A stretch of 64,000 nt of DNA from Pseudomonas frederiksbergensis (GTDB lineage: Bacteria; Pseudomonadota; Gammaproteobacteria; Pseudomonadales; Pseudomonadaceae): assembly GCF_035751725.1 (NCBI RefSeq), contig NZ_CP142104.1, positions 1,922,001-1,986,000 on the forward strand, written 5' to 3'. Under the pieces are notes generated by a model. The model saw nothing but the letters and a program-made list of their open reading frames with translations, was not told the origin of the DNA and ran no database searches. Both the position numbers and the translations under genes were made by a program. This document shows, piece by piece, positions 1 to 64,000 of this stretch. How positions within the stretch are numbered: position 1 is the first letter of the stretch; every line of letters begins with the position of its first letter.

Positions 1-15678
<15,678 letters not shown>

Positions 15679-15682
<4 letters not shown>

Positions 15683-18600
15683 ACGAGGTGATGATGGACA
15701 CGCAGGAAGCGGGTTTCGCCCTGTCGCCCGAGCAGCAATGGGCGCTTGAGCAACTGTCGGGCACGACGACTCGTGGCGAGGCCTTGCGCTGGGTGAGCGT
15801 GGTCATCGATGGCGATCTTGATCCGCAGCGATTGCAGGACGCCTTCGACACACTGGCGGCGCAGCAGCCGATGTTGCTGGCGCGGCTGGTCAAGGTCGCC
15901 GGTTTCCACGGCCTGCGCCAGGTAGCCCATGCCGGGCGCTTTGCGCTGAAGATAAGCCCAAGCGAACAATCCGCTGAAGAAGTCCAGGCGCAGATCAACG
16001 AAATCCTGGGCCAGGCTTTTGTTATCGGCGAATCGGCCGGTGTCCAAGCCGTGCTTTATCGTTTGGCGCCACGGCAATGGCGACTGCTGCTGGGCATCGC
16101 CCGTTACAGTGCCGATGCGCCATCGATGAACTTGCTGCTTGGACAGGTACGCCAGGCTTACGCGGGCCAGGTGTCGGAAGACGAAGCACCAGGCGAGTTC
16201 GGCCAGTACCTGCAATGGCGCAGCGAAGTGGTGCTCGATGAAGATGCCGCCACCGCGCGGACCTATTGGCAGCAACATCTGCAAGGTTTGCAGGCGCAGA
16301 TCGACACGCCATGGCTGGCGGCACGCCGCGCCGGCAGCGGGACCGCCGATGCGCGTGTGTCGTTGGCGTTGGAACCGGCCCGGCGCGATGCTTTGCAGCG
16401 CTTGGCCGACGAGCTGGGGCAACCGCTGACGACCCTATTGCAAGGTGCGTGGTGGCTGCTGTTGGGGCGCTTGAGCGGCTCCGACCAGGCATTGGTGGGC
16501 GTTCGTCATGACAGCCGCAGCGACTACGATTACTTCGCCCATGCCATCGGCATGTTCGAGAAAACCCTGCCGCTTTGCATACCATTACCGGCCAGCGCGC
16601 CGTTCAGTGAGTGGCTGGAAGAGTTGGCGATGCGGCTCGAAGCCCATCGCACCTGGCAGGAATACTGGACGCCGGAACTGGCGCCGGACGCGGCGCATCC
16701 CGCCTATGGTTTCGCGGTCGCTGCGGCAAGTTTCGTCCACGGCGACAACAGCCTGGAGTGGACGGGATCGTCGCCTGTGCAGGCTGATCCGCTTGAGCTG
16801 CTGCTGCAGGTTCAATTGGACGATGCCCAGCGGCTTGCCGCGATCGACCTGCAATATGCCGACGCTCGTTATTCGCAAGCCGCCGCCACCGCTGTGCTGG
16901 AACAATACGACGTGCTGCTGGCCTCGATCCTGGCGGCCGCGCAGACGCCGCTGGCGCAGCTCAACCTACTGGGGCGCAACGAGGAATCACGCCTGCGCGC
17001 GATCAACCCGCCGATGCAGGCGCTGGCCGATAACCGCTATCTTCCCCGGCGCATTGCCGACCTGGCGCTCCATGCGCCGGACACCATCGCGCTGACCGAC
17101 GCCCATCAGTCCTGGAGCTACGGTCAGCTAAACGCACAGATCGAACGCGTGGCCCTCGGCCTCCAGGACCAAGGCCTGGGCGAGGGTTCGATCGTTGCCC
17201 TGGCCTTGCCGCGCTCGGCGGAGCTGGTGGTCGCCATGCTGGCGAGCTGGCGCATCGGTGCGGCGTATCTGCCACTGGACACCCAATGGCCCCAGGCTCG
17301 CCAGGCATTGATGGTGGAACAAGCGGGCGCCGCGTTAGTGCTCACCGGCGCGGCGCACCTGCCGGCTTGGCAGGACCAGTCGCACAAGGCGCTGGCATTG
17401 GACGGACTCAGCCCAGCGAACGCGACGTTGCCGGCACTGGCGACCAAGGGCAACGACATCGCCTATGTGTTGTTCACGTCCGGCTCCACCGGTGCGCCCA
17501 AAGGCGTGGTGATCGAGCATCGGCAGTTGCTCAATTACACCGCCCAGGCCAGCCAGGCCTTGGCGCTGGATCAATGCAAACACTTGGCCTTCAGCTCCAC
17601 CGTGGCGGCGGACCTGGGCAACACGGCGTTGTTTGGCGCGCTGTTCAATGGCGCAACGCTGCATGTCGCCAGTGACGAGCAGATGCAGGACGGCGCGCTG
17701 TTTGCCACGTTCATCCGGCAGCATCAAATCGATTGCCTGAAGATCGTGCCGTCGCACCTCGCGGCGTTGCTTGACAGCGAGCAGGCGGCATTGCCGCGCA
17801 CCCTGGTGCTCGGCGGCGAGCCGATTGCGCCGACGTTGATCGAACGCATCGCCCGGTTGCGCAGCGATTGCCAGGTGTTCAACCACTATGGGCCGACGGA
17901 AGCCACGGTCGGGGTGATGATTCATCCGGTGTCGCTGGAGGGCGCTGCCGAGGACTGTTCGGCGTTGACCCAGGTGCTGGGCAACAATCAGGCCTACATC
18001 CTCGATGCTGAGCGGCGGCTGGTGCCGGTGGGCGTGCTGGGCGAGTTGTACCTGGGCGGCGCGCAACTGTGCCGGGGCTATCTGAATGCCGAGGCCGACG
18101 GACAGATGTTCATCCAGAGTCCGTTCGATCCTGCGCAGCGCCTGTACCGCACCGGCGACCTGGCGCGTTACCGCCCGGAAGGCGGGGTTCAGTTGCACGG
18201 GCGGCGCGACCAGCAGGTCAAGGTGCGCGGGTTCCGTATCGAACTGGCGGAGATCGAGGCCGAGTTGCTGGGCGTGCCGCAGGTGGCCGAAGCGCTGGTG
18301 TTGCCGGGCGAGCAGGGCTTGCAGGCCTTTATCGTGGCACCGCAAGGCTTGCCTTCTGATGTGCTGAACGCCGCGCGGGCACAACTGAACGCACGCTTGC
18401 CCAGCGTGATGGTGCCGCAGCATTGGCACCTGATCGAACGCTTCCCACGGCTGGCCAACGGCAAGATCGATCGCCAGGCGTTGCAGCAGTTGGCGGCCGC
18501 AACGGGCGATGAAGAGGGCGTCGCACCCCGTGATGGACTCGAACAATTGCTCGCTGCGCGCATGGCGCAGTTGCTTGGCCTTGAGCGACTGGGCATCGAT

Positions 18601-18882
18601 CGCGACTTCTTTGCTGCCGGCGGTCATTCGCTGCTGGTGATCAAGCTGGTGGCCGGCATTCGCAAGCTGTTGCAGTGCGACATCCATCCGGGATTGGTCT
18701 TCGATCATCCGACCGTGGCGTCGCTGGCGACGGCCTTGCGGGCCCACGAGAACAGCCCCGGGCAACTGGAGAAGATCGCCCAGGCACGCCTGCGCATGGA
18801 GGCGATGAGCCCAGAGGAAAAGGCTCGGCTGACCGAACAGGCTCGGCAACTGCAAGCCGCCAAGGCCGCGCAAGGTAGTTGA
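15679..18882 (+). CDS. NRPS: inactive interface condensation-like domain, Asp adenylation and thiolation
   Basis: A 1067-residue protein starting inside the previous stop (ATGA). Residues 15-430 look like a condensation domain, but the HHxxxDG motif is A140-R141-...-D145-A146, so both histidines are lost and it should not form peptide bonds. Degenerate domains of this kind are known as interface domains that dock Asp beta-hydroxylases in siderophore synthetases. The adenylation domain (about 455-935, TSGSTGAPKG near 600) has the code D-L-T-K-V-G-H-V-G, typical for Asp. The thiolation Ser is S984 (GGHSLL). A charged tail of about 45 residues follows. Inferred role: load Asp, have it hydroxylated by the oxygenase of the preceding protein, and supply beta-hydroxy-Asp, an iron ligand, to C4 of that protein. 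There is no thioesterase, so the chain passes to another protein, probably the Thr-thioesterase module at 22466-26596. Confidence 0.94.
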
Positions 18883-18898
18883 CAGGGCATGAACAAAA

Positions 18899-18929
18899 GG
18901 CCGACGCCTTCAAGCGTCGGCTTTTTTTT
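18899..18929 (+). terminator. Rho-independent terminator of the NRPS operon
   Basis: An 8-bp perfect stem GCCGACGC/GCGTCGGC (18900-18907 and 18914-18921) with a 6-base loop, followed by eight T. It lies 17 bases after the last NRPS gene and separates it from fpvA. Confidence 0.93.
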
Positions 18930-18940
18930 ATATTTTTCGC

Positions 18941-18961
18941 GAATGATAAATAAACTCATTC
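18941..18961 (+). promoter_or_regulatory. AT-rich inverted repeat in the fpvA upstream region, possible iron-regulated site
   Basis: AATGA-N9-TCATT (18942-18960) sits in the 247-base gap between the NRPS terminator and fpvA. It is AT-rich in a GC-rich region and somewhat like half of a Fur box. It contains TAAAT, but no CGT follows at the PvdS spacing. An FpvI-type promoter may lie here, but I cannot place it. Confidence 0.3.
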
Positions 18962-19176
18962 CGGTTTCTTCCACGTGCTGCGTCTTACTAAGGTATGCGG
19001 CCAATCGGCTCGGGCAGGGCAGCCCAGGCGCCGGTTGTGTCCAGGAAAAAATTTCGCTGTCGTCCAGGCGGATGACTGTCCCGGGGAGGGGGCGGTCAGC
19101 AGTTGCACCGTGCTGGCGAACGGCAGGCCATTCGGCCCCCATGGACTTTTCACTTCTACCAATAATAGAGAGCACG

Positions 19177-21639
19177 ATGTCGGCAATTCATGAGTTGAAA
19201 CCGTTGTTCAAGGCACTGGTCATGTCCCGCGGCCTGCGTTCGCGCCGGGTGTTGACGGGCCTGGGTCTGGTCTGTGTGTTGCCGCTGAGCACCCAGGTGA
19301 TGGCGCAAGACGTCAACATCAACATCCCTGCGCAACCGCTGCCGCAGGCGCTGCAAGCGTTCGGCCAGCAGACCAACCAGCAAGTGATCTACAACGCCGA
19401 CGAATTGGCCGGCCTGAAAAGCAATCGCGTCAGCGGCAAGATGAGCCCGCAGGCGGCCATCACCGAACTGCTCAAGGGCACGGGCGTGCGCCACAGCCTC
19501 GAGGGCAACACCTTGATGTTGGTGAAGGGCTCTGCCGCAGGCCTGGAACTGGGCGCAACGACCATCAACGCCGAACAGCTGGCTGCGACGACCGAAGGCA
19601 GCAACTCATACACCAGCAATGCCGTGACGATCGGCAAGGGCACCCACACCCTCAAGGAAATTCCCCAGTCGGTCACGGTGATGACGCGCAAGCAGATGGA
19701 TGACCAGAACCTGGTCAGCCTCAAGGATGCCGTCAACCAGACCACCGGCATCGTCGGCCTGCAGGGCGTCGGCCAGGGCATGATTCTGTCGTCGCGCGGT
19801 TTCCAGATCGATGACTGGCAGTACGACGGTGTGCCGATCCCGCGTAACACCTACTCGCTGGGCAACTGGGCGACCCAGGACCTGATCTTCTTCGACCGCC
19901 TGGAAATCCTCCGTGGCGCGTCCGGCCTGCTGCAAGGCACCGGCAGCCCCGGTGGCGCTGTCAACCTGGTGCGCAAGCGTGGCCAGAATGCACCGACCGT
20001 GACCCTGACCGGCAAGGCCGGGTCCTGGGATCACTACGGCCTGCAATTGGACGCTGGCGGCCCGCTGAACGACGCCGGCAACATCCGTGGCCGTATCGTC
20101 GCCGATGAAGACCAGAGCAATTCCTTTGTCGATCACGCGTGGACCAAGACCCACTCGTTGTACGGCTCGCTGGACATCGACCTGAGTGAAGACACCACCC
20201 TGGGCTTCGCGGCCAGCCAGTCCAATGGCGAATCGCGCGGCAACATCCGCGGCTTGCCACGCTACGCCGATGGCTCGATGCCGGACGTGTCGCGCTCCAC
20301 CTACACCGGCGCGCGCTGGAACCGTTCCGATATCGATGTCACCACCCTGTACACCGACTTGGAGCATCGCTTCAACGAGGACTGGGCATTCAAGGTCGGC
20401 GCCGTGCACATGACCGAGGACAACCAGGCGAAAAACCAGCGCACCCAAAGCCCGGGCGGCCTGCTGCCCGATGGCAGCCGTGTGCAATATGCCGACTTCG
20501 TCACCGACTTCCAGTCCACCAAAGTGGGCCTGGACATGAACCTGGTCGGCAAATTCGAAGCCCTGTCGATGGAACAGGAGGTCATGCTCGGCGGTAACTA
20601 CTCCCAGCTGGAGACGGATGACAAATACGCCCGCACGTTCAACAACAGCAGCGACTTCATTTTCGACCTTGATAACAACCGTCCCGACATCAGCTATGAA
20701 GGCTTGATCAATAGCCCGGGTGGCATGGGCACCCTCAGCAAATACGACGTCCGCCAGAAAGGCGTGTACGGCACCTGGCGCGTCAAGCCGGTGGACGACT
20801 TGACGCTGATCCTCGGCTCGCGGGTCAGCTGGTACGACTTCAGCTACAAGTCCAAGACCGAAAGGGCAACCGGTATCACGCCCAACACCCCAAGCACCTC
20901 AACCGAAACCGGCGTGGTCACGCCCTATGCCGGCATCGTCTATGACCTGAGCCGCGAATGGGCGGTCTACGCCAGCTACACCGACGTCTTCCAGCCGCAG
21001 ACCAACGTCGATCCCGACGGTTCGGTACTCAAGCCCATCGTCGGCAAGAACTATGAGGTCGGCCTCAAGGGTGAGTTGATGGACGGGCGGGTCAACACGT
21101 CCTTGGCGGTCTTCCGCTACGACCATGAGAACCGTGCCGTCAACATCCCCAGCTGCGTTGGGTTGAACTGTTCCGAGGCGGCGGGGAAAGTGCGCAGCCA
21201 GGGCATCGAGGCCGAGATCAGCGGTGAGGTGATCGATAACCTGCAGCTGTTCGCGGGCTATACCTACAACACCACCAAATACCTCGAAGATCCGAACAAT
21301 GAAGGCAGCATCTTCAGTACCTGGACGCCGAAACACATGCTGCGCGTCTGGGGCAACTACCAGTTCACCGGCGACTGGAACCGCGCCAGCGCCGGCCTGG
21401 GCTTCACCACCCAAAGCCATACGCAGGTCTACGATCTCAACTATGACGTACCGGGCTACACCGTATGGAATGCCCGTGTCGGCTACCAGCTGACGCCGGA
21501 GATCGGGTTGGCGGTCAATGCCAACAACCTGTTCGACAAGACCTACATCACCCCGGCCTACAACCAGCTCAATGGCAACAACAACTTTGGCGATCCACGT
21601 AATCTGATGTTCACCGTGAAGTACACGCCGCAGTTCTGA
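19177..21639 (+). CDS. fpvA: TonB-dependent ferripyoverdine receptor with N-terminal signalling domain
   Basis: An 820-residue outer-membrane receptor. ATG at 19177 is preferred because it has an AGAG purine stretch upstream and gives a normal export signal (basic start, hydrophobic core, cleavage near VMAQD). In-frame starts at 19141 and earlier would add residues without a signal. After the signal comes an STN-type signalling domain (from VNINIPAQPLPQALQAF), then the plug (starting around the IPQSVTV segment) and a 22-strand barrel ending in aromatic Phe (KYTPQF). The STN domain means it not only imports ferripyoverdine but should signal via an FpvR-type anti-sigma factor to FpvI/PvdS-type sigma factors. 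Position between the NRPS genes and the pvdE operon is the usual fpvA position. Identity as the cognate receptor rests on context. Confidence 0.9.
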   Translation: MSAIHELKPLFKALVMSRGLRSRRVLTGLGLVCVLPLSTQVMAQDVNINIPAQPLPQALQAFGQQTNQQVIYNADELAGLKSNRVSGKMSPQAAITELLKGTGVRHSLEGNTLMLVKGSAAGLELGATTINAEQLAATTEGSNSYTSNAVTIGKGTHTLKEIPQSVTVMTRKQMDDQNLVSLKDAVNQTTGIVGLQGVGQGMILSSRGFQIDDWQYDGVPIPRNTYSLGNWATQDLIFFDRLEILRGASGLLQGTGSPGGAVNLVRKRGQNAPTVTLTGKAGSWDHYGLQLDAGGPLNDAGNIRGRIVADEDQSNSFVDHAWTKTHSLYGSLDIDLSEDTTLGFAASQSNGESRGNIRGLPRYADGSMPDVSRSTYTGARWNRSDIDVTTLYTDLEHRFNEDWAFKVGAVHMTEDNQAKNQRTQSPGGLLPDGSRVQYADFVTDFQSTKVGLDMNLVGKFEALSMEQEVMLGGNYSQLETDDKYARTFNNSSDFIFDLDNNRPDISYEGLINSPGGMGTLSKYDVRQKGVYGTWRVKPVDDLTLILGSRVSWYDFSYKSKTERATGITPNTPSTSTETGVVTPYAGIVYDLSREWAVYASYTDVFQPQTNVDPDGSVLKPIVGKNYEVGLKGELMDGRVNTSLAVFRYDHENRAVNIPSCVGLNCSEAAGKVRSQGIEAEISGEVIDNLQLFAGYTYNTTKYLEDPNNEGSIFSTWTPKHMLRVWGNYQFTGDWNRASAGLGFTTQSHTQVYDLNYDVPGYTVWNARVGYQLTPEIGLAVNANNLFDKTYITPAYNQLNGNNNFGDPRNLMFTVKYTPQF

Positions 21640-21655
21640 TTTCCTGCAAAGACAG

Positions 21656-21690
21656 AAAAACCGACCCGCCTTGTGCGGATCGGTTTTTTT
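21656..21690 (+). terminator. Terminator after fpvA
   Basis: AACCGAcCCGC and GCGGaTCGGTT form a stem with one mismatch around a CTTGT loop and are followed by seven T, 18 bases after the fpvA stop. The stem start has A residues, so the hairpin could also work on the other strand. Confidence 0.88.
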
Positions 21691-21721
21691 ATGCGGTCAA
21701 TCTGGCTGAAAACACAAAACC

Positions 21722-21749
21722 GTGGCGAGGGAGCAAGCTCCCTCGCGAC
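21722..21749. repeat. REP palindrome
   Basis: GTGGCGAGGGAGC/GCTCCCTCGC-type imperfect palindrome, one of several related REP copies in this window. The rest of 21691-21845 shows no gene or other clear signal. Confidence 0.75.
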
Positions 21750-21845
21750 GGGAAAGAGTGTTCCTACAAAAAATGTGGCGAGCCGGAAATTTCTGACGAG
21801 TCGTGTCGATTGGTGGTTCGCAAGCGCTGGGGATAGGCTTTGTCC

Positions 21846-22062
21846 GTCGCTACAAAATCAGCGACCGGGTTTGGTCGCCCAGGGTTAGAATGGCGCACTC
21901 TCAGCCGCGCGAGCGGCTGTCTGCCTTATGGCTGACTGTGCGTGGGAGGGCTTCGGCCCTGCCGGGTTCCATTCCCTGGTCGACCAACCTGCGTACAGTT
22001 CGCCACCCCTCTGCTTGGTCGCAGAAAATGGTGAACTCCACTTTTGAATGGAGCTGCACGTC
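21846..22062 (+). ncRNA. Structured 5' leader (candidate cis-regulatory RNA), copy 1
   Basis: A stretch of about 217 nt directly before a DUF6124-type gene. Helices visible: GTCGCT/AGCGAC (21846-21851, 21860-21865), CAGCCGC/GCGGCTG (21902-21908, 21913-21919), AGGGC-TTCG-GCCCT (21947-21960), CGACCAA/TTGGTCG (21981-21987, 22015-22021), and CTCCA/TGGAG (22036-22040, 22049-22053). The last covers the Shine-Dalgarno sequence. An additional TTGGTCG at 21871-21877 could pair with the same CGACCAA, or locally with GCGACC, so alternative folds are possible. The leader at 34251-34480 on the other strand has the same order of elements with compensating base changes, including CTACCAA/TTGGTAG. I do not recognise it as a named RNA family. 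Confidence 0.6.
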
Positions 22063-22433
22063 ATGGTCAAGATCACCCCCAATCCCCCCGGAAAAGCCGA
22101 AACCTATCCTCATACACACGCTTCGACTCGGCAGAGCAACGCGAGGCAGCCGACCGGGCATTGAATATTCATTTGTCTCCAGATGCGGCCGTCAAGCCCG
22201 ATACCTTGGAAGGCCATGTCTTTACCGTAGTCAAGGGCCTCAGCACCGAATCCATACTGACCACTCTCAGCGAAACCCTAGCTTCCGCCAATGCCATGGC
22301 CAACGACCTGGCCTTCGATCTGGAAGGCTCGCGACGGCACGTGGCGTTGGGGCTTCAGCAATTGATCGAGCTAGGAACACTTCTGGCTAATCGAGCACTG
22401 GATGACATCGAGCTGCCCCAGCCTCCACGCTAG
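22063..22433 (+). pseudogene. DUF6124-type small protein, frameshifted
   Basis: ATG at 22063 follows a TGGAG ribosome site and opens MVKITPNPPGKAETYPHT, a typical start for this small Pseudomonas family. That frame soon closes. The body (RFDSAEQREAADRAL..., then SETLASANAMANDLAFDLEG and a C-terminal LANRALDD) continues in another frame to 22433. Removing one CA from the ACACAC run near 22113-22120 would join them into a protein of about 120 residues, so the defect looks like a dinucleotide slip. It could also be a sequencing error. Family function is unknown to me. It converges on the NRPS gene ending at 22466. A related broken copy lies at 33925-34250. Confidence 0.65.
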
Positions 22434-22465
22434 CCGCAGCTCCCTCGCCACGGTTTCTTTTTTGC

Positions 22466-25400
22466 TTAAGAGAGCTTTTCTACCGTACTGGCCAGAAAAG
22501 CCTCGACCAGTTCCCCAAGCAATCCCTCATCAAAGATCATGCCCCGATGGCGCAACGGCGAATGCACCGAGCATTGCAGCTCGCCCGTCAGGCTGTGTTC
22601 CATCAGCAGGGCTTCGCAGAATGCCAATTCATCGGCGGTTTTCTCCGCTTGTGTCCACCAGCAACTGGGCCGTACCCGAACCGGCTTGAAGCTGAACCCC
22701 TCGAAGGCCTCCAGCAATCGATCGTGCACGGAGAACGCCTGGGCATTCATGACCTCTTCCTTGACGCTCTGCACGATCGACAGCAAGTCGCCTCGCTCAG
22801 GCTCGATCTGGCCGGCCGCCCATTCATGGAATGCCTTGACTGAACTGCCAGGATGTTCCCGTCGATAAGCCGCCGTGCGCTCCGTCAGTGACGGGAACAG
22901 CAGGTCAAGATACTCAATGGCTTCAAGCAGATCCTGGGAGGCAGCATCGTCTTTTGCGCCACCCGCCAAATACCGATGGCGCGGCAATCCTGAGGGATAC
23001 AAATGTTCCGGGATGGTGCTGTCCACCAACCCGAGAAAACCAACGGTGTGCCCCTGGCTTTCCAGCATCGCCGCGATGTCGAACGCGATCGTCCCGCCCA
23101 GGGACCAGCCCATCAAGTGATAGGGGCCTTGCGGTTGGGCGCTGACGATTTCCTTGCTGTAGTCGGCAATCATCTGCTGCCAGGCCTCGGGCCCTGCATG
23201 GGGTTCGCTGAAGCCGCGGTGCATGATGCCAACGGTGCGCGCCTGGTTTTGCAGTTTGCGCGCCAGCGGTTGGTAGCAGAACACGATGCCGCCGCTGGGG
23301 TGCAGGCAGAACAACTGCGGTGCGCTCGCGGGCGCGTTGTTCAGGGCGACGAGGCATTGCGTCTGCTCGCGGTGTTTTTGCGAAATGAACAGCGCCAGCT
23401 CGGCGATGCTCGGGTTGGCCAGTAATTCCTGCAGGCGCACGGTGATGTTCAGGGTCGCCTTGAGCTTGGCGATCAGTTCGATCGCCAGGATCGAATGCCC
23501 ACCCAGCTCAAAGAAACTGTCGCTGATACCCACGCGCTCGACCTTAAGGGACTGCTGCCAGAGTTGCGCCAAGGCTTCTTCCAACTGCGTGCGGGGCGCC
23601 ACGTACTTCGAATGCCGGAGGGTGGCGTCGGGTTCGGGCAAGGCCTTACGGTCGAGCTTGCCGTTGGCATTGAGCGGCAGGTGGTCGATGAACAACAGAT
23701 GACTGGGCACCATGTAGTCCGGCAATTGCGCCTTGAGCGCAGTCAGCAGGTCTTCGCGCAGCTCGGCACTGGCCGGTTGCGTCGGGATGACGTAGGCGAT
23801 CAGTTGCAGGCCGCCCGGGCCGTCGTGGGTCAGCACCACACCCTCGCGCACGCCCGGCAGCGTTTGCAGGCGCGCCTGGATCTCGCCCAGTTCAATCCGG
23901 AAACCGCGGATCTTGACCTGGTGATCCAGGCGCCCGATGTACTCGATGCTGCCGTCGCTGAGGTAGCGGGCCAGGTCCCCGGTGCGGTACAGGCGTCGAC
24001 CCGGCAGCGGGTCGAACGGGTCGGGAATGAAACGGCTGGCGGTGAGGTCGGCACGCTGGTGATAACCACGGGCCAGGCCGGCGCGACCGATATACAGCTC
24101 ACCGATGCACCCCTTGGGCACCGGGTTCAGGTGCGCGTCGAGCAGATACCAGGACAAGTCGACGATGGGCTCGCCGATGGGGCTGGCGGCCTGGCTATGC
24201 AAATCCTGCATCGACAGTGGCCGCCAAGTGACATGGACGGTGGTTTCGGTGATGCCATACATGTTGATCAATTGCGGTGACTGGTCCCCGAAACGTTCGA
24301 ACCAAGGGCGCAGGCTCTGCACATCGATCGCTTCACCGCCAAAAATGACCTGGCGCAATTGATGGATGAGAGGCTGTCGAGGTTCGCAGGCCACTTGCAG
24401 CAATGACTTGAACGCCGACGGCGTCTGGTTGAGCACCGTGACCTTTTCCTGGCAGAGCAGGGCATGGAAATCCTCGGGCGAACGGCTGACGGCGTGGGGC
24501 ACGATGACCAGTCGACCACCGTGCAGCAGGGCACCGAAGATCTCCCAAACGGAAAAGTCGAAGGCGTAGGAATGAAACAGGCACCACACGTCCCGGTGGT
24601 CAAAACCGAACCACTGCTCGGTAGCACGGAACAGGCGAATGACGTTGTGGTGCGCGAGCAATGCGCCCTTGGGTTTGCCGGTCGAACCGGAGGTGTAGAT
24701 CACGTACGCCAGGTTGTCCGGATCCATGGGCACAGCGGGATTGTGCTCAGGCCAGGCGTGATCGGCATCGCTCGGTTCCAGCAGCAGGCAGTCGATGCCA
24801 GCCGGCAACGCCAGTGACTCAAGCAGATGGGCCTGGGTCAGGATCTGCCTGACGCCGCTGTCCTGGATCATGTAGGCCAGTCGGTCGGCCGGGTAGGCCG
24901 GGTCCAGCGGTACGTAGGCGCCGCCGGCCTTGAGAATCGCCAGCAGGCCGATGATCATCTGCGGCGTCCGCTCGACGGCGATGCCCACCCGCACGTCGGG
25001 ACCAACGCCTTGCTCGATCAAGCGATGGGCCAGTCGATTGGCGTGTCGGTTGAGCTCGGCATAGCTCAGATGCTGCCCTTCGAATGTCAGGGCTATCGCC
25101 TCGCCTGCGTGGGCGGCATGGGCTTCGATCATCCGGTGCAGGCATTCTTCGCTGCACAGTTGGGTGGGTTGGCGGTTCCAGTCGTTGAGGGTCAACCGGC
25201 GTTCATCGGCGCTCAACAATTGCAGCTCGCCAACAGCGCAGTCGGGCGCCTCGATCAGGCCCCGCAACAGGTTCTGCCAATGCTCGGCCATGCGCTCGAT
25301 GGTGGTCGTGCGGTACAGGTCACGGCTGTACTCGAACGTCGCGAGTATTTGCTGTTGTGAATAGTCGACATCCAGCGACAGATCGAACTTGGCCTGGCCT

Positions 25401-26596
25401 TCACCGGTGTCGAGGAACTCCAGGGTAAGTTGATCCGGGCTTGGCAGCGACGCCGCCTGTGACCCGGTGCGCCAGTTGAACAGGACTTGGAACAACGGGT
25501 TGGCACCCAATTGATCGAGGATCAATTCCAGCGGGTAATCGGCATGCTCCAGCGCGGCGAGGGATTGCCCGCGCAGCGCCCGAAGAAAGTCCAACCCGCT
25601 GCGAGTCGAGTCGATTCGCGCCCGGTACACCTGGCTGCTGACGAAAAAACCCACCAGGTCCTGGCTTTCATGGCTGTTGCGGTTGGCGTTGGGGACGCCG
25701 ACGGTGAAATCGTCCTGGCGGCTGTAGCGGGCCAGCAGCAGTTGCCAGGCGCCCAGCGCCACCACGAACGGCGCCAGCCCCTGGCCTTGGCAAAAATTCT
25801 CCAGCGCTTGCGCCAACGACGGGGCCAGCGATACGTGTACGCGACCGGCGCTGTGTTGTTGGGTTGCACTGCGCGAGAAGTCCTGGGGCAATTCCAGGGC
25901 GGGCAAATCATGGCCCAGGTACTCGCCCCAGTATTCGCCACTGCGTCGGCAGGCAGCGCTTTGCAGATAGTCGCCGCGCTGGTGGGTTGCGTAGTCGGCA
26001 TATTGCATCGGCAACGGTGGCAGCGCAGACCGATCACCCAGCAGAGCCCGGCCGTACGCCTGGGTCATGTCCTGCATCAGGATCGTGTTGGACCAGGCAT
26101 CGGAAACGATGTGATGCATATTGAGCAGCAACACATGTTCGGCACGGCTCAAACTGAGCAAGGTAGCCCGCATCAGCGGCGCCTGGGTGAGATCGAACGG
26201 TTGCCGGGCGTGTTGCTCGATGTGCCGGGAAAGCGCCGGCTGGTCGAGCCCGGTGAGGTCTTCGCGATGTAGGATCAGGCGGGCGCTGCGCTCGACCACC
26301 TGGGTGGCGGCGCCGTCGATTTCAATGAACGCGGTGCGCAGGATGTCGTGTCGGTCGATCACGCGATTCAGCGCGTCTTCCAGGGCATCGGCATTCAGCT
26401 CGCCGGTCAGGCGCAAGGCCCGGGGCAGGTTGTAGGCCGAGCGGGTCGGATCTCGCTGTTGTTCCAACCACAGGCGTTGCTGGGCGAAAGACAGCGGCGC
26501 GCGATCCAGCCTGCGGCGGCTGGCCCGGGCGTGCAGGCCGTCGGTGGCCTCATCGAGCAGCAGCGCCAGCAGATCATCATCTAGCAGTTCGTTCAT
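22466..26596 (-). CDS. Terminal pyoverdine NRPS module: Thr adenylation with thioesterase
   Basis: A 1376-residue, single-module synthetase: condensation (about 30-460), adenylation (485-960, TSGSTGKPKG near 640), thiolation (GGHSI, Ser1035) and a C-terminal thioesterase (from 1085, GWSLGG with nucleophile Ser1165). The specificity residues D-F-W-N-I-G-M-V-H are the classic Thr code. The condensation motif reads HHIVSDAWS, with Ala for the usual Gly. The thioesterase marks it as the chain-ending enzyme, releasing the peptide by hydrolysis or cyclisation. It starts 38 bases after the pvdE stop, so pvdE and this gene form an operon driven by the PvdS-type promoter at 28396-28419. Unusually, this final module is on the opposite strand from the earlier modules, with fpvA between them. 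By function it is the equivalent of the last part of PvdD. Confidence 0.94.
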   Translation of the reverse strand: MNELLDDDLLALLLDEATDGLHARASRRRLDRAPLSFAQQRLWLEQQRDPTRSAYNLPRALRLTGELNADALEDALNRVIDRHDILRTAFIEIDGAATQVVERSARLILHREDLTGLDQPALSRHIEQHARQPFDLTQAPLMRATLLSLSRAEHVLLLNMHHIVSDAWSNTILMQDMTQAYGRALLGDRSALPPLPMQYADYATHQRGDYLQSAACRRSGEYWGEYLGHDLPALELPQDFSRSATQQHSAGRVHVSLAPSLAQALENFCQGQGLAPFVVALGAWQLLLARYSRQDDFTVGVPNANRNSHESQDLVGFFVSSQVYRARIDSTRSGLDFLRALRGQSLAALEHADYPLELILDQLGANPLFQVLFNWRTGSQAASLPSPDQLTLEFLDTGEGQAKFDLSLDVDYSQQQILATFEYSRDLYRTTTIERMAEHWQNLLRGLIEAPDCAVGELQLLSADERRLTLNDWNRQPTQLCSEECLHRMIEAHAAHAGEAIALTFEGQHLSYAELNRHANRLAHRLIEQGVGPDVRVGIAVERTPQMIIGLLAILKAGGAYVPLDPAYPADRLAYMIQDSGVRQILTQAHLLESLALPAGIDCLLLEPSDADHAWPEHNPAVPMDPDNLAYVIYTSGSTGKPKGALLAHHNVIRLFRATEQWFGFDHRDVWCLFHSYAFDFSVWEIFGALLHGGRLVIVPHAVSRSPEDFHALLCQEKVTVLNQTPSAFKSLLQVACEPRQPLIHQLRQVIFGGEAIDVQSLRPWFERFGDQSPQLINMYGITETTVHVTWRPLSMQDLHSQAASPIGEPIVDLSWYLLDAHLNPVPKGCIGELYIGRAGLARGYHQRADLTASRFIPDPFDPLPGRRLYRTGDLARYLSDGSIEYIGRLDHQVKIRGFRIELGEIQARLQTLPGVREGVVLTHDGPGGLQLIAYVIPTQPASAELREDLLTALKAQLPDYMVPSHLLFIDHLPLNANGKLDRKALPEPDATLRHSKYVAPRTQLEEALAQLWQQSLKVERVGISDSFFELGGHSILAIELIAKLKATLNITVRLQELLANPSIAELALFISQKHREQTQCLVALNNAPASAPQLFCLHPSGGIVFCYQPLARKLQNQARTVGIMHRGFSEPHAGPEAWQQMIADYSKEIVSAQPQGPYHLMGWSLGGTIAFDIAAMLESQGHTVGFLGLVDSTIPEHLYPSGLPRHRYLAGGAKDDAASQDLLEAIEYLDLLFPSLTERTAAYRREHPGSSVKAFHEWAAGQIEPERGDLLSIVQSVKEEVMNAQAFSVHDRLLEAFEGFSFKPVRVRPSCWWTQAEKTADELAFCEALLMEHSLTGELQCSVHSPLRHRGMIFDEGLLGELVEAFLASTVEKLS

Positions 26597-26634
26597 GGTG
26601 TTCTCGCGGTAAACGGCATTGGCGTCGGGCAGGT

Positions 26635-28293
26635 TCAGGCGAAGGCTGCCGGGACCTTTTCACTGACCACCCGACCGGCCTGCATCCGCACCAGTTGATC
26701 AGCGATGTCGAAGTAACGGTCGTCGTGGGAAATGACGATGATGGTTTTGCCCAGGGCCTTCAGCTCCGGCAGCAGCTCGGTGTAGAACACCCGCCGGAAC
26801 ACCGGGTCCTGGTCGGCGGCCCATTCGTCAAAGACCAGAACCGGGCGTTCTTCCAGCCAGGCGTTGAGCAGGGCCAGGCGCTTGCGCTGGCCGGTGGAGA
26901 GATCGGTAGTGCTGAAGGCCCCATCGCGAATGCTGACCTTGTGGGCGATCTCCAGGCGATCGAGGTAGCGGTTGGCGTCCCCGGGCACCTGCTGGTCGCC
27001 CTGCACCAACTCATCGAACAGGTAATAGTCGGCGAAGATTGTGGTGAACAGCTGGCGATAATCGTCACGGCCCGCCGCCGATACCGGCTCGCCATCCAGG
27101 AAAATTTCGCCGCCCTGGGGTGCATAGAGGCCCAGCAGCAGTTTGATCAACGTGGTCTTGCCGCCGCCGTTCTCGCCGACGATGAACACGATCTCGCCCT
27201 GGGCGATGGACAGGTTGACCGGTCCGAGGGCGAAGGCCTGGCTGCCGTCCACCGCAGGGAAGGCGTAGTGCACGTCACACAATTCAAGCCGTTGGATCGT
27301 CGGCTTCGGGGCGTTCTTATCGTTGAGCAGCAGGTGCGGCTCAGGGGAGGAAAACTGCTCGGACAGTTCGGCAATGCGCTTGAACGCGATGTTGGCGCGG
27401 CTGATCACCGGCAAGGTCATCACCAGGTACTCCAGCGGTCCCTTCATGTACAACAACACCAGCACGAAACCGCTGAGCACCGCTTTGTCGGTGCCCAGCC
27501 ATAGCGATTGCAAGGCCAGGACCAGGCCGATGACCACGAAAAACAGCATCGAGCCGAAGGTCTTCGCGACCACGAAGGTGTTGACCGCGCGGATGTTGGT
27601 GTCGCAGATCTGCTCGGCGGTGGCTTCGATGCGCTGGCTGAACATGCGCTGGCGGCGTGGGCGGTGGATGCGCAGCTCCTTGGCACCGGCTGCTATTGCG
27701 CTGTAGTGCTTCTGCAGGGCGTCTTCAGCCTCGCGGGCCGCTTCGAAGCCACGAATGCCACGGGCCCGCGCCACGTATTGGATAACCGTGCCGATCACCA
27801 GCGCCACCAGCAGCAGCGCAAACATCGGCAGCGACAGGTAGGCCAGGTAGCCCAGGCAACCGAGGGTGACGGTAAAGGCGATCGCCAGTGGCGCGAAGGA
27901 AAACGCGAAGTTGCTGACCATGTTGACGTCGTGGGTCAGGATCGGAATGAGCCGATGACTGCGGAAACGCTCGATCTGTTCGATGGGCGCCAGCAAGACT
28001 TTCTGGCCGAGGGATTTGCGCAGGCTGGCGATGATGTTCTGCCCAACGTGGTTGGTGCCGATGTCCGACAGGATCGAAGTCAGCAGCGCCGCCACGCACA
28101 AGCCGGCGAAGGTCGCCAACACCTGGGGCGTCGGCCCGGCTTCGGCGTTCAGCGCATCGTTGATGGTTGCCAGCAGGGCGGTGATGCTCAGGCCACCCAG
28201 CATGCCGAGCAGGATGGAGCCTGCGACAATCAGCCGGAAGGGTTTGAGCAGGATGAACAGTTCACTGATCACCCCGCGGGTTGGTTGGCTCAT
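26635..28293 (-). CDS. pvdE: ABC transporter PvdE, ferribactin export to the periplasm
   Basis: A 552-residue fused permease-ATPase in the cyclic-peptide exporter family (SyrD/PvdE). Several membrane segments occupy the first 330 residues. The ATPase half has Walker A GENGGGKTT near 377, signature LSTGQRKR near 461 and Walker B VFDEW near 488. ATG at 28293 has AGGGA about 9 bases upstream; an upstream in-frame start has no such site. In P. aeruginosa PvdE moves the acylated precursor ferribactin across the inner membrane for maturation. It is first in the operon with the Thr-thioesterase NRPS. The close match in length to known PvdE (about 549) and the surrounding pvd genes make the assignment secure. 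Confidence 0.95.
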   Translation of the reverse strand: MSQPTRGVISELFILLKPFRLIVAGSILLGMLGGLSITALLATINDALNAEAGPTPQVLATFAGLCVAALLTSILSDIGTNHVGQNIIASLRKSLGQKVLLAPIEQIERFRSHRLIPILTHDVNMVSNFAFSFAPLAIAFTVTLGCLGYLAYLSLPMFALLLVALVIGTVIQYVARARGIRGFEAAREAEDALQKHYSAIAAGAKELRIHRPRRQRMFSQRIEATAEQICDTNIRAVNTFVVAKTFGSMLFFVVIGLVLALQSLWLGTDKAVLSGFVLVLLYMKGPLEYLVMTLPVISRANIAFKRIAELSEQFSSPEPHLLLNDKNAPKPTIQRLELCDVHYAFPAVDGSQAFALGPVNLSIAQGEIVFIVGENGGGKTTLIKLLLGLYAPQGGEIFLDGEPVSAAGRDDYRQLFTTIFADYYLFDELVQGDQQVPGDANRYLDRLEIAHKVSIRDGAFSTTDLSTGQRKRLALLNAWLEERPVLVFDEWAADQDPVFRRVFYTELLPELKALGKTIIVISHDDRYFDIADQLVRMQAGRVVSEKVPAAFA

Positions 28294-28395
28294 GGAGGTT
28301 TCCCTGCTTGAAGAAAAAGGCGAAGACCATCGCGGGCATTCACCGCATGGGCTGAAGGACAGCGGCACGCCGGTTGGGGCGCGCCCATCTATGGA

Positions 28396-28419
28396 ACGAT
28401 TGGAGGGGAAGGGGATTTA
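28396..28419 (-). promoter_or_regulatory. PvdS-type iron-starvation promoter of pvdE
   Basis: On the - strand TAAAT (28419-28415), exactly 16 bases, then CGT (28398-28396), about 100 bases before pvdE. This is the known -35/-10 pattern for the sigma factor PvdS. A half-REP (CTCGCCACA) lies just beyond it. Confidence 0.88.
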
Positions 28420-28470
28420 ACGAGGCACCAACCTCGCCACAAAAAGCGGCTCTTCAGTGGTCAGGTTGAT

Positions 28471-29346
28471 CTACATATCCCGAGCGACCCGGAACCCCAG
28501 CCAGTCACCGCGGGCATCGGAAAAAACGGCATTGCGGTTGCCCGAACGGGAAAACACCGGCGCTTCGCCCCAGTCGTTGCCACGGATACGCCGCACCTTG
28601 CAGTTGCCTGCCAGCGCGGCGCTGCCGTCGATCGGCGCATCGGTGTAGTTTTCGTTAAAACAATCGGCGGTCCATTCGTAGACGTTGCCGTGCATGTCGT
28701 ACACGCCAAAGGCGTTGGGCGCGAAGCTGCCGGCCGGGGCGGTGAAGTTGTAGCCATCGGCGGCGCCGTAGGTGTTGGCGTGCTGGGCGATGCTGTAGTC
28801 CTTGCCTTCGTCGAACGGGAAAGGGAACGGGCCGCTGCTGCCGCCGCGCGCGGCGTATTCGCGCAAGGATTCGCTGACCAACCGGTACGGCTTGCCGGTC
28901 TTTTTCGACAACCATGCCACGTAGGCATTGGCTTCTTCGAAATCCATGCACACCGCCGGGTGCCGGTCGGTGTATTGCTTGCGTGGGTCGCTGCCCTGGT
29001 ACTCCGGAACCCCGGCCTGGCACGCGCGTCCGGGGCGCTTGTCGCCGTCGGGCATCACGTAGCCGGTATCGCGCAGGTAGGCGAACCATTCGCCCTTGAG
29101 CACCTGGAAGCGGCTGATCGCCAACGGCTTGGCAAACGTCACCGGGTGCATAGGGCCCTCGTCAGGCTCGCGGCCGACTTCGTCCTCGGGCGTGCCCATC
29201 TGGAAGGTGCCGGTGGGCAGCACGACCATTTCCGGGCAGTCCTTGCAGTCGCGGAACACCTGGCCCGGCTGCGACGCCTGGGCGTTGGAGGGCAACAGGG
29301 CAGTGAGGGCCAACGCCGGAATTGTCTTCAATAAAAAACGGTTCAT
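28471..29346 (-). CDS. pvdO: PvdO, periplasmic pyoverdine chromophore maturation protein
   Basis: A 291-residue protein of the formylglycine-generating-enzyme (FGE-sulfatase) fold. ATG at 29346 gives a clear signal peptide (MNRFLLKTIPALALTALL, cleavage near NAQA), so it acts in the periplasm. Family marks include the TGTFQMGTPEDEVGREPDEGP segment region near residue 45 and the closing GDWLGFRVAR. In P. aeruginosa and P. fluorescens PvdO completes oxidation of dihydropyoverdine to the fluorescent chromophore. It is last in pvdM-pvdN-pvdO, 20 bases after the pvdN stop. The usual length is about 284. Confidence 0.93.
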   Translation of the reverse strand: MNRFLLKTIPALALTALLPSNAQASQPGQVFRDCKDCPEMVVLPTGTFQMGTPEDEVGREPDEGPMHPVTFAKPLAISRFQVLKGEWFAYLRDTGYVMPDGDKRPGRACQAGVPEYQGSDPRKQYTDRHPAVCMDFEEANAYVAWLSKKTGKPYRLVSESLREYAARGGSSGPFPFPFDEGKDYSIAQHANTYGAADGYNFTAPAGSFAPNAFGVYDMHGNVYEWTADCFNENYTDAPIDGSAALAGNCKVRRIRGNDWGEAPVFSRSGNRNAVFSDARGDWLGFRVARDM

Positions 29347-29366
29347 CGATTGCTCTCGATCAGTTA

Positions 29367-30647
29367 TCAAAGTGTTTTGCCCAGCAGCGCCATGAAGCGG
29401 TCAATCTCGGCTTCGGTGTTGAGCAGCCCTGGCGCGGTGCGGACCACCGGTCCGGCATCGCGATGCACGGCATCGGCGACCACGCGGTTTTGCATCAGGT
29501 AGGCGGCGATCTCATCGCTCTTGCGATCCTTGACCCGGAAGAAGGTAAAACCGGCCGACAGTTCGGGGCTCAGCGGCGTCACCAGCTCGATCTGCGGCAG
29601 CGCGAGCAGGCGTTTCTTCAGGTAAGTGTTAAGCGCGTGAATGCGCGCCTGGACCTCGGCCTTGCCCAATTGCAGGTGCAGCTTGAACGCTTCGTCCGCC
29701 GCCCAGCGATGCTCGAAGGCGTGGTAGCCGCCCGGGGTCATGGTGGTGGAAAACGTCGTGGCTTCGGAGAAGGTCGGGATGATCGGCGTGACGTACTTGA
29801 CCTCTTCGCTGCGGCTGCACACCACGCCGGTGCCGCGTGGGCCGAACATCCATTTGTGGGTGCCGGCGATGAAGAAATCGCAATTCATCGCCGGGAAACT
29901 CAGGTCTTCAACGCCGAAACCGTGCACGCCATCCACGACGTAAACGATGCGCTGTTCATCGCTGCGGCCCTGGTTGTGCTTGTCCACCAGGGCGCCGATC
30001 TTGCCGATGGGCAGCTTCACGCCGCTGCCCGAATGCACCCAGGTCATGCCCAATACGCGGGTTTTTGGGCGGATATTGCGCTCGATGGCCGTGAGTATCT
30101 GAGCCTCGGTGGCGTCGTGGGCGTTCTCGAACAGCTTGATCTTGCGTACCCGTGTTCCGTCCCGTTGCTTGCGCAGGTCGAGGATGGTGTGGGTGGCGTA
30201 ATGTTCGTGGACGGTGGTGAGTATTTCCTGGTCGGGTCGCACATGGACGCCGCCATAGATCATCGCCAGCCCTTCAGTGGTGCTGCCGGTGAGAGCGATC
30301 TGCTTCGGGTTCGCTTGCAGGTAACGACCGGCCCAGGTCCGCACGTTTTCTTCGCGCTCTTCGGTGACGCCCAGGTCCCAATCCATCAGCAGCCCGGGGT
30401 TTTTATCCAGGGCGGCGCGGTGCCGTTCGATGGCTTCGCGCACCGGGCGCGGGTGGGTGGTGACCAGGAAGTTGGAGAAGTGCAAGTAGCCCGGGTCCTG
30501 GTTGAACAGCGAGCGCAGCTGCGCCCATTTGTCCCGGGACAGCGGTGGCAGTGGGTCGGCAGCGGCAGAGCAGGGCAGGCTCGCGGCCAATGGCAGGCCG
30601 GCGGCAAGGATCCCGGCTTGCTTGAGGAAGGCGCGGCGCTCGTTCAT
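29367..30647 (-). CDS. pvdN: PvdN, PLP-dependent pyoverdine side-chain modifying enzyme
   Basis: A 426-residue fold-type I aminotransferase-like protein. It starts at 30647 (MNERRAFLKQAG) inside the pvdM stop (ATGA overlap). The frame stays open further upstream, but that part overlaps pvdM and is not coding. The N-terminus is a Tat-type signal (ERRAFLKQAGILAAG), consistent with export of a folded cofactor-containing enzyme. The PLP lysine is probably K265 in GTHKWMFGPRG. In P. fluorescens PvdN converts the glutamate attached to the chromophore into succinamide in the periplasm. Length and neighbours match known PvdN closely. Confidence 0.94.
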   Translation of the reverse strand: MNERRAFLKQAGILAAGLPLAASLPCSAAADPLPPLSRDKWAQLRSLFNQDPGYLHFSNFLVTTHPRPVREAIERHRAALDKNPGLLMDWDLGVTEEREENVRTWAGRYLQANPKQIALTGSTTEGLAMIYGGVHVRPDQEILTTVHEHYATHTILDLRKQRDGTRVRKIKLFENAHDATEAQILTAIERNIRPKTRVLGMTWVHSGSGVKLPIGKIGALVDKHNQGRSDEQRIVYVVDGVHGFGVEDLSFPAMNCDFFIAGTHKWMFGPRGTGVVCSRSEEVKYVTPIIPTFSEATTFSTTMTPGGYHAFEHRWAADEAFKLHLQLGKAEVQARIHALNTYLKKRLLALPQIELVTPLSPELSAGFTFFRVKDRKSDEIAAYLMQNRVVADAVHRDAGPVVRTAPGLLNTEAEIDRFMALLGKTL

Positions 30648-32014
30648 GGCTGGACGGCCTTGTGCGTCGAGGCGATGGCCGGGCTTGCGGCTTTTTGCGC
30701 CTGATCCCAGACCCGCAGGAAGTTGCCGCCCCACAGCTTGGCGATGTCGGCCTCGGAGTAACCACGGGTCAGCAGCTCGGCGGTGACGTTGCGGATGTCG
30801 CCGACGTTCTCCCAGCCTTTGACGCCGCCGCCTTCGTTGAAGTCCGAACTGATGCCGACGTGGTCGATGCCGATCTTGCGCACGGCGTAGTCGATGGCAT
30901 CGCCCAGATCCTTGAGGCTGGCCTTGGGTTCTTCCTCGAGAATGCCGTAGAGCTGGCCGGCGTATTCGCCGAATTTCTGCTCCGGCCACGCGGCAATGAT
31001 CGGGTCGCCCGGCATCAGCGCCATCGCCAGGTTGGGCAGCGGCGGCAGGTCGAAGCGCTCGCGCAGGACGTTGAGCTTGTCCTGGGTCTTTTGCGTCAGC
31101 GGGCGCAGGTACTGGGAGAACCCAACGATTTGCACCACGCCGCCGCTGGCCTTGATCAGTTGCATTTCCTTGTCGCTGAGGTTGCGTGGGATATCCACCA
31201 TCGCCCGTGGCGCGGAATGGGAGGCCACCAAGGGCGTGCGGCTCAGTTGCGCGACTTGTTCCAGGGCCTGGGTCGACATCTGCGACACATCGATGATCAC
31301 GCCCAGGTCGTTCAGGCGCTTCACCGCTTGCTTGCCGATGTCCGACAGGCCGCCGAGGGCGTCGGGCGAGTCGTTGAAGAACGGCAGCGGTCGCGAGGAG
31401 TCGGCCCAGTCGTTGTTGCCGATGTAGCTGAAGCCGAACATGCGCATGCCCCGCGCCGTCCACAGGTCCAGCAGGCTCAGGTCGTGACCGAGGGGATAGG
31501 CGTTGAGCATGCTGATGAAAATCGCGAACTTGCCTTCGCCGTGCAGGCGACGGAAATCATCTGGGGTGTAGGCGATGGCGACCTGGTTGGGAAAGTCGCG
31601 GACCAGGCCGGTGATGATCTTGTAGCGCACCTCCTGCTGGTTGCGCGCTTCCTCGACGAAGCCTGCGGTGGGCTTGTGCGGCGCGTTGGGGCCGTTCCAC
31701 AGTTCGGGCCAGCCGAAGATCGTCAGCGCGGCGCCGGAGAGCTGGCCGCGATTGGCTTTCACCAGGTCGAACTGGCCCTTGCCGTCCTTGTCGGCTTCGT
31801 TGCCGGCGGTGCCGAAGTCCAGCGGCACGGTGATGTGGCTGTCGAAGGACAACAGCCGTTCGTGCAATTGCCGAGCTTGCTCCATGACCTTGACCGGGTA
31901 GCCGGGGTTGTCCCGCCACCAATGGTCCCAAGCCGCGAGCCCGGCACCGACGACCAGCGCCAGGGCCAGGGGTACGCCGGTAAAAAGAGCCTTTCTAGAA
32001 CGTGGTGTTGTCAT
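30644..32014 (-). CDS. pvdM: PvdM, renal-dipeptidase-like periplasmic pyoverdine maturation protein
   Basis: A 456-residue M19 dipeptidase-family protein with an N-terminal hydrophobic segment (VPLALALVVGAGLAAW), so membrane-anchored or exported. It is the first gene of pvdM-pvdN-pvdO, under the PvdS-type promoter at 32078-32101, and overlaps pvdN by four bases. The family metal site is degraded: the HxD motif reads HIT (in FDSHITVPLDF), and the DVSH histidine is Gln (DVSQMS); SH in VASHSA is kept. An ordinary two-zinc dipeptidase activity is therefore unlikely. Published work places PvdM with PvdP in oxidising ferribactin; the residue reading here is mine. Confidence 0.93.
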   Translation of the reverse strand: MTTPRSRKALFTGVPLALALVVGAGLAAWDHWWRDNPGYPVKVMEQARQLHERLLSFDSHITVPLDFGTAGNEADKDGKGQFDLVKANRGQLSGAALTIFGWPELWNGPNAPHKPTAGFVEEARNQQEVRYKIITGLVRDFPNQVAIAYTPDDFRRLHGEGKFAIFISMLNAYPLGHDLSLLDLWTARGMRMFGFSYIGNNDWADSSRPLPFFNDSPDALGGLSDIGKQAVKRLNDLGVIIDVSQMSTQALEQVAQLSRTPLVASHSAPRAMVDIPRNLSDKEMQLIKASGGVVQIVGFSQYLRPLTQKTQDKLNVLRERFDLPPLPNLAMALMPGDPIIAAWPEQKFGEYAGQLYGILEEEPKASLKDLGDAIDYAVRKIGIDHVGISSDFNEGGGVKGWENVGDIRNVTAELLTRGYSEADIAKLWGGNFLRVWDQAQKAASPAIASTHKAVQP

Positions 32015-32077
32015 TGCCGATCTCAGTCTGGTTCGCCTTGGAAGGACAGGCGCGGGGGCCTTTGCTATCTGGGGGGA

Positions 32078-32101
32078 ACGAGTGATCGGGCGGGAAATTT
32101 A
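32078..32101 (-). promoter_or_regulatory. PvdS-type promoter of pvdM-pvdN-pvdO
   Basis: On the - strand TAAAT (32101-32097), 16 bases, CGT (32080-32078), about 65 bases before the pvdM start. It is back to back with the pvdP promoter. Confidence 0.9.
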
Positions 32102-32132
32102 GGTGTCCTGGGTACCGCCATGGCGGGGCCTG

Positions 32133-32156
32133 TAAATTTCTCGACCCAGCCATCGT
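32133..32156 (+). promoter_or_regulatory. PvdS-type promoter of pvdP
   Basis: TAAAT (32133-32137), 16 bases, CGT (32154-32156), about 45 bases before the pvdP start. With the site at 32078-32101 it makes a divergent promoter pair. Confidence 0.9.
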
Positions 32157-32201
32157 TCTAGCTTGGATAAAGCCCACCCCAGGGCGAACACAGGTAAGGC
32201 A

Positions 32202-33818
32202 ATGACGATTTCTCGACGATGGTTCATGGCAGGCCTGGCGCTGACCGGTGCCGCCGTGCCTGCGGTGTATTACGGACATCGCGAACTGACCCGGCCGGAC
32301 CCGACCATCACACCCGGCGAGGCTTCCTTCGATGTGGCGGACGTCGCCGGACAGCGTCGGGCAAACACGATGCGGGGCGTTTGGACGATCCGTTTCAGCG
32401 GGCGCGATGCCGGCCTCGACGGCTTGCCGGACGACAGCCTGGAGGTGTTCCTCGACATCGCCCACAAAGGCCGAGGCCTGGTGGGTTGCGTCGACACCGC
32501 CGAACGCCTGCGTGCTGGGGATGAGCCGCGTTATCGGGTGCTGGGCGACTTGGCTGGCAGCGATCCGAAGCAATTGAGCTGGCGCTTGATCGGCGCCGGG
32601 CATGGCATGCCGGACTACGAGTTCATCATGACCCTCGACGAAGTCTGGGCCGGTTTCGGCAACGCTGGCACGGCCACCCTCAGTGGCCGGGTACTGCGGC
32701 TGGATCGCCCGTTGGCGCTGCCGGAACTCGACAATCAGTTCGTCGCCGTCAAACAGCGGTTTCCCGAAGCCCGGGAGCGGACACCGCTGAGTCCCAGGCT
32801 GCTGGCCTGGCTGGTGTCGCCGCAGCACCGGCTGTTCCATCAACTCTGGCATGCCTCGCGAGACAAGTGGCACACCCTCGACGAAGACAAACGCGACGCC
32901 CTGCGTGGCATCGGCTGGCAACCCGGACCGCGGGAAAACGAGCGTGATGCCCGTGGGCCGCGCAAGGATCGCAACGGCTCGGGGGTGGATTTCTTTTTCA
33001 TGCACCGGCATATGCTCGGCACCGCACGTTCCTTCCAACCGCTGCCGTCATGGTCACGCTTTCCATTGCCACAACCCGAATTGGAGCGTGATCGCCTGGG
33101 TTTTGCCCGGTATTTCGATAACGTCGACGGGACGGCGCTGCCACCGACCTGGCTGGCCCGTGGCGACGAGCAATACGCCCAGTGGGTCAGCGACATCAAG
33201 ACCGCCGAGACCTATCACAGCAATTTCCAGGTCTGGGAATCCCGTTATCGCGATCCGCGTTATCTGTCGAAACTGACCTTGGGCCAGTTCGGTTCGGAAG
33301 TGGAACTGGGCCTGCATGATTGGCTGCACATGCGCTGGGCGTCGGTGCCGCGTGATCCGTCCAATGGCCATCCGGTGCCGTTCGCCCGTGATCAGGCGGA
33401 CTTCGCCCAGCGCTGGTTCGAGCCGGAAAACGACTTTCTCGGCGATCCGTTTTCTTCCCACGTGAACCCGGTGTTCTGGGCCTTCCACGGCTGGATCGAT
33501 GACCGCATCGAAGACTGGTTCCGGGCCCATGAACGTTTCCATCCGGGCGAAGTGAGTCGGCTTGAAGTCAACGGCGTGCCCTGGTTCGCCCCGGGCCGCT
33601 GGGTCGAAATCGCCGACCCGTGGCTGGGTCCGGACACCCATGGCTGCAGCACCACGCCGGGCCTGCAGGCCGGACGTTCGGTGGAGATGGACCCGGAAAC
33701 CATGAAGTTGGCGTTACGTATTACGTTTGGCAGCGATGACGACAAGCTGGCGCAACTGTTCCGCCGCGTGCCGCAACGGCCGTGGTATGCGCGCAATCTC
33801 AAGGCCAAGGTGGTTTAA
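32202..33818 (+). CDS. pvdP: PvdP, copper tyrosinase of pyoverdine maturation
   Basis: A 538-residue protein. ATG at 32202 has AGGTAAGG just upstream and opens a Tat-type signal (SRRWFMAGLALTG), fitting periplasmic export with copper. The C-terminal half has tyrosinase-like copper motifs: histidines in PQHRLFHQLWH and the segment SSHVNPVFWAFHGWIDD. PvdP oxidises the D-Tyr-derived part of ferribactin to form dihydropyoverdine; PvdO completes the oxidation. Known PvdP is about 544 residues. It is divergent from pvdMNO and has its own PvdS-type promoter. Confidence 0.93.
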   Translation: MTISRRWFMAGLALTGAAVPAVYYGHRELTRPDPTITPGEASFDVADVAGQRRANTMRGVWTIRFSGRDAGLDGLPDDSLEVFLDIAHKGRGLVGCVDTAERLRAGDEPRYRVLGDLAGSDPKQLSWRLIGAGHGMPDYEFIMTLDEVWAGFGNAGTATLSGRVLRLDRPLALPELDNQFVAVKQRFPEARERTPLSPRLLAWLVSPQHRLFHQLWHASRDKWHTLDEDKRDALRGIGWQPGPRENERDARGPRKDRNGSGVDFFFMHRHMLGTARSFQPLPSWSRFPLPQPELERDRLGFARYFDNVDGTALPPTWLARGDEQYAQWVSDIKTAETYHSNFQVWESRYRDPRYLSKLTLGQFGSEVELGLHDWLHMRWASVPRDPSNGHPVPFARDQADFAQRWFEPENDFLGDPFSSHVNPVFWAFHGWIDDRIEDWFRAHERFHPGEVSRLEVNGVPWFAPGRWVEIADPWLGPDTHGCSTTPGLQAGRSVEMDPETMKLALRITFGSDDDKLAQLFRRVPQRPWYARNLKAKVV

Positions 33819-33862
33819 CCGCTTTCTAGCGGGATGAATGTCATTGTGGTGAGGGGCCTATC

Positions 33863-33892
33863 TGTGGCGAGGGGATAAATCCCCTCGCCACA
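33863..33892. repeat. REP palindrome after pvdP
   Basis: A perfect inverted repeat of the TGTGGCGAGGGG type with a short ATAAAT centre, flanked on the left by a half copy (33845-33857). It may also act as a stabilising or terminating hairpin between pvdP and the convergent gene. Confidence 0.85.
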
Positions 33893-33924
33893 AAGTCACT
33901 TGGCTTGAGATTTGTTGTGAGGTG

Positions 33925-34250
33925 TCAGCGCGGCGCGGCGATGTCCAGGGCGCGGTTTGCCAATAGCTCACTCAGCTCGATCATCTGCTGGATCCCCAAG
34001 GCAAAGCTTCGTCGTGCGCCTTCCAAATCGAATGCCAGTTCGTTGGCCATGACATTGACCGAGGCGAGGGTTTCGCTGAGGTTGGCCAATAGACACTCCA
34101 TGTCCGCGCCTTCCGCCACGGTGAATAACTGGTCCGGTGGTGGCTTGGGTGTTTCGGGCTTGGGGTCGAGGTAGTAGGCGAGGGCGCGGTCGGCGGCTTC
34201 GTCGAGTTTTTTGGAATCGTCGTCGGGAGGATTGGGGTGATCTTGAACAT
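33925..34250 (-). pseudogene. DUF6124-type small protein, frameshifted, second copy
   Basis: ATG at 34250 (AGGAG 8 bases upstream) opens MFKITP and then leaves the family frame within a run of four C (34238-34235). Adding one C restores MFKITPNPPDDDSKK... and joins smoothly to the body (FTVAEGADMECLL, SETLASVNVMANELAFDLEG, LANRALDIAAPR) ending at 33925, for a total of about 109 residues. The defect is a one-base change in a homopolymer, so it may be a sequencing error, slippage, or a true null allele. A short remnant could start from GTG at 34119. It is clearly related to the copy at 22063-22433 and shares the same kind of structured leader. Confidence 0.68.
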
Positions 34251-34480
34251 GGTGAAACTCCTAGTATTCATTTTCAGGAGCCGACACCCTCGCTACCAAA
34301 CGATTGGGTGGCGGCCGTACGCGGGTTGGTAGACCGGAGCACTAGGAACCCGGCGCGCCCGAAGACGCCCTGCGCACGGCCACCATGAAACAGATGCCCA
34401 GGGAGCATCTGCAAGAGGTGGCGCTTGCGCCTAGTTGACTCGCGGGCTACCAAACCCGATCGCTGGAAACAGCGACCCGA
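34251..34480 (-). ncRNA. Structured 5' leader (candidate cis-regulatory RNA), copy 2
   Basis: Read on the - strand: TCGCTG/CAGCGA hairpin (34475-34460), TTTGGTAG (34454-34447), CAGATGC/GCATCTG (34411-34391), GCGTC-TTCG-GGCGC (34368-34355), CTACCAA (34332-34326) pairing with TTGGTAG (34299-34293), then CTCCT/AGGAG (34280-34276, 34262-34258) with the Shine-Dalgarno sequence inside the last helix. The same elements occur in the same order before the copy at 22063, but with paired substitutions. A 91-codon open frame covers the leader (34549-34274); I regard it as non-coding. Nothing else is evident up to 34640. Confidence 0.6.
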
Positions 34481-34647
34481 GAACAGTAAAAGCCACGAAC
34501 CAAGCGCACAAGCCGGCGGATTCTGGCGTAGTTGTAGGCAATGACGCAAGGCAACGTAGCCTTACTCGGGAGTCCTACATGCCCCAATAAATAGAGCCAA
34601 AGCCAGTCCCCTCCAACACACCAGACACACCGAGGTGCTGCCTATTG

Positions 34648-34691
34648 GGGCTGCTGCGCAGCCCAGCGGGAGCAAGCTCCCTCGCCACAGG
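34648..34691. repeat. GC hairpin and partial REP before opmQ end
   Basis: GGGCTGC-TGC-GCAGCCC (34648-34664), followed by a REP-type palindrome around GGGAGCAAGCTCCC (34668-34681) and CTCGCCACAG. It lies downstream of the opmQ stop. The remainder of 34481-34742 shows no gene. Confidence 0.65.
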
Positions 34692-34742
34692 GGATAGCCT
34701 TAGCCACACTGTATGACTTGGCTTTGAAGATGGGTTTGGGCT

Positions 34743-36137
34743 CTACATCACCCGCCAACCCCCACCCAACGCCTTGTACAACGCCACGCTCGCCTGCACC
34801 CGCGCCAATCGCAACTGCACGTTCATGTCCTGGGCGGCGTACAGCGTGCGTTGGGTTTCGAGCACGGTGAGCAGGTCTTCGGCGCCGGCCTGGTAGCGGC
34901 GCTGGGCGATGTCGAACGCGGTCTGGGCCTGGTTCAGTTCTTCGCGCTGCCATTGTCGCTGCTGGTCCAGGCCGTGGATGCTGTTCAGGGCTTTCTCGAC
35001 GTCGGCGAAGCCGTTGATGATGGCGGCGCGGTAGGCCTCCAGCAGTTCTTCCTGGCGGGCGGTGGCCCTGTCTCGCTCAGCCTTCAGGCGACCGTTGTTG
35101 AAGATCGGCGCGGCCAGCCCGGCGCTGAGGTTGTAGACGCTGTTGCGCAGCAATTGGTCGGCAATGTCGGCGCCGGTGGCCAGGCTCAGGCCCAGGGTGG
35201 CCGAGGGCAGCATGGCCGCGCGGGCGACGGTGATGTCGGCCTGGGCGGCACCAAGGCGTGCTTCGGCGGCGGCGATGTCGGGACGGCGCAGCAACAGATC
35301 GCTGGGCACCCCGGCGTCGATGGCGGGCCAGCGCAATGCGTCGAAGGGTTCATTGTCGAGCTTGAGTGACTGCACCGGTTCGCCCAACAGTGCCGCCAGG
35401 GTGATCATCGCCTCGCGGCCCTGTTGTTGCACTTGCGGCAGGCGGCGTTCCTGGGCCGCCACCAGGCTCTTTTGTTGGGACAGTTCCAACGCCGTGGCGC
35501 TGCCGGCGTCGTAGCGGGTTTGCACCAAATCAAGCACATTGCGGGCGTTGGCGAGGTTCAGTTCAGCGATGCGCTGTTGCTCGCGCAATGACAAGGCTTG
35601 GCTGTAGCTGTTGGCGATGGCGCTGAGCAGGGTCAGTTCCACCGTCGCCCGATCAAATCGGGTGGCCGATAAAGTGTTCAGCGCACTGTCCCGGGCCGCG
35701 CGTTTTGCGCCCCAGAAATCCAGTTCATAACTGGCGCTGAGGTGGGCGTCGTAGTAATCGATGGTGCGGTTGTTCCGATCGACGTCCAACTGGCTGTAGC
35801 CTTTGCCGTGTAGCAGTTCCTGGCGATTGCCGTTGAGCCCGGCGGTGATCTCCGGCAGCAACGGCGCGCCGGCGATCACTGCGCTGGCCTGGGCCTGGCG
35901 GACCCGGGCCATGGCGGCCGCGAGGTCGAAACTGCCCAGGCGTGCCTGTTCGATCAAGCGATCAAGTTGCGGACTGCCGAACTGTGTCCACCATTGTTGG
36001 TTGTCCGCTCGGTCGCCGGATGTGTCGAAGCTCTGCCAAGCGTCAGGTGGCTGGATGCCGCTGTCAGGCGTCGACAAAGGCGTGCCGCATGCCGCCAGCA
36101 ACAGGCTGGCGGCCAAGAGGGTCAGGTGCGCTTTCAT
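34743..36137 (-). CDS. opmQ: OpmQ, outer-membrane channel of the PvdRT-OpmQ pump
   Basis: A 464-residue TolC/NodT-type outer-membrane efflux lipoprotein. ATG at 36137 (MKAHLTLLAASLLLAACGTP) gives a lipobox LAAC; longer in-frame starts run into pvdT and lack a signal. Two long coiled-coil repeats typical of the family are present (for example ALNTLSATRFDRATVELTL and the ATARQEELLEAYRAAI segment). It is the third gene of pvdR-pvdT-opmQ, 10 bases after pvdT. In P. aeruginosa the pump recycles pyoverdine from the periplasm after iron removal and contributes to secretion. Usual length is about 472. Confidence 0.92.
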   Translation of the reverse strand: MKAHLTLLAASLLLAACGTPLSTPDSGIQPPDAWQSFDTSGDRADNQQWWTQFGSPQLDRLIEQARLGSFDLAAAMARVRQAQASAVIAGAPLLPEITAGLNGNRQELLHGKGYSQLDVDRNNRTIDYYDAHLSASYELDFWGAKRAARDSALNTLSATRFDRATVELTLLSAIANSYSQALSLREQQRIAELNLANARNVLDLVQTRYDAGSATALELSQQKSLVAAQERRLPQVQQQGREAMITLAALLGEPVQSLKLDNEPFDALRWPAIDAGVPSDLLLRRPDIAAAEARLGAAQADITVARAAMLPSATLGLSLATGADIADQLLRNSVYNLSAGLAAPIFNNGRLKAERDRATARQEELLEAYRAAIINGFADVEKALNSIHGLDQQRQWQREELNQAQTAFDIAQRRYQAGAEDLLTVLETQRTLYAAQDMNVQLRLARVQASVALYKALGGGWRVM

Positions 36138-36147
36138 AGGGTGGGAT

Positions 36148-38109
36148 TCATTCACTGGTGAGGGCCGCGACCGGGTCGAGGCGGGCGGCCTTGCGGGCGG
36201 GCATGAAACCGAAGACGACGCCGGTGACCAGCGCGCAACCGAAAGCGCCGAATACTGCCAGCCATTCAAAGGCCACAGCGATCTTGCCCAACAGCAACGC
36301 TCCGCCCACCAGCAGGGCCAGGCCAATACCGGCCAATCCACCGACCACCGAGAGCATCACCGCTTCGGTGAGGAACTGGCGCAGGATGTCGCGCTGGCGG
36401 GCACCGGTGGCCATGCGAATGCCAATTTCCCGAGTCCGCTCGCGCACGGTCATCAGCATGATGTTCATCACGCCGATGCCGCCCACCAGCAGCGAAATTG
36501 CCGCAATGGCGCCGAGCATCAGCGACAGCGTGCCCTGGGTGCGCGCCTCGGCCTGGATCATCGCGGCGTTGTTGGTCAGCTCGAAATCCTGCTTGCCGTT
36601 GTGCAGCCGCAGCAAGGTGCGGGATACGGCCTGCTCGGCCTCTTTCACCTTGCCCGCGTCACGAGCGGCGATCACCACGTATTCGGGATGGCGCGTGCCG
36701 AACAGTCGCACGCTGGCGGCGGAGTAGGGCACGGCGATGCGATTGTCGGCATCCGAATCGCCGGAGCTGGCGCCTTTTTCCGCCAGCACGCCGACGACCT
36801 GGAACGGTACGTTTTCGATCAGGATGTAGCGGCCGATCGGATCGGCGACGTCCTTGAGCAGCTTGTGCCTGACCTTGTGGCCGATCACCGCCACGGCTGC
36901 CGCGCCTCGTTCGTCGGCGTCGCTGAAGTAGGCACCCTGGGCCACCGGCCAATTGAAGATGGTCGGGAAATTCGTATCGTTGCCGCCCACATAGCTGGTG
37001 TGGTCGAGGTTGCCGAAACGCACGCTGGCGTTCTTGCCGTTGACCGGCATGATGCGTTGCACTTCGGGCAGTGCGGCGAGGGCGGCGATGTCCTGTTCAC
37101 GGATGATGCCCTTGGTCGCCCGCGGGTTGGGGGCCGTGCCGTTGAGGTAAATGATGTTCGAGCCGAAGGCGCCCATCTGGGCCATGACTTGGCGCTTGCT
37201 GCCTTCGCCAACGGCCAGCATCACCACCACCGAGGCCACGCCGATGACGATGCCGAGCAGGGTCAGGGCGGTGCGGAAGCGATTGATCCACATCACCCGC
37301 CAGGCCGCCTGTACCGCGTCCACCAATTCGCCTTTCCAGGCGCCGTTGTGTTCGCTGCCGGCACTCAGGCGCTGGCGCAGGTCCACAGCCTGCAACGCCT
37401 TGGCATTGGCCTGCGGTGCGGCGGTGGCGCTGTCGCTGATGATCAATCCGTCGCGGATCTCGATGATGCGCTTGGCCCGGGCCGCGACGTCGCGGTCGTG
37501 GGTGATCAGGATCACCACGTGGCCCTGGCTCGCCAGTTCGTCGAGCAAGGCCATGACTTCGATGCCGCTCTGGCTGTCGAGGGCGCCGGTGGGCTCGTCG
37601 GCGAGGATGATGTGGCCGCCGTTCATCAAGGCCCGGGCAATCGACACCCGCTGCTGCTGGCCGCCGGAGAGTTGATGGGGCCGGTTGCCGGTGCGGCTCG
37701 CCAGGCCCAGGCGTTCGAGCAGGGTGCTGGCCCGGGCGTGGCGCTCGGCGGCCGAGGTGCCGGCATAGATGGCCGGCATCTCGACATTTTCCTGGGCCGT
37801 GCCGGACGGGATCAGGTGATAGCCCTGGAACACGAAGCCGAACGCTTCGCGGCGCAGCCAGGCCAGTTCATCGCTGGCCAACCTGGCGACGTCTTCGCCG
37901 GCGAAGCGGTATTCGCCGCTGGTGGGGCGGTCGAGGCAGCCGAGGATGTTCATCAAGGTGGATTTGCCGGAGCCGGACGCCCCGACAATCGCCAGGAACT
38001 CCCCGGCATGAATGGACAAATCGATGCCGCGCAGCACCTCCACCCGAGGGCTGTCGCCGCCGCCGTAGGCCTTGCGAATGTCCCGCAGTTCGATCAGGGG
38101 CGTGTCCAT
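36148..38109 (-). CDS. pvdT: PvdT, MacB-type ABC transporter of the pyoverdine pump
   Basis: A 653-residue MacB-like protein: N-terminal ATPase (Walker [10 protein letters not shown] near 46, signature [15 protein letters not shown] near 148, Walker [13 protein letters not shown]), then a first membrane segment near 275, a large periplasmic domain, and three membrane segments in the last 130 residues. It abuts pvdR with no spacing (stop then ATG at 38109), so the two are translationally linked. With PvdR and OpmQ it forms a tripartite efflux complex across both membranes. Confidence 0.94.
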
Positions 38110-39258
38110 TCAGCCTCCGCTGCCGCTGACCGGACCGATCAGTACGCGGTCGCCTTCGCTCAAGCCGTCGAGGATCTGCGTGCGCAGGCGGTCGCTGATG
38201 CCGGTGCGAACGGTGCGCATCTGCACATCGCCGTTGCCGGCCAGCACCCGCACCTGACCGGCATCGTGCAATGCGGCGATGGGCACGGTCAGTACGTCCT
38301 TGGCTTGGGCCGCAACAAAAAACACCTGGGCGGTCATGTCGGTCATCAACGAGCGATCAGTGTTGTCCACGTCGAGCAGCACGGTGTAGAGCACCACCCG
38401 CTCGCTACCGCTGCGGCCACCGGAGGGGCTGCCGCCCTGGCTGGCTTCCAGCGGACGCGGCGGCACCGGCAGGATTTGCCGTACGGTGCTGCTCCAGCGC
38501 CGACTGCCGCCGGCGAGGGTGGTGAAGTAGGCGGTCATGCCCGGCTTGACGTGGCCGATGTCGGCTTCCGAGACTTCGGCCCAGACCGTCATCGGCGACA
38601 ACCGGGCAATGCGCAGGATCAACGGCGTCTGCTGCTGGGCGTTGAGGGTCTGGCCTTCCCGGGCGCCGATGGCGACAACCGTGCCGCTCATTGGCGCATA
38701 AATGCGGGTATAGCCCAACTCGGCCTCGTCGCTGCGCAGGTTGGCCTGGGCCTGGCGGATCTGCGCCTGGAACATGTCGATGCGCGCTTGGGTTGCGCGG
38801 ACCTCGGCCTGGGCGGTCTGCACGTCTTCTTCGCGGGTGGCGCCGCCGGCCTTGAGTTGTTGCTGGCGCCGGAATTTCTGCTGCGCCAGGTCGTGCTGGG
38901 CCCGTTGCTCCTGGAGTTGGGCCTTGAGGTTCTCGATGGAAAATCGCCCAGCGTCGAGCCTGGCTTTTTGCGTGGACGGGTCGATTTCAACCAGCAATTG
39001 GCCTTCCGTGACCTCGTCGCCGGCCTCGACATGAATCTTCTGGATTTGTCCGGACGCCTGTGCGCCGACGTCGACATAGCGGCGCGGCTGCAACGTGCCC
39101 AGGGCGGTGACGCTGTTTTCGATATCGCCACGGGTGACCGGGGCGGTGGCGACAGGCTCACGGCCCGGCCCGACTGCCTGCCACGCGGCGAAGGCCATGG
39201 CAGGCAGCAGGGCGAAGGTCAGGAGCCAGGCGGGACGGGTGAGGCGGGGACGTTTCAT
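38110..39258 (-). CDS. pvdR: PvdR, periplasmic adaptor of the pyoverdine pump
   Basis: A 382-residue MacA/HlyD-type membrane-fusion protein. ATG at 39258 (MKRPRLTRPAWLLTFALLPAMAFA) provides the inner-membrane anchor or signal; the open frame continues upstream over the promoter and is not coding there. A biotinyl-lipoyl-like segment (VDVGAQASGQIQKIHVEAGDEV) and a central coiled coil (LKAQLQEQRAQHDLAQQKF) are visible. First gene of the operon, controlled by the PvdS-type promoter at 39326-39349. Usual length is about 391. Confidence 0.93.
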   Translation of the reverse strand: MKRPRLTRPAWLLTFALLPAMAFAAWQAVGPGREPVATAPVTRGDIENSVTALGTLQPRRYVDVGAQASGQIQKIHVEAGDEVTEGQLLVEIDPSTQKARLDAGRFSIENLKAQLQEQRAQHDLAQQKFRRQQQLKAGGATREEDVQTAQAEVRATQARIDMFQAQIRQAQANLRSDEAELGYTRIYAPMSGTVVAIGAREGQTLNAQQQTPLILRIARLSPMTVWAEVSEADIGHVKPGMTAYFTTLAGGSRRWSSTVRQILPVPPRPLEASQGGSPSGGRSGSERVVLYTVLLDVDNTDRSLMTDMTAQVFFVAAQAKDVLTVPIAALHDAGQVRVLAGNGDVQMRTVRTGISDRLRTQILDGLSEGDRVLIGPVSGSGG

Positions 39259-39325
39259 GCAGGGTTCCGGCCGGTGGTGTCGGGCCCGTCGCACGGAGGG
39301 GCGGGACGGGAGGCTGTTCTGGTAA

Positions 39326-39349
39326 ACGAGCGTTGTGGGCGGGAATTTA
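39326..39349 (-). promoter_or_regulatory. PvdS-type promoter of pvdR-pvdT-opmQ
   Basis: On the - strand TAAAT (39349-39345), 16 bases, CGT (39328-39326), about 70 bases before the pvdR start. Confidence 0.9.
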
Positions 39350-39463
39350 AGGAAGCGAAACACTGGGCAGCACTTGAAACGACACCGATCCCTCGCCACA
39401 AAAGCGGGTTCTGCTGCCTCATCAACTGAACGATTGGGCCCAGATACAAACCAAAGCTTTAAA

Positions 39464-39486
39464 TCTATATGAGAATTACTATAAAT
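39464..39486 (+). promoter_or_regulatory. Fur-box-like site before the sigma factor gene
   Basis: An AT-rich stretch containing TATATGAGAATTACTATA (39467-39484) resembles the Fur consensus core (TGAGAATTA). It is about 95 bases before the sigma gene and has no PvdS-type pattern, so direct Fur control is likely. The 319-base gap 39259-39577 otherwise holds the divergent pvdR promoter and a half REP near 39393. Confidence 0.6.
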
Positions 39487-39577
39487 TACGCGATTGAATC
39501 TGCCACCATCGTGCCATGTGTTTCTGGCATGCCGAGAGGCACAGAGATAGCTGTCGCAGTCACTGCGCAGGGGAGTC

Positions 39578-40060
39578 ATGTTGGAAAACTACTATCGAGA
39601 ACTGGTGTGTTTCCTGAACGCCAGGCTAGGCAACCGCCAGGCGGCCGAAGATGTGGTGCATGACGCTTACGTGCGGGTGCTGGAGCGCGCCAGCGATACG
39701 CCCATCGAACAGCCGCGGGCGTTCTTGTATCGCACCGCACTGAACCTGGTGATCGACGGGCATCGACGCAACACGTTGCGTCAAACCGAGTCTCTCGACG
39801 TGCTCGACGCAGAAGAACGCTTCTTCACCCCATCGCCCCATGCCAGCCTCGACCATGGCCAACGCCTGGACATGCTGCAACGCGCCCTGGCCGAGTTGTC
39901 GCCGCTGTGCCGCGAGAGCTTCCTGCTGCGCAAGCTCGAAGGCCTGTCCCACCCGCAGATCGCCGAGCGGCTGGGCATTTCCCGGGCCCTGGTGGAAAAA
40001 CACATCGTCAACGCCATGAAGCATTGCCGCGTTCGCGTACGGCAGTGGGATGCGACCTGA
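39578..40060 (+). CDS. fpvI: ECF sigma factor, FpvI-like
   Basis: A 160-residue FecI-type ECF sigma factor: region 2 (NRQAAEDVVHDAYVRVLER) and region 4 (LSPLCRESFLLRKLEGLSHPQIAERLGIS, then VEKHIVNAMKHCR) fill the protein. The start has a strong GGGGAG site 3-8 bases upstream. The position next to pvdA and divergent from pvdR is that of fpvI in P. aeruginosa, where it drives fpvA. No anti-sigma gene (fpvR) follows: pvdA is next, 143 bases away. It could instead be a PvdS-like factor, but PvdS proteins are longer (about 187 residues) and differ in the N-terminus, so fpvI is preferred. Confidence 0.8.
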   Translation: MLENYYRELVCFLNARLGNRQAAEDVVHDAYVRVLERASDTPIEQPRAFLYRTALNLVIDGHRRNTLRQTESLDVLDAEERFFTPSPHASLDHGQRLDMLQRALAELSPLCRESFLLRKLEGLSHPQIAERLGISRALVEKHIVNAMKHCRVRVRQWDAT

Positions 40061-40086
40061 TCCGCCCGGCGTGAACCCCTCGGCGG

Positions 40087-40110
40087 TAAATTTCCTGACA
40101 TTCTCCTCGT
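40087..40110 (+). promoter_or_regulatory. PvdS-type promoter of pvdA
   Basis: TAAAT (40087-40091), 16 bases, CGT (40108-40110), about 95 bases before the pvdA start. Confidence 0.9.
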
Positions 40111-40203
40111 TCCTCTGAACAGACGATCTGGCGGCTGGACGCGTGCCGAACAGATCACCGGCTTTCGTGCCCTGTTGAGGGGCTTTTCCAGAGGACACTG
40201 GAC

Positions 40204-41538
40204 ATGACTCAGGCAATTGCAGCGCCCCACGTTCACGACTTGATCGGCATCGGCTTCGGCCCCTCGAACCTGGCGCTGGCCATCGCGCTGCAAGAGCGTG
40301 GCCCGGTGCAGGGCGAACTGGATGTACTGTTCGTCGATAAACAGGCTGACTATCGCTGGCACGGCAACACGCTGGTGACCCAGAGCGAGCTGCAGATTTC
40401 CTTCCTCAAGGACTTGGTGACCCTGCGCAACCCCACCAGCCCTTACTCGTTCGTCAATTACCTCAAGCACCATGGCCGCCTGGTGGATTTCATCAACCTC
40501 GGGACTTTCTACCCGTGCCGCATGGAGTACAACGACTACCTGCGCTGGGTGGCGGCGCAATTTGCCGGGCAGAGCCGTTACGGCGAGGAAGTGCTGCGCA
40601 TCGAACCGGTGCTGCATCACCAGCAGGTCGAAGCCCTGCGGGTTATTTCCCGCGACAGCGAAGGTAAAGAGTGGGTGCGCATCAGCCGCTCGGTGGTGGT
40701 CAGTGCCGGTGGTACGCCACGCATTCCCGAGGCGTTCAAGACGTTCAAGGATGATGCGCGGGTGTTCCATCACTCCAAGTACCTTGAGCGAATGGCCTGC
40801 CAACCGTGCGTGAGCGCCCAGCCAATGAAAATCGCCATCATCGGCGGCGGGCAGAGCGCGGCGGAGGCCTTCATCGATCTCAACGACAGCTTCCCATCGG
40901 TGCAGGTCGACATGATCCTGCGCGGCTCGGCCCTCAAGCCCGCGGATGACAGCCCATTCGTCAACGAAGTGTTCTCGCCGGAGTTCACCGACCTCGTCTT
41001 CCAACAACCCCACAGCGAGCGCGAGCGGCTGGTCAACGAGTACCACAACACCAACTATTCGGTGGTGGACATCGACCTGATCGAGCGCATCTACGGGATT
41101 TTCTACCGCCAGAAAGTCTCTGGCATCGCTCGACATGCGTTCCACACCCTGACCACGGTGGAGAAAGCCACCGCGACGCAGGATGGCGTGGAGCTGGCGG
41201 TGCGCAACAACGCCACTGGCGAGCTGACGGTACGTCGTTACGACGCCGTGGTGCTCGCCACGGGGTACGAACGCCAGATGCACCGCACCTTGCTGGAGCC
41301 GCTGGCGCAATACCTGGGGGACTTCGAGGTGGACCGCAACTACAAGCTGATCACCGATGAGCGCTGCAAGGCCGCGATCTATATGCAGGGCTTCTGCCAG
41401 GCCAGCCACGGCCTGAGCGACACGTTGTTGTCGATCCTGCCGGTGCGCGCCGATGAGATTGCCGGCTCGCTGTATGAGCACGCAAAGCATCGTGGCCAGG
41501 AGCATTCGGTGCGGGACCTGAAGCTGGCCACGGCGTAA
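40204..41538 (+). CDS. pvdA: L-ornithine N5-monooxygenase PvdA
   Basis: A 444-residue flavin N-hydroxylating monooxygenase. FAD site GIGFGPSNLALAIAL near 14-28, NADPH site IIGGGQSAAE near 212-221 and the family ATGYE motif near 350 are all present. It makes N5-hydroxyornithine, which is then acylated to give a hydroxamate iron ligand. Neither a formyltransferase (pvdF) nor an acetyltransferase gene is in the window. The length is the same as in P. aeruginosa (about 443). Confidence 0.96.
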   Translation: MTQAIAAPHVHDLIGIGFGPSNLALAIALQERGPVQGELDVLFVDKQADYRWHGNTLVTQSELQISFLKDLVTLRNPTSPYSFVNYLKHHGRLVDFINLGTFYPCRMEYNDYLRWVAAQFAGQSRYGEEVLRIEPVLHHQQVEALRVISRDSEGKEWVRISRSVVVSAGGTPRIPEAFKTFKDDARVFHHSKYLERMACQPCVSAQPMKIAIIGGGQSAAEAFIDLNDSFPSVQVDMILRGSALKPADDSPFVNEVFSPEFTDLVFQQPHSERERLVNEYHNTNYSVVDIDLIERIYGIFYRQKVSGIARHAFHTLTTVEKATATQDGVELAVRNNATGELTVRRYDAVVLATGYERQMHRTLLEPLAQYLGDFEVDRNYKLITDERCKAAIYMQGFCQASHGLSDTLLSILPVRADEIAGSLYEHAKHRGQEHSVRDLKLATA

Positions 41539-41597
41539 GTTTCGCCGATACGTGCGCATCCACAGGAAATTATCGAGAAGCTTCCTATACTGATCTC

Positions 41598-41628
41598 ACG
41601 TCCCTCCTGGTTGTCCCGGGAGGAACGT
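41598..41628. repeat. Inverted repeat between pvdA and the hybrid kinase gene
   Basis: ACGT-CCCTCC, 10 bases, GGGAGG-a-ACGT: a strong hairpin with one extra base. There is no T-run, so it is not a standard terminator. It lies about 100 bases before the sensor kinase start and could end or protect pvdA mRNA or be an operator. Confidence 0.5.
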
Positions 41629-41725
41629 AGACGGTTCGCTGTTCCCTCGCATTGGCAGTCCGAACCGATCAGCCGGTCGCTGATATAGCGTTCCGGGCCG
41701 ATTTCGCCAAGCGAAACCTGATCGA

Positions 41726-44700
41726 ATGATGCTGTTTCTGCGCGCAGGCCTGGCCGCGATAGGGTTGGGCTTATCATGTGTGACGCCACAAGTGGGCGCG
41801 ACACCCGAGTCGCTGCAAGTGCTCGGGCGTTCCACTGTGAGCGATTATTCGGTGACCCTGGACGAGGCTGACGGGGCGTGGCTGCGACGCAAAGGCGCGT
41901 TGTTGCTGGGCGCCTCGGCACCGGATTACCCGCCCTTCAGCATCACCGGCAATGGCAACGATTACGAAGGCCTGACGGCCGACTACGCCCAGTTGCTCGG
42001 TCAGTTGCTGAACGTCGAGATCCAGGTGCGGCGGTACGCCTCGCGGGACGCGTCGCTCCAGGCACTGCGCAGTGGTGAAATCGATATGCTCGGCACCGCC
42101 AACGGCTTCGAAGCCAGCGATCCCGCGCTGGCGATGTCCCAGGCCTATGCCGATGATGTGCCCATGCTGGTGGCCCGCGTCGACGATAGCGAGGACTTGC
42201 CCGCAGGACTGGGAGGCCAGCGGGTGGCGATGCTCTATCACTACCTGCCACCGGACCGGGTCGAGGCGTTCTATCCCGACGCCACCCTGCAATTGTATCC
42301 CTCGACGCTGAGCGCCATTGGCGCCGTGGCGTTCGGCCAGGCCGACGTCTACCTGGGAGATTCCATCAGCGCCCATTACCTGATCAGCAAGAATTATCTG
42401 AACAACATCCAGCTGGTGGATTTTTCCCGCATGGAAGTGCAGCCGTTCGCCTTCGCGGTCAGTCGCGACAACCGACGTCTGTTGCGCATCGTCAATGCCG
42501 CGCTGCAGGCCATTCCCATCGGCGAGCGCATGGGCATCCTGCGACGATGGAGCGCCGGCGGTGCGAGCGTGCCGGGCCAGCAAGCGCTGCATTTCAGCGT
42601 CAATGAACAGCGCTGGCTCGATGCGCATCCGCGGATCAAGGTGGCCGTCAGCGAAAATTTCCTGCCGTTGACGTTCTTTGATGAGCGAGGCCGCTTGCGT
42701 GGCATCGGGGCCGATGTACTGGCCCGGATCAGCTTGCGCACCGGGCTGAAATTCGACATCCAGCGTGGCGACTCGGTGGATGATCTGATCAACCGGATCG
42801 CCAGCGGCGAGGCCGACGTCCTGGCAACCGGGATTCCCAGCGCCGAGCTTGAAGACGAGTTGCGCTTTACGCGTCCCTACCTGACGAATCCATTCGTGTT
42901 GGTGGTGCCGCTCAAAGCGAAGGATGCGCTGACCTTGGACCGGATGGCCGGCAAGCGGTTGGCGCTGGTGCGCGCAAGCGTGTTGCGCGGATACCTGCTG
43001 GAGCAGTTTCCCTCGGTACAACTGGTGCCGGCGCAAAACATGGCCGACGCCATGGCCATGGTTGCCGCGGGCACGGCGGACGGCGCGATCAATTCGCTGA
43101 TCAGCGCTCGCTACCTGATCTCTCATCAGTACCGCGAGAAGCTGCAAGTCACCAGCACCGTCGGCACGGAGCCCATGCGTGCCGCTTTTGCAACGAGCCG
43201 GGACGCAGCGCAGCTCCATTCGATTCTGGATAAGGCGCTGCTGAGCATTTCCCCTGAGGAAATGGATGAGCTGACCAACCGTTGGCGCAGTGAAGTGGTG
43301 ATCGACGACAGTTATTGGCTGCGCCACCGCACCGCCATTGTCCAAGGTTTCGCCATCGCCGCGCTGCTGTTGCTGTTGGCATTGGGCTGGGTTGTCTACT
43401 TGCGGCGGTTGCTTGAGCAATTGCGCGTGGCCAAGGCCAGCGCCGATGATGCCAATCGTGCCAAGACTACGTTCCTGGCGACCATGAGCCACGAAATCCG
43501 TACGCCGATGAACGCCGTGATCGGCCTGCTGGAAATGGCGCAAAAAAACGCAGAGCAAGGCGTCGTGGACGGCTGCGCCCTCGAAGCTGCTTCCAGTGCC
43601 GCCCACGGCTTGCTGGATCTGATCGGCGACATCCTCGACATTGCCCGCATCGAGTCGGGACGGCTGTCGCTGGCACCCGAGCGCGCCAATCTGCGGGCGC
43701 TGGTCGAGGCCGTGGCGAGGATGTTCGAGGGCTTGGCCCGGCAAAAACAGTTGCGCCTGCAACTGGATGTTGATGCGGCGAGCAATCAGGACGTGTCCAT
43801 TGACCCGCTGCGCTTCAAGCAAGTGCTGTCGAACGTGTTGAGCAATGCCATCAAATTCACCGAGCACGGCCAGGTGCGCCTGGTTTTGCGAGCCGAACCG
43901 GACGAGGGGGGGAAGCGCCTGGCCATCCGCCTGCGGATCGAAGACACAGGTCGCGGAATCGCGGTACATGACCAACAACGCCTGTTCAGTCCCTTTAGCC
44001 AGGTTGGCGACAGCACCCAGGCGGCTCGCGGCGGATCCGGGTTGGGGTTGGTCATCAGCCGCACCTTGTGCGAAATGATGGGCGGCACGTTGCAGCTCGA
44101 CAGTGTGGCGGGGGAGGGCACTCAGGTTGAGATTCGGCTGGCGTTGCCATTGCTTGAAGGCGGCAGCGAAGTGCCGGTGGGCGAGGTCCGGCCGGTGGTG
44201 CCGGCCCGGGCGTTGAACATCCTGGTGGTCGATGATTACCCGGCCAACCGCCTGTTACTGGTCCGGCAGATGAACCACCTGGGCCATCAGGTGGTGGAAG
44301 CGGAAGATGGCGCCGATGGGTTGAGTGCGTGGCGCGCCGGACATTTCGATGCGGTCATCACCGACTGCAACATGCCACTGATGAGCGGTTACGAGTTGGC
44401 CCGCGCCATTCGCGACGACGAGCGGGTCCGCAGCTTGCCGGCGACCACGGTCATCGGGTTTACGGCCAATGCCCAGCCCGAGGAAAAGGACCGTTGCCTT
44501 GCGGCGGGAATGGACGATTGCCTGTTCAAACCCCTCAGCCTCAAGCAATTGGATGAGCGCCTGGCACTGGTCGCGGCTAACGGCGCCGCTGCCGAGGACT
44601 TCGATTTGACCAGCCTTGAGCAGTTGACTGGCGGCGACTGGGCTTCGATCGAGAGACTGTTGGTGGAGCTGGTCGCCAGCAATGCCCAGGACAAGGCGCG

Positions 44701-44986
44701 GTTACAGCCATTGCTCTCGCGCCACGACGTGTCCGGGTTGGCCGACCTTGCGCATCGGATCAAGGGCGGTGCGAGGATCTTCCAGGCTCGACGGCTGATC
44801 GCCGCTTGCGAGGTCTTGGAAATAGCCTGCCATGCGGGTGACGTGGCAGCGCTCGCCGACGCGGTGGATGAGTTGCGCCGGGCAATGCTCCACCTGGCTG
44901 AACGGTTGGAGGCTCACTTGGCAAGCAAGCGTCTTTACACCGCAGGGAAAAAGGGTTCCGCCGATGCTTCCAGCCATCAGCGCTAA
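41726..44986 (+). CDS. BvgS/EvgS-type hybrid sensor histidine kinase
   Basis: A 1086-residue unorthodox kinase. A signal-like N-terminus is followed by two periplasmic solute-binding (SBP_bac_3) domains (about 50-275 and 300-525), one membrane segment (about 538-558), HisKA with H589 (MSHEIRTP), HATPase (NVLSNAIKF, GSGLGL), a receiver with D880 (VITDCNMP) and an Hpt domain with H1010 (LAHRIKGG). No PAS domain is obvious. It forms a cluster with a receiver-like protein and a LuxR-type regulator (45674-46288), probably the output partner, as for BvgAS/EvgAS. The signal is unknown; neighbouring pvdA does not prove an iron link. Confidence 0.93.
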   Translation: MMLFLRAGLAAIGLGLSCVTPQVGATPESLQVLGRSTVSDYSVTLDEADGAWLRRKGALLLGASAPDYPPFSITGNGNDYEGLTADYAQLLGQLLNVEIQVRRYASRDASLQALRSGEIDMLGTANGFEASDPALAMSQAYADDVPMLVARVDDSEDLPAGLGGQRVAMLYHYLPPDRVEAFYPDATLQLYPSTLSAIGAVAFGQADVYLGDSISAHYLISKNYLNNIQLVDFSRMEVQPFAFAVSRDNRRLLRIVNAALQAIPIGERMGILRRWSAGGASVPGQQALHFSVNEQRWLDAHPRIKVAVSENFLPLTFFDERGRLRGIGADVLARISLRTGLKFDIQRGDSVDDLINRIASGEADVLATGIPSAELEDELRFTRPYLTNPFVLVVPLKAKDALTLDRMAGKRLALVRASVLRGYLLEQFPSVQLVPAQNMADAMAMVAAGTADGAINSLISARYLISHQYREKLQVTSTVGTEPMRAAFATSRDAAQLHSILDKALLSISPEEMDELTNRWRSEVVIDDSYWLRHRTAIVQGFAIAALLLLLALGWVVYLRRLLEQLRVAKASADDANRAKTTFLATMSHEIRTPMNAVIGLLEMAQKNAEQGVVDGCALEAASSAAHGLLDLIGDILDIARIESGRLSLAPERANLRALVEAVARMFEGLARQKQLRLQLDVDAASNQDVSIDPLRFKQVLSNVLSNAIKFTEHGQVRLVLRAEPDEGGKRLAIRLRIEDTGRGIAVHDQQRLFSPFSQVGDSTQAARGGSGLGLVISRTLCEMMGGTLQLDSVAGEGTQVEIRLALPLLEGGSEVPVGEVRPVVPARALNILVVDDYPANRLLLVRQMNHLGHQVVEAEDGADGLSAWRAGHFDAVITDCNMPLMSGYELARAIRDDERVRSLPATTVIGFTANAQPEEKDRCLAAGMDDCLFKPLSLKQLDERLALVAANGAAAEDFDLTSLEQLTGGDWASIERLLVELVASNAQDKARLQPLLSRHDVSGLADLAHRIKGGARIFQARRLIAACEVLEIACHAGDVAALADAVDELRRAMLHLAERLEAHLASKRLYTAGKKGSADASSHQR

Positions 44987-45129
44987 TGTAATGGGTAAAA
45001 CCGTAGATCGACTGGCGCTTTTTCCCTCGGTTTTTGAGAATTGTCCTACAGCGCCTCTGACGACCTTCCTCTAGCCTGACGCGACTTAACGTTCCCGAGC
45101 CGGTTCGTCCCTGCCGCGTTGCCATTGGA

Positions 45130-45561
45130 ATGCCTGCCATGCCAAATAAAGCACTACGCATCATGATTGCCGATCCTGAGCATTATCATCGGATGCAACT
45201 TGAACGCCTGTTTAATCATCAAGGCTATTTCCGCATCGCTCCCGTGAGCGATGAGCATGAGTTCCTCACGTTGGTGGATTACGGGTGCGAGCTGTTCGAC
45301 CTGATCCTCATCAACGCCAACCTAGCGAATGACACCCTGGACCTGCCCGGATTCTTCGTCGATAACCCGCAGGTTCGCCATGTATTGATCTACAACGCCC
45401 AACCGGGCATGCCGGCGACGCCCCGACCTTTTCTCCAGGTGAGCAGCACCCGGCTGCCCGATGCGGTTCTGGTGCAGCGCCTGATGAAAAGCATCGACCC
45501 GGCCGCCAATGAGTCGGTTCCGTCCTGGGCCCGCACCGTCGGACAGCGTCACGGAACCTGA
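45130..45561 (+). CDS. Receiver-like protein lacking the phospho-acceptor Asp
   Basis: A 143-residue stand-alone protein with receiver-domain character (RIMIADPEHYHRMQLERLF at the N-terminus, DLILINANLAN in the centre). The position that normally holds the phosphorylated Asp is N62, so conventional phosphotransfer is unlikely; acidic residues near the N-terminus are reduced to one Asp. No output domain. It lies between the hybrid kinase and the LuxR-type regulator, both on the same strand, and may modulate that pair. Assignment to the receiver fold is by pattern only. Confidence 0.72.
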   Translation: MPAMPNKALRIMIADPEHYHRMQLERLFNHQGYFRIAPVSDEHEFLTLVDYGCELFDLILINANLANDTLDLPGFFVDNPQVRHVLIYNAQPGMPATPRPFLQVSSTRLPDAVLVQRLMKSIDPAANESVPSWARTVGQRHGT

Positions 45562-45673
45562 CTGCACCGCTGGTCCGCACTGTCAGACCTTACAGGTGGC
45601 GTTGCCATTTACCTGTGTCACCGTCGATGCAGTCATGGCGTCGGCACCGTTTGCATTGCCTTGGGGAGCTTTC

Positions 45674-46288
45674 TTGAAAAAAGTATTAATTGTGGACGAT
45701 CACCCAGTCATTAGAGGGGCGCTGCGGCTGGTGTGCGAGAACGAGGGATTCAGCCAAATCAGCGAGGTCCATGGCGTCTCCGATGCCCGCGCATGGATCA
45801 AGCAGGAAAAACCGGACGTGGTGATCCTGGACCTCGTGATGAACGGTTTCGATGGTCTGGACTTGCTCGTCTGGATCACCGGCCAGTTTCCCGATTGCGC
45901 TGTGCTGGTGTTCACTTCCCAAGATGCCCAGCACTTCTGCAACCGGTGCATCTCGGCCGGAGCCAGGGGGTTCGTGACCAAGAAAAGTGACCTGAAGGAG
46001 CTGATCAAGGCCATTCATGCCTTGAAGTCCGGCTATTCCTATTTTCCGAAGACATCCGTCAGGCTGGACCTGCAACAACGCTCCGAGCAGAAGGCTTTGG
46101 AAAGTCTTTCCACCCGTGAGCTGTCAATCCTGCGGATGCTGTCGATGGGCATGCGCGGCAAGGACATCGCCGAGACTTTGTTCCTGAGCCCGAAAACCGT
46201 CAGCACTTACAAGACGCGCCTGTTGGAAAAGCTCGGATTGAATTCCCTGGTGGGCTTGTCGGAGTTTGCCAAGCGCAATCAGCTTTAG
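45674..46288 (+). CDS. LuxR/NarL-family response regulator (BvgA/EvgA-like)
   Basis: A 204-residue regulator. I prefer the TTG start at 45674 (translated MKKVLIVDDHP), with GGGGAG 7 bases upstream; it matches the usual start of this family, while an upstream in-frame start adds an unconserved leader. Receiver domain with D53 (VVILDLVM), then a helix-turn-helix (LSTRELSILRMLSMGMRGKDIAETLFLSPKTVSTYKTRL). Likely partner of the hybrid kinase at 41726-44986. Targets are unknown. Confidence 0.92.
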   Translation: MKKVLIVDDHPVIRGALRLVCENEGFSQISEVHGVSDARAWIKQEKPDVVILDLVMNGFDGLDLLVWITGQFPDCAVLVFTSQDAQHFCNRCISAGARGFVTKKSDLKELIKAIHALKSGYSYFPKTSVRLDLQQRSEQKALESLSTRELSILRMLSMGMRGKDIAETLFLSPKTVSTYKTRLLEKLGLNSLVGLSEFAKRNQL

Positions 46289-46325
46289 ATTCCAGGCGCA
46301 ATCTTCTCTTTAGATTGACATTCAT

Positions 46326-46343
46326 CGTTCTGCAGATAGAACG
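46326..46343. promoter_or_regulatory. Inverted repeat, possible operator of the pirin gene
   Basis: CGTTCT-N6-AGAACG, perfect, about 90 bases before the pirin start. The layout is typical of a site for a LysR- or TetR-type regulator. No such regulator gene is adjacent. Confidence 0.5.
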
Positions 46344-46432
46344 CTCAGGCCGGTTTTTACAGTCTGGCGCATCAACGGTATGGGTTTTAAGCTGTGTCCA
46401 TCGAATCGCAACATCAGATTTGGAGACGCAGC

Positions 46433-47299
46433 TTGAAACGAATCATCGGCCTCTATACGAGCCCAAGGCCGCATTGGGTCGGCGACGGCTTCCCGGTCCG
46501 TACGCTGTTTTCCTACGACAACCTGGGCAAGCACATCAGCCCCTTCCTGCTGCTGGACCACGCGGCGCCCACCGAGTTTACGTCGACCACCGAGCGCCGG
46601 GGCGTCGGCGAGCATCCTCACCGAGGGTTCGAAACCGTGACCATCGTCTATCAGGGCGAACTAGAGCATCGCGACTCCACCGGCAGCGGCGGCAAGATCG
46701 GCCCCGGCGACGTGCAATGGATGACCGCTGCCTCCGGGATCATCCATGAAGAGTTTCATTCCGAAGCGTTCGCCCGACAGGGCGGGTTCATGGAGATGGT
46801 CCAGCTGTGGGTCAACCTGCCAGCGAAGGACAAAATGGCGCCGGCCGGCTACCAGACCCTGCTCAAGGGTGACATCCCCGACATCGCCTTGAAGGATGAC
46901 GCCGGCAGCCTGCGGCTGATCGCCGGCAGCTTCGAGGGGCATCGGGGCGCGGCGAAGACCTTCACGCCCATCAATGTCTGGGATATCCGCTTGAAGGGTG
47001 GCAAGGACCTGAGCCTCGATGTGCAAGAGGGCCATAACACGGCGCTGGTGGTGCTGCGCGGTACGGTCCAGGTCAATGGGCGCGAGCGAGTCGAGGCGGG
47101 GCAACTGGCCTTGTTCGATCGGGCCGGCGACCAGGTGAATCTGCAAGCCGATAACGACGCCGTGGTGTTGCTGCTCAGCGGCGAGCCCATCGACGAGCCC
47201 ATTGTCGGCCATGGTCCGTTCGTGATGAACAGCGAGCAGGAAATCCACCAAGCGTTTGAAGATTTCCATTCCGGGCGCTTTGGGCGGATGGATGGCTAG
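46433..47299 (+). CDS. Pirin family protein
   Basis: A 288-residue double-cupin protein. A TTG start at 46433 (MKRIIGLYTSPRPHWVGDG) with GGAG 8 bases upstream fits the usual pirin start; a GTG at 46394 in the same frame is less likely. The metal-binding cupin motifs include GEHPHRGFETVTIVYQGEL and HEEFHSE, in the N-terminal cupin. Bacterial pirins can act as quercetinase-like dioxygenases or redox sensors; which applies here is not shown. Confidence 0.9.
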   Translation: MKRIIGLYTSPRPHWVGDGFPVRTLFSYDNLGKHISPFLLLDHAAPTEFTSTTERRGVGEHPHRGFETVTIVYQGELEHRDSTGSGGKIGPGDVQWMTAASGIIHEEFHSEAFARQGGFMEMVQLWVNLPAKDKMAPAGYQTLLKGDIPDIALKDDAGSLRLIAGSFEGHRGAAKTFTPINVWDIRLKGGKDLSLDVQEGHNTALVVLRGTVQVNGRERVEAGQLALFDRAGDQVNLQADNDAVVLLLSGEPIDEPIVGHGPFVMNSEQEIHQAFEDFHSGRFGRMDG

Positions 47300-47403
47300 T
47301 CAAGCAGCATCGCGAATCCATTGTGCGAGCCTTGCGGTGATCTCTACAGCGTGATCATTCTGTGCCAATCTTCACGCCAACGACCTTCCCGGAGCTGTCC
47401 CCG

Positions 47404-48846
47404 ATGTTCTCCCTGATCACCGACCACCCGCTGCTCAGTGCCCTGGCGCTGCTTGTGCTCGATTTGCTGGCGTGGCGGTTGGTCAGTGCCGAACGGACTT
47501 ATTGGAAAATCGGTTTGCGGCTGGTCATTTTCATGTTGTTCAGCATGCTGCTGTTCAACGAAGGCCTGAACCCGATGCAGACTGCGCAGTGGGTCGAGGA
47601 CGTGCCTCGGCACTTGGCGGCGACCGGCCTGCAGATTGCCTGGTGGTTGTTTGCCGCGCGTACGCTGACGGTGATGATCGGCGCGGTCATGATGCAACGG
47701 GTCGGCCATACGGGGCGGTTGTTGCAGGATCTGCTGGGCGCGGTGATCTTCCTGGTCGCGGTCATCGCGGCATTGGCGTATGTGTTGGACCTGCCAGTCA
47801 AGGGCGTGCTGGCAACCTCCGGCGCGATGGCGATCATCGTCGGCCTGGCCTTGCAGAGCACCCTCAGCGATGTGTTTTCCGGCATCGTGCTCAACACCAC
47901 CAAGCCGTACCAAGTCGATGACTGGATTTCCATCGATGGCACCGAAGGCCGGGTCACCGACATCGACTGGCGGGCCACGCGACTGCAGACCTCCCAGGGC
48001 AGCATGGCGGTAATCCCCAATTCGTTGGCGGCGAAAGCCAAGATCGTCAATTTCAGCCGACCCAGCGACATGCATGGCTTGTCCATCAGCGTCCAAGTCA
48101 GCCCCCATGCGCGACCGCAGAAGGTGATCGAAGCGCTGGAGCGGGCGATGATCGGCTGCCGTGCGTTGCTCGCCAGCCCGGCCCCCAGCGTCACGCTCAA
48201 AACCACTGGCAGCGCCGGGGCTGAATATGAGATCAGCGGATTCGTGGCCTCGATGGGGCAGAAGCGCGAGGTGCGCAATCAACTCTTCGACCTGGCGTTC
48301 CGGCATTTGCACGCATCGGGCGTGAGCTTGCTGTCCAGCGGCGAAAGCGCGGCGGCGATGGCGGTGTCGCGTCCTCGGGCGTTGCTGGAAAGTTCGAGCA
48401 TTTTTTCCACGCTGCGCCCGGACGAAAAAGACACCTTCAGCCAGAACATGACGCTGCAGACGTTCCGCGCCGGCGACGTGATCCTGGCGGCCGGGGAGGT
48501 CAGCGACCATCTGTTCATCATTGAATCCGGCGTGGTCAGCGTGAGTCTTCTGCGTAACGGCCAACCCATCGAAGGCGGGCGCATGGGGCCGGGGGAGGTG
48601 ATCGGCGAAGCGGGGATCGTCGCCGAACAAGCGGCGTTGGCGAATTTTACCGCGAAGACTTTCTGCACGCTGTATCGCATCGAGAACAGCTACCTCAAGC
48701 CTTGCCTCGAGGCTCGTCGCGACATCGGCGAGGCCATGAAAAACCTGCTGGACGTGCGCATCCACCTGGCCCAGAACCTGACCCGCGAACTGCCCAAGCC
48801 GGTCGCCAAGAAGCGCTTTTTGCAATGGCTGCGCAGCCGGGCCTGA
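47404..48846 (+). CDS. MscS-type mechanosensitive channel with cyclic-nucleotide-binding domain
   Basis: A 480-residue inner-membrane protein. Start at 47404 (MFSLITDHPLLSALALLVLDLLAW), with CGGAGC just upstream; a GTG at 47362 is possible. Four or five membrane segments are followed by the MscS pore and beta domain (VKGVLATSGAMAIIVGLALQSTLSDVFSGI, then DDWISIDGTEGRVTDIDWRATRL) and a C-terminal cNMP-binding domain from about residue 340 (FRAGDVILAAGEVSDHLFIIESG, MGPGEVIGEAGIV). Ligand gating is possible but unproven. Confidence 0.9.
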   Translation: MFSLITDHPLLSALALLVLDLLAWRLVSAERTYWKIGLRLVIFMLFSMLLFNEGLNPMQTAQWVEDVPRHLAATGLQIAWWLFAARTLTVMIGAVMMQRVGHTGRLLQDLLGAVIFLVAVIAALAYVLDLPVKGVLATSGAMAIIVGLALQSTLSDVFSGIVLNTTKPYQVDDWISIDGTEGRVTDIDWRATRLQTSQGSMAVIPNSLAAKAKIVNFSRPSDMHGLSISVQVSPHARPQKVIEALERAMIGCRALLASPAPSVTLKTTGSAGAEYEISGFVASMGQKREVRNQLFDLAFRHLHASGVSLLSSGESAAAMAVSRPRALLESSSIFSTLRPDEKDTFSQNMTLQTFRAGDVILAAGEVSDHLFIIESGVVSVSLLRNGQPIEGGRMGPGEVIGEAGIVAEQAALANFTAKTFCTLYRIENSYLKPCLEARRDIGEAMKNLLDVRIHLAQNLTRELPKPVAKKRFLQWLRSRA

Positions 48847-48966
48847 GGCTTTTCCGCCGCAGGCCCCGGCCTTCCATTGGCCACCCGAACTTCCCAACAA
48901 TTGGCTATTTGCCCGGCGCCAGCGCAGGGCTAACGTAGCGCCACACCCATTGTTCAGGAGTTCATC

Positions 48967-49407
48967 ATGCAACCGCGTATCGATTTTTATGCCGCTTCCC
49001 CTGACGCCTACAAAGCCATGCTGGGCCTGGAGAACGCGGTCTCGAAACTGGGCCTGGAAAAATCCCTGATCGAGCTGGTCAAGTTGCGTGCTTCGCAAAT
49101 CAATGGCTGTGCGTTCTGCATCGACATGCACACCGCAGACGCGCGCAAGGACGGCGAGACCGAGCGACGCCTTTACGCCGTGACCGCCTGGCGCGAGACG
49201 CCTTTTTTTACCGGCCGTGAGCGCGCCGCGCTGGCCTGGACCGAAGCCCTGACGCGCCTGAGCGAGACCCATGCGCCCGACGCCGATTACGAGTTGCTGA
49301 ACGAGCACTTCACGCCCAAGGAAATGGTCGACCTGACCGTGGCGATCAATGCCATCAACGGTTGGAATCGCTTGGCGGTGGGCTTCCGGAAAATGCCGGA
49401 GGCTTGA
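48967..49407 (+). CDS. Carboxymuconolactone decarboxylase / AhpD-like protein
   Basis: A 146-residue protein with the alkylhydroperoxidase-type motif CAFCIDMHTADARKDGE (C-x-x-C and following His). CAGGAG lies 9 bases before the ATG. Such proteins reduce peroxides or act as small redox enzymes. It is a single gene with its own upstream gap, and convergent REP elements follow. Confidence 0.9.
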   Translation: MQPRIDFYAASPDAYKAMLGLENAVSKLGLEKSLIELVKLRASQINGCAFCIDMHTADARKDGETERRLYAVTAWRETPFFTGRERAALAWTEALTRLSETHAPDADYELLNEHFTPKEMVDLTVAINAINGWNRLAVGFRKMPEA

Positions 49408-49426
49408 GAGATCAGGCAACACCGTA

Positions 49427-49509
49427 TGGGAGCAAGCCTGCTCGCGAAAGTGGCGTTACAGTCGATGATGCACGAACTGTTGCACCGCATTCGCGAGCAG
49501 GCTCCCACA
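49427..49509. repeat. Pair of inverted REP elements
   Basis: TGGGAGCAAGCCTGCTCGCG (49427-49446) and its near reverse complement CGCGAGCAGGCTCCCACA (49492-49509) form a BIME-like pair with about 45 bases between them. They lie downstream of the AhpD-like gene; nothing else is seen in 49510-49600. Confidence 0.75.
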
Positions 49510-49623
49510 GCAGTCATTACCAGCCGTCCAGGCTCCGGTCATCCCGCGCCGGGAACTTCGCCCGTTTGATCTTCTTCTACCTACAACAGGCGGCGCCAGC
49601 CGTCTTTTGCAAAGGAGTCGATC

Positions 49624-50046
49624 ATGCAAGTTCAAGTCAACAGCAACCATATCGAAGGCAGTGCTCGTCTGCAGGAATGGGTCGGCAGTACGGTGGTGGA
49701 CGCGTTGCAGCGTTTCGAAGACCACCTGTCCCGCGTCGAAATTCACGTCAGCGATGAAAATGCCCAGAAGGGCGGTGACGCCGACAAGCGCTGCCAGATC
49801 GAGGCACGTTTGCAGGGCCTTTCGTCAATGTCTGTCAGCCACAAGGCCCCGAGCCTGGAGCTGGCGGTGGAGGGCGCTGCCGAGAAAATGCTGCACGCTC
49901 TCGATCATCAGATCGGCAAGCTCAACCCCGCCGTCGAATCGATGGGCCGCGTGACCGCGCCGGTCGATGAGGCGCCGTCGCAAATGGTGGACGCCATGCT
50001 GGAGGAGGACTTCCTCGAAAACCAAGAGGCTCGTGGCAAAGAATAA
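49624..50046 (+). CDS. HPF/RaiA-family ribosome-associated protein
   Basis: A 140-residue protein of the sigma-54 modulation / ribosome hibernation fold (MQVQVNSNHIEGS, RVEIHVSDENAQKGGDADKRCQIEARL, LELAVEGAAEKMLHALDHQIGKL). AAGGAG is 7 bases before the ATG. It has an acidic C-terminal tail instead of the long-HPF dimerisation domain. It starts 11 bases before the baeRF3-type gene, so they form an operon; this points to ribosome binding or stress protection. Confidence 0.88.
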   Translation: MQVQVNSNHIEGSARLQEWVGSTVVDALQRFEDHLSRVEIHVSDENAQKGGDADKRCQIEARLQGLSSMSVSHKAPSLELAVEGAAEKMLHALDHQIGKLNPAVESMGRVTAPVDEAPSQMVDAMLEEDFLENQEARGKE

Positions 50047-50057
50047 AGGAGACGATC

Positions 50058-51233
50058 ATGACCGCTCATCAACCCTTCAGCCGGCAGGTGCTGGCCGAAC
50101 TCCTGGCGTTCGACGAACAGCCGAGCCTTTCGTTGTACATGCCCACCCACCGGACATTCCCCGAGCGCAGCCAGGACCCGATCCGCTATAAAAACCTGGT
50201 GCGCGACCTGCAGACCCAACTGGAACAACAGCACCCAGGCATGGATTGTGCGCCGTTGCTCGCGCCGTTCCTGGCACTGGTGGAGGACCAGGGATTCTGG
50301 AATTCCAATCGCGACGGCATCGCGGTGTTCGGTGCCCGCGACTATTTCAAAGTCATCTCGGTGAGCCAGCGCTTGCCGGAATGTGCGTTCGCCAACAGCC
50401 ATCCTTATCTCAAGCCGTTGTTGCGCCTGGTCCAGTCCACCGAGCGTTATCAAGCGTTGTGCCTGACGCGCAATGAAGTTTGGCTTTATGAAGGCTCCTC
50501 GGAGCAGTTGGAGAAAATCGAGCTGGCCGAGCAGGTCCCGCGCAACCAGAACGACGCCTTGGGCGATGAGCTGACGCCGGGTGACCAACAGGGCTTCCCC
50601 AATGGTTTCAGCCGCAGCGGCGAACGGGGCGATGCGATGATGCACGAGTCGGCTGGCGGCGGTAAGCAGGACGAAATCAACCTGGATCGCGAGCGGTTTT
50701 TCCGTGCCGTGGACAAAGCCATCCTGCAATACCATTCGCAACCTTCAGGCCTGCCGATGATTTTGGTGGCGCTGCCGGAGAATCAGGCGGTGTTCCGTGC
50801 CGTCAGTCATAACCAGCACCTGCTGGCGCAGGGTATCGAGGGCGATCCTTCGAGGCTGAGTGTCGAAGAGTTGCGCCTCCAATGCGCCAAACTCATGGCC
50901 CACAGCCACGCCGATCAGGTGGTCGACAGCCTGAACCGCTATGGCGTCGCGGTCGGGCAAGGGCGTGCGCTGGACAAACTGGCCGAGATCGCCAAGGCCG
51001 CCTGGGAAGGCCGCGTCGCGATGTTGCTGGTGGAGGCGGAACGGCAGGTGCCTGGCCAGCTAGACCCGGAAAAAGGCCGGTTGATCATCGACGAGTCCGG
51101 CGATGAACAGGCGCCGGATGTGCTGGACGAACTGATCCTGGCAGTGACACGCCAAGGCGGCGAAGTCGTCGTGGTGCCGCCTGAGCATGTCATGCCAACC
51201 GACACCGGGGCGGCGGCGGTGTGCCGCTTCTGA
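50058..51233 (+). CDS. baeRF3-type release-factor homologue
   Basis: A 391-residue protein resembling bacterial eRF1-like proteins (baeRF family 3): N-terminal SLSLYMPTHRTFPERSQDPIRYKNLVRDL, middle ILVALPENQAVFRAVSHNQHLL, and a C-terminal segment ending EVVVVPPEHVMPTDTGAAAVCRF. A linker around 165-215 is Gly- and charge-rich. Such proteins are suggested to act on ribosomes or nucleotides, but function is not established. Its coupling to an HPF-like gene supports a ribosome-related role. Confidence 0.82.
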   Translation: MTAHQPFSRQVLAELLAFDEQPSLSLYMPTHRTFPERSQDPIRYKNLVRDLQTQLEQQHPGMDCAPLLAPFLALVEDQGFWNSNRDGIAVFGARDYFKVISVSQRLPECAFANSHPYLKPLLRLVQSTERYQALCLTRNEVWLYEGSSEQLEKIELAEQVPRNQNDALGDELTPGDQQGFPNGFSRSGERGDAMMHESAGGGKQDEINLDRERFFRAVDKAILQYHSQPSGLPMILVALPENQAVFRAVSHNQHLLAQGIEGDPSRLSVEELRLQCAKLMAHSHADQVVDSLNRYGVAVGQGRALDKLAEIAKAAWEGRVAMLLVEAERQVPGQLDPEKGRLIIDESGDEQAPDVLDELILAVTRQGGEVVVVPPEHVMPTDTGAAAVCRF

Positions 51234-51242
51234 CCGTCCCCT

Positions 51243-51264
51243 GTGGGAGCGAATTCGCTCCCAC
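51243..51264. terminator. REP-like perfect palindrome, probable terminator
   Basis: A perfect 22-base inverted repeat (GTGGGAGCGAA and its complement), 9 bases after the baeRF3-type gene, followed by ACTTTTATTT. The sequence is REP-like and also works as a hairpin terminator. Confidence 0.75.
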
Positions 51265-51300
51265 ACTTTTATTTCGTACCAGCCGGTCGGGCGACGTTTG

Positions 51301-51328
51301 CTTCCTATTAATAGGAAGCATTACTATT
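51301..51328. promoter_or_regulatory. Palindrome and Fur-like box before fecI
   Basis: CTTCCTATTAATAGGAAG (51301-51318) is a perfect palindrome, overlapping AATAG-N9-CTATT (51310-51328), a 19-base inverted repeat like a Fur box. It is 28-55 bases before the sigma gene, where an iron-dependent repressor would act. Confidence 0.55.
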
Positions 51329-51355
51329 CACACCCCGTCTCCACAGCGCGCCGCG

Positions 51356-51856
51356 ATGATCCCCAAGCTGCCCCGCAGACCCGGCTTTCTCGAGCATTAC
51401 GAAGAGTTGATCGGCACCTGGACCCGTCGCCTGCGCAATCGCCAGCAGGCCGAGGACCTGGCCCACGATACCTTCGTGCGGGTGCTCGAATCCGATTCGG
51501 CGCAAGTAGAGCAGCCACGGGCCTACCTGCACCAGACGGCGCGCAATATTGCAGTGGACGGTTATCGGCGGGAAGATCGACGAGGCGCCTTGGAGGAAGT
51601 GGCGTTCGACACCTGTCAATCGCTTGCGGGCGACCCGGAGCACTACATGCACGCGATCCAACTGGCGGACTCCATCGAGCGGGCGCTTGCCGAATTGCCC
51701 GCCAATTGCCGCACGGTGTTCGTCTGGCAGAAGATCGAGGGGCTGACCCAGGCGGAAATCGCCGAACGCCTGGGGTTGTCAAAAAACATGGTGGAAAAGT
51801 ATATGATCCGCACCCTGCGCCATCTGCGTGATCGCCTGGACGGGCCAGATCAATGA
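51356..51856 (+). CDS. fecI: FecI-like ECF sigma factor
   Basis: A 166-residue ECF sigma factor, starting at ATG 51356 (MIPKLPRRPGFLEHYEEL). An upstream in-frame ATG would read through the Fur-like site and has no family match. Region 2 (NRQQAEDLAHDTFVRVLES) and region 4 (LPANCRTVFVWQKIEGLTQAEIAERLGLSKNMVEKYMIRTL) are clear. It overlaps fecR by four bases. It should direct transcription of the receptor gene at 52965. The name is by organisation, not substrate. Confidence 0.88.
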   Translation: MIPKLPRRPGFLEHYEELIGTWTRRLRNRQQAEDLAHDTFVRVLESDSAQVEQPRAYLHQTARNIAVDGYRREDRRGALEEVAFDTCQSLAGDPEHYMHAIQLADSIERALAELPANCRTVFVWQKIEGLTQAEIAERLGLSKNMVEKYMIRTLRHLRDRLDGPDQ

Positions 51857-52866
51857 CCCGTCGTCCTCTTCCACCTGAGCCACAGGACCCTTCCATGATG
51901 GATAGCCGTGAATGCCCGTGCGGGCAGAGCAGGGTTCGCGACGAGGCGGCGCAATGGTTCGTGCGTTTGCAAAACCCGGTCATGAGCGTCGAGGAGCGCC
52001 AGCGTTTCGAGGCCTGGCTGGACGAGCACGCCAACCATCGCGACGAGATCCAATTGCTGCAAGGCATCTGGAGCGCAACGGATCTGTTGCCCAGGGAGCG
52101 CCTGCAAGCATTGTGCGAGCGACCCGCCGAGCGTGCGAAACGCCGACCGCTGCTGCGTTACGCAGTGGCCGCGGGGTTGCTGGCGGTGGCTGTCGGGCTG
52201 GGACTGTTCAGTGGCTTGGGCGCTTCGAGTGACTACCGCGGCGAATTCGCCACGGTCCTCGGTGAACGCCGGCACGTGGCCCTGCCGGACGGCTCGCTGG
52301 TCGACCTCAATAGCCGAAGCCATGTGCGCGTCGTTTTCGAGCATCGCAAACGCCGGGTGGAGCTGGTCGAGGGCGAAGCGTTGTTCCGGGTCGAGCATGA
52401 TGCCGGTCGTCCGTTCACCGTCGATGCGGGCAACGGCCAGGTGACGGTGACCGGGACGCGCTTCGGTGTGCGCCGCGATGCCGACAGTACGCGGGTGGCG
52501 GTGGAGGAGGGCAGCGTCAAGGTCCAAGGACGCGACTTCCCCATCAACCTCACCGCTGGCCTCGGTACGCGGATCGATGCCCAGGGCAAGGTCGCCGCGC
52601 CCTACGCGATCAATGCCGATGAGCTCACTGCCTGGCGCAACGGCAAGCTGGTGTTCAATAACGCGCCGTTGAGCGACGTCGCTGAGCAAGTGTCCCGTTA
52701 TCGCGACAAACCGCTGCGGGTCGCCAACGCCGCGGTGGGCAACTTGCGCCTCACCAGCGTGTTCCGCTCGGACAATCCCGAGGCGTTGCTCAAGGCGCTG
52801 CCGAATATCCTGCCGGTGGCGGTGCGCACCCTGGACGACGGCAGTCAGGAAATAATTTCGAAATAG
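51853..52866 (+). CDS. fecR: FecR-like anti-sigma regulator
   Basis: A 337-residue protein: N-terminal cytoplasmic anti-sigma part (EAAQWFVRLQNPVMSVEERQRFEAWL), one membrane segment (AAGLLAVAVGLGLFSGL near 115) and a periplasmic FecR domain (LGERRHVALPDGSLVDLNSRS; VTVTGTRFGVRRD) ending in an STN-like segment. It starts inside the sigma gene stop. It relays the signal from the receptor to the sigma factor. Confidence 0.92.
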   Translation: MTRRPLPPEPQDPSMMDSRECPCGQSRVRDEAAQWFVRLQNPVMSVEERQRFEAWLDEHANHRDEIQLLQGIWSATDLLPRERLQALCERPAERAKRRPLLRYAVAAGLLAVAVGLGLFSGLGASSDYRGEFATVLGERRHVALPDGSLVDLNSRSHVRVVFEHRKRRVELVEGEALFRVEHDAGRPFTVDAGNGQVTVTGTRFGVRRDADSTRVAVEEGSVKVQGRDFPINLTAGLGTRIDAQGKVAAPYAINADELTAWRNGKLVFNNAPLSDVAEQVSRYRDKPLRVANAAVGNLRLTSVFRSDNPEALLKALPNILPVAVRTLDDGSQEIISK

Positions 52867-52964
52867 ATTCAGGTTTTTTTCGAGTTCTTCGTCTTCTTGT
52901 CCAACTGCAACTGGTTTGCATTAACAGACGCGTATTCTTGCGATTCGACAGGACAAGGTTCGAC

Positions 52965-55403
52965 GTGAAAACTCCCGCCAAAAACAACAGATGCCTTTCC
53001 CCACGCTGGCTGCCGCTGGCCCTGACCCTGGCTGTCAGCGCCGGGTTGCCCCAGGCCTTCGCCGACCAGGTCGCCACGGCCATTCATATCCAGGCGCAAC
53101 CGTTGGGCCAGGCGCTGAGCCAGCTTGGCCAGCAGACCTCACTGCAGGTGTTCTTCAGCGCGGACCTGGTCGCCGGCAAGCAAGCCCCGGCGGTGGAAGG
53201 CCACTTGTCCCCGGAGGCGGCCCTGGGTCAGTTGCTGCAGGGCAGCGGTCTGCAATACCAGATCGATGACGACTCGGTAACCGTCCTGCCGGCCCCATCG
53301 GCGTCCGCCGGCGGCCCGCTGGAACTGGGCACCACCGACATCCAGGTGGTCGGTGACTGGCTCGGCGATGCCAATGCCGAAGTGGTGCAGAACCACGCCG
53401 GCGCACGGACCGTGATCCGCCGCGAAGCGATGGTCGAGCAGGGCGCCATGAACGTCGGCGATGTGCTGCGTCGCGTGCCCGGTGTGCAAGTGCAGGACGC
53501 CAACGGCACGGGCGGCAGCGACATTTCGCTGAACGTCGGGGTGCGCGGCCTCACCTCGCGCCTGTCGCCACGCTCCACGGTATTGATCGACGGCGTACCC
53601 GCGGCATTTGCGCCGTACGGCCAACCGCAATTGTCCATGGCGCCGATTTCCTCGGGCAACCTGGACAGCATCGACGTCGTGCGCGGTGCCGGGTCGGTGC
53701 GCTACGGGCCGCAGAACGTCGGCGGGGTGATCAACTTCGTCACCCGCGCCATTCCGGAACAAGCCACCGGGGAAATCGGCAGCACCCTGGAGACTTCCCA
53801 ACGCGGCGGCTGGAAGCACATCGACACGGCGTTCCTCGGCGGCACCGCTGACAACGGCCTGGGCGTGGCGCTGTTGTACTCCGGCGTCAACGGCAACGGT
53901 TATCGCAAAAGCAATAACGACAACGACATCGACGACGTCATTCTCAAGACCCATTGGGCTCCGACCGAGGTCGATGACTTTTCGCTGAATTTCCATTACT
54001 ACGACGCCAAGGCCGACATGCCTGGCGGCTTGACCCAGGCCCAGTACGACGCGGACCCGTACCAGTCCGACCGCGACTGGGACAATTTCAGTGGTCGGCG
54101 CAAGGATGTGTCGTTCAAGTGGATCCGTGAAATCAGCGATCGCACCCAAGCGGAAGTGCTGACCTATTACTCCGACAGCTACCGTGGCAGCACCATCGCG
54201 TCCCGGGACCAGCGCAACCTCGTGTCCTATCCGCGCACCTATTACACCTTTGGCATCGAGCCTCGGGTATCCCACGTGTTCGACCTGGGATCCACCACCC
54301 AGGAAGCCAGCGTCGGTTATCGATACCTCAAGGAAGGCATGCACGAAGAGGCCAGCCGCCTGGCGCTGCGCAATAACGAACCGGTGGTGCGTCCGGGTTC
54401 CGACGGTCACGTTTACCAGGACCGGACCGGTGGCACCGAAGCCCACGCGGTGTACATCGATGACAAGATCGATGTGGGCAAATGGACCATCACCCCAGGC
54501 ATTCGCTTCGAAAGCATCAGCACACAATGGCACGACCGCCCGGTACTCGACACCGCCGGCCGTCCCGTGCAGGAAAAGCGTCGTAGCATCGACAGCAACG
54601 AACCGCTGCCGGCCCTGAGTGTGATGTATCACCTGTCCGACGCCTGGAAGCTGTTCGCCAACTACGAGACCTCGTTCGGCAGCCTGCAATATTTCCAACT
54701 GGGCCAGGGCGGCTCTGGCAACAACACCGCCAATGGCCTGAGCCCGGAAAAGGCCAAGACCTACGAGATCGGTACGCGCTACAACGATGACGTGTGGGGC
54801 GGCGAAGTGACGCTGTTCTACATCGACTTCGACGACGAGTTGCAGTACATCAGCAACGATGTCGGCTGGACCAACATGGGCGCGACCAAGCACCAGGGGC
54901 TGGAGGCCTCGGCGCACTACGACATGGCCGCGCTCGATCCGCGCCTCGAAGGCCTGACCGCCAATGCAGGTTTCACCTACACCCGCGCGACTTATGAAGG
55001 GGATATCCCAAGCTTCAAGGGCCGTGACCTGCCGTTCTATTCCCGTCAGGTGGTCAACGTGGGCCTGCGCTACGAGGTCGATCGCTGGACCTACAATCTT
55101 GACGGTTTCGCCCAGTCCAAGCAGCGTTCGCCGGGCAATAGCGTCAATCCCGATGGCAGCTTCACGGATAACTACATCACCGACGGCAGCGCCGATGGCC
55201 AGTACGGCGATATGCCCGGCTACATGCTCTGGAACGTAAGGGCCGGCTACGACTTTGGCGAGCAACTGTCGAACCTGAAAGTCGGCGCCGGGGTCAAGAA
55301 CCTGTTCGACCACCAGTACTACACCCGTTCCAGCGACAACAACTCAGGCATCTACGTCGGCGCGCCGCGGACGTTCTTCGTGCAGGCGAGCGTGGGGTTT
55401 TGA
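52965..55403 (+). CDS. fecA: FecA-like TonB-dependent receptor with signalling domain
   Basis: An 812-residue receptor. GTG at 52965 (MKTPAKNNRC) with ACAAGG upstream gives a normal signal peptide (LPLALTLAVSAGLPQAFA); TTG at 52938 is an alternative. An STN signalling domain (IHIQAQPLGQALSQLGQQTSLQVFF) precedes the plug (GDVLRRVPGVQVQDANGTGGSD) and barrel ending in Phe (FVQASVGF). The sigma/anti-sigma/receptor order is that of fecIRA, and the sequence looks like the ferric-citrate receptor group, but the ligand is inferred. Confidence 0.88.
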   Translation: MKTPAKNNRCLSPRWLPLALTLAVSAGLPQAFADQVATAIHIQAQPLGQALSQLGQQTSLQVFFSADLVAGKQAPAVEGHLSPEAALGQLLQGSGLQYQIDDDSVTVLPAPSASAGGPLELGTTDIQVVGDWLGDANAEVVQNHAGARTVIRREAMVEQGAMNVGDVLRRVPGVQVQDANGTGGSDISLNVGVRGLTSRLSPRSTVLIDGVPAAFAPYGQPQLSMAPISSGNLDSIDVVRGAGSVRYGPQNVGGVINFVTRAIPEQATGEIGSTLETSQRGGWKHIDTAFLGGTADNGLGVALLYSGVNGNGYRKSNNDNDIDDVILKTHWAPTEVDDFSLNFHYYDAKADMPGGLTQAQYDADPYQSDRDWDNFSGRRKDVSFKWIREISDRTQAEVLTYYSDSYRGSTIASRDQRNLVSYPRTYYTFGIEPRVSHVFDLGSTTQEASVGYRYLKEGMHEEASRLALRNNEPVVRPGSDGHVYQDRTGGTEAHAVYIDDKIDVGKWTITPGIRFESISTQWHDRPVLDTAGRPVQEKRRSIDSNEPLPALSVMYHLSDAWKLFANYETSFGSLQYFQLGQGGSGNNTANGLSPEKAKTYEIGTRYNDDVWGGEVTLFYIDFDDELQYISNDVGWTNMGATKHQGLEASAHYDMAALDPRLEGLTANAGFTYTRATYEGDIPSFKGRDLPFYSRQVVNVGLRYEVDRWTYNLDGFAQSKQRSPGNSVNPDGSFTDNYITDGSADGQYGDMPGYMLWNVRAGYDFGEQLSNLKVGAGVKNLFDHQYYTRSSDNNSGIYVGAPRTFFVQASVGF

Positions 55404-55430
55404 TGAACAACCAGGGTTGACCCGTACCCC

Positions 55431-55460
55431 TGTGGCGAGGGGATAAGTCCCCTCGCCACA
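55431..55460. repeat. REP palindrome
   Basis: TGTGGCGAGGGG and its complement around an ATAAGT centre, nearly identical to the element at 33863-33892. It lies between the convergent receptor and MFS genes. Confidence 0.85.
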
Positions 55461-55494
55461 GAAAACTCCTTGCCATGGAAAATGGTGTGAGACC

Positions 55495-56646
55495 TCAGAC
55501 TTTCAACACCTTCCCACTGGCCGCCACCGCCACCAACGACAGCGCAATCAAGCCAAACGCGATGCCCAGGCTACTGCCATGGGCAACAAACCCGATTAAT
55601 GCCGGCCCCGCGAGGATGCCGGCATAACCGATGGTGGTAATGGCCGGCACGGCGATGGCTTCGGGCATCAGCGTCTGTTTGCCAACGGCCGTGTACAGCA
55701 CCGGTACGATGTTCGAACACCCGGCGCCGACCAACGCGTAGCCCAGCAGCACCGCTTGCCACATGGGTGCGACGGTCGCCATCAGGAATCCTGCAGCCGC
55801 GATCGACCCGCCGTAGATGATCACGTGCTTGGCCCCCAGCCGACGCACCACCGAATCCCCCATCAAACGGCCAACCGTCATGGTCAGGGCAAACGCGGCG
55901 TAACCCAGCCCGGCGTAGGCCGTGTCCACCGCGCGCTCGGTGGTCAGGAACACGGCGCTCCAGTCCAGCACCGCGCCTTCGGCCAGGAACACGATGAAGC
56001 ACAGGATGCCGATAAACAGCACCACGCCGTGGGGAATGGCAAACGCCGGTCCCGAGCTTTCACTGCCGTAGGGCAGCAAATGCGGCGCCGCCTTGAGCAG
56101 CGCCACCAACAGCACGGCGTTGACCACCAGCGTCGCCGCCAGCGGCGAAAGCCCTAGGCCGAGCAGGGCGCTTACGCCGGCCGCGCCAATGATCCCGCCG
56201 AGGCTGAACATGCCGTGGAAGCCCGACATCATGGTCTTGCCGCTGGCGCGCTCGACGATGACCGCTTGCAGGTTCACGGTCGAGTCCACGGTGCCGAGCC
56301 CGGCGCCAAACAGGAACAACGCCGTCACCAGCCACGGCAAGGAACTCATCGTCGCCAACAACGGCAACGCCAGGCAGACCAAAAGCGTGCCGCCACTGAG
56401 CACCCGGCGGCAGCCGAACCGTGTCGCCAGGGCGCCGGAAATCGGCATCGCCAGGATCGACCCGACGCCAAGGCACAGCAACAGCAACCCCAGGGTGCCT
56501 TCGTCCAGGTTCGCTCGCACCTTGGCGTAGGGCACCAGCGGTGCCCAGGCGGCAATGCCGATGCCGGCGATGAGGTAGGCGATACGGGTGGACATCTGTT
56601 CCAGGCGGCCTGGAGCAAAGGTAGGTGGCGGGGTAATAGCGGTCAT
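55495..56646 (-). CDS. MFS transporter
   Basis: A 383-residue membrane protein with about 12 hydrophobic segments. ATG at 56646 (MTAITPPPTFAPGRLEQMSTRIAYL) starts it; the frame is open further, but that part overlaps the divergent gene. It resembles the YbjJ/fucose-permease-like MFS group (GTVDSTVNLQAVIVERASGKTMM). The substrate is unknown. It is divergent from the DapF-like gene, sharing a 182-base upstream region. Confidence 0.88.
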   Translation of the reverse strand: MTAITPPPTFAPGRLEQMSTRIAYLIAGIGIAAWAPLVPYAKVRANLDEGTLGLLLLCLGVGSILAMPISGALATRFGCRRVLSGGTLLVCLALPLLATMSSLPWLVTALFLFGAGLGTVDSTVNLQAVIVERASGKTMMSGFHGMFSLGGIIGAAGVSALLGLGLSPLAATLVVNAVLLVALLKAAPHLLPYGSESSGPAFAIPHGVVLFIGILCFIVFLAEGAVLDWSAVFLTTERAVDTAYAGLGYAAFALTMTVGRLMGDSVVRRLGAKHVIIYGGSIAAAGFLMATVAPMWQAVLLGYALVGAGCSNIVPVLYTAVGKQTLMPEAIAVPAITTIGYAGILAGPALIGFVAHGSSLGIAFGLIALSLVAVAASGKVLKV

Positions 56647-56828
56647 GAATCGTCCTTGGCTTTCGTGCGGTGCGGTGAAGCGGGCAGGGGGCCTATGCTT
56701 GCATATCCACTGACCTCGCTGCGACCCCAAGGTGCCGACGCGAATGTCCGGGTGGCCGGCAAGCTTTGCCCCCGCAGCCTTCGCCGGCCTACAGTAGCGG
56801 TTCTTGCTGGTCGATCCGGGTTTGGTCA

Positions 56829-57821
56829 ATGGCACAGTTCTACGATGCACGCGGCAATATCTATGGCGTTGTTTCGCCACGGCAAATCCGTGCCCAGGGA
56901 ATCGACCTGCCGGTATCTGCCGCCCAGGCCGCGCAAACGCGCCAGACCTGGAGCGCTGCCGCCGTGCAAGCATTTTGCGCATGGGCGCCGGGCGAAGCGC
57001 CGCCCCATGCCAAGGCTCATCGCAGCGATGGCCTGCTGATTGGCCCGTTCCAGGACGGGCCACCGTTCGATCTGTTGATCGTCAATACCGACGGGACGCT
57101 GGCCGAGCGTAGCGGCAATGGCTTGACGATTTTTTCCCTGGCCTTGCAGGAGCAAGGTTTGCTGCCTGGCGATGAGGGTTGCTTGCTACAGGTCCATCAC
57201 GACAAACCCGAAGGTCCCTCACCGTTGCAAACCTCGGTTCGCGCTGCTGAGTTCGAAGGAGGCCAAGGCTTCTGGCTGGACTTGGGCGCGCCGCTGTTCG
57301 CCCCCCGGGCCGTGGCTGCTCAAGGCATCGAAAGCGTGGTGTTCAATCAGTGCGACGTGAGCCGTGTGCCCGCGCTCCATGTGTTGGACACGGCGTGGGG
57401 CTTTAGCCAGTTCGTGCGCATTGGCAATCCTCATTGCGTGACGTTGGTCGATGCGTTGGAGGCATTGCCGGGTCTTTCGCAGATGCGTGCCGAGGTGTTG
57501 TCGCAGCCCTTGACCGATATTGCCTTTGCGGCGCCCGGTGGGTCGGGGATTCCTTGTACGGCGGGGGTGAATCTGCAATGGGCGTGGCGCGACGGCGAAG
57601 GGCAAATCGTTGCGCGGGTGTTCGAACGCGGCGAAGGCCCTACCGCATCGTCGGGCACCAGCGCCAGCGCCGTGGCGAGTGCTGCGTGGCGGGTGGGTTG
57701 GGTGAAGGCCGGGGTGGTCAGGGTCGTGATGCCGGGCGGCACCGCGCCGATCCTGCTGGAAGAAGAGGCGGGTGAGCTGATACGGGTCAGGTTGTTTGGT
57801 GCGGCGCGGCTTGTGCCGTAG
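56829..57821 (+). CDS. DapF-like protein lacking both catalytic cysteines
   Basis: A 330-residue protein with the diaminopimelate-epimerase fold signature: NTDGTLAERSGNG in the first half and ERGEGPTASSGTSASAV in the second. In DapF these segments hold the two catalytic Cys (CGNG and ACGTG or ACGSG); here both are Ser. The start at 56829 (MAQFYDARGNIYG) has GG(T)C-rich sequence but no strong ribosome site. Racemase activity is unlikely; a related isomerase or binding role is possible. The true dapF is expected elsewhere. Confidence 0.78.
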   Translation: MAQFYDARGNIYGVVSPRQIRAQGIDLPVSAAQAAQTRQTWSAAAVQAFCAWAPGEAPPHAKAHRSDGLLIGPFQDGPPFDLLIVNTDGTLAERSGNGLTIFSLALQEQGLLPGDEGCLLQVHHDKPEGPSPLQTSVRAAEFEGGQGFWLDLGAPLFAPRAVAAQGIESVVFNQCDVSRVPALHVLDTAWGFSQFVRIGNPHCVTLVDALEALPGLSQMRAEVLSQPLTDIAFAAPGGSGIPCTAGVNLQWAWRDGEGQIVARVFERGEGPTASSGTSASAVASAAWRVGWVKAGVVRVVMPGGTAPILLEEEAGELIRVRLFGAARLVP

Positions 57822-57857
57822 GGTTCCTGGACATTTTGCAGCGCGGCCGAAGCCGTC

Positions 57858-57877
57858 TTCGCGAGCAGGCTCGCGAA
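57858..57877. repeat. REP-like hairpin
   Basis: TTCGCGAGCAGGCTCGCGAA, TTCGCGAGC pairing with GCTCGCGAA, 37 bases after the DapF-like gene and before the convergent codA end. Probable terminator-like hairpin for either gene, without a T-run. Confidence 0.7.
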
Positions 57878-57941
57878 AGCAATGGCAGGTTCAGTATCAA
57901 TGCAACCGACCCACCGCCATCGCGAGCAAATGGGAGAAGGC

Positions 57942-59189
57942 TCAGGTCAGTTGCGGCCCGAACTCCACCACCGGCATCTGCCGCTTCATCAACACCTCAC
58001 CCTTGCGAATCGAGTAAAGCGGCAGACCTTGGCTGCGGATCACTTCGTAGTCGCTGTCGGCCGAGAGGACCAGCAGGTTCGCCGGGCGACCAGGCTCCAG
58101 CCCGTAGCGCTCGCCCAGGGCCATGGCCTTGGCGCTGTTGTCGGTGACCAGGTCCAGGGCGCTTTGCAGGTTGCGATAGCCGAGCATGTGGCAGATGTGC
58201 AGGCCCGCTTCGAGCACGCGCAGGATGTTGCCGTTGCCCAGCGGGTACCACGGATCGACGATGGAGTCCTGGCCGAAGCATACGTTCATCCCGGCTTCGA
58301 GCAGCTCATTGACCCGCGTGACGCCGCGGCGCTTGGGAAAGGTATCGAAGCGTCCTTGCAAATGGATGCTTTCGGTCGGGCACGATACGAAGCTGATACC
58401 CGAATGCCCGAGCAGGCGGAACAGCTTGGCGCAATAGGCGTTGTCGTAGGAGCCCATTGCCGTGGTATGGCTGGCCGTCACGCGTGCGCCCATGTCGCGA
58501 CTGCGGGCTTCCTCGGCGAGCACTTCCAGAAAGCGCGAGTGCGGGTCGTCGGTTTCATCGCAATGCACGTCCACCAGGCAGCCGGTGCGTTCGGCCAGGT
58601 CCATGAGGAATTTCACCGAACTGACGCCCTGGTCGCGGGTGTACTCGAAATGCGGGATACCGCCCACCACGTCGGCGCCCATGCGAATCGCTTCTTCCAT
58701 CAGCTCGCGGCCGTTGCGGTAGGACTCGATGCCCTCTTGGGGAAACGCGACGATTTGCATGTCGACCAGATGACGGGTCTCTTCGCGTACTTCGAGCATT
58801 GCCTTGAGGGCGGTGAGTGCCGGATCCGTCACGTCGACGTGAGTGCGCACGTGCTGGATGCCATGGGCAGCCAGGGCCTGGAGGGTCTTCCTGGCGCGGG
58901 TCTTGGTGTCTTCCTGGGTGATGGTGGCCTTGCGCTCGCCCCAGCACTCGATGCCCTCGAACAGCGTGCCGCTCATGTTCCAGCGCGGTTCACCGGCGGT
59001 CAGCGTGGCGTCCAGGTGAATGTGCGGTTCGACGAAGGGCGGCACGACCAGGTTGCCACCGGCATCGATGTCTTCGGGGCCGAGGCTGGGGGCCTCGGTC
59101 TGGCGGGCGATGCTGGCGATCAGGCCGTTTTCCAGGTGCAATTCATGCAAGCCTTCGCGGTTGCGCAGGCGGGCGTTGATGATGTGCAT
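57942..59189 (-). CDS. codA: Cytosine deaminase
   Basis: A 415-residue amidohydrolase: metal ligands in VEPHIHLD, the VDVHCDETDDP segment with catalytic residues, SHTTAM, and GQDSIVDPWYPLGNG carrying the last Asp. It converts cytosine to uracil and ammonia in the cytoplasm. It starts 12 bases after codB, so codB-codA is an operon for uptake and use of cytosine. E. coli CodA is about 427 residues. Confidence 0.93.
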   Translation of the reverse strand: MHIINARLRNREGLHELHLENGLIASIARQTEAPSLGPEDIDAGGNLVVPPFVEPHIHLDATLTAGEPRWNMSGTLFEGIECWGERKATITQEDTKTRARKTLQALAAHGIQHVRTHVDVTDPALTALKAMLEVREETRHLVDMQIVAFPQEGIESYRNGRELMEEAIRMGADVVGGIPHFEYTRDQGVSSVKFLMDLAERTGCLVDVHCDETDDPHSRFLEVLAEEARSRDMGARVTASHTTAMGSYDNAYCAKLFRLLGHSGISFVSCPTESIHLQGRFDTFPKRRGVTRVNELLEAGMNVCFGQDSIVDPWYPLGNGNILRVLEAGLHICHMLGYRNLQSALDLVTDNSAKAMALGERYGLEPGRPANLLVLSADSDYEVIRSQGLPLYSIRKGEVLMKRQMPVVEFGPQLT

Positions 59190-59201
59190 CAGGCGAATCC
59201 T

Positions 59202-60473
59202 TTATAGGTCTTGTAGGGGCGCGTCAGCGGTACGAGTGCCTGTTACGCCGATCAATAACACATACGTTAGCGCGCCGGTGGCGATTCCTACCAGTGGCGC
59301 GACCCATGGCGAATTGAAAGCTGCGACGGTGCCGACGGCATAGGCACCCAACCCAGGCCAGTTGAAAGCAGGCAGTTGCGCCTGCGCCAAGCGCGGATAG
59401 CGTCCACGCCAGCGGAAGAAGAAGTCGGCCATGATCACTCCGCCAATCGGCGGGATGACCGTGCCGAGCAGGATCAGGTAGGGCACCAGCATGTCGTACA
59501 TCCCCAGCAGCGCCAACAGGGTGCCGATCGCTGCGCCAGCCAGCGTGACCGCCCTGCGTCGACGCGTGCGCAGCAGGTTGCAACCGGCCACGGCGAAGTT
59601 GTAGATGGTGTTGTCCTGGGTGCTCCAGATGTTGAGCAAGAGCATCGCCATCGCGGCCATGGCGAAGCCTTGCAACAACAGCACTTCGACGACGTCGGGC
59701 TGCTGGTAGACGATGGCTCCGTAGGCGCCGATCAGCACCATCAGGCCATTGCCGAGGAAAAACCCGATCAGGCTCGCCATTACCGCGACCTTCGCCGAAC
59801 GTGAAAACCGGGTCCAATTGGTTGCCTGGGTGGCGCCGCTGACGAACGTGCCGAAAACCAGGGTGATCGCGGTCGACCAGTCCAGGCTGCCTGTGGGTAC
59901 CACCGCCAGCAGCCCGTCGAGGCCGCCGATCTTCTGCGTCGCCACCCACATCGAGAGCATCAACAGCAACAGCATGGCCGGTACGGCGACGTACGAGAGG
60001 ATCTCCAGCCCGCGATAGCCGATATACGCCGTGGCGCAGAACCCCAGGCCGAACAGCACCATCAGCCCCAGCACAGTTCCCTGGCCCAACTCGAAATACT
60101 TGCCCAGCACCACCGCCGCGGTGGCCGTGCCCCAGGCGTACCAGCCGATCTGGGTAAAGCCAAGGATCAAGTCGCTGAGCTTGCTGCCCACCTCGCCAAA
60201 ACAGAAACGGCCCATCAGTACCGAATTGAGCCCGCTCTTGAACGCTATGTAACCCAGGCCTGCGGCATAAAGACCCAGCAGCAGATTGCCGATGACAATG
60301 ACACCGAGCATGTCAGCGAAACCGAACGCCACGCCCAGCTTGCCGCCGGCGAACATGGTGGCGGTGAAAAACGTGAAGCCCAGCAACACCATGGCCGTGG
60401 AGGCCAGGCCCTTGCGGGCATGCATCGGGACTTCGCTCAACGGGTAGTCGTTACCGGGATCGTTCTGTGTCAT
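59202..60473 (-). CDS. codB: Cytosine permease
   Basis: A 423-residue NCS1-family transporter with about 12 membrane segments (for example GLASTAMVLLGFTFFTATMF and AVVLGKYFELGQGTVLGLMVLF). ATG at 60473 (MTQNDPGNDYPLSEVP) matches the family start; the frame extends 54 bases upstream without a ribosome site. First gene of codBA. The 60474-60661 gap holds a REP-like half element near 60644-60661. Confidence 0.92.
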   Translation of the reverse strand: MTQNDPGNDYPLSEVPMHARKGLASTAMVLLGFTFFTATMFAGGKLGVAFGFADMLGVIVIGNLLLGLYAAGLGYIAFKSGLNSVLMGRFCFGEVGSKLSDLILGFTQIGWYAWGTATAAVVLGKYFELGQGTVLGLMVLFGLGFCATAYIGYRGLEILSYVAVPAMLLLLMLSMWVATQKIGGLDGLLAVVPTGSLDWSTAITLVFGTFVSGATQATNWTRFSRSAKVAVMASLIGFFLGNGLMVLIGAYGAIVYQQPDVVEVLLLQGFAMAAMAMLLLNIWSTQDNTIYNFAVAGCNLLRTRRRRAVTLAGAAIGTLLALLGMYDMLVPYLILLGTVIPPIGGVIMADFFFRWRGRYPRLAQAQLPAFNWPGLGAYAVGTVAAFNSPWVAPLVGIATGALTYVLLIGVTGTRTADAPLQDL

Positions 60474-60661
60474 GTGGCGGGTCCTTGCGGGTGAGGAAAT
60501 GTCGCAAGCGTGCAGCGGCCGTGCCAAGCGAGTGATTGCCGGTTATTTATAGACAAATCCTTGGAACAGGGTGGCTGGAGGGATCAAAAGCGGTGCGGCG
60601 GTGGTTCAAGTTGGAACACAGGCCGCACGGTACATGCGGTTCGCTTGTGGGAGCGGCTCCT

Positions 60662-61492
60662 TCAGCAGGCAAGAGGCAATGCCAGGAACCGCAAGACCGC
60701 CGCGACAATCACTTCCGGCGCGTCTTCCTGGACCAGGTGTCCGGCACTTGGCACGGGCTGAAACAGCGCCCCGGGAATCATCCCGTGCAACGACCGGCCG
60801 CGCTCGATGGGGATCCATTGGTCATCTTCGCCCCACAGGATTTGCGTTGGGCAGCGCACCTTCGGATACAGGGCCTCGACCTCGCGCGTATAGCGCTCAT
60901 CCATCTGGGCAATTTGCCGATAGAACGCCGCCTGGCCCGGCTCGCCAAGCCACGGCTTAACGTAGGGCGCCAACTCTGCCTCCGGAATGTCTCGCTTGAT
61001 CGCGCCGCGGATATAAGTCGGCACGATAGCCCGCGGGATGTAATCGGGCAGGCCGCTGAACGCCGTTTCATGCTGGCGCACATGCTGGACAAAAGGTGAA
61101 CCCCACGGTGACAGCGCCACCGGGTCGATCAGGGTCAGGCTGCGGTAATCCTTGCCATCGAGCAGATGCGTACGCAGTGCGGTAGCACCGCCGAAGTCAT
61201 GGGCCACCACGTCTGGGCGCTCCAGGTTCCAGTATTCCAGCAACTGGGCGAGCAATTGGTTTTGTACGCCGAGGGAGACGTCGGCATCCGGCTGCGCGGA
61301 TTGGCCATAACCCAGCAGGTCGAAGTAGTGCACCCGGTGCGTAGCAAAGAACAGCGGCGCGATCCGGTGCCATACATAAGAGGAGAACGGCGTGCCATGG
61401 ACGAACACCAGCGGTGGGCCGTCGCCGTGGATGGCGTAGCGGATGGAATGTCCGTTGAAGTCGTAGACCTGATCCAGCGGCCAGTTGGTCAT
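60662..61492 (-). CDS. Alpha/beta hydrolase with Asp nucleophile (haloalkane dehalogenase / epoxide hydrolase type)
   Basis: A 276-residue hydrolase. Oxyanion-hole motif FVHGTPFSSYVW near 31-42, nucleophile elbow VAHDFGGATAL (Asp, not Ser), acid in LWGEDDQWIP and His in SAGHLVQEDAP. An Asp nucleophile is characteristic of epoxide hydrolases and haloalkane dehalogenases, but a general hydrolase is possible. It is a single gene; substrate is unknown. Confidence 0.87.
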   Translation of the reverse strand: MTNWPLDQVYDFNGHSIRYAIHGDGPPLVFVHGTPFSSYVWHRIAPLFFATHRVHYFDLLGYGQSAQPDADVSLGVQNQLLAQLLEYWNLERPDVVAHDFGGATALRTHLLDGKDYRSLTLIDPVALSPWGSPFVQHVRQHETAFSGLPDYIPRAIVPTYIRGAIKRDIPEAELAPYVKPWLGEPGQAAFYRQIAQMDERYTREVEALYPKVRCPTQILWGEDDQWIPIERGRSLHGMIPGALFQPVPSAGHLVQEDAPEVIVAAVLRFLALPLAC

Positions 61493-61598
61493 GCTTGATA
61501 CTCCACTGAAAATGGCTCAGGGGATCAAGCATAGGCCAATGCGGTTCAGCAGGGAGACCCCCTTGTCACAGAAGGCTTGCCAGGGAACTGAGCCGGTT

Positions 61599-61955
61599 TT
61601 ATTCGCCGTGGTAGATGCAGCCGCTGGTGCAAGTCTCGTGGATGCGAATGGCGCTGAGTTCCGGCAGCAGCGGCTTCAATTCATTCCAGATCCACTTGGC
61701 CAGGACTTCGCTGGTCGGGTTCTCCAGCCCAGGGATGTCGTTGAGGTAGTTGTGGTCCAGGCGCTCGTAGAGCGGCTTGAAGATCGCCTTGATTTCCGAG
61801 AAGTCGCGAATCCAGCCCGTGTGCGGATCGATGTCGCCGCTGAGGTGGATCGCCACCTTGAACGAGTGGCCATGCAGACGGCCGCACTTGTGGCCTTCGG
61901 GCACGTGGGGCAGGCGGTGGGCGGATTCGAAGGTGAATTCTTTGAAGATTTCCAC
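61599..61955 (-). CDS. queD: 6-carboxy-5,6,7,8-tetrahydropterin synthase (QueD)
   Basis: A 118-residue enzyme of queuosine / 7-deazapurine biosynthesis. GTG at 61955 ([19 protein letters not shown]) matches the family start and length (about 118-120) and has AAGAG upstream; an ATG at 62033 would add 26 unconserved residues. Zinc histidines in SAHRLP and LHGHSF and the catalytic Cys in [10 protein letters not shown] are present, as is [13 protein letters not shown] at the end. Confidence 0.93.
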
Positions 61956-62038
61956 AGGTTCAGGCTCTTTAAGGTAGCGGTCGCGAGGCAGGCGGCGGAG
62001 TTTATCAGGTTGATCCGTGTGATGCGCGAGCATGCTGA

Positions 62039-63118
62039 CTAAAGGGTCAGCAAACGCTCGCCCAATCCACCGTTGGCCGTCAGCTCCAGGAACTCATCGC
62101 CGAGCCGGCGGCTTTCGTCCATCGCCGTGCGCCAGTATCTACGGCGGCTCGGGTCATCGCCCATGAAGCGCTTGAAATCGTTGCGATCCGGCAGTTTGCC
62201 GTAGGGCAGGCGGGCCAGGTATTCGCGCGACGGGGCGAGCAGCAGCACGTCCTGGAGGCGTTCGGCGCTGCCCTTGCGCCATGGCAAGCCTTTGTCGAAC
62301 CAGCCAGGGATGACCCGGTCGGTGAAATGGGGATAGAGGACGATGCCCTCGCCGCTGTAGGGCAGGTCGAGGTGGTAGTCCAGCAAACCCCCGTCGCGGT
62401 AGGTGCCGGCACCGGCGCCGGGAAGGTCGCGCACGCCTTCCATCACCATCGGGATCGAGCCCGACGCCAGCAAGGCCTGGCGCAGGTTGTCGGCCACCAG
62501 GGGCACGAAGCGTGAAGGGAAGTCTGTCAGGGGATGCAGCGGTGGCGCCAGCCGTGGGTCGTGCACGATCAGCCGTTCGAAATGTCGCGACAGGCGCGCA
62601 CGGCCTCGCAGGTTGTCGGCGATCACCGACGACAACCCGAGGCCCAGCCGGCCTCGGTGGTCTTGTGACAGCAGGCCGTGGCTCTTGACCACCATGATAT
62701 TGAGCCGGTAATGGGGGTTGTCGAGGATCGTCAGGTCGCGACCTTCCAGCAGATCGTCCAGCATGCGCTGGGAGCTTTGGCTGACGCCGGCCATGGTCAC
62801 GCCTTTGGCGAAACTCTGCTCGTTATACAAAGTGCCCAGGCGCCTGATGCCTTCGGCGGCGTTCGGCAAGCACGCGCTGGCAAAGCGCCAGGAGCCAACC
62901 GAGGCGCCGATCAGCGACCGTTCCCGAGGCGCCGCAGGGAGCCATTCGCCGAACAGGGCCAGGTCCAATCCCTGGATGCCCAAGGCTTTCGGGCCACCGG
63001 CGGCGCCGGGCAGGATGCCAACGTCGGCGGCGTTGAGGCCGGCCTCGCGGATTCGCTTGAAGGCACGGGGACCGGCCTTGAGGGTGAGGGCGGGGAATTT
63101 GATATGGATGGCAGTCAT
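62039..63118 (-). CDS. Patatin-like phospholipase
   Basis: A 359-residue protein with the patatin Ser-Asp dyad: GASVGSW (GxSxG) near 68-74, oxyanion-like [11 protein letters not shown] near 38 and DGGLLDYH for the Asp. ATG at 63118 is preferred to a TTG at 63139. No signal peptide, so cytoplasmic or secreted by another route. Role in lipid turnover is probable; substrate unknown. Confidence 0.9.
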
Positions 63119-63205
63119 ACCGGTCTCTAATACTGGCAAGCGGCTGATTATAGCGACACACGACGCGGTGGGAGCTCCCGCATTGATGTGGGTCCCATGA
63201 TGGCA

Positions 63206-63226
63206 ATTCAGTTTCAGTTAAGTTCA
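63206..63226 (+). promoter_or_regulatory. Direct repeats before the PepSY-regulator operon
   Basis: TTCAGTTTCAGTTAAGTTCA contains tandem TTCAGTT-like units, the layout seen at binding sites of OmpR/PmrA-family regulators. It lies about 45 bases before the first PepSY gene and could be bound by the regulator at 63890, giving autoregulation. Confidence 0.35.
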
Positions 63227-63270
63227 CCCCGATACAGTTTCCGGTGATGATTATAAAAAGGAGAGAACCC

Positions 63271-63579
63271 GTGAACCGCCTGACTGCCTTTATTCTCGCG
63301 ACGCTCATGGCTCTTGGCGCTGGCCTGGCGCAAGCGCGAGACCTCCATGATCACGAGATCAAAAAACTGCTGGACGCTGGTACCATTCAATCGCTTGAAA
63401 AGCTCAAGGCCGCTGCTCTGGCCACGCATCCCGGCTCTGAAGTGACCGATACCGAGCTGGAAGAGGAATACGGCAAGTACCGTTACAAGGTGGACCTGCG
63501 TGATGCCGATGGCATCGAGTGGGACCTGGAACTCGACGCCACTAGCGGCGAGGTGCTCAAGAATCATCAGGATACCTAA
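63271..63579 (+). CDS. PepSY-domain small exported protein
   Basis: A 102-residue protein with a signal peptide (MNRLTAFILATLMALGAGLAQA) and a single PepSY domain (IKKLLDAGTIQSLEKLKAAAL... VDLRDADGIEWDLELDATSGEVL). A GTG start at 63271 has AAGGAG 8 bases upstream. It overlaps the next gene by one base (TAATG). PepSY pairs next to two-component systems are usually periplasmic inhibitors or sensors of envelope or metal stress. Confidence 0.9.
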   Translation: MNRLTAFILATLMALGAGLAQARDLHDHEIKKLLDAGTIQSLEKLKAAALATHPGSEVTDTELEEEYGKYRYKVDLRDADGIEWDLELDATSGEVLKNHQDT

Positions 63580-63890
63580 TGAAGTTTAATCTACGCGCCC
63601 GCAGTCGCTGGGCGCTGGCGCTGCTGGCGTTCTGTTCGCTCGCCATGGCCCGGGACCTGGACCAGGACGAAGCCCTGCAGTTGCGCCAACAGGGCGTGAT
63701 CCTGCCGCTGGAGCAACTGTTGCAACAAGCGCTGGACCGCCATCCTGGCGCCAAGCTGCTGGAGGCCGAGCTGGAGGAAAAGCACGGCGTCTATATTTAT
63801 GAAGTCGAGCTGCTGGATACCGACGGCGTCGTGCGCGAACTGGACCTTGAGGCCGCAACCGGCCGTTTACTCAAAGATAAGGAAGACTGA
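63579..63890 (+). CDS. PepSY-domain small exported protein, second copy
   Basis: A 103-residue protein, similar to the preceding one, with an export signal ([16 protein letters not shown]) and PepSY motif ([23 protein letters not shown]). The stop overlaps the next start (TGATG), so three genes are translationally coupled. Confidence 0.9.
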
Positions 63891-64000
63891 TGCGCCTGCT
63901 CTTGGTGGAAGACCACGTTCCCCTGGCCGACGAGCTGATGGCCGGGCTGGCCCGGCAGGGTTATGCGGTCGATTGGTTGGCCGATGGTCGTGATGCGGTG
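63890..64000 (+). CDS. OmpR-family response regulator, N-terminal fragment
   Basis: The first 37 codons of a receiver domain ([20 protein letters not shown]) run off the right edge. The start and the acidic ED pair are typical of QseB/PmrA-like regulators; a sensor kinase gene is expected next. Confidence 0.85.

Follow-up and report, generated by a model that had tools for sequence, protein, structure and literature searches.

The C4 antisense RNA is known from the phages P1 and P7, where it undergoes RNase P processing and works as an antisense RNA on the mRNA (PMC5320573). In A. baumannii AB5075, 21 C4-like RNAs make up the Group 1 sRNAs, with processing at a GG motif (PMC5320573), and in B. 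cenocepacia isrK and C4 lie in one transcription unit (PMC4603805). The c4 and c4-a1b1 motifs occur in Proteobacteria and phages (PMC2864571). In the Salmonella prophage Gifsy-1, orf45 and anrP are joined by an overlapping stop-start AUGA (PMC4825925). Related accounts include a review of phage sRNAs (PMC12197685) and the P1 transcriptome (PMC8201110). An expansion of C4 in Pseudomonas, or C4 targets in this genus, is not described in the consulted parts of PMC5320573, PMC4603805, PMC2864571, PMC12197685 and PMC8201110, and the consulted parts of the open-licence PMC literature yielded no description of a coupling of C4 to DUF6124, DUF3077 or QslA.

We analyzed a stretch of 64,000 nucleotides from Pseudomonas frederiksbergensis (contig NZ_CP142104.1), referred to as the window. 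The preliminary description of this DNA had proposed two structured leader RNAs and a covariance-model search of Rfam. Using cmscan, we found two Rfam matches over the gathering score in the 64 kb, both of them to C4 (RF01695), with 60.8 and 82.8 bits against a cut-off of 45 and with model positions 1-87 covered in full. Both leaders are thus modules of a known class of antisense RNA. Their parts are as follows.

Copy 1:
21833..21885, + strand: c4-a1b1-like target segment (RF03163, 38.3 bits, below gathering at 46.7)
21846-21923, + strand: partial isrK match (RF01394, 40.8 bits, gathering 50), overlapping a1b1
21871-21877, + strand: a1, TTGGTCG
21888-21893, + strand: b1, GAATGG, 3' of the c4-a1b1-like segment
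21902..21919, + strand: hairpin CAGCCGC-GCGA-GCGGCTG between a1b1 and C4, read from the sequence
21924..22010, + strand: C4 antisense RNA (RF01695, 60.8 bits, gathering 45)
21968-21974, + strand: b', TCCATTC
21981-21987, + strand: a', CGACCAA
22015..22053, + strand: target segment a2+b2, from sequence and complementarity
22015-22021, + strand: a2, TTGGTCG
22036-22040 and 22049-22053, + strand: local hairpin CTCCA/TGGAG
22046-22052, + strand: b2, GAATGGA, overlapping the Shine-Dalgarno GGAG at 22050-22053
22063..22433, + strand: DUF6124 gene, frame-disrupted; the conserved ATG at 22063 opens a 33-aa ORF
22218-22403, + strand: DUF6124 domain, in another frame

Copy 2:
34507..34526, - strand: motif CCAGAATCCGCCGGCTTGTG, present before 12 of 22 modules
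34511-34506 and 34488-34483, - strand: promoter-like TTGTGC and TACTGT, 17 nt apart, overlapped by the motif
34439..34489, - strand: c4-a1b1-like target segment (RF03163, 42.2 bits, below gathering at 46.7)
34387-34476, - strand: partial isrK match (27.0 bits, gathering 50)
34453-34447, - strand: a1, TTGGTAG
34435-34430, - strand: b1, ACTAGG, 3' of a1
34391..34411, - strand: hairpin CAGATGC...GCATCTG between a1b1 and C4, read from the sequence
34304..34390, - strand: C4 antisense RNA (RF01695, 82.8 bits, gathering 45)
34347-34341, - strand: b', TCCTAGT
34332-34326, - strand: a', CTACCAA
34258..34299, - strand: target segment a2+b2, from sequence and complementarity
34299-34293, - strand: a2, TTGGTAG
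34280-34276 and 34262-34258, - strand: local hairpin CTCCT/AGGAG
34265-34259, - strand: b2, ACTAGGA, overlapping the Shine-Dalgarno GGAG at 34261-34258
33925..34250, - strand: DUF6124 gene, frame-disrupted near its start; conserved ATG at 34250
34128-33943, - strand: DUF6124 domain, in another frame

When the coordinates were re-read by script, all the blocks and helices that had been described as common to the two leaders were found in place, and they can now be named. The TTCG hairpin is the first C4 stem-loop, the ACCAA strand is a', the upstream and downstream TTGGT are a1 and a2, and b' is the loop of C4 that complements the Shine-Dalgarno stretch. The upstream TTGGT is indeed able to compete for the ACCAA strand, and corresponds to the a1/b1 target known from c4-a1b1 and isrK. 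The pairing of ACCAA with TTGGT is also present, not as one fixed helix but as an antisense a' with the two targets a1 and a2. The order at both copies is the expected one, partial a1b1 and isrK matches followed by C4, with both copies missing the gathering scores of RF03163 and RF01394. In the isrK alignment, the CAGCCGC hairpin of copy 1 occupies the position of the isrK 3' hairpin; it is not followed by a strong T run.

The modules resemble C4 of P1/P7 in the covariance model, the a'/b' loops and the order of parts, and likewise have targets on both sides, with b2 lying over the ribosome site. Unlike the phage RNAs, the Pseudomonas modules are chromosomal, reach 42 copies per genome and differ in their addresses, and the gene behind C4 is DUF6124 (or DUF3077, QslA, Bro-N), not ant as in P1. 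At the window, C4 is followed by DUF6124 in the place of a phage antirepressor gene; the Rfam model does not require such a gene, and its absence concerns the target of C4, not the RNA. As in isrK-orf45-anrP of Gifsy-1 (RF01394), a short upstream RNA shares sequence with the downstream target (PMC4825925), and an overlapping start-stop coupling comparable to that of orf45-anrP (PMC4825925) is found at 20 loci with a leader ORF. In contrast to that system, the window copies have no leader ORF and match isrK below its cut-off; unlike in the Gifsy-1 prophage, the six neighbouring window ORFs scanned belong to siderophore, NRPS, export and efflux functions, and none of the six is a phage gene. The A. 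baumannii Group 1 sRNAs offer a further parallel, namely many C4-like RNAs in one genome with a variable a' region, and are known with processed ends (PMC5320573). The consulted part of that article describes no cognate downstream gene for them, whereas most Pseudomonas C4s match the transcript of the next gene. What is new here is the scale and wiring of the C4 system; the surprising part is the system, not the RNA class.

The fold was examined in 76 of the 77 Pseudomonas C4s whose length is exactly 87 nt (all but L147; 74 distinct sequences). Here 98.0% of cells are paired, and pairing falls to 32-40% when partners are slid by 1 to 3 columns. The earlier claim that helices are kept by paired changes holds for the C4 fold beyond the window: double changes occur in 169 cells against 42.2 in shuffles, none of 500 shuffles being as high. 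They are seen at 16 C4 pairs, with none in the third helix, the b' stem, among the 76 sequences. Paired changes thus keep a closed three-helix fold of the 87-nt unit.

We consider it highly probable that these elements form an antisense module as a whole, in which C4 blocks translation initiation and an a1b1 RNA titrates C4. Judging from the promoter-like sequence and from relatives, one transcript would start just before a1/b1, and, as in the relatives, it would run through C4 and a2/b2 into the gene. RNase P would cut C4 out of this transcript, by analogy with the phage and Salmonella relatives. Its b' loop would then pair with b2 at the Shine-Dalgarno and its a' loop with a2 of the mRNA; acting in trans, as these relatives suggest, C4 would leave the small DUF6124 protein untranslated. 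A short upstream a1/b1 RNA, the counterpart of isrK, would bind the same C4 loops and relieve the block.

The preliminary description had favored a cis-regulatory RNA with a hidden ribosome site. The structured RNA and its aim at the ribosome site stand, while the family is a known antisense one whose prototype acts on mRNA. In a purely cis-acting switch, a1 and a2 would compete for a' and a local hairpin would hide the Shine-Dalgarno, with no separate antisense RNA involved. The complementarity of a' to both TTGGT copies fits such a switch, as do the two alternative mRNA structures described for IsrK (PMC4825925). The local hairpin is present at both window copies, and among 111 leaders a stem of at least 5 bp is found in 57, compared to 31% after shuffling of all but the last 22 nt of the leader, an enrichment that is only moderate. 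Against it speak the closed three-helix C4 fold, the A. baumannii relatives that appear as processed RNAs in RNA-seq, and the C4 of P1/P7, an RNase P product (both PMC5320573). We regard the purely cis-acting switch as unlikely.

Both leaders do lie before DUF6124 genes as first described, but in neither copy does the conserved start codon share the DUF6124 frame. The frames encoding the domain (PF19619) score 98.8 and 101.7 bits against a cut-off of 27, and no family other than this one came out of the Pfam and NCBIfam scans of the window proteins. Thus the window copies keep a well-formed RNA with a disrupted gene, and since both genes are broken, these two copies may regulate nothing now. 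The frame disruptions may stem from assembly error; the long neighbors are open, for example a 1376-aa NRPS. A furfural-evolved strain of P. putida is reported to have a DUF3077 pseudogene altered by the insertion of a single base (PMC9630843), so the window is not alone in showing frame changes in this group. Fifteen of the 18 C4-coupled DUF6124 genes of the same genome are intact, the three broken ones including both window copies. A 121-aa ORF in G039, homologous to the gene of copy 1, is intact and does not adjoin the gene that flanks copy 1 in the window. Among nine modules homologous to copy 2, five have an intact gene and four, that of the window included, show early frame disruptions. 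The dN/dS values of 0.08-0.21 between the five intact genes indicate that this copy 2-type gene is under purifying selection.

The leader had been described as present twice, a figure that does not extend to the genome: its single 6.0-Mb contig holds 22 C4 RNAs over the cut-off, along with 23 DUF6124 matches. By coordinates, 18 of the 22 C4s lie directly before a DUF6124 gene. Of the remaining four, one is followed by a short ORF and a DUF3077-like gene, and the others (L039, L041, L043) by proteins of 93-95 aa in which no Pfam family scored over its cut-off. The C4-coupled proteins of this genome have their nearest relatives in Pseudomonas. Across 40 genomes of the genus, this one included, C4 was found in 36 (35 over the cut-off), with 0 to 42 per genome and 670 in total, and DUF6124 in 32, with 474 matches; the two counts per genome correlate with a Spearman coefficient of 0.85. 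In the phylum, C4 is present in 62 of 398 genomes. When loci were chosen by the DUF6124 protein alone (the best 80 of 330, from named genomes of P. corrugata, P. brassicacearum, P. mediterranea, P. kilonensis, P. thivervalensis and others), C4 lay upstream on the same strand at all 80 and ended 44-57 nt before the DUF6124 match. These loci are related to each other and hence do not represent 80 independent events.

C4 is not obligatory, as 5 of the 23 DUF6124 genes of the genome have no C4 match. Three of the five (L056, L057, L058) carry an a1b1-like segment, scoring 36.1, 30.7 and 54.4 bits, respectively, with RF03163, of which the last is over the cut-off. Their a1b1-to-domain distance is 211-233 nt versus 311-333 nt at the window copies, a spacing shorter by about one C4 (~100 nt). 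Other C4 RNAs may target these genes, or the genes may have escaped them. Beside another DUF6124 gene without a C4 match we observed a match to the PrrF sRNA (166.7 bits, L060:2016-2162).

The many dispersed paralogues with private antisense RNAs bring to mind a set resembling type I toxin-antitoxin systems, in which C4 would be the antitoxin, DUF6124 the toxin, and the many copies orthogonal. The frequent disruption of the genes (3 of 18 in the genome, 4 of 9 in the copy 2 set) would be in line with this. However, C4-less DUF6124 genes with open frames exist in the same genome (L056, L057, L058, L060), scans of the window proteins returned DUF6124 alone, and by eye the DUF6124 sequence has no obvious membrane segment. 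A toxin-antitoxin function thus appears very unlikely to us.

A set of 148 C4 loci from 30 genomes was compiled: 22 from the window's genome, 28 that were the best of their genome, 29 more each from G019 and G009, and 40 others. One locus, L082, was dropped at a contig edge. Including the best match, 30 of the 42 C4s of G019 and 30 of the 38 of G009 were used, and loci from outside the window's genome were drawn from the better-scoring matches. An ORF of at least 70 aa directly follows C4 at 112 of these loci; at 20, a short ORF comes after C4 and overlaps the following start with its stop (ATGA 18, GTGA 2), and 16 show neither layout. ORFs of at least 60 aa with an ATG 25-140 nt after C4 occur at 121 of the 148, of which 119 were retained (L034 and L036, in the wrong frame, left out). 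Among these 119, there are 73 matches to DUF6124, 16 to DUF3077, 3 to Bro-N and 1 to QslA at E 0.001. The set A1 contains 25 among the 120 listed of 647 proteins, and A4, A5 and A6 contain 14 of 17, 16 of 22 and 12 of 12. The ORFs resembling Bro-N, a phage antirepressor type, are 170-175 aa long (L065, L067, L094).

QslA, the LasR anti-activator of P. aeruginosa (PF18226, PDB 4ng2), binds LasR and obscures its dimerization (PMC5767178). The consulted parts of the QslA literature, PMC5767178 included, make no mention of an antisense RNA on qslA. Genes with this domain are present in 67 of 298 genomes of the genus. Taking one locus per genome, best first, C4 lies upstream on the same strand at 22 of 30, in the order C4, short ORF, 80-91-aa ORF and QslA-type ORF. 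Of the eight without C4, one (L321) is at a contig end and six (L328-L333) are weak QslA matches of 50-52 bits. Similarly, in a second genus of the family, C4 precedes all 15 QslA loci taken from 11 genomes, three of them weak matches; the nearest shares 61% identity with the QslA stretch of P. aeruginosa. Overall, QslA-family genes stand behind C4 at 37 of 45 loci tested. A near-identical P. aeruginosa qslA was not found in the 25 genomes searched. Hence, members of the QslA family and DUF6124 are alike in their place behind C4; unlike in position, no relation in sequence was found by profile comparison. That DUF6124 is an anti-activator would for this reason be a guess from shared control. 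Still, this link to a quorum-sensing anti-activator family makes the function of DUF6124 testable.

The specificity of the modules lies in their addresses. In the window's genome, the a' strings are of 11 kinds and the b' loops of 22; an exact complement to a' of at least 7 nt exists upstream in 22 of 22 copies and downstream in 20, the other two having 6 nt. Over the 148 loci, this is the case downstream at 129 and upstream at 135, compared to 8.1% and 9.9% when loci are re-paired. For b', an exact complement is found downstream at 107 and upstream at 68, compared to 5.1% and 5.5%. Across three genomes, a and b are both matched over at least 7 nt in 57 of 82 cognate combinations (15 of 22, 24 of 30 and 18 of 30 per genome) versus 7 of 2202 non-cognate ones, and the cognate target outranks all others in 15, 28 and 19 of the 22, 30 and 30 rows, respectively (G009, 19 of 30).

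Duplex energies in the window's genome show how this separation arises. For b' with b2 the mean is -16.2 for own versus -10.0 for other pairs, none of 10000 permutations being as low, and the cognate target ranks first in 12 of 22 rows. The energy of a' with a2 alone does so in 1 of 22, because a codes are common to several copies, and the summed a2 and b2 energies in 13. Against the upstream segment, b' ranks its cognate first in 5 of 22 rows, a weak effect (3 of 10000 permutations as low). Address separation here rests on b' with b2 more than on a' with a2, and discrimination is imperfect. Taken together, most C4s are matched in sequence to their own downstream small gene, suggesting that they form a network of RNA off-switches, each private to its gene. 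In G009, several C4s stand in tandem without matching targets. Five of them (L127, L143, L144, L145, L147) are close together, some ~100 nt apart, and have no matching site for a on one or both sides; these are possible orphan antisense RNAs.

Some modules also have a common upstream sequence. The motif CCAGAATCCGCCGGCTTGTG, searched with up to 3 mismatches, has 12 sites in the 6.0-Mb genome, each upstream of a C4 module, while the reversed pattern has 0. It is present at copy 2 and absent before copy 1. The hexamers it overlaps, TTGTGC-17-TACTGT, look like a promoter that would place the transcript start just before a1. Because the motif precedes 12 modules, these may switch on together, each with its own address.

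As C4 is a phage family, the modules could also be functionless immunity fragments left behind by P1-like phages. Bro-N domains in 3 of the 119 C4-coupled ORFs agree with such debris, and so does the sole phage record with DUF6124, in which the match sits at the edge of the 22.7-kb record, beside prtR, with C4 upstream of DUF6124. Yet this is 1 of 50,697 phage records, and 72,556 plasmids gave 0; with this near-absence, the Pseudomonas set is chromosomal as far as tested. The purifying selection on intact genes, the address sites that stay matched over 148 loci, and a motif confined in this genome to the upstream side of 12 modules also speak against it. To the idea of prophage debris we accordingly give hardly any credence.

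For the antisense module, these observations offer a mechanism for the leaders of a large uncharacterized Pseudomonas family, DUF6124. They also provide, within a single cell, a natural collection of tens of antisense pairs that are largely orthogonal, in which one could measure how short RNA addresses change and how they avoid cross-talk. Tentatively, and with more doubt than confidence, we suggest that Pseudomonas could have converted an immunity RNA of phages into an addressable system of off-switches that spans the genus. Each genome would have tens of C4 modules, largely orthogonal and in part co-regulated, with addresses swapped as cassettes and with each module gating a small regulator-disabling protein (QslA, Bro-N, and by extension DUF6124 and DUF3077); P. 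aeruginosa qslA itself would then be under C4.

The site of copy 2 allows a look at such changes of address. In seven of the nine homologous modules (the window's own, G210, G290, G267, G268, G125 and G160), the genes on either side lie next to the module, as they do in the window; G205 has its upstream flank ~1.7 kb further off, and in G153 only the downstream flank adjoins. Five other genomes have both flanks with a gap of ~84 to 436 nt instead of some 900. Other content is present at L200, together with short module remnants, and at L204, and four loci in this comparison have one flank only. The a code is TTGGTAG in six of the nine modules and quite different in three (G210, G125, G160). 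In these three, a1, a' and a2 have all changed together, with both flanks and the gene orthologous, and it looks as if the address segment was replaced by recombination with another copy. Between G125 and G160, the alignment shows b' and b1 differing by a matching base and b2 identical, which leaves one wobble pair in G125. A repeat at window position 34645-34691, presumably REP-like, recurs on either side of the copy 2 module in several relatives, in both orientations.
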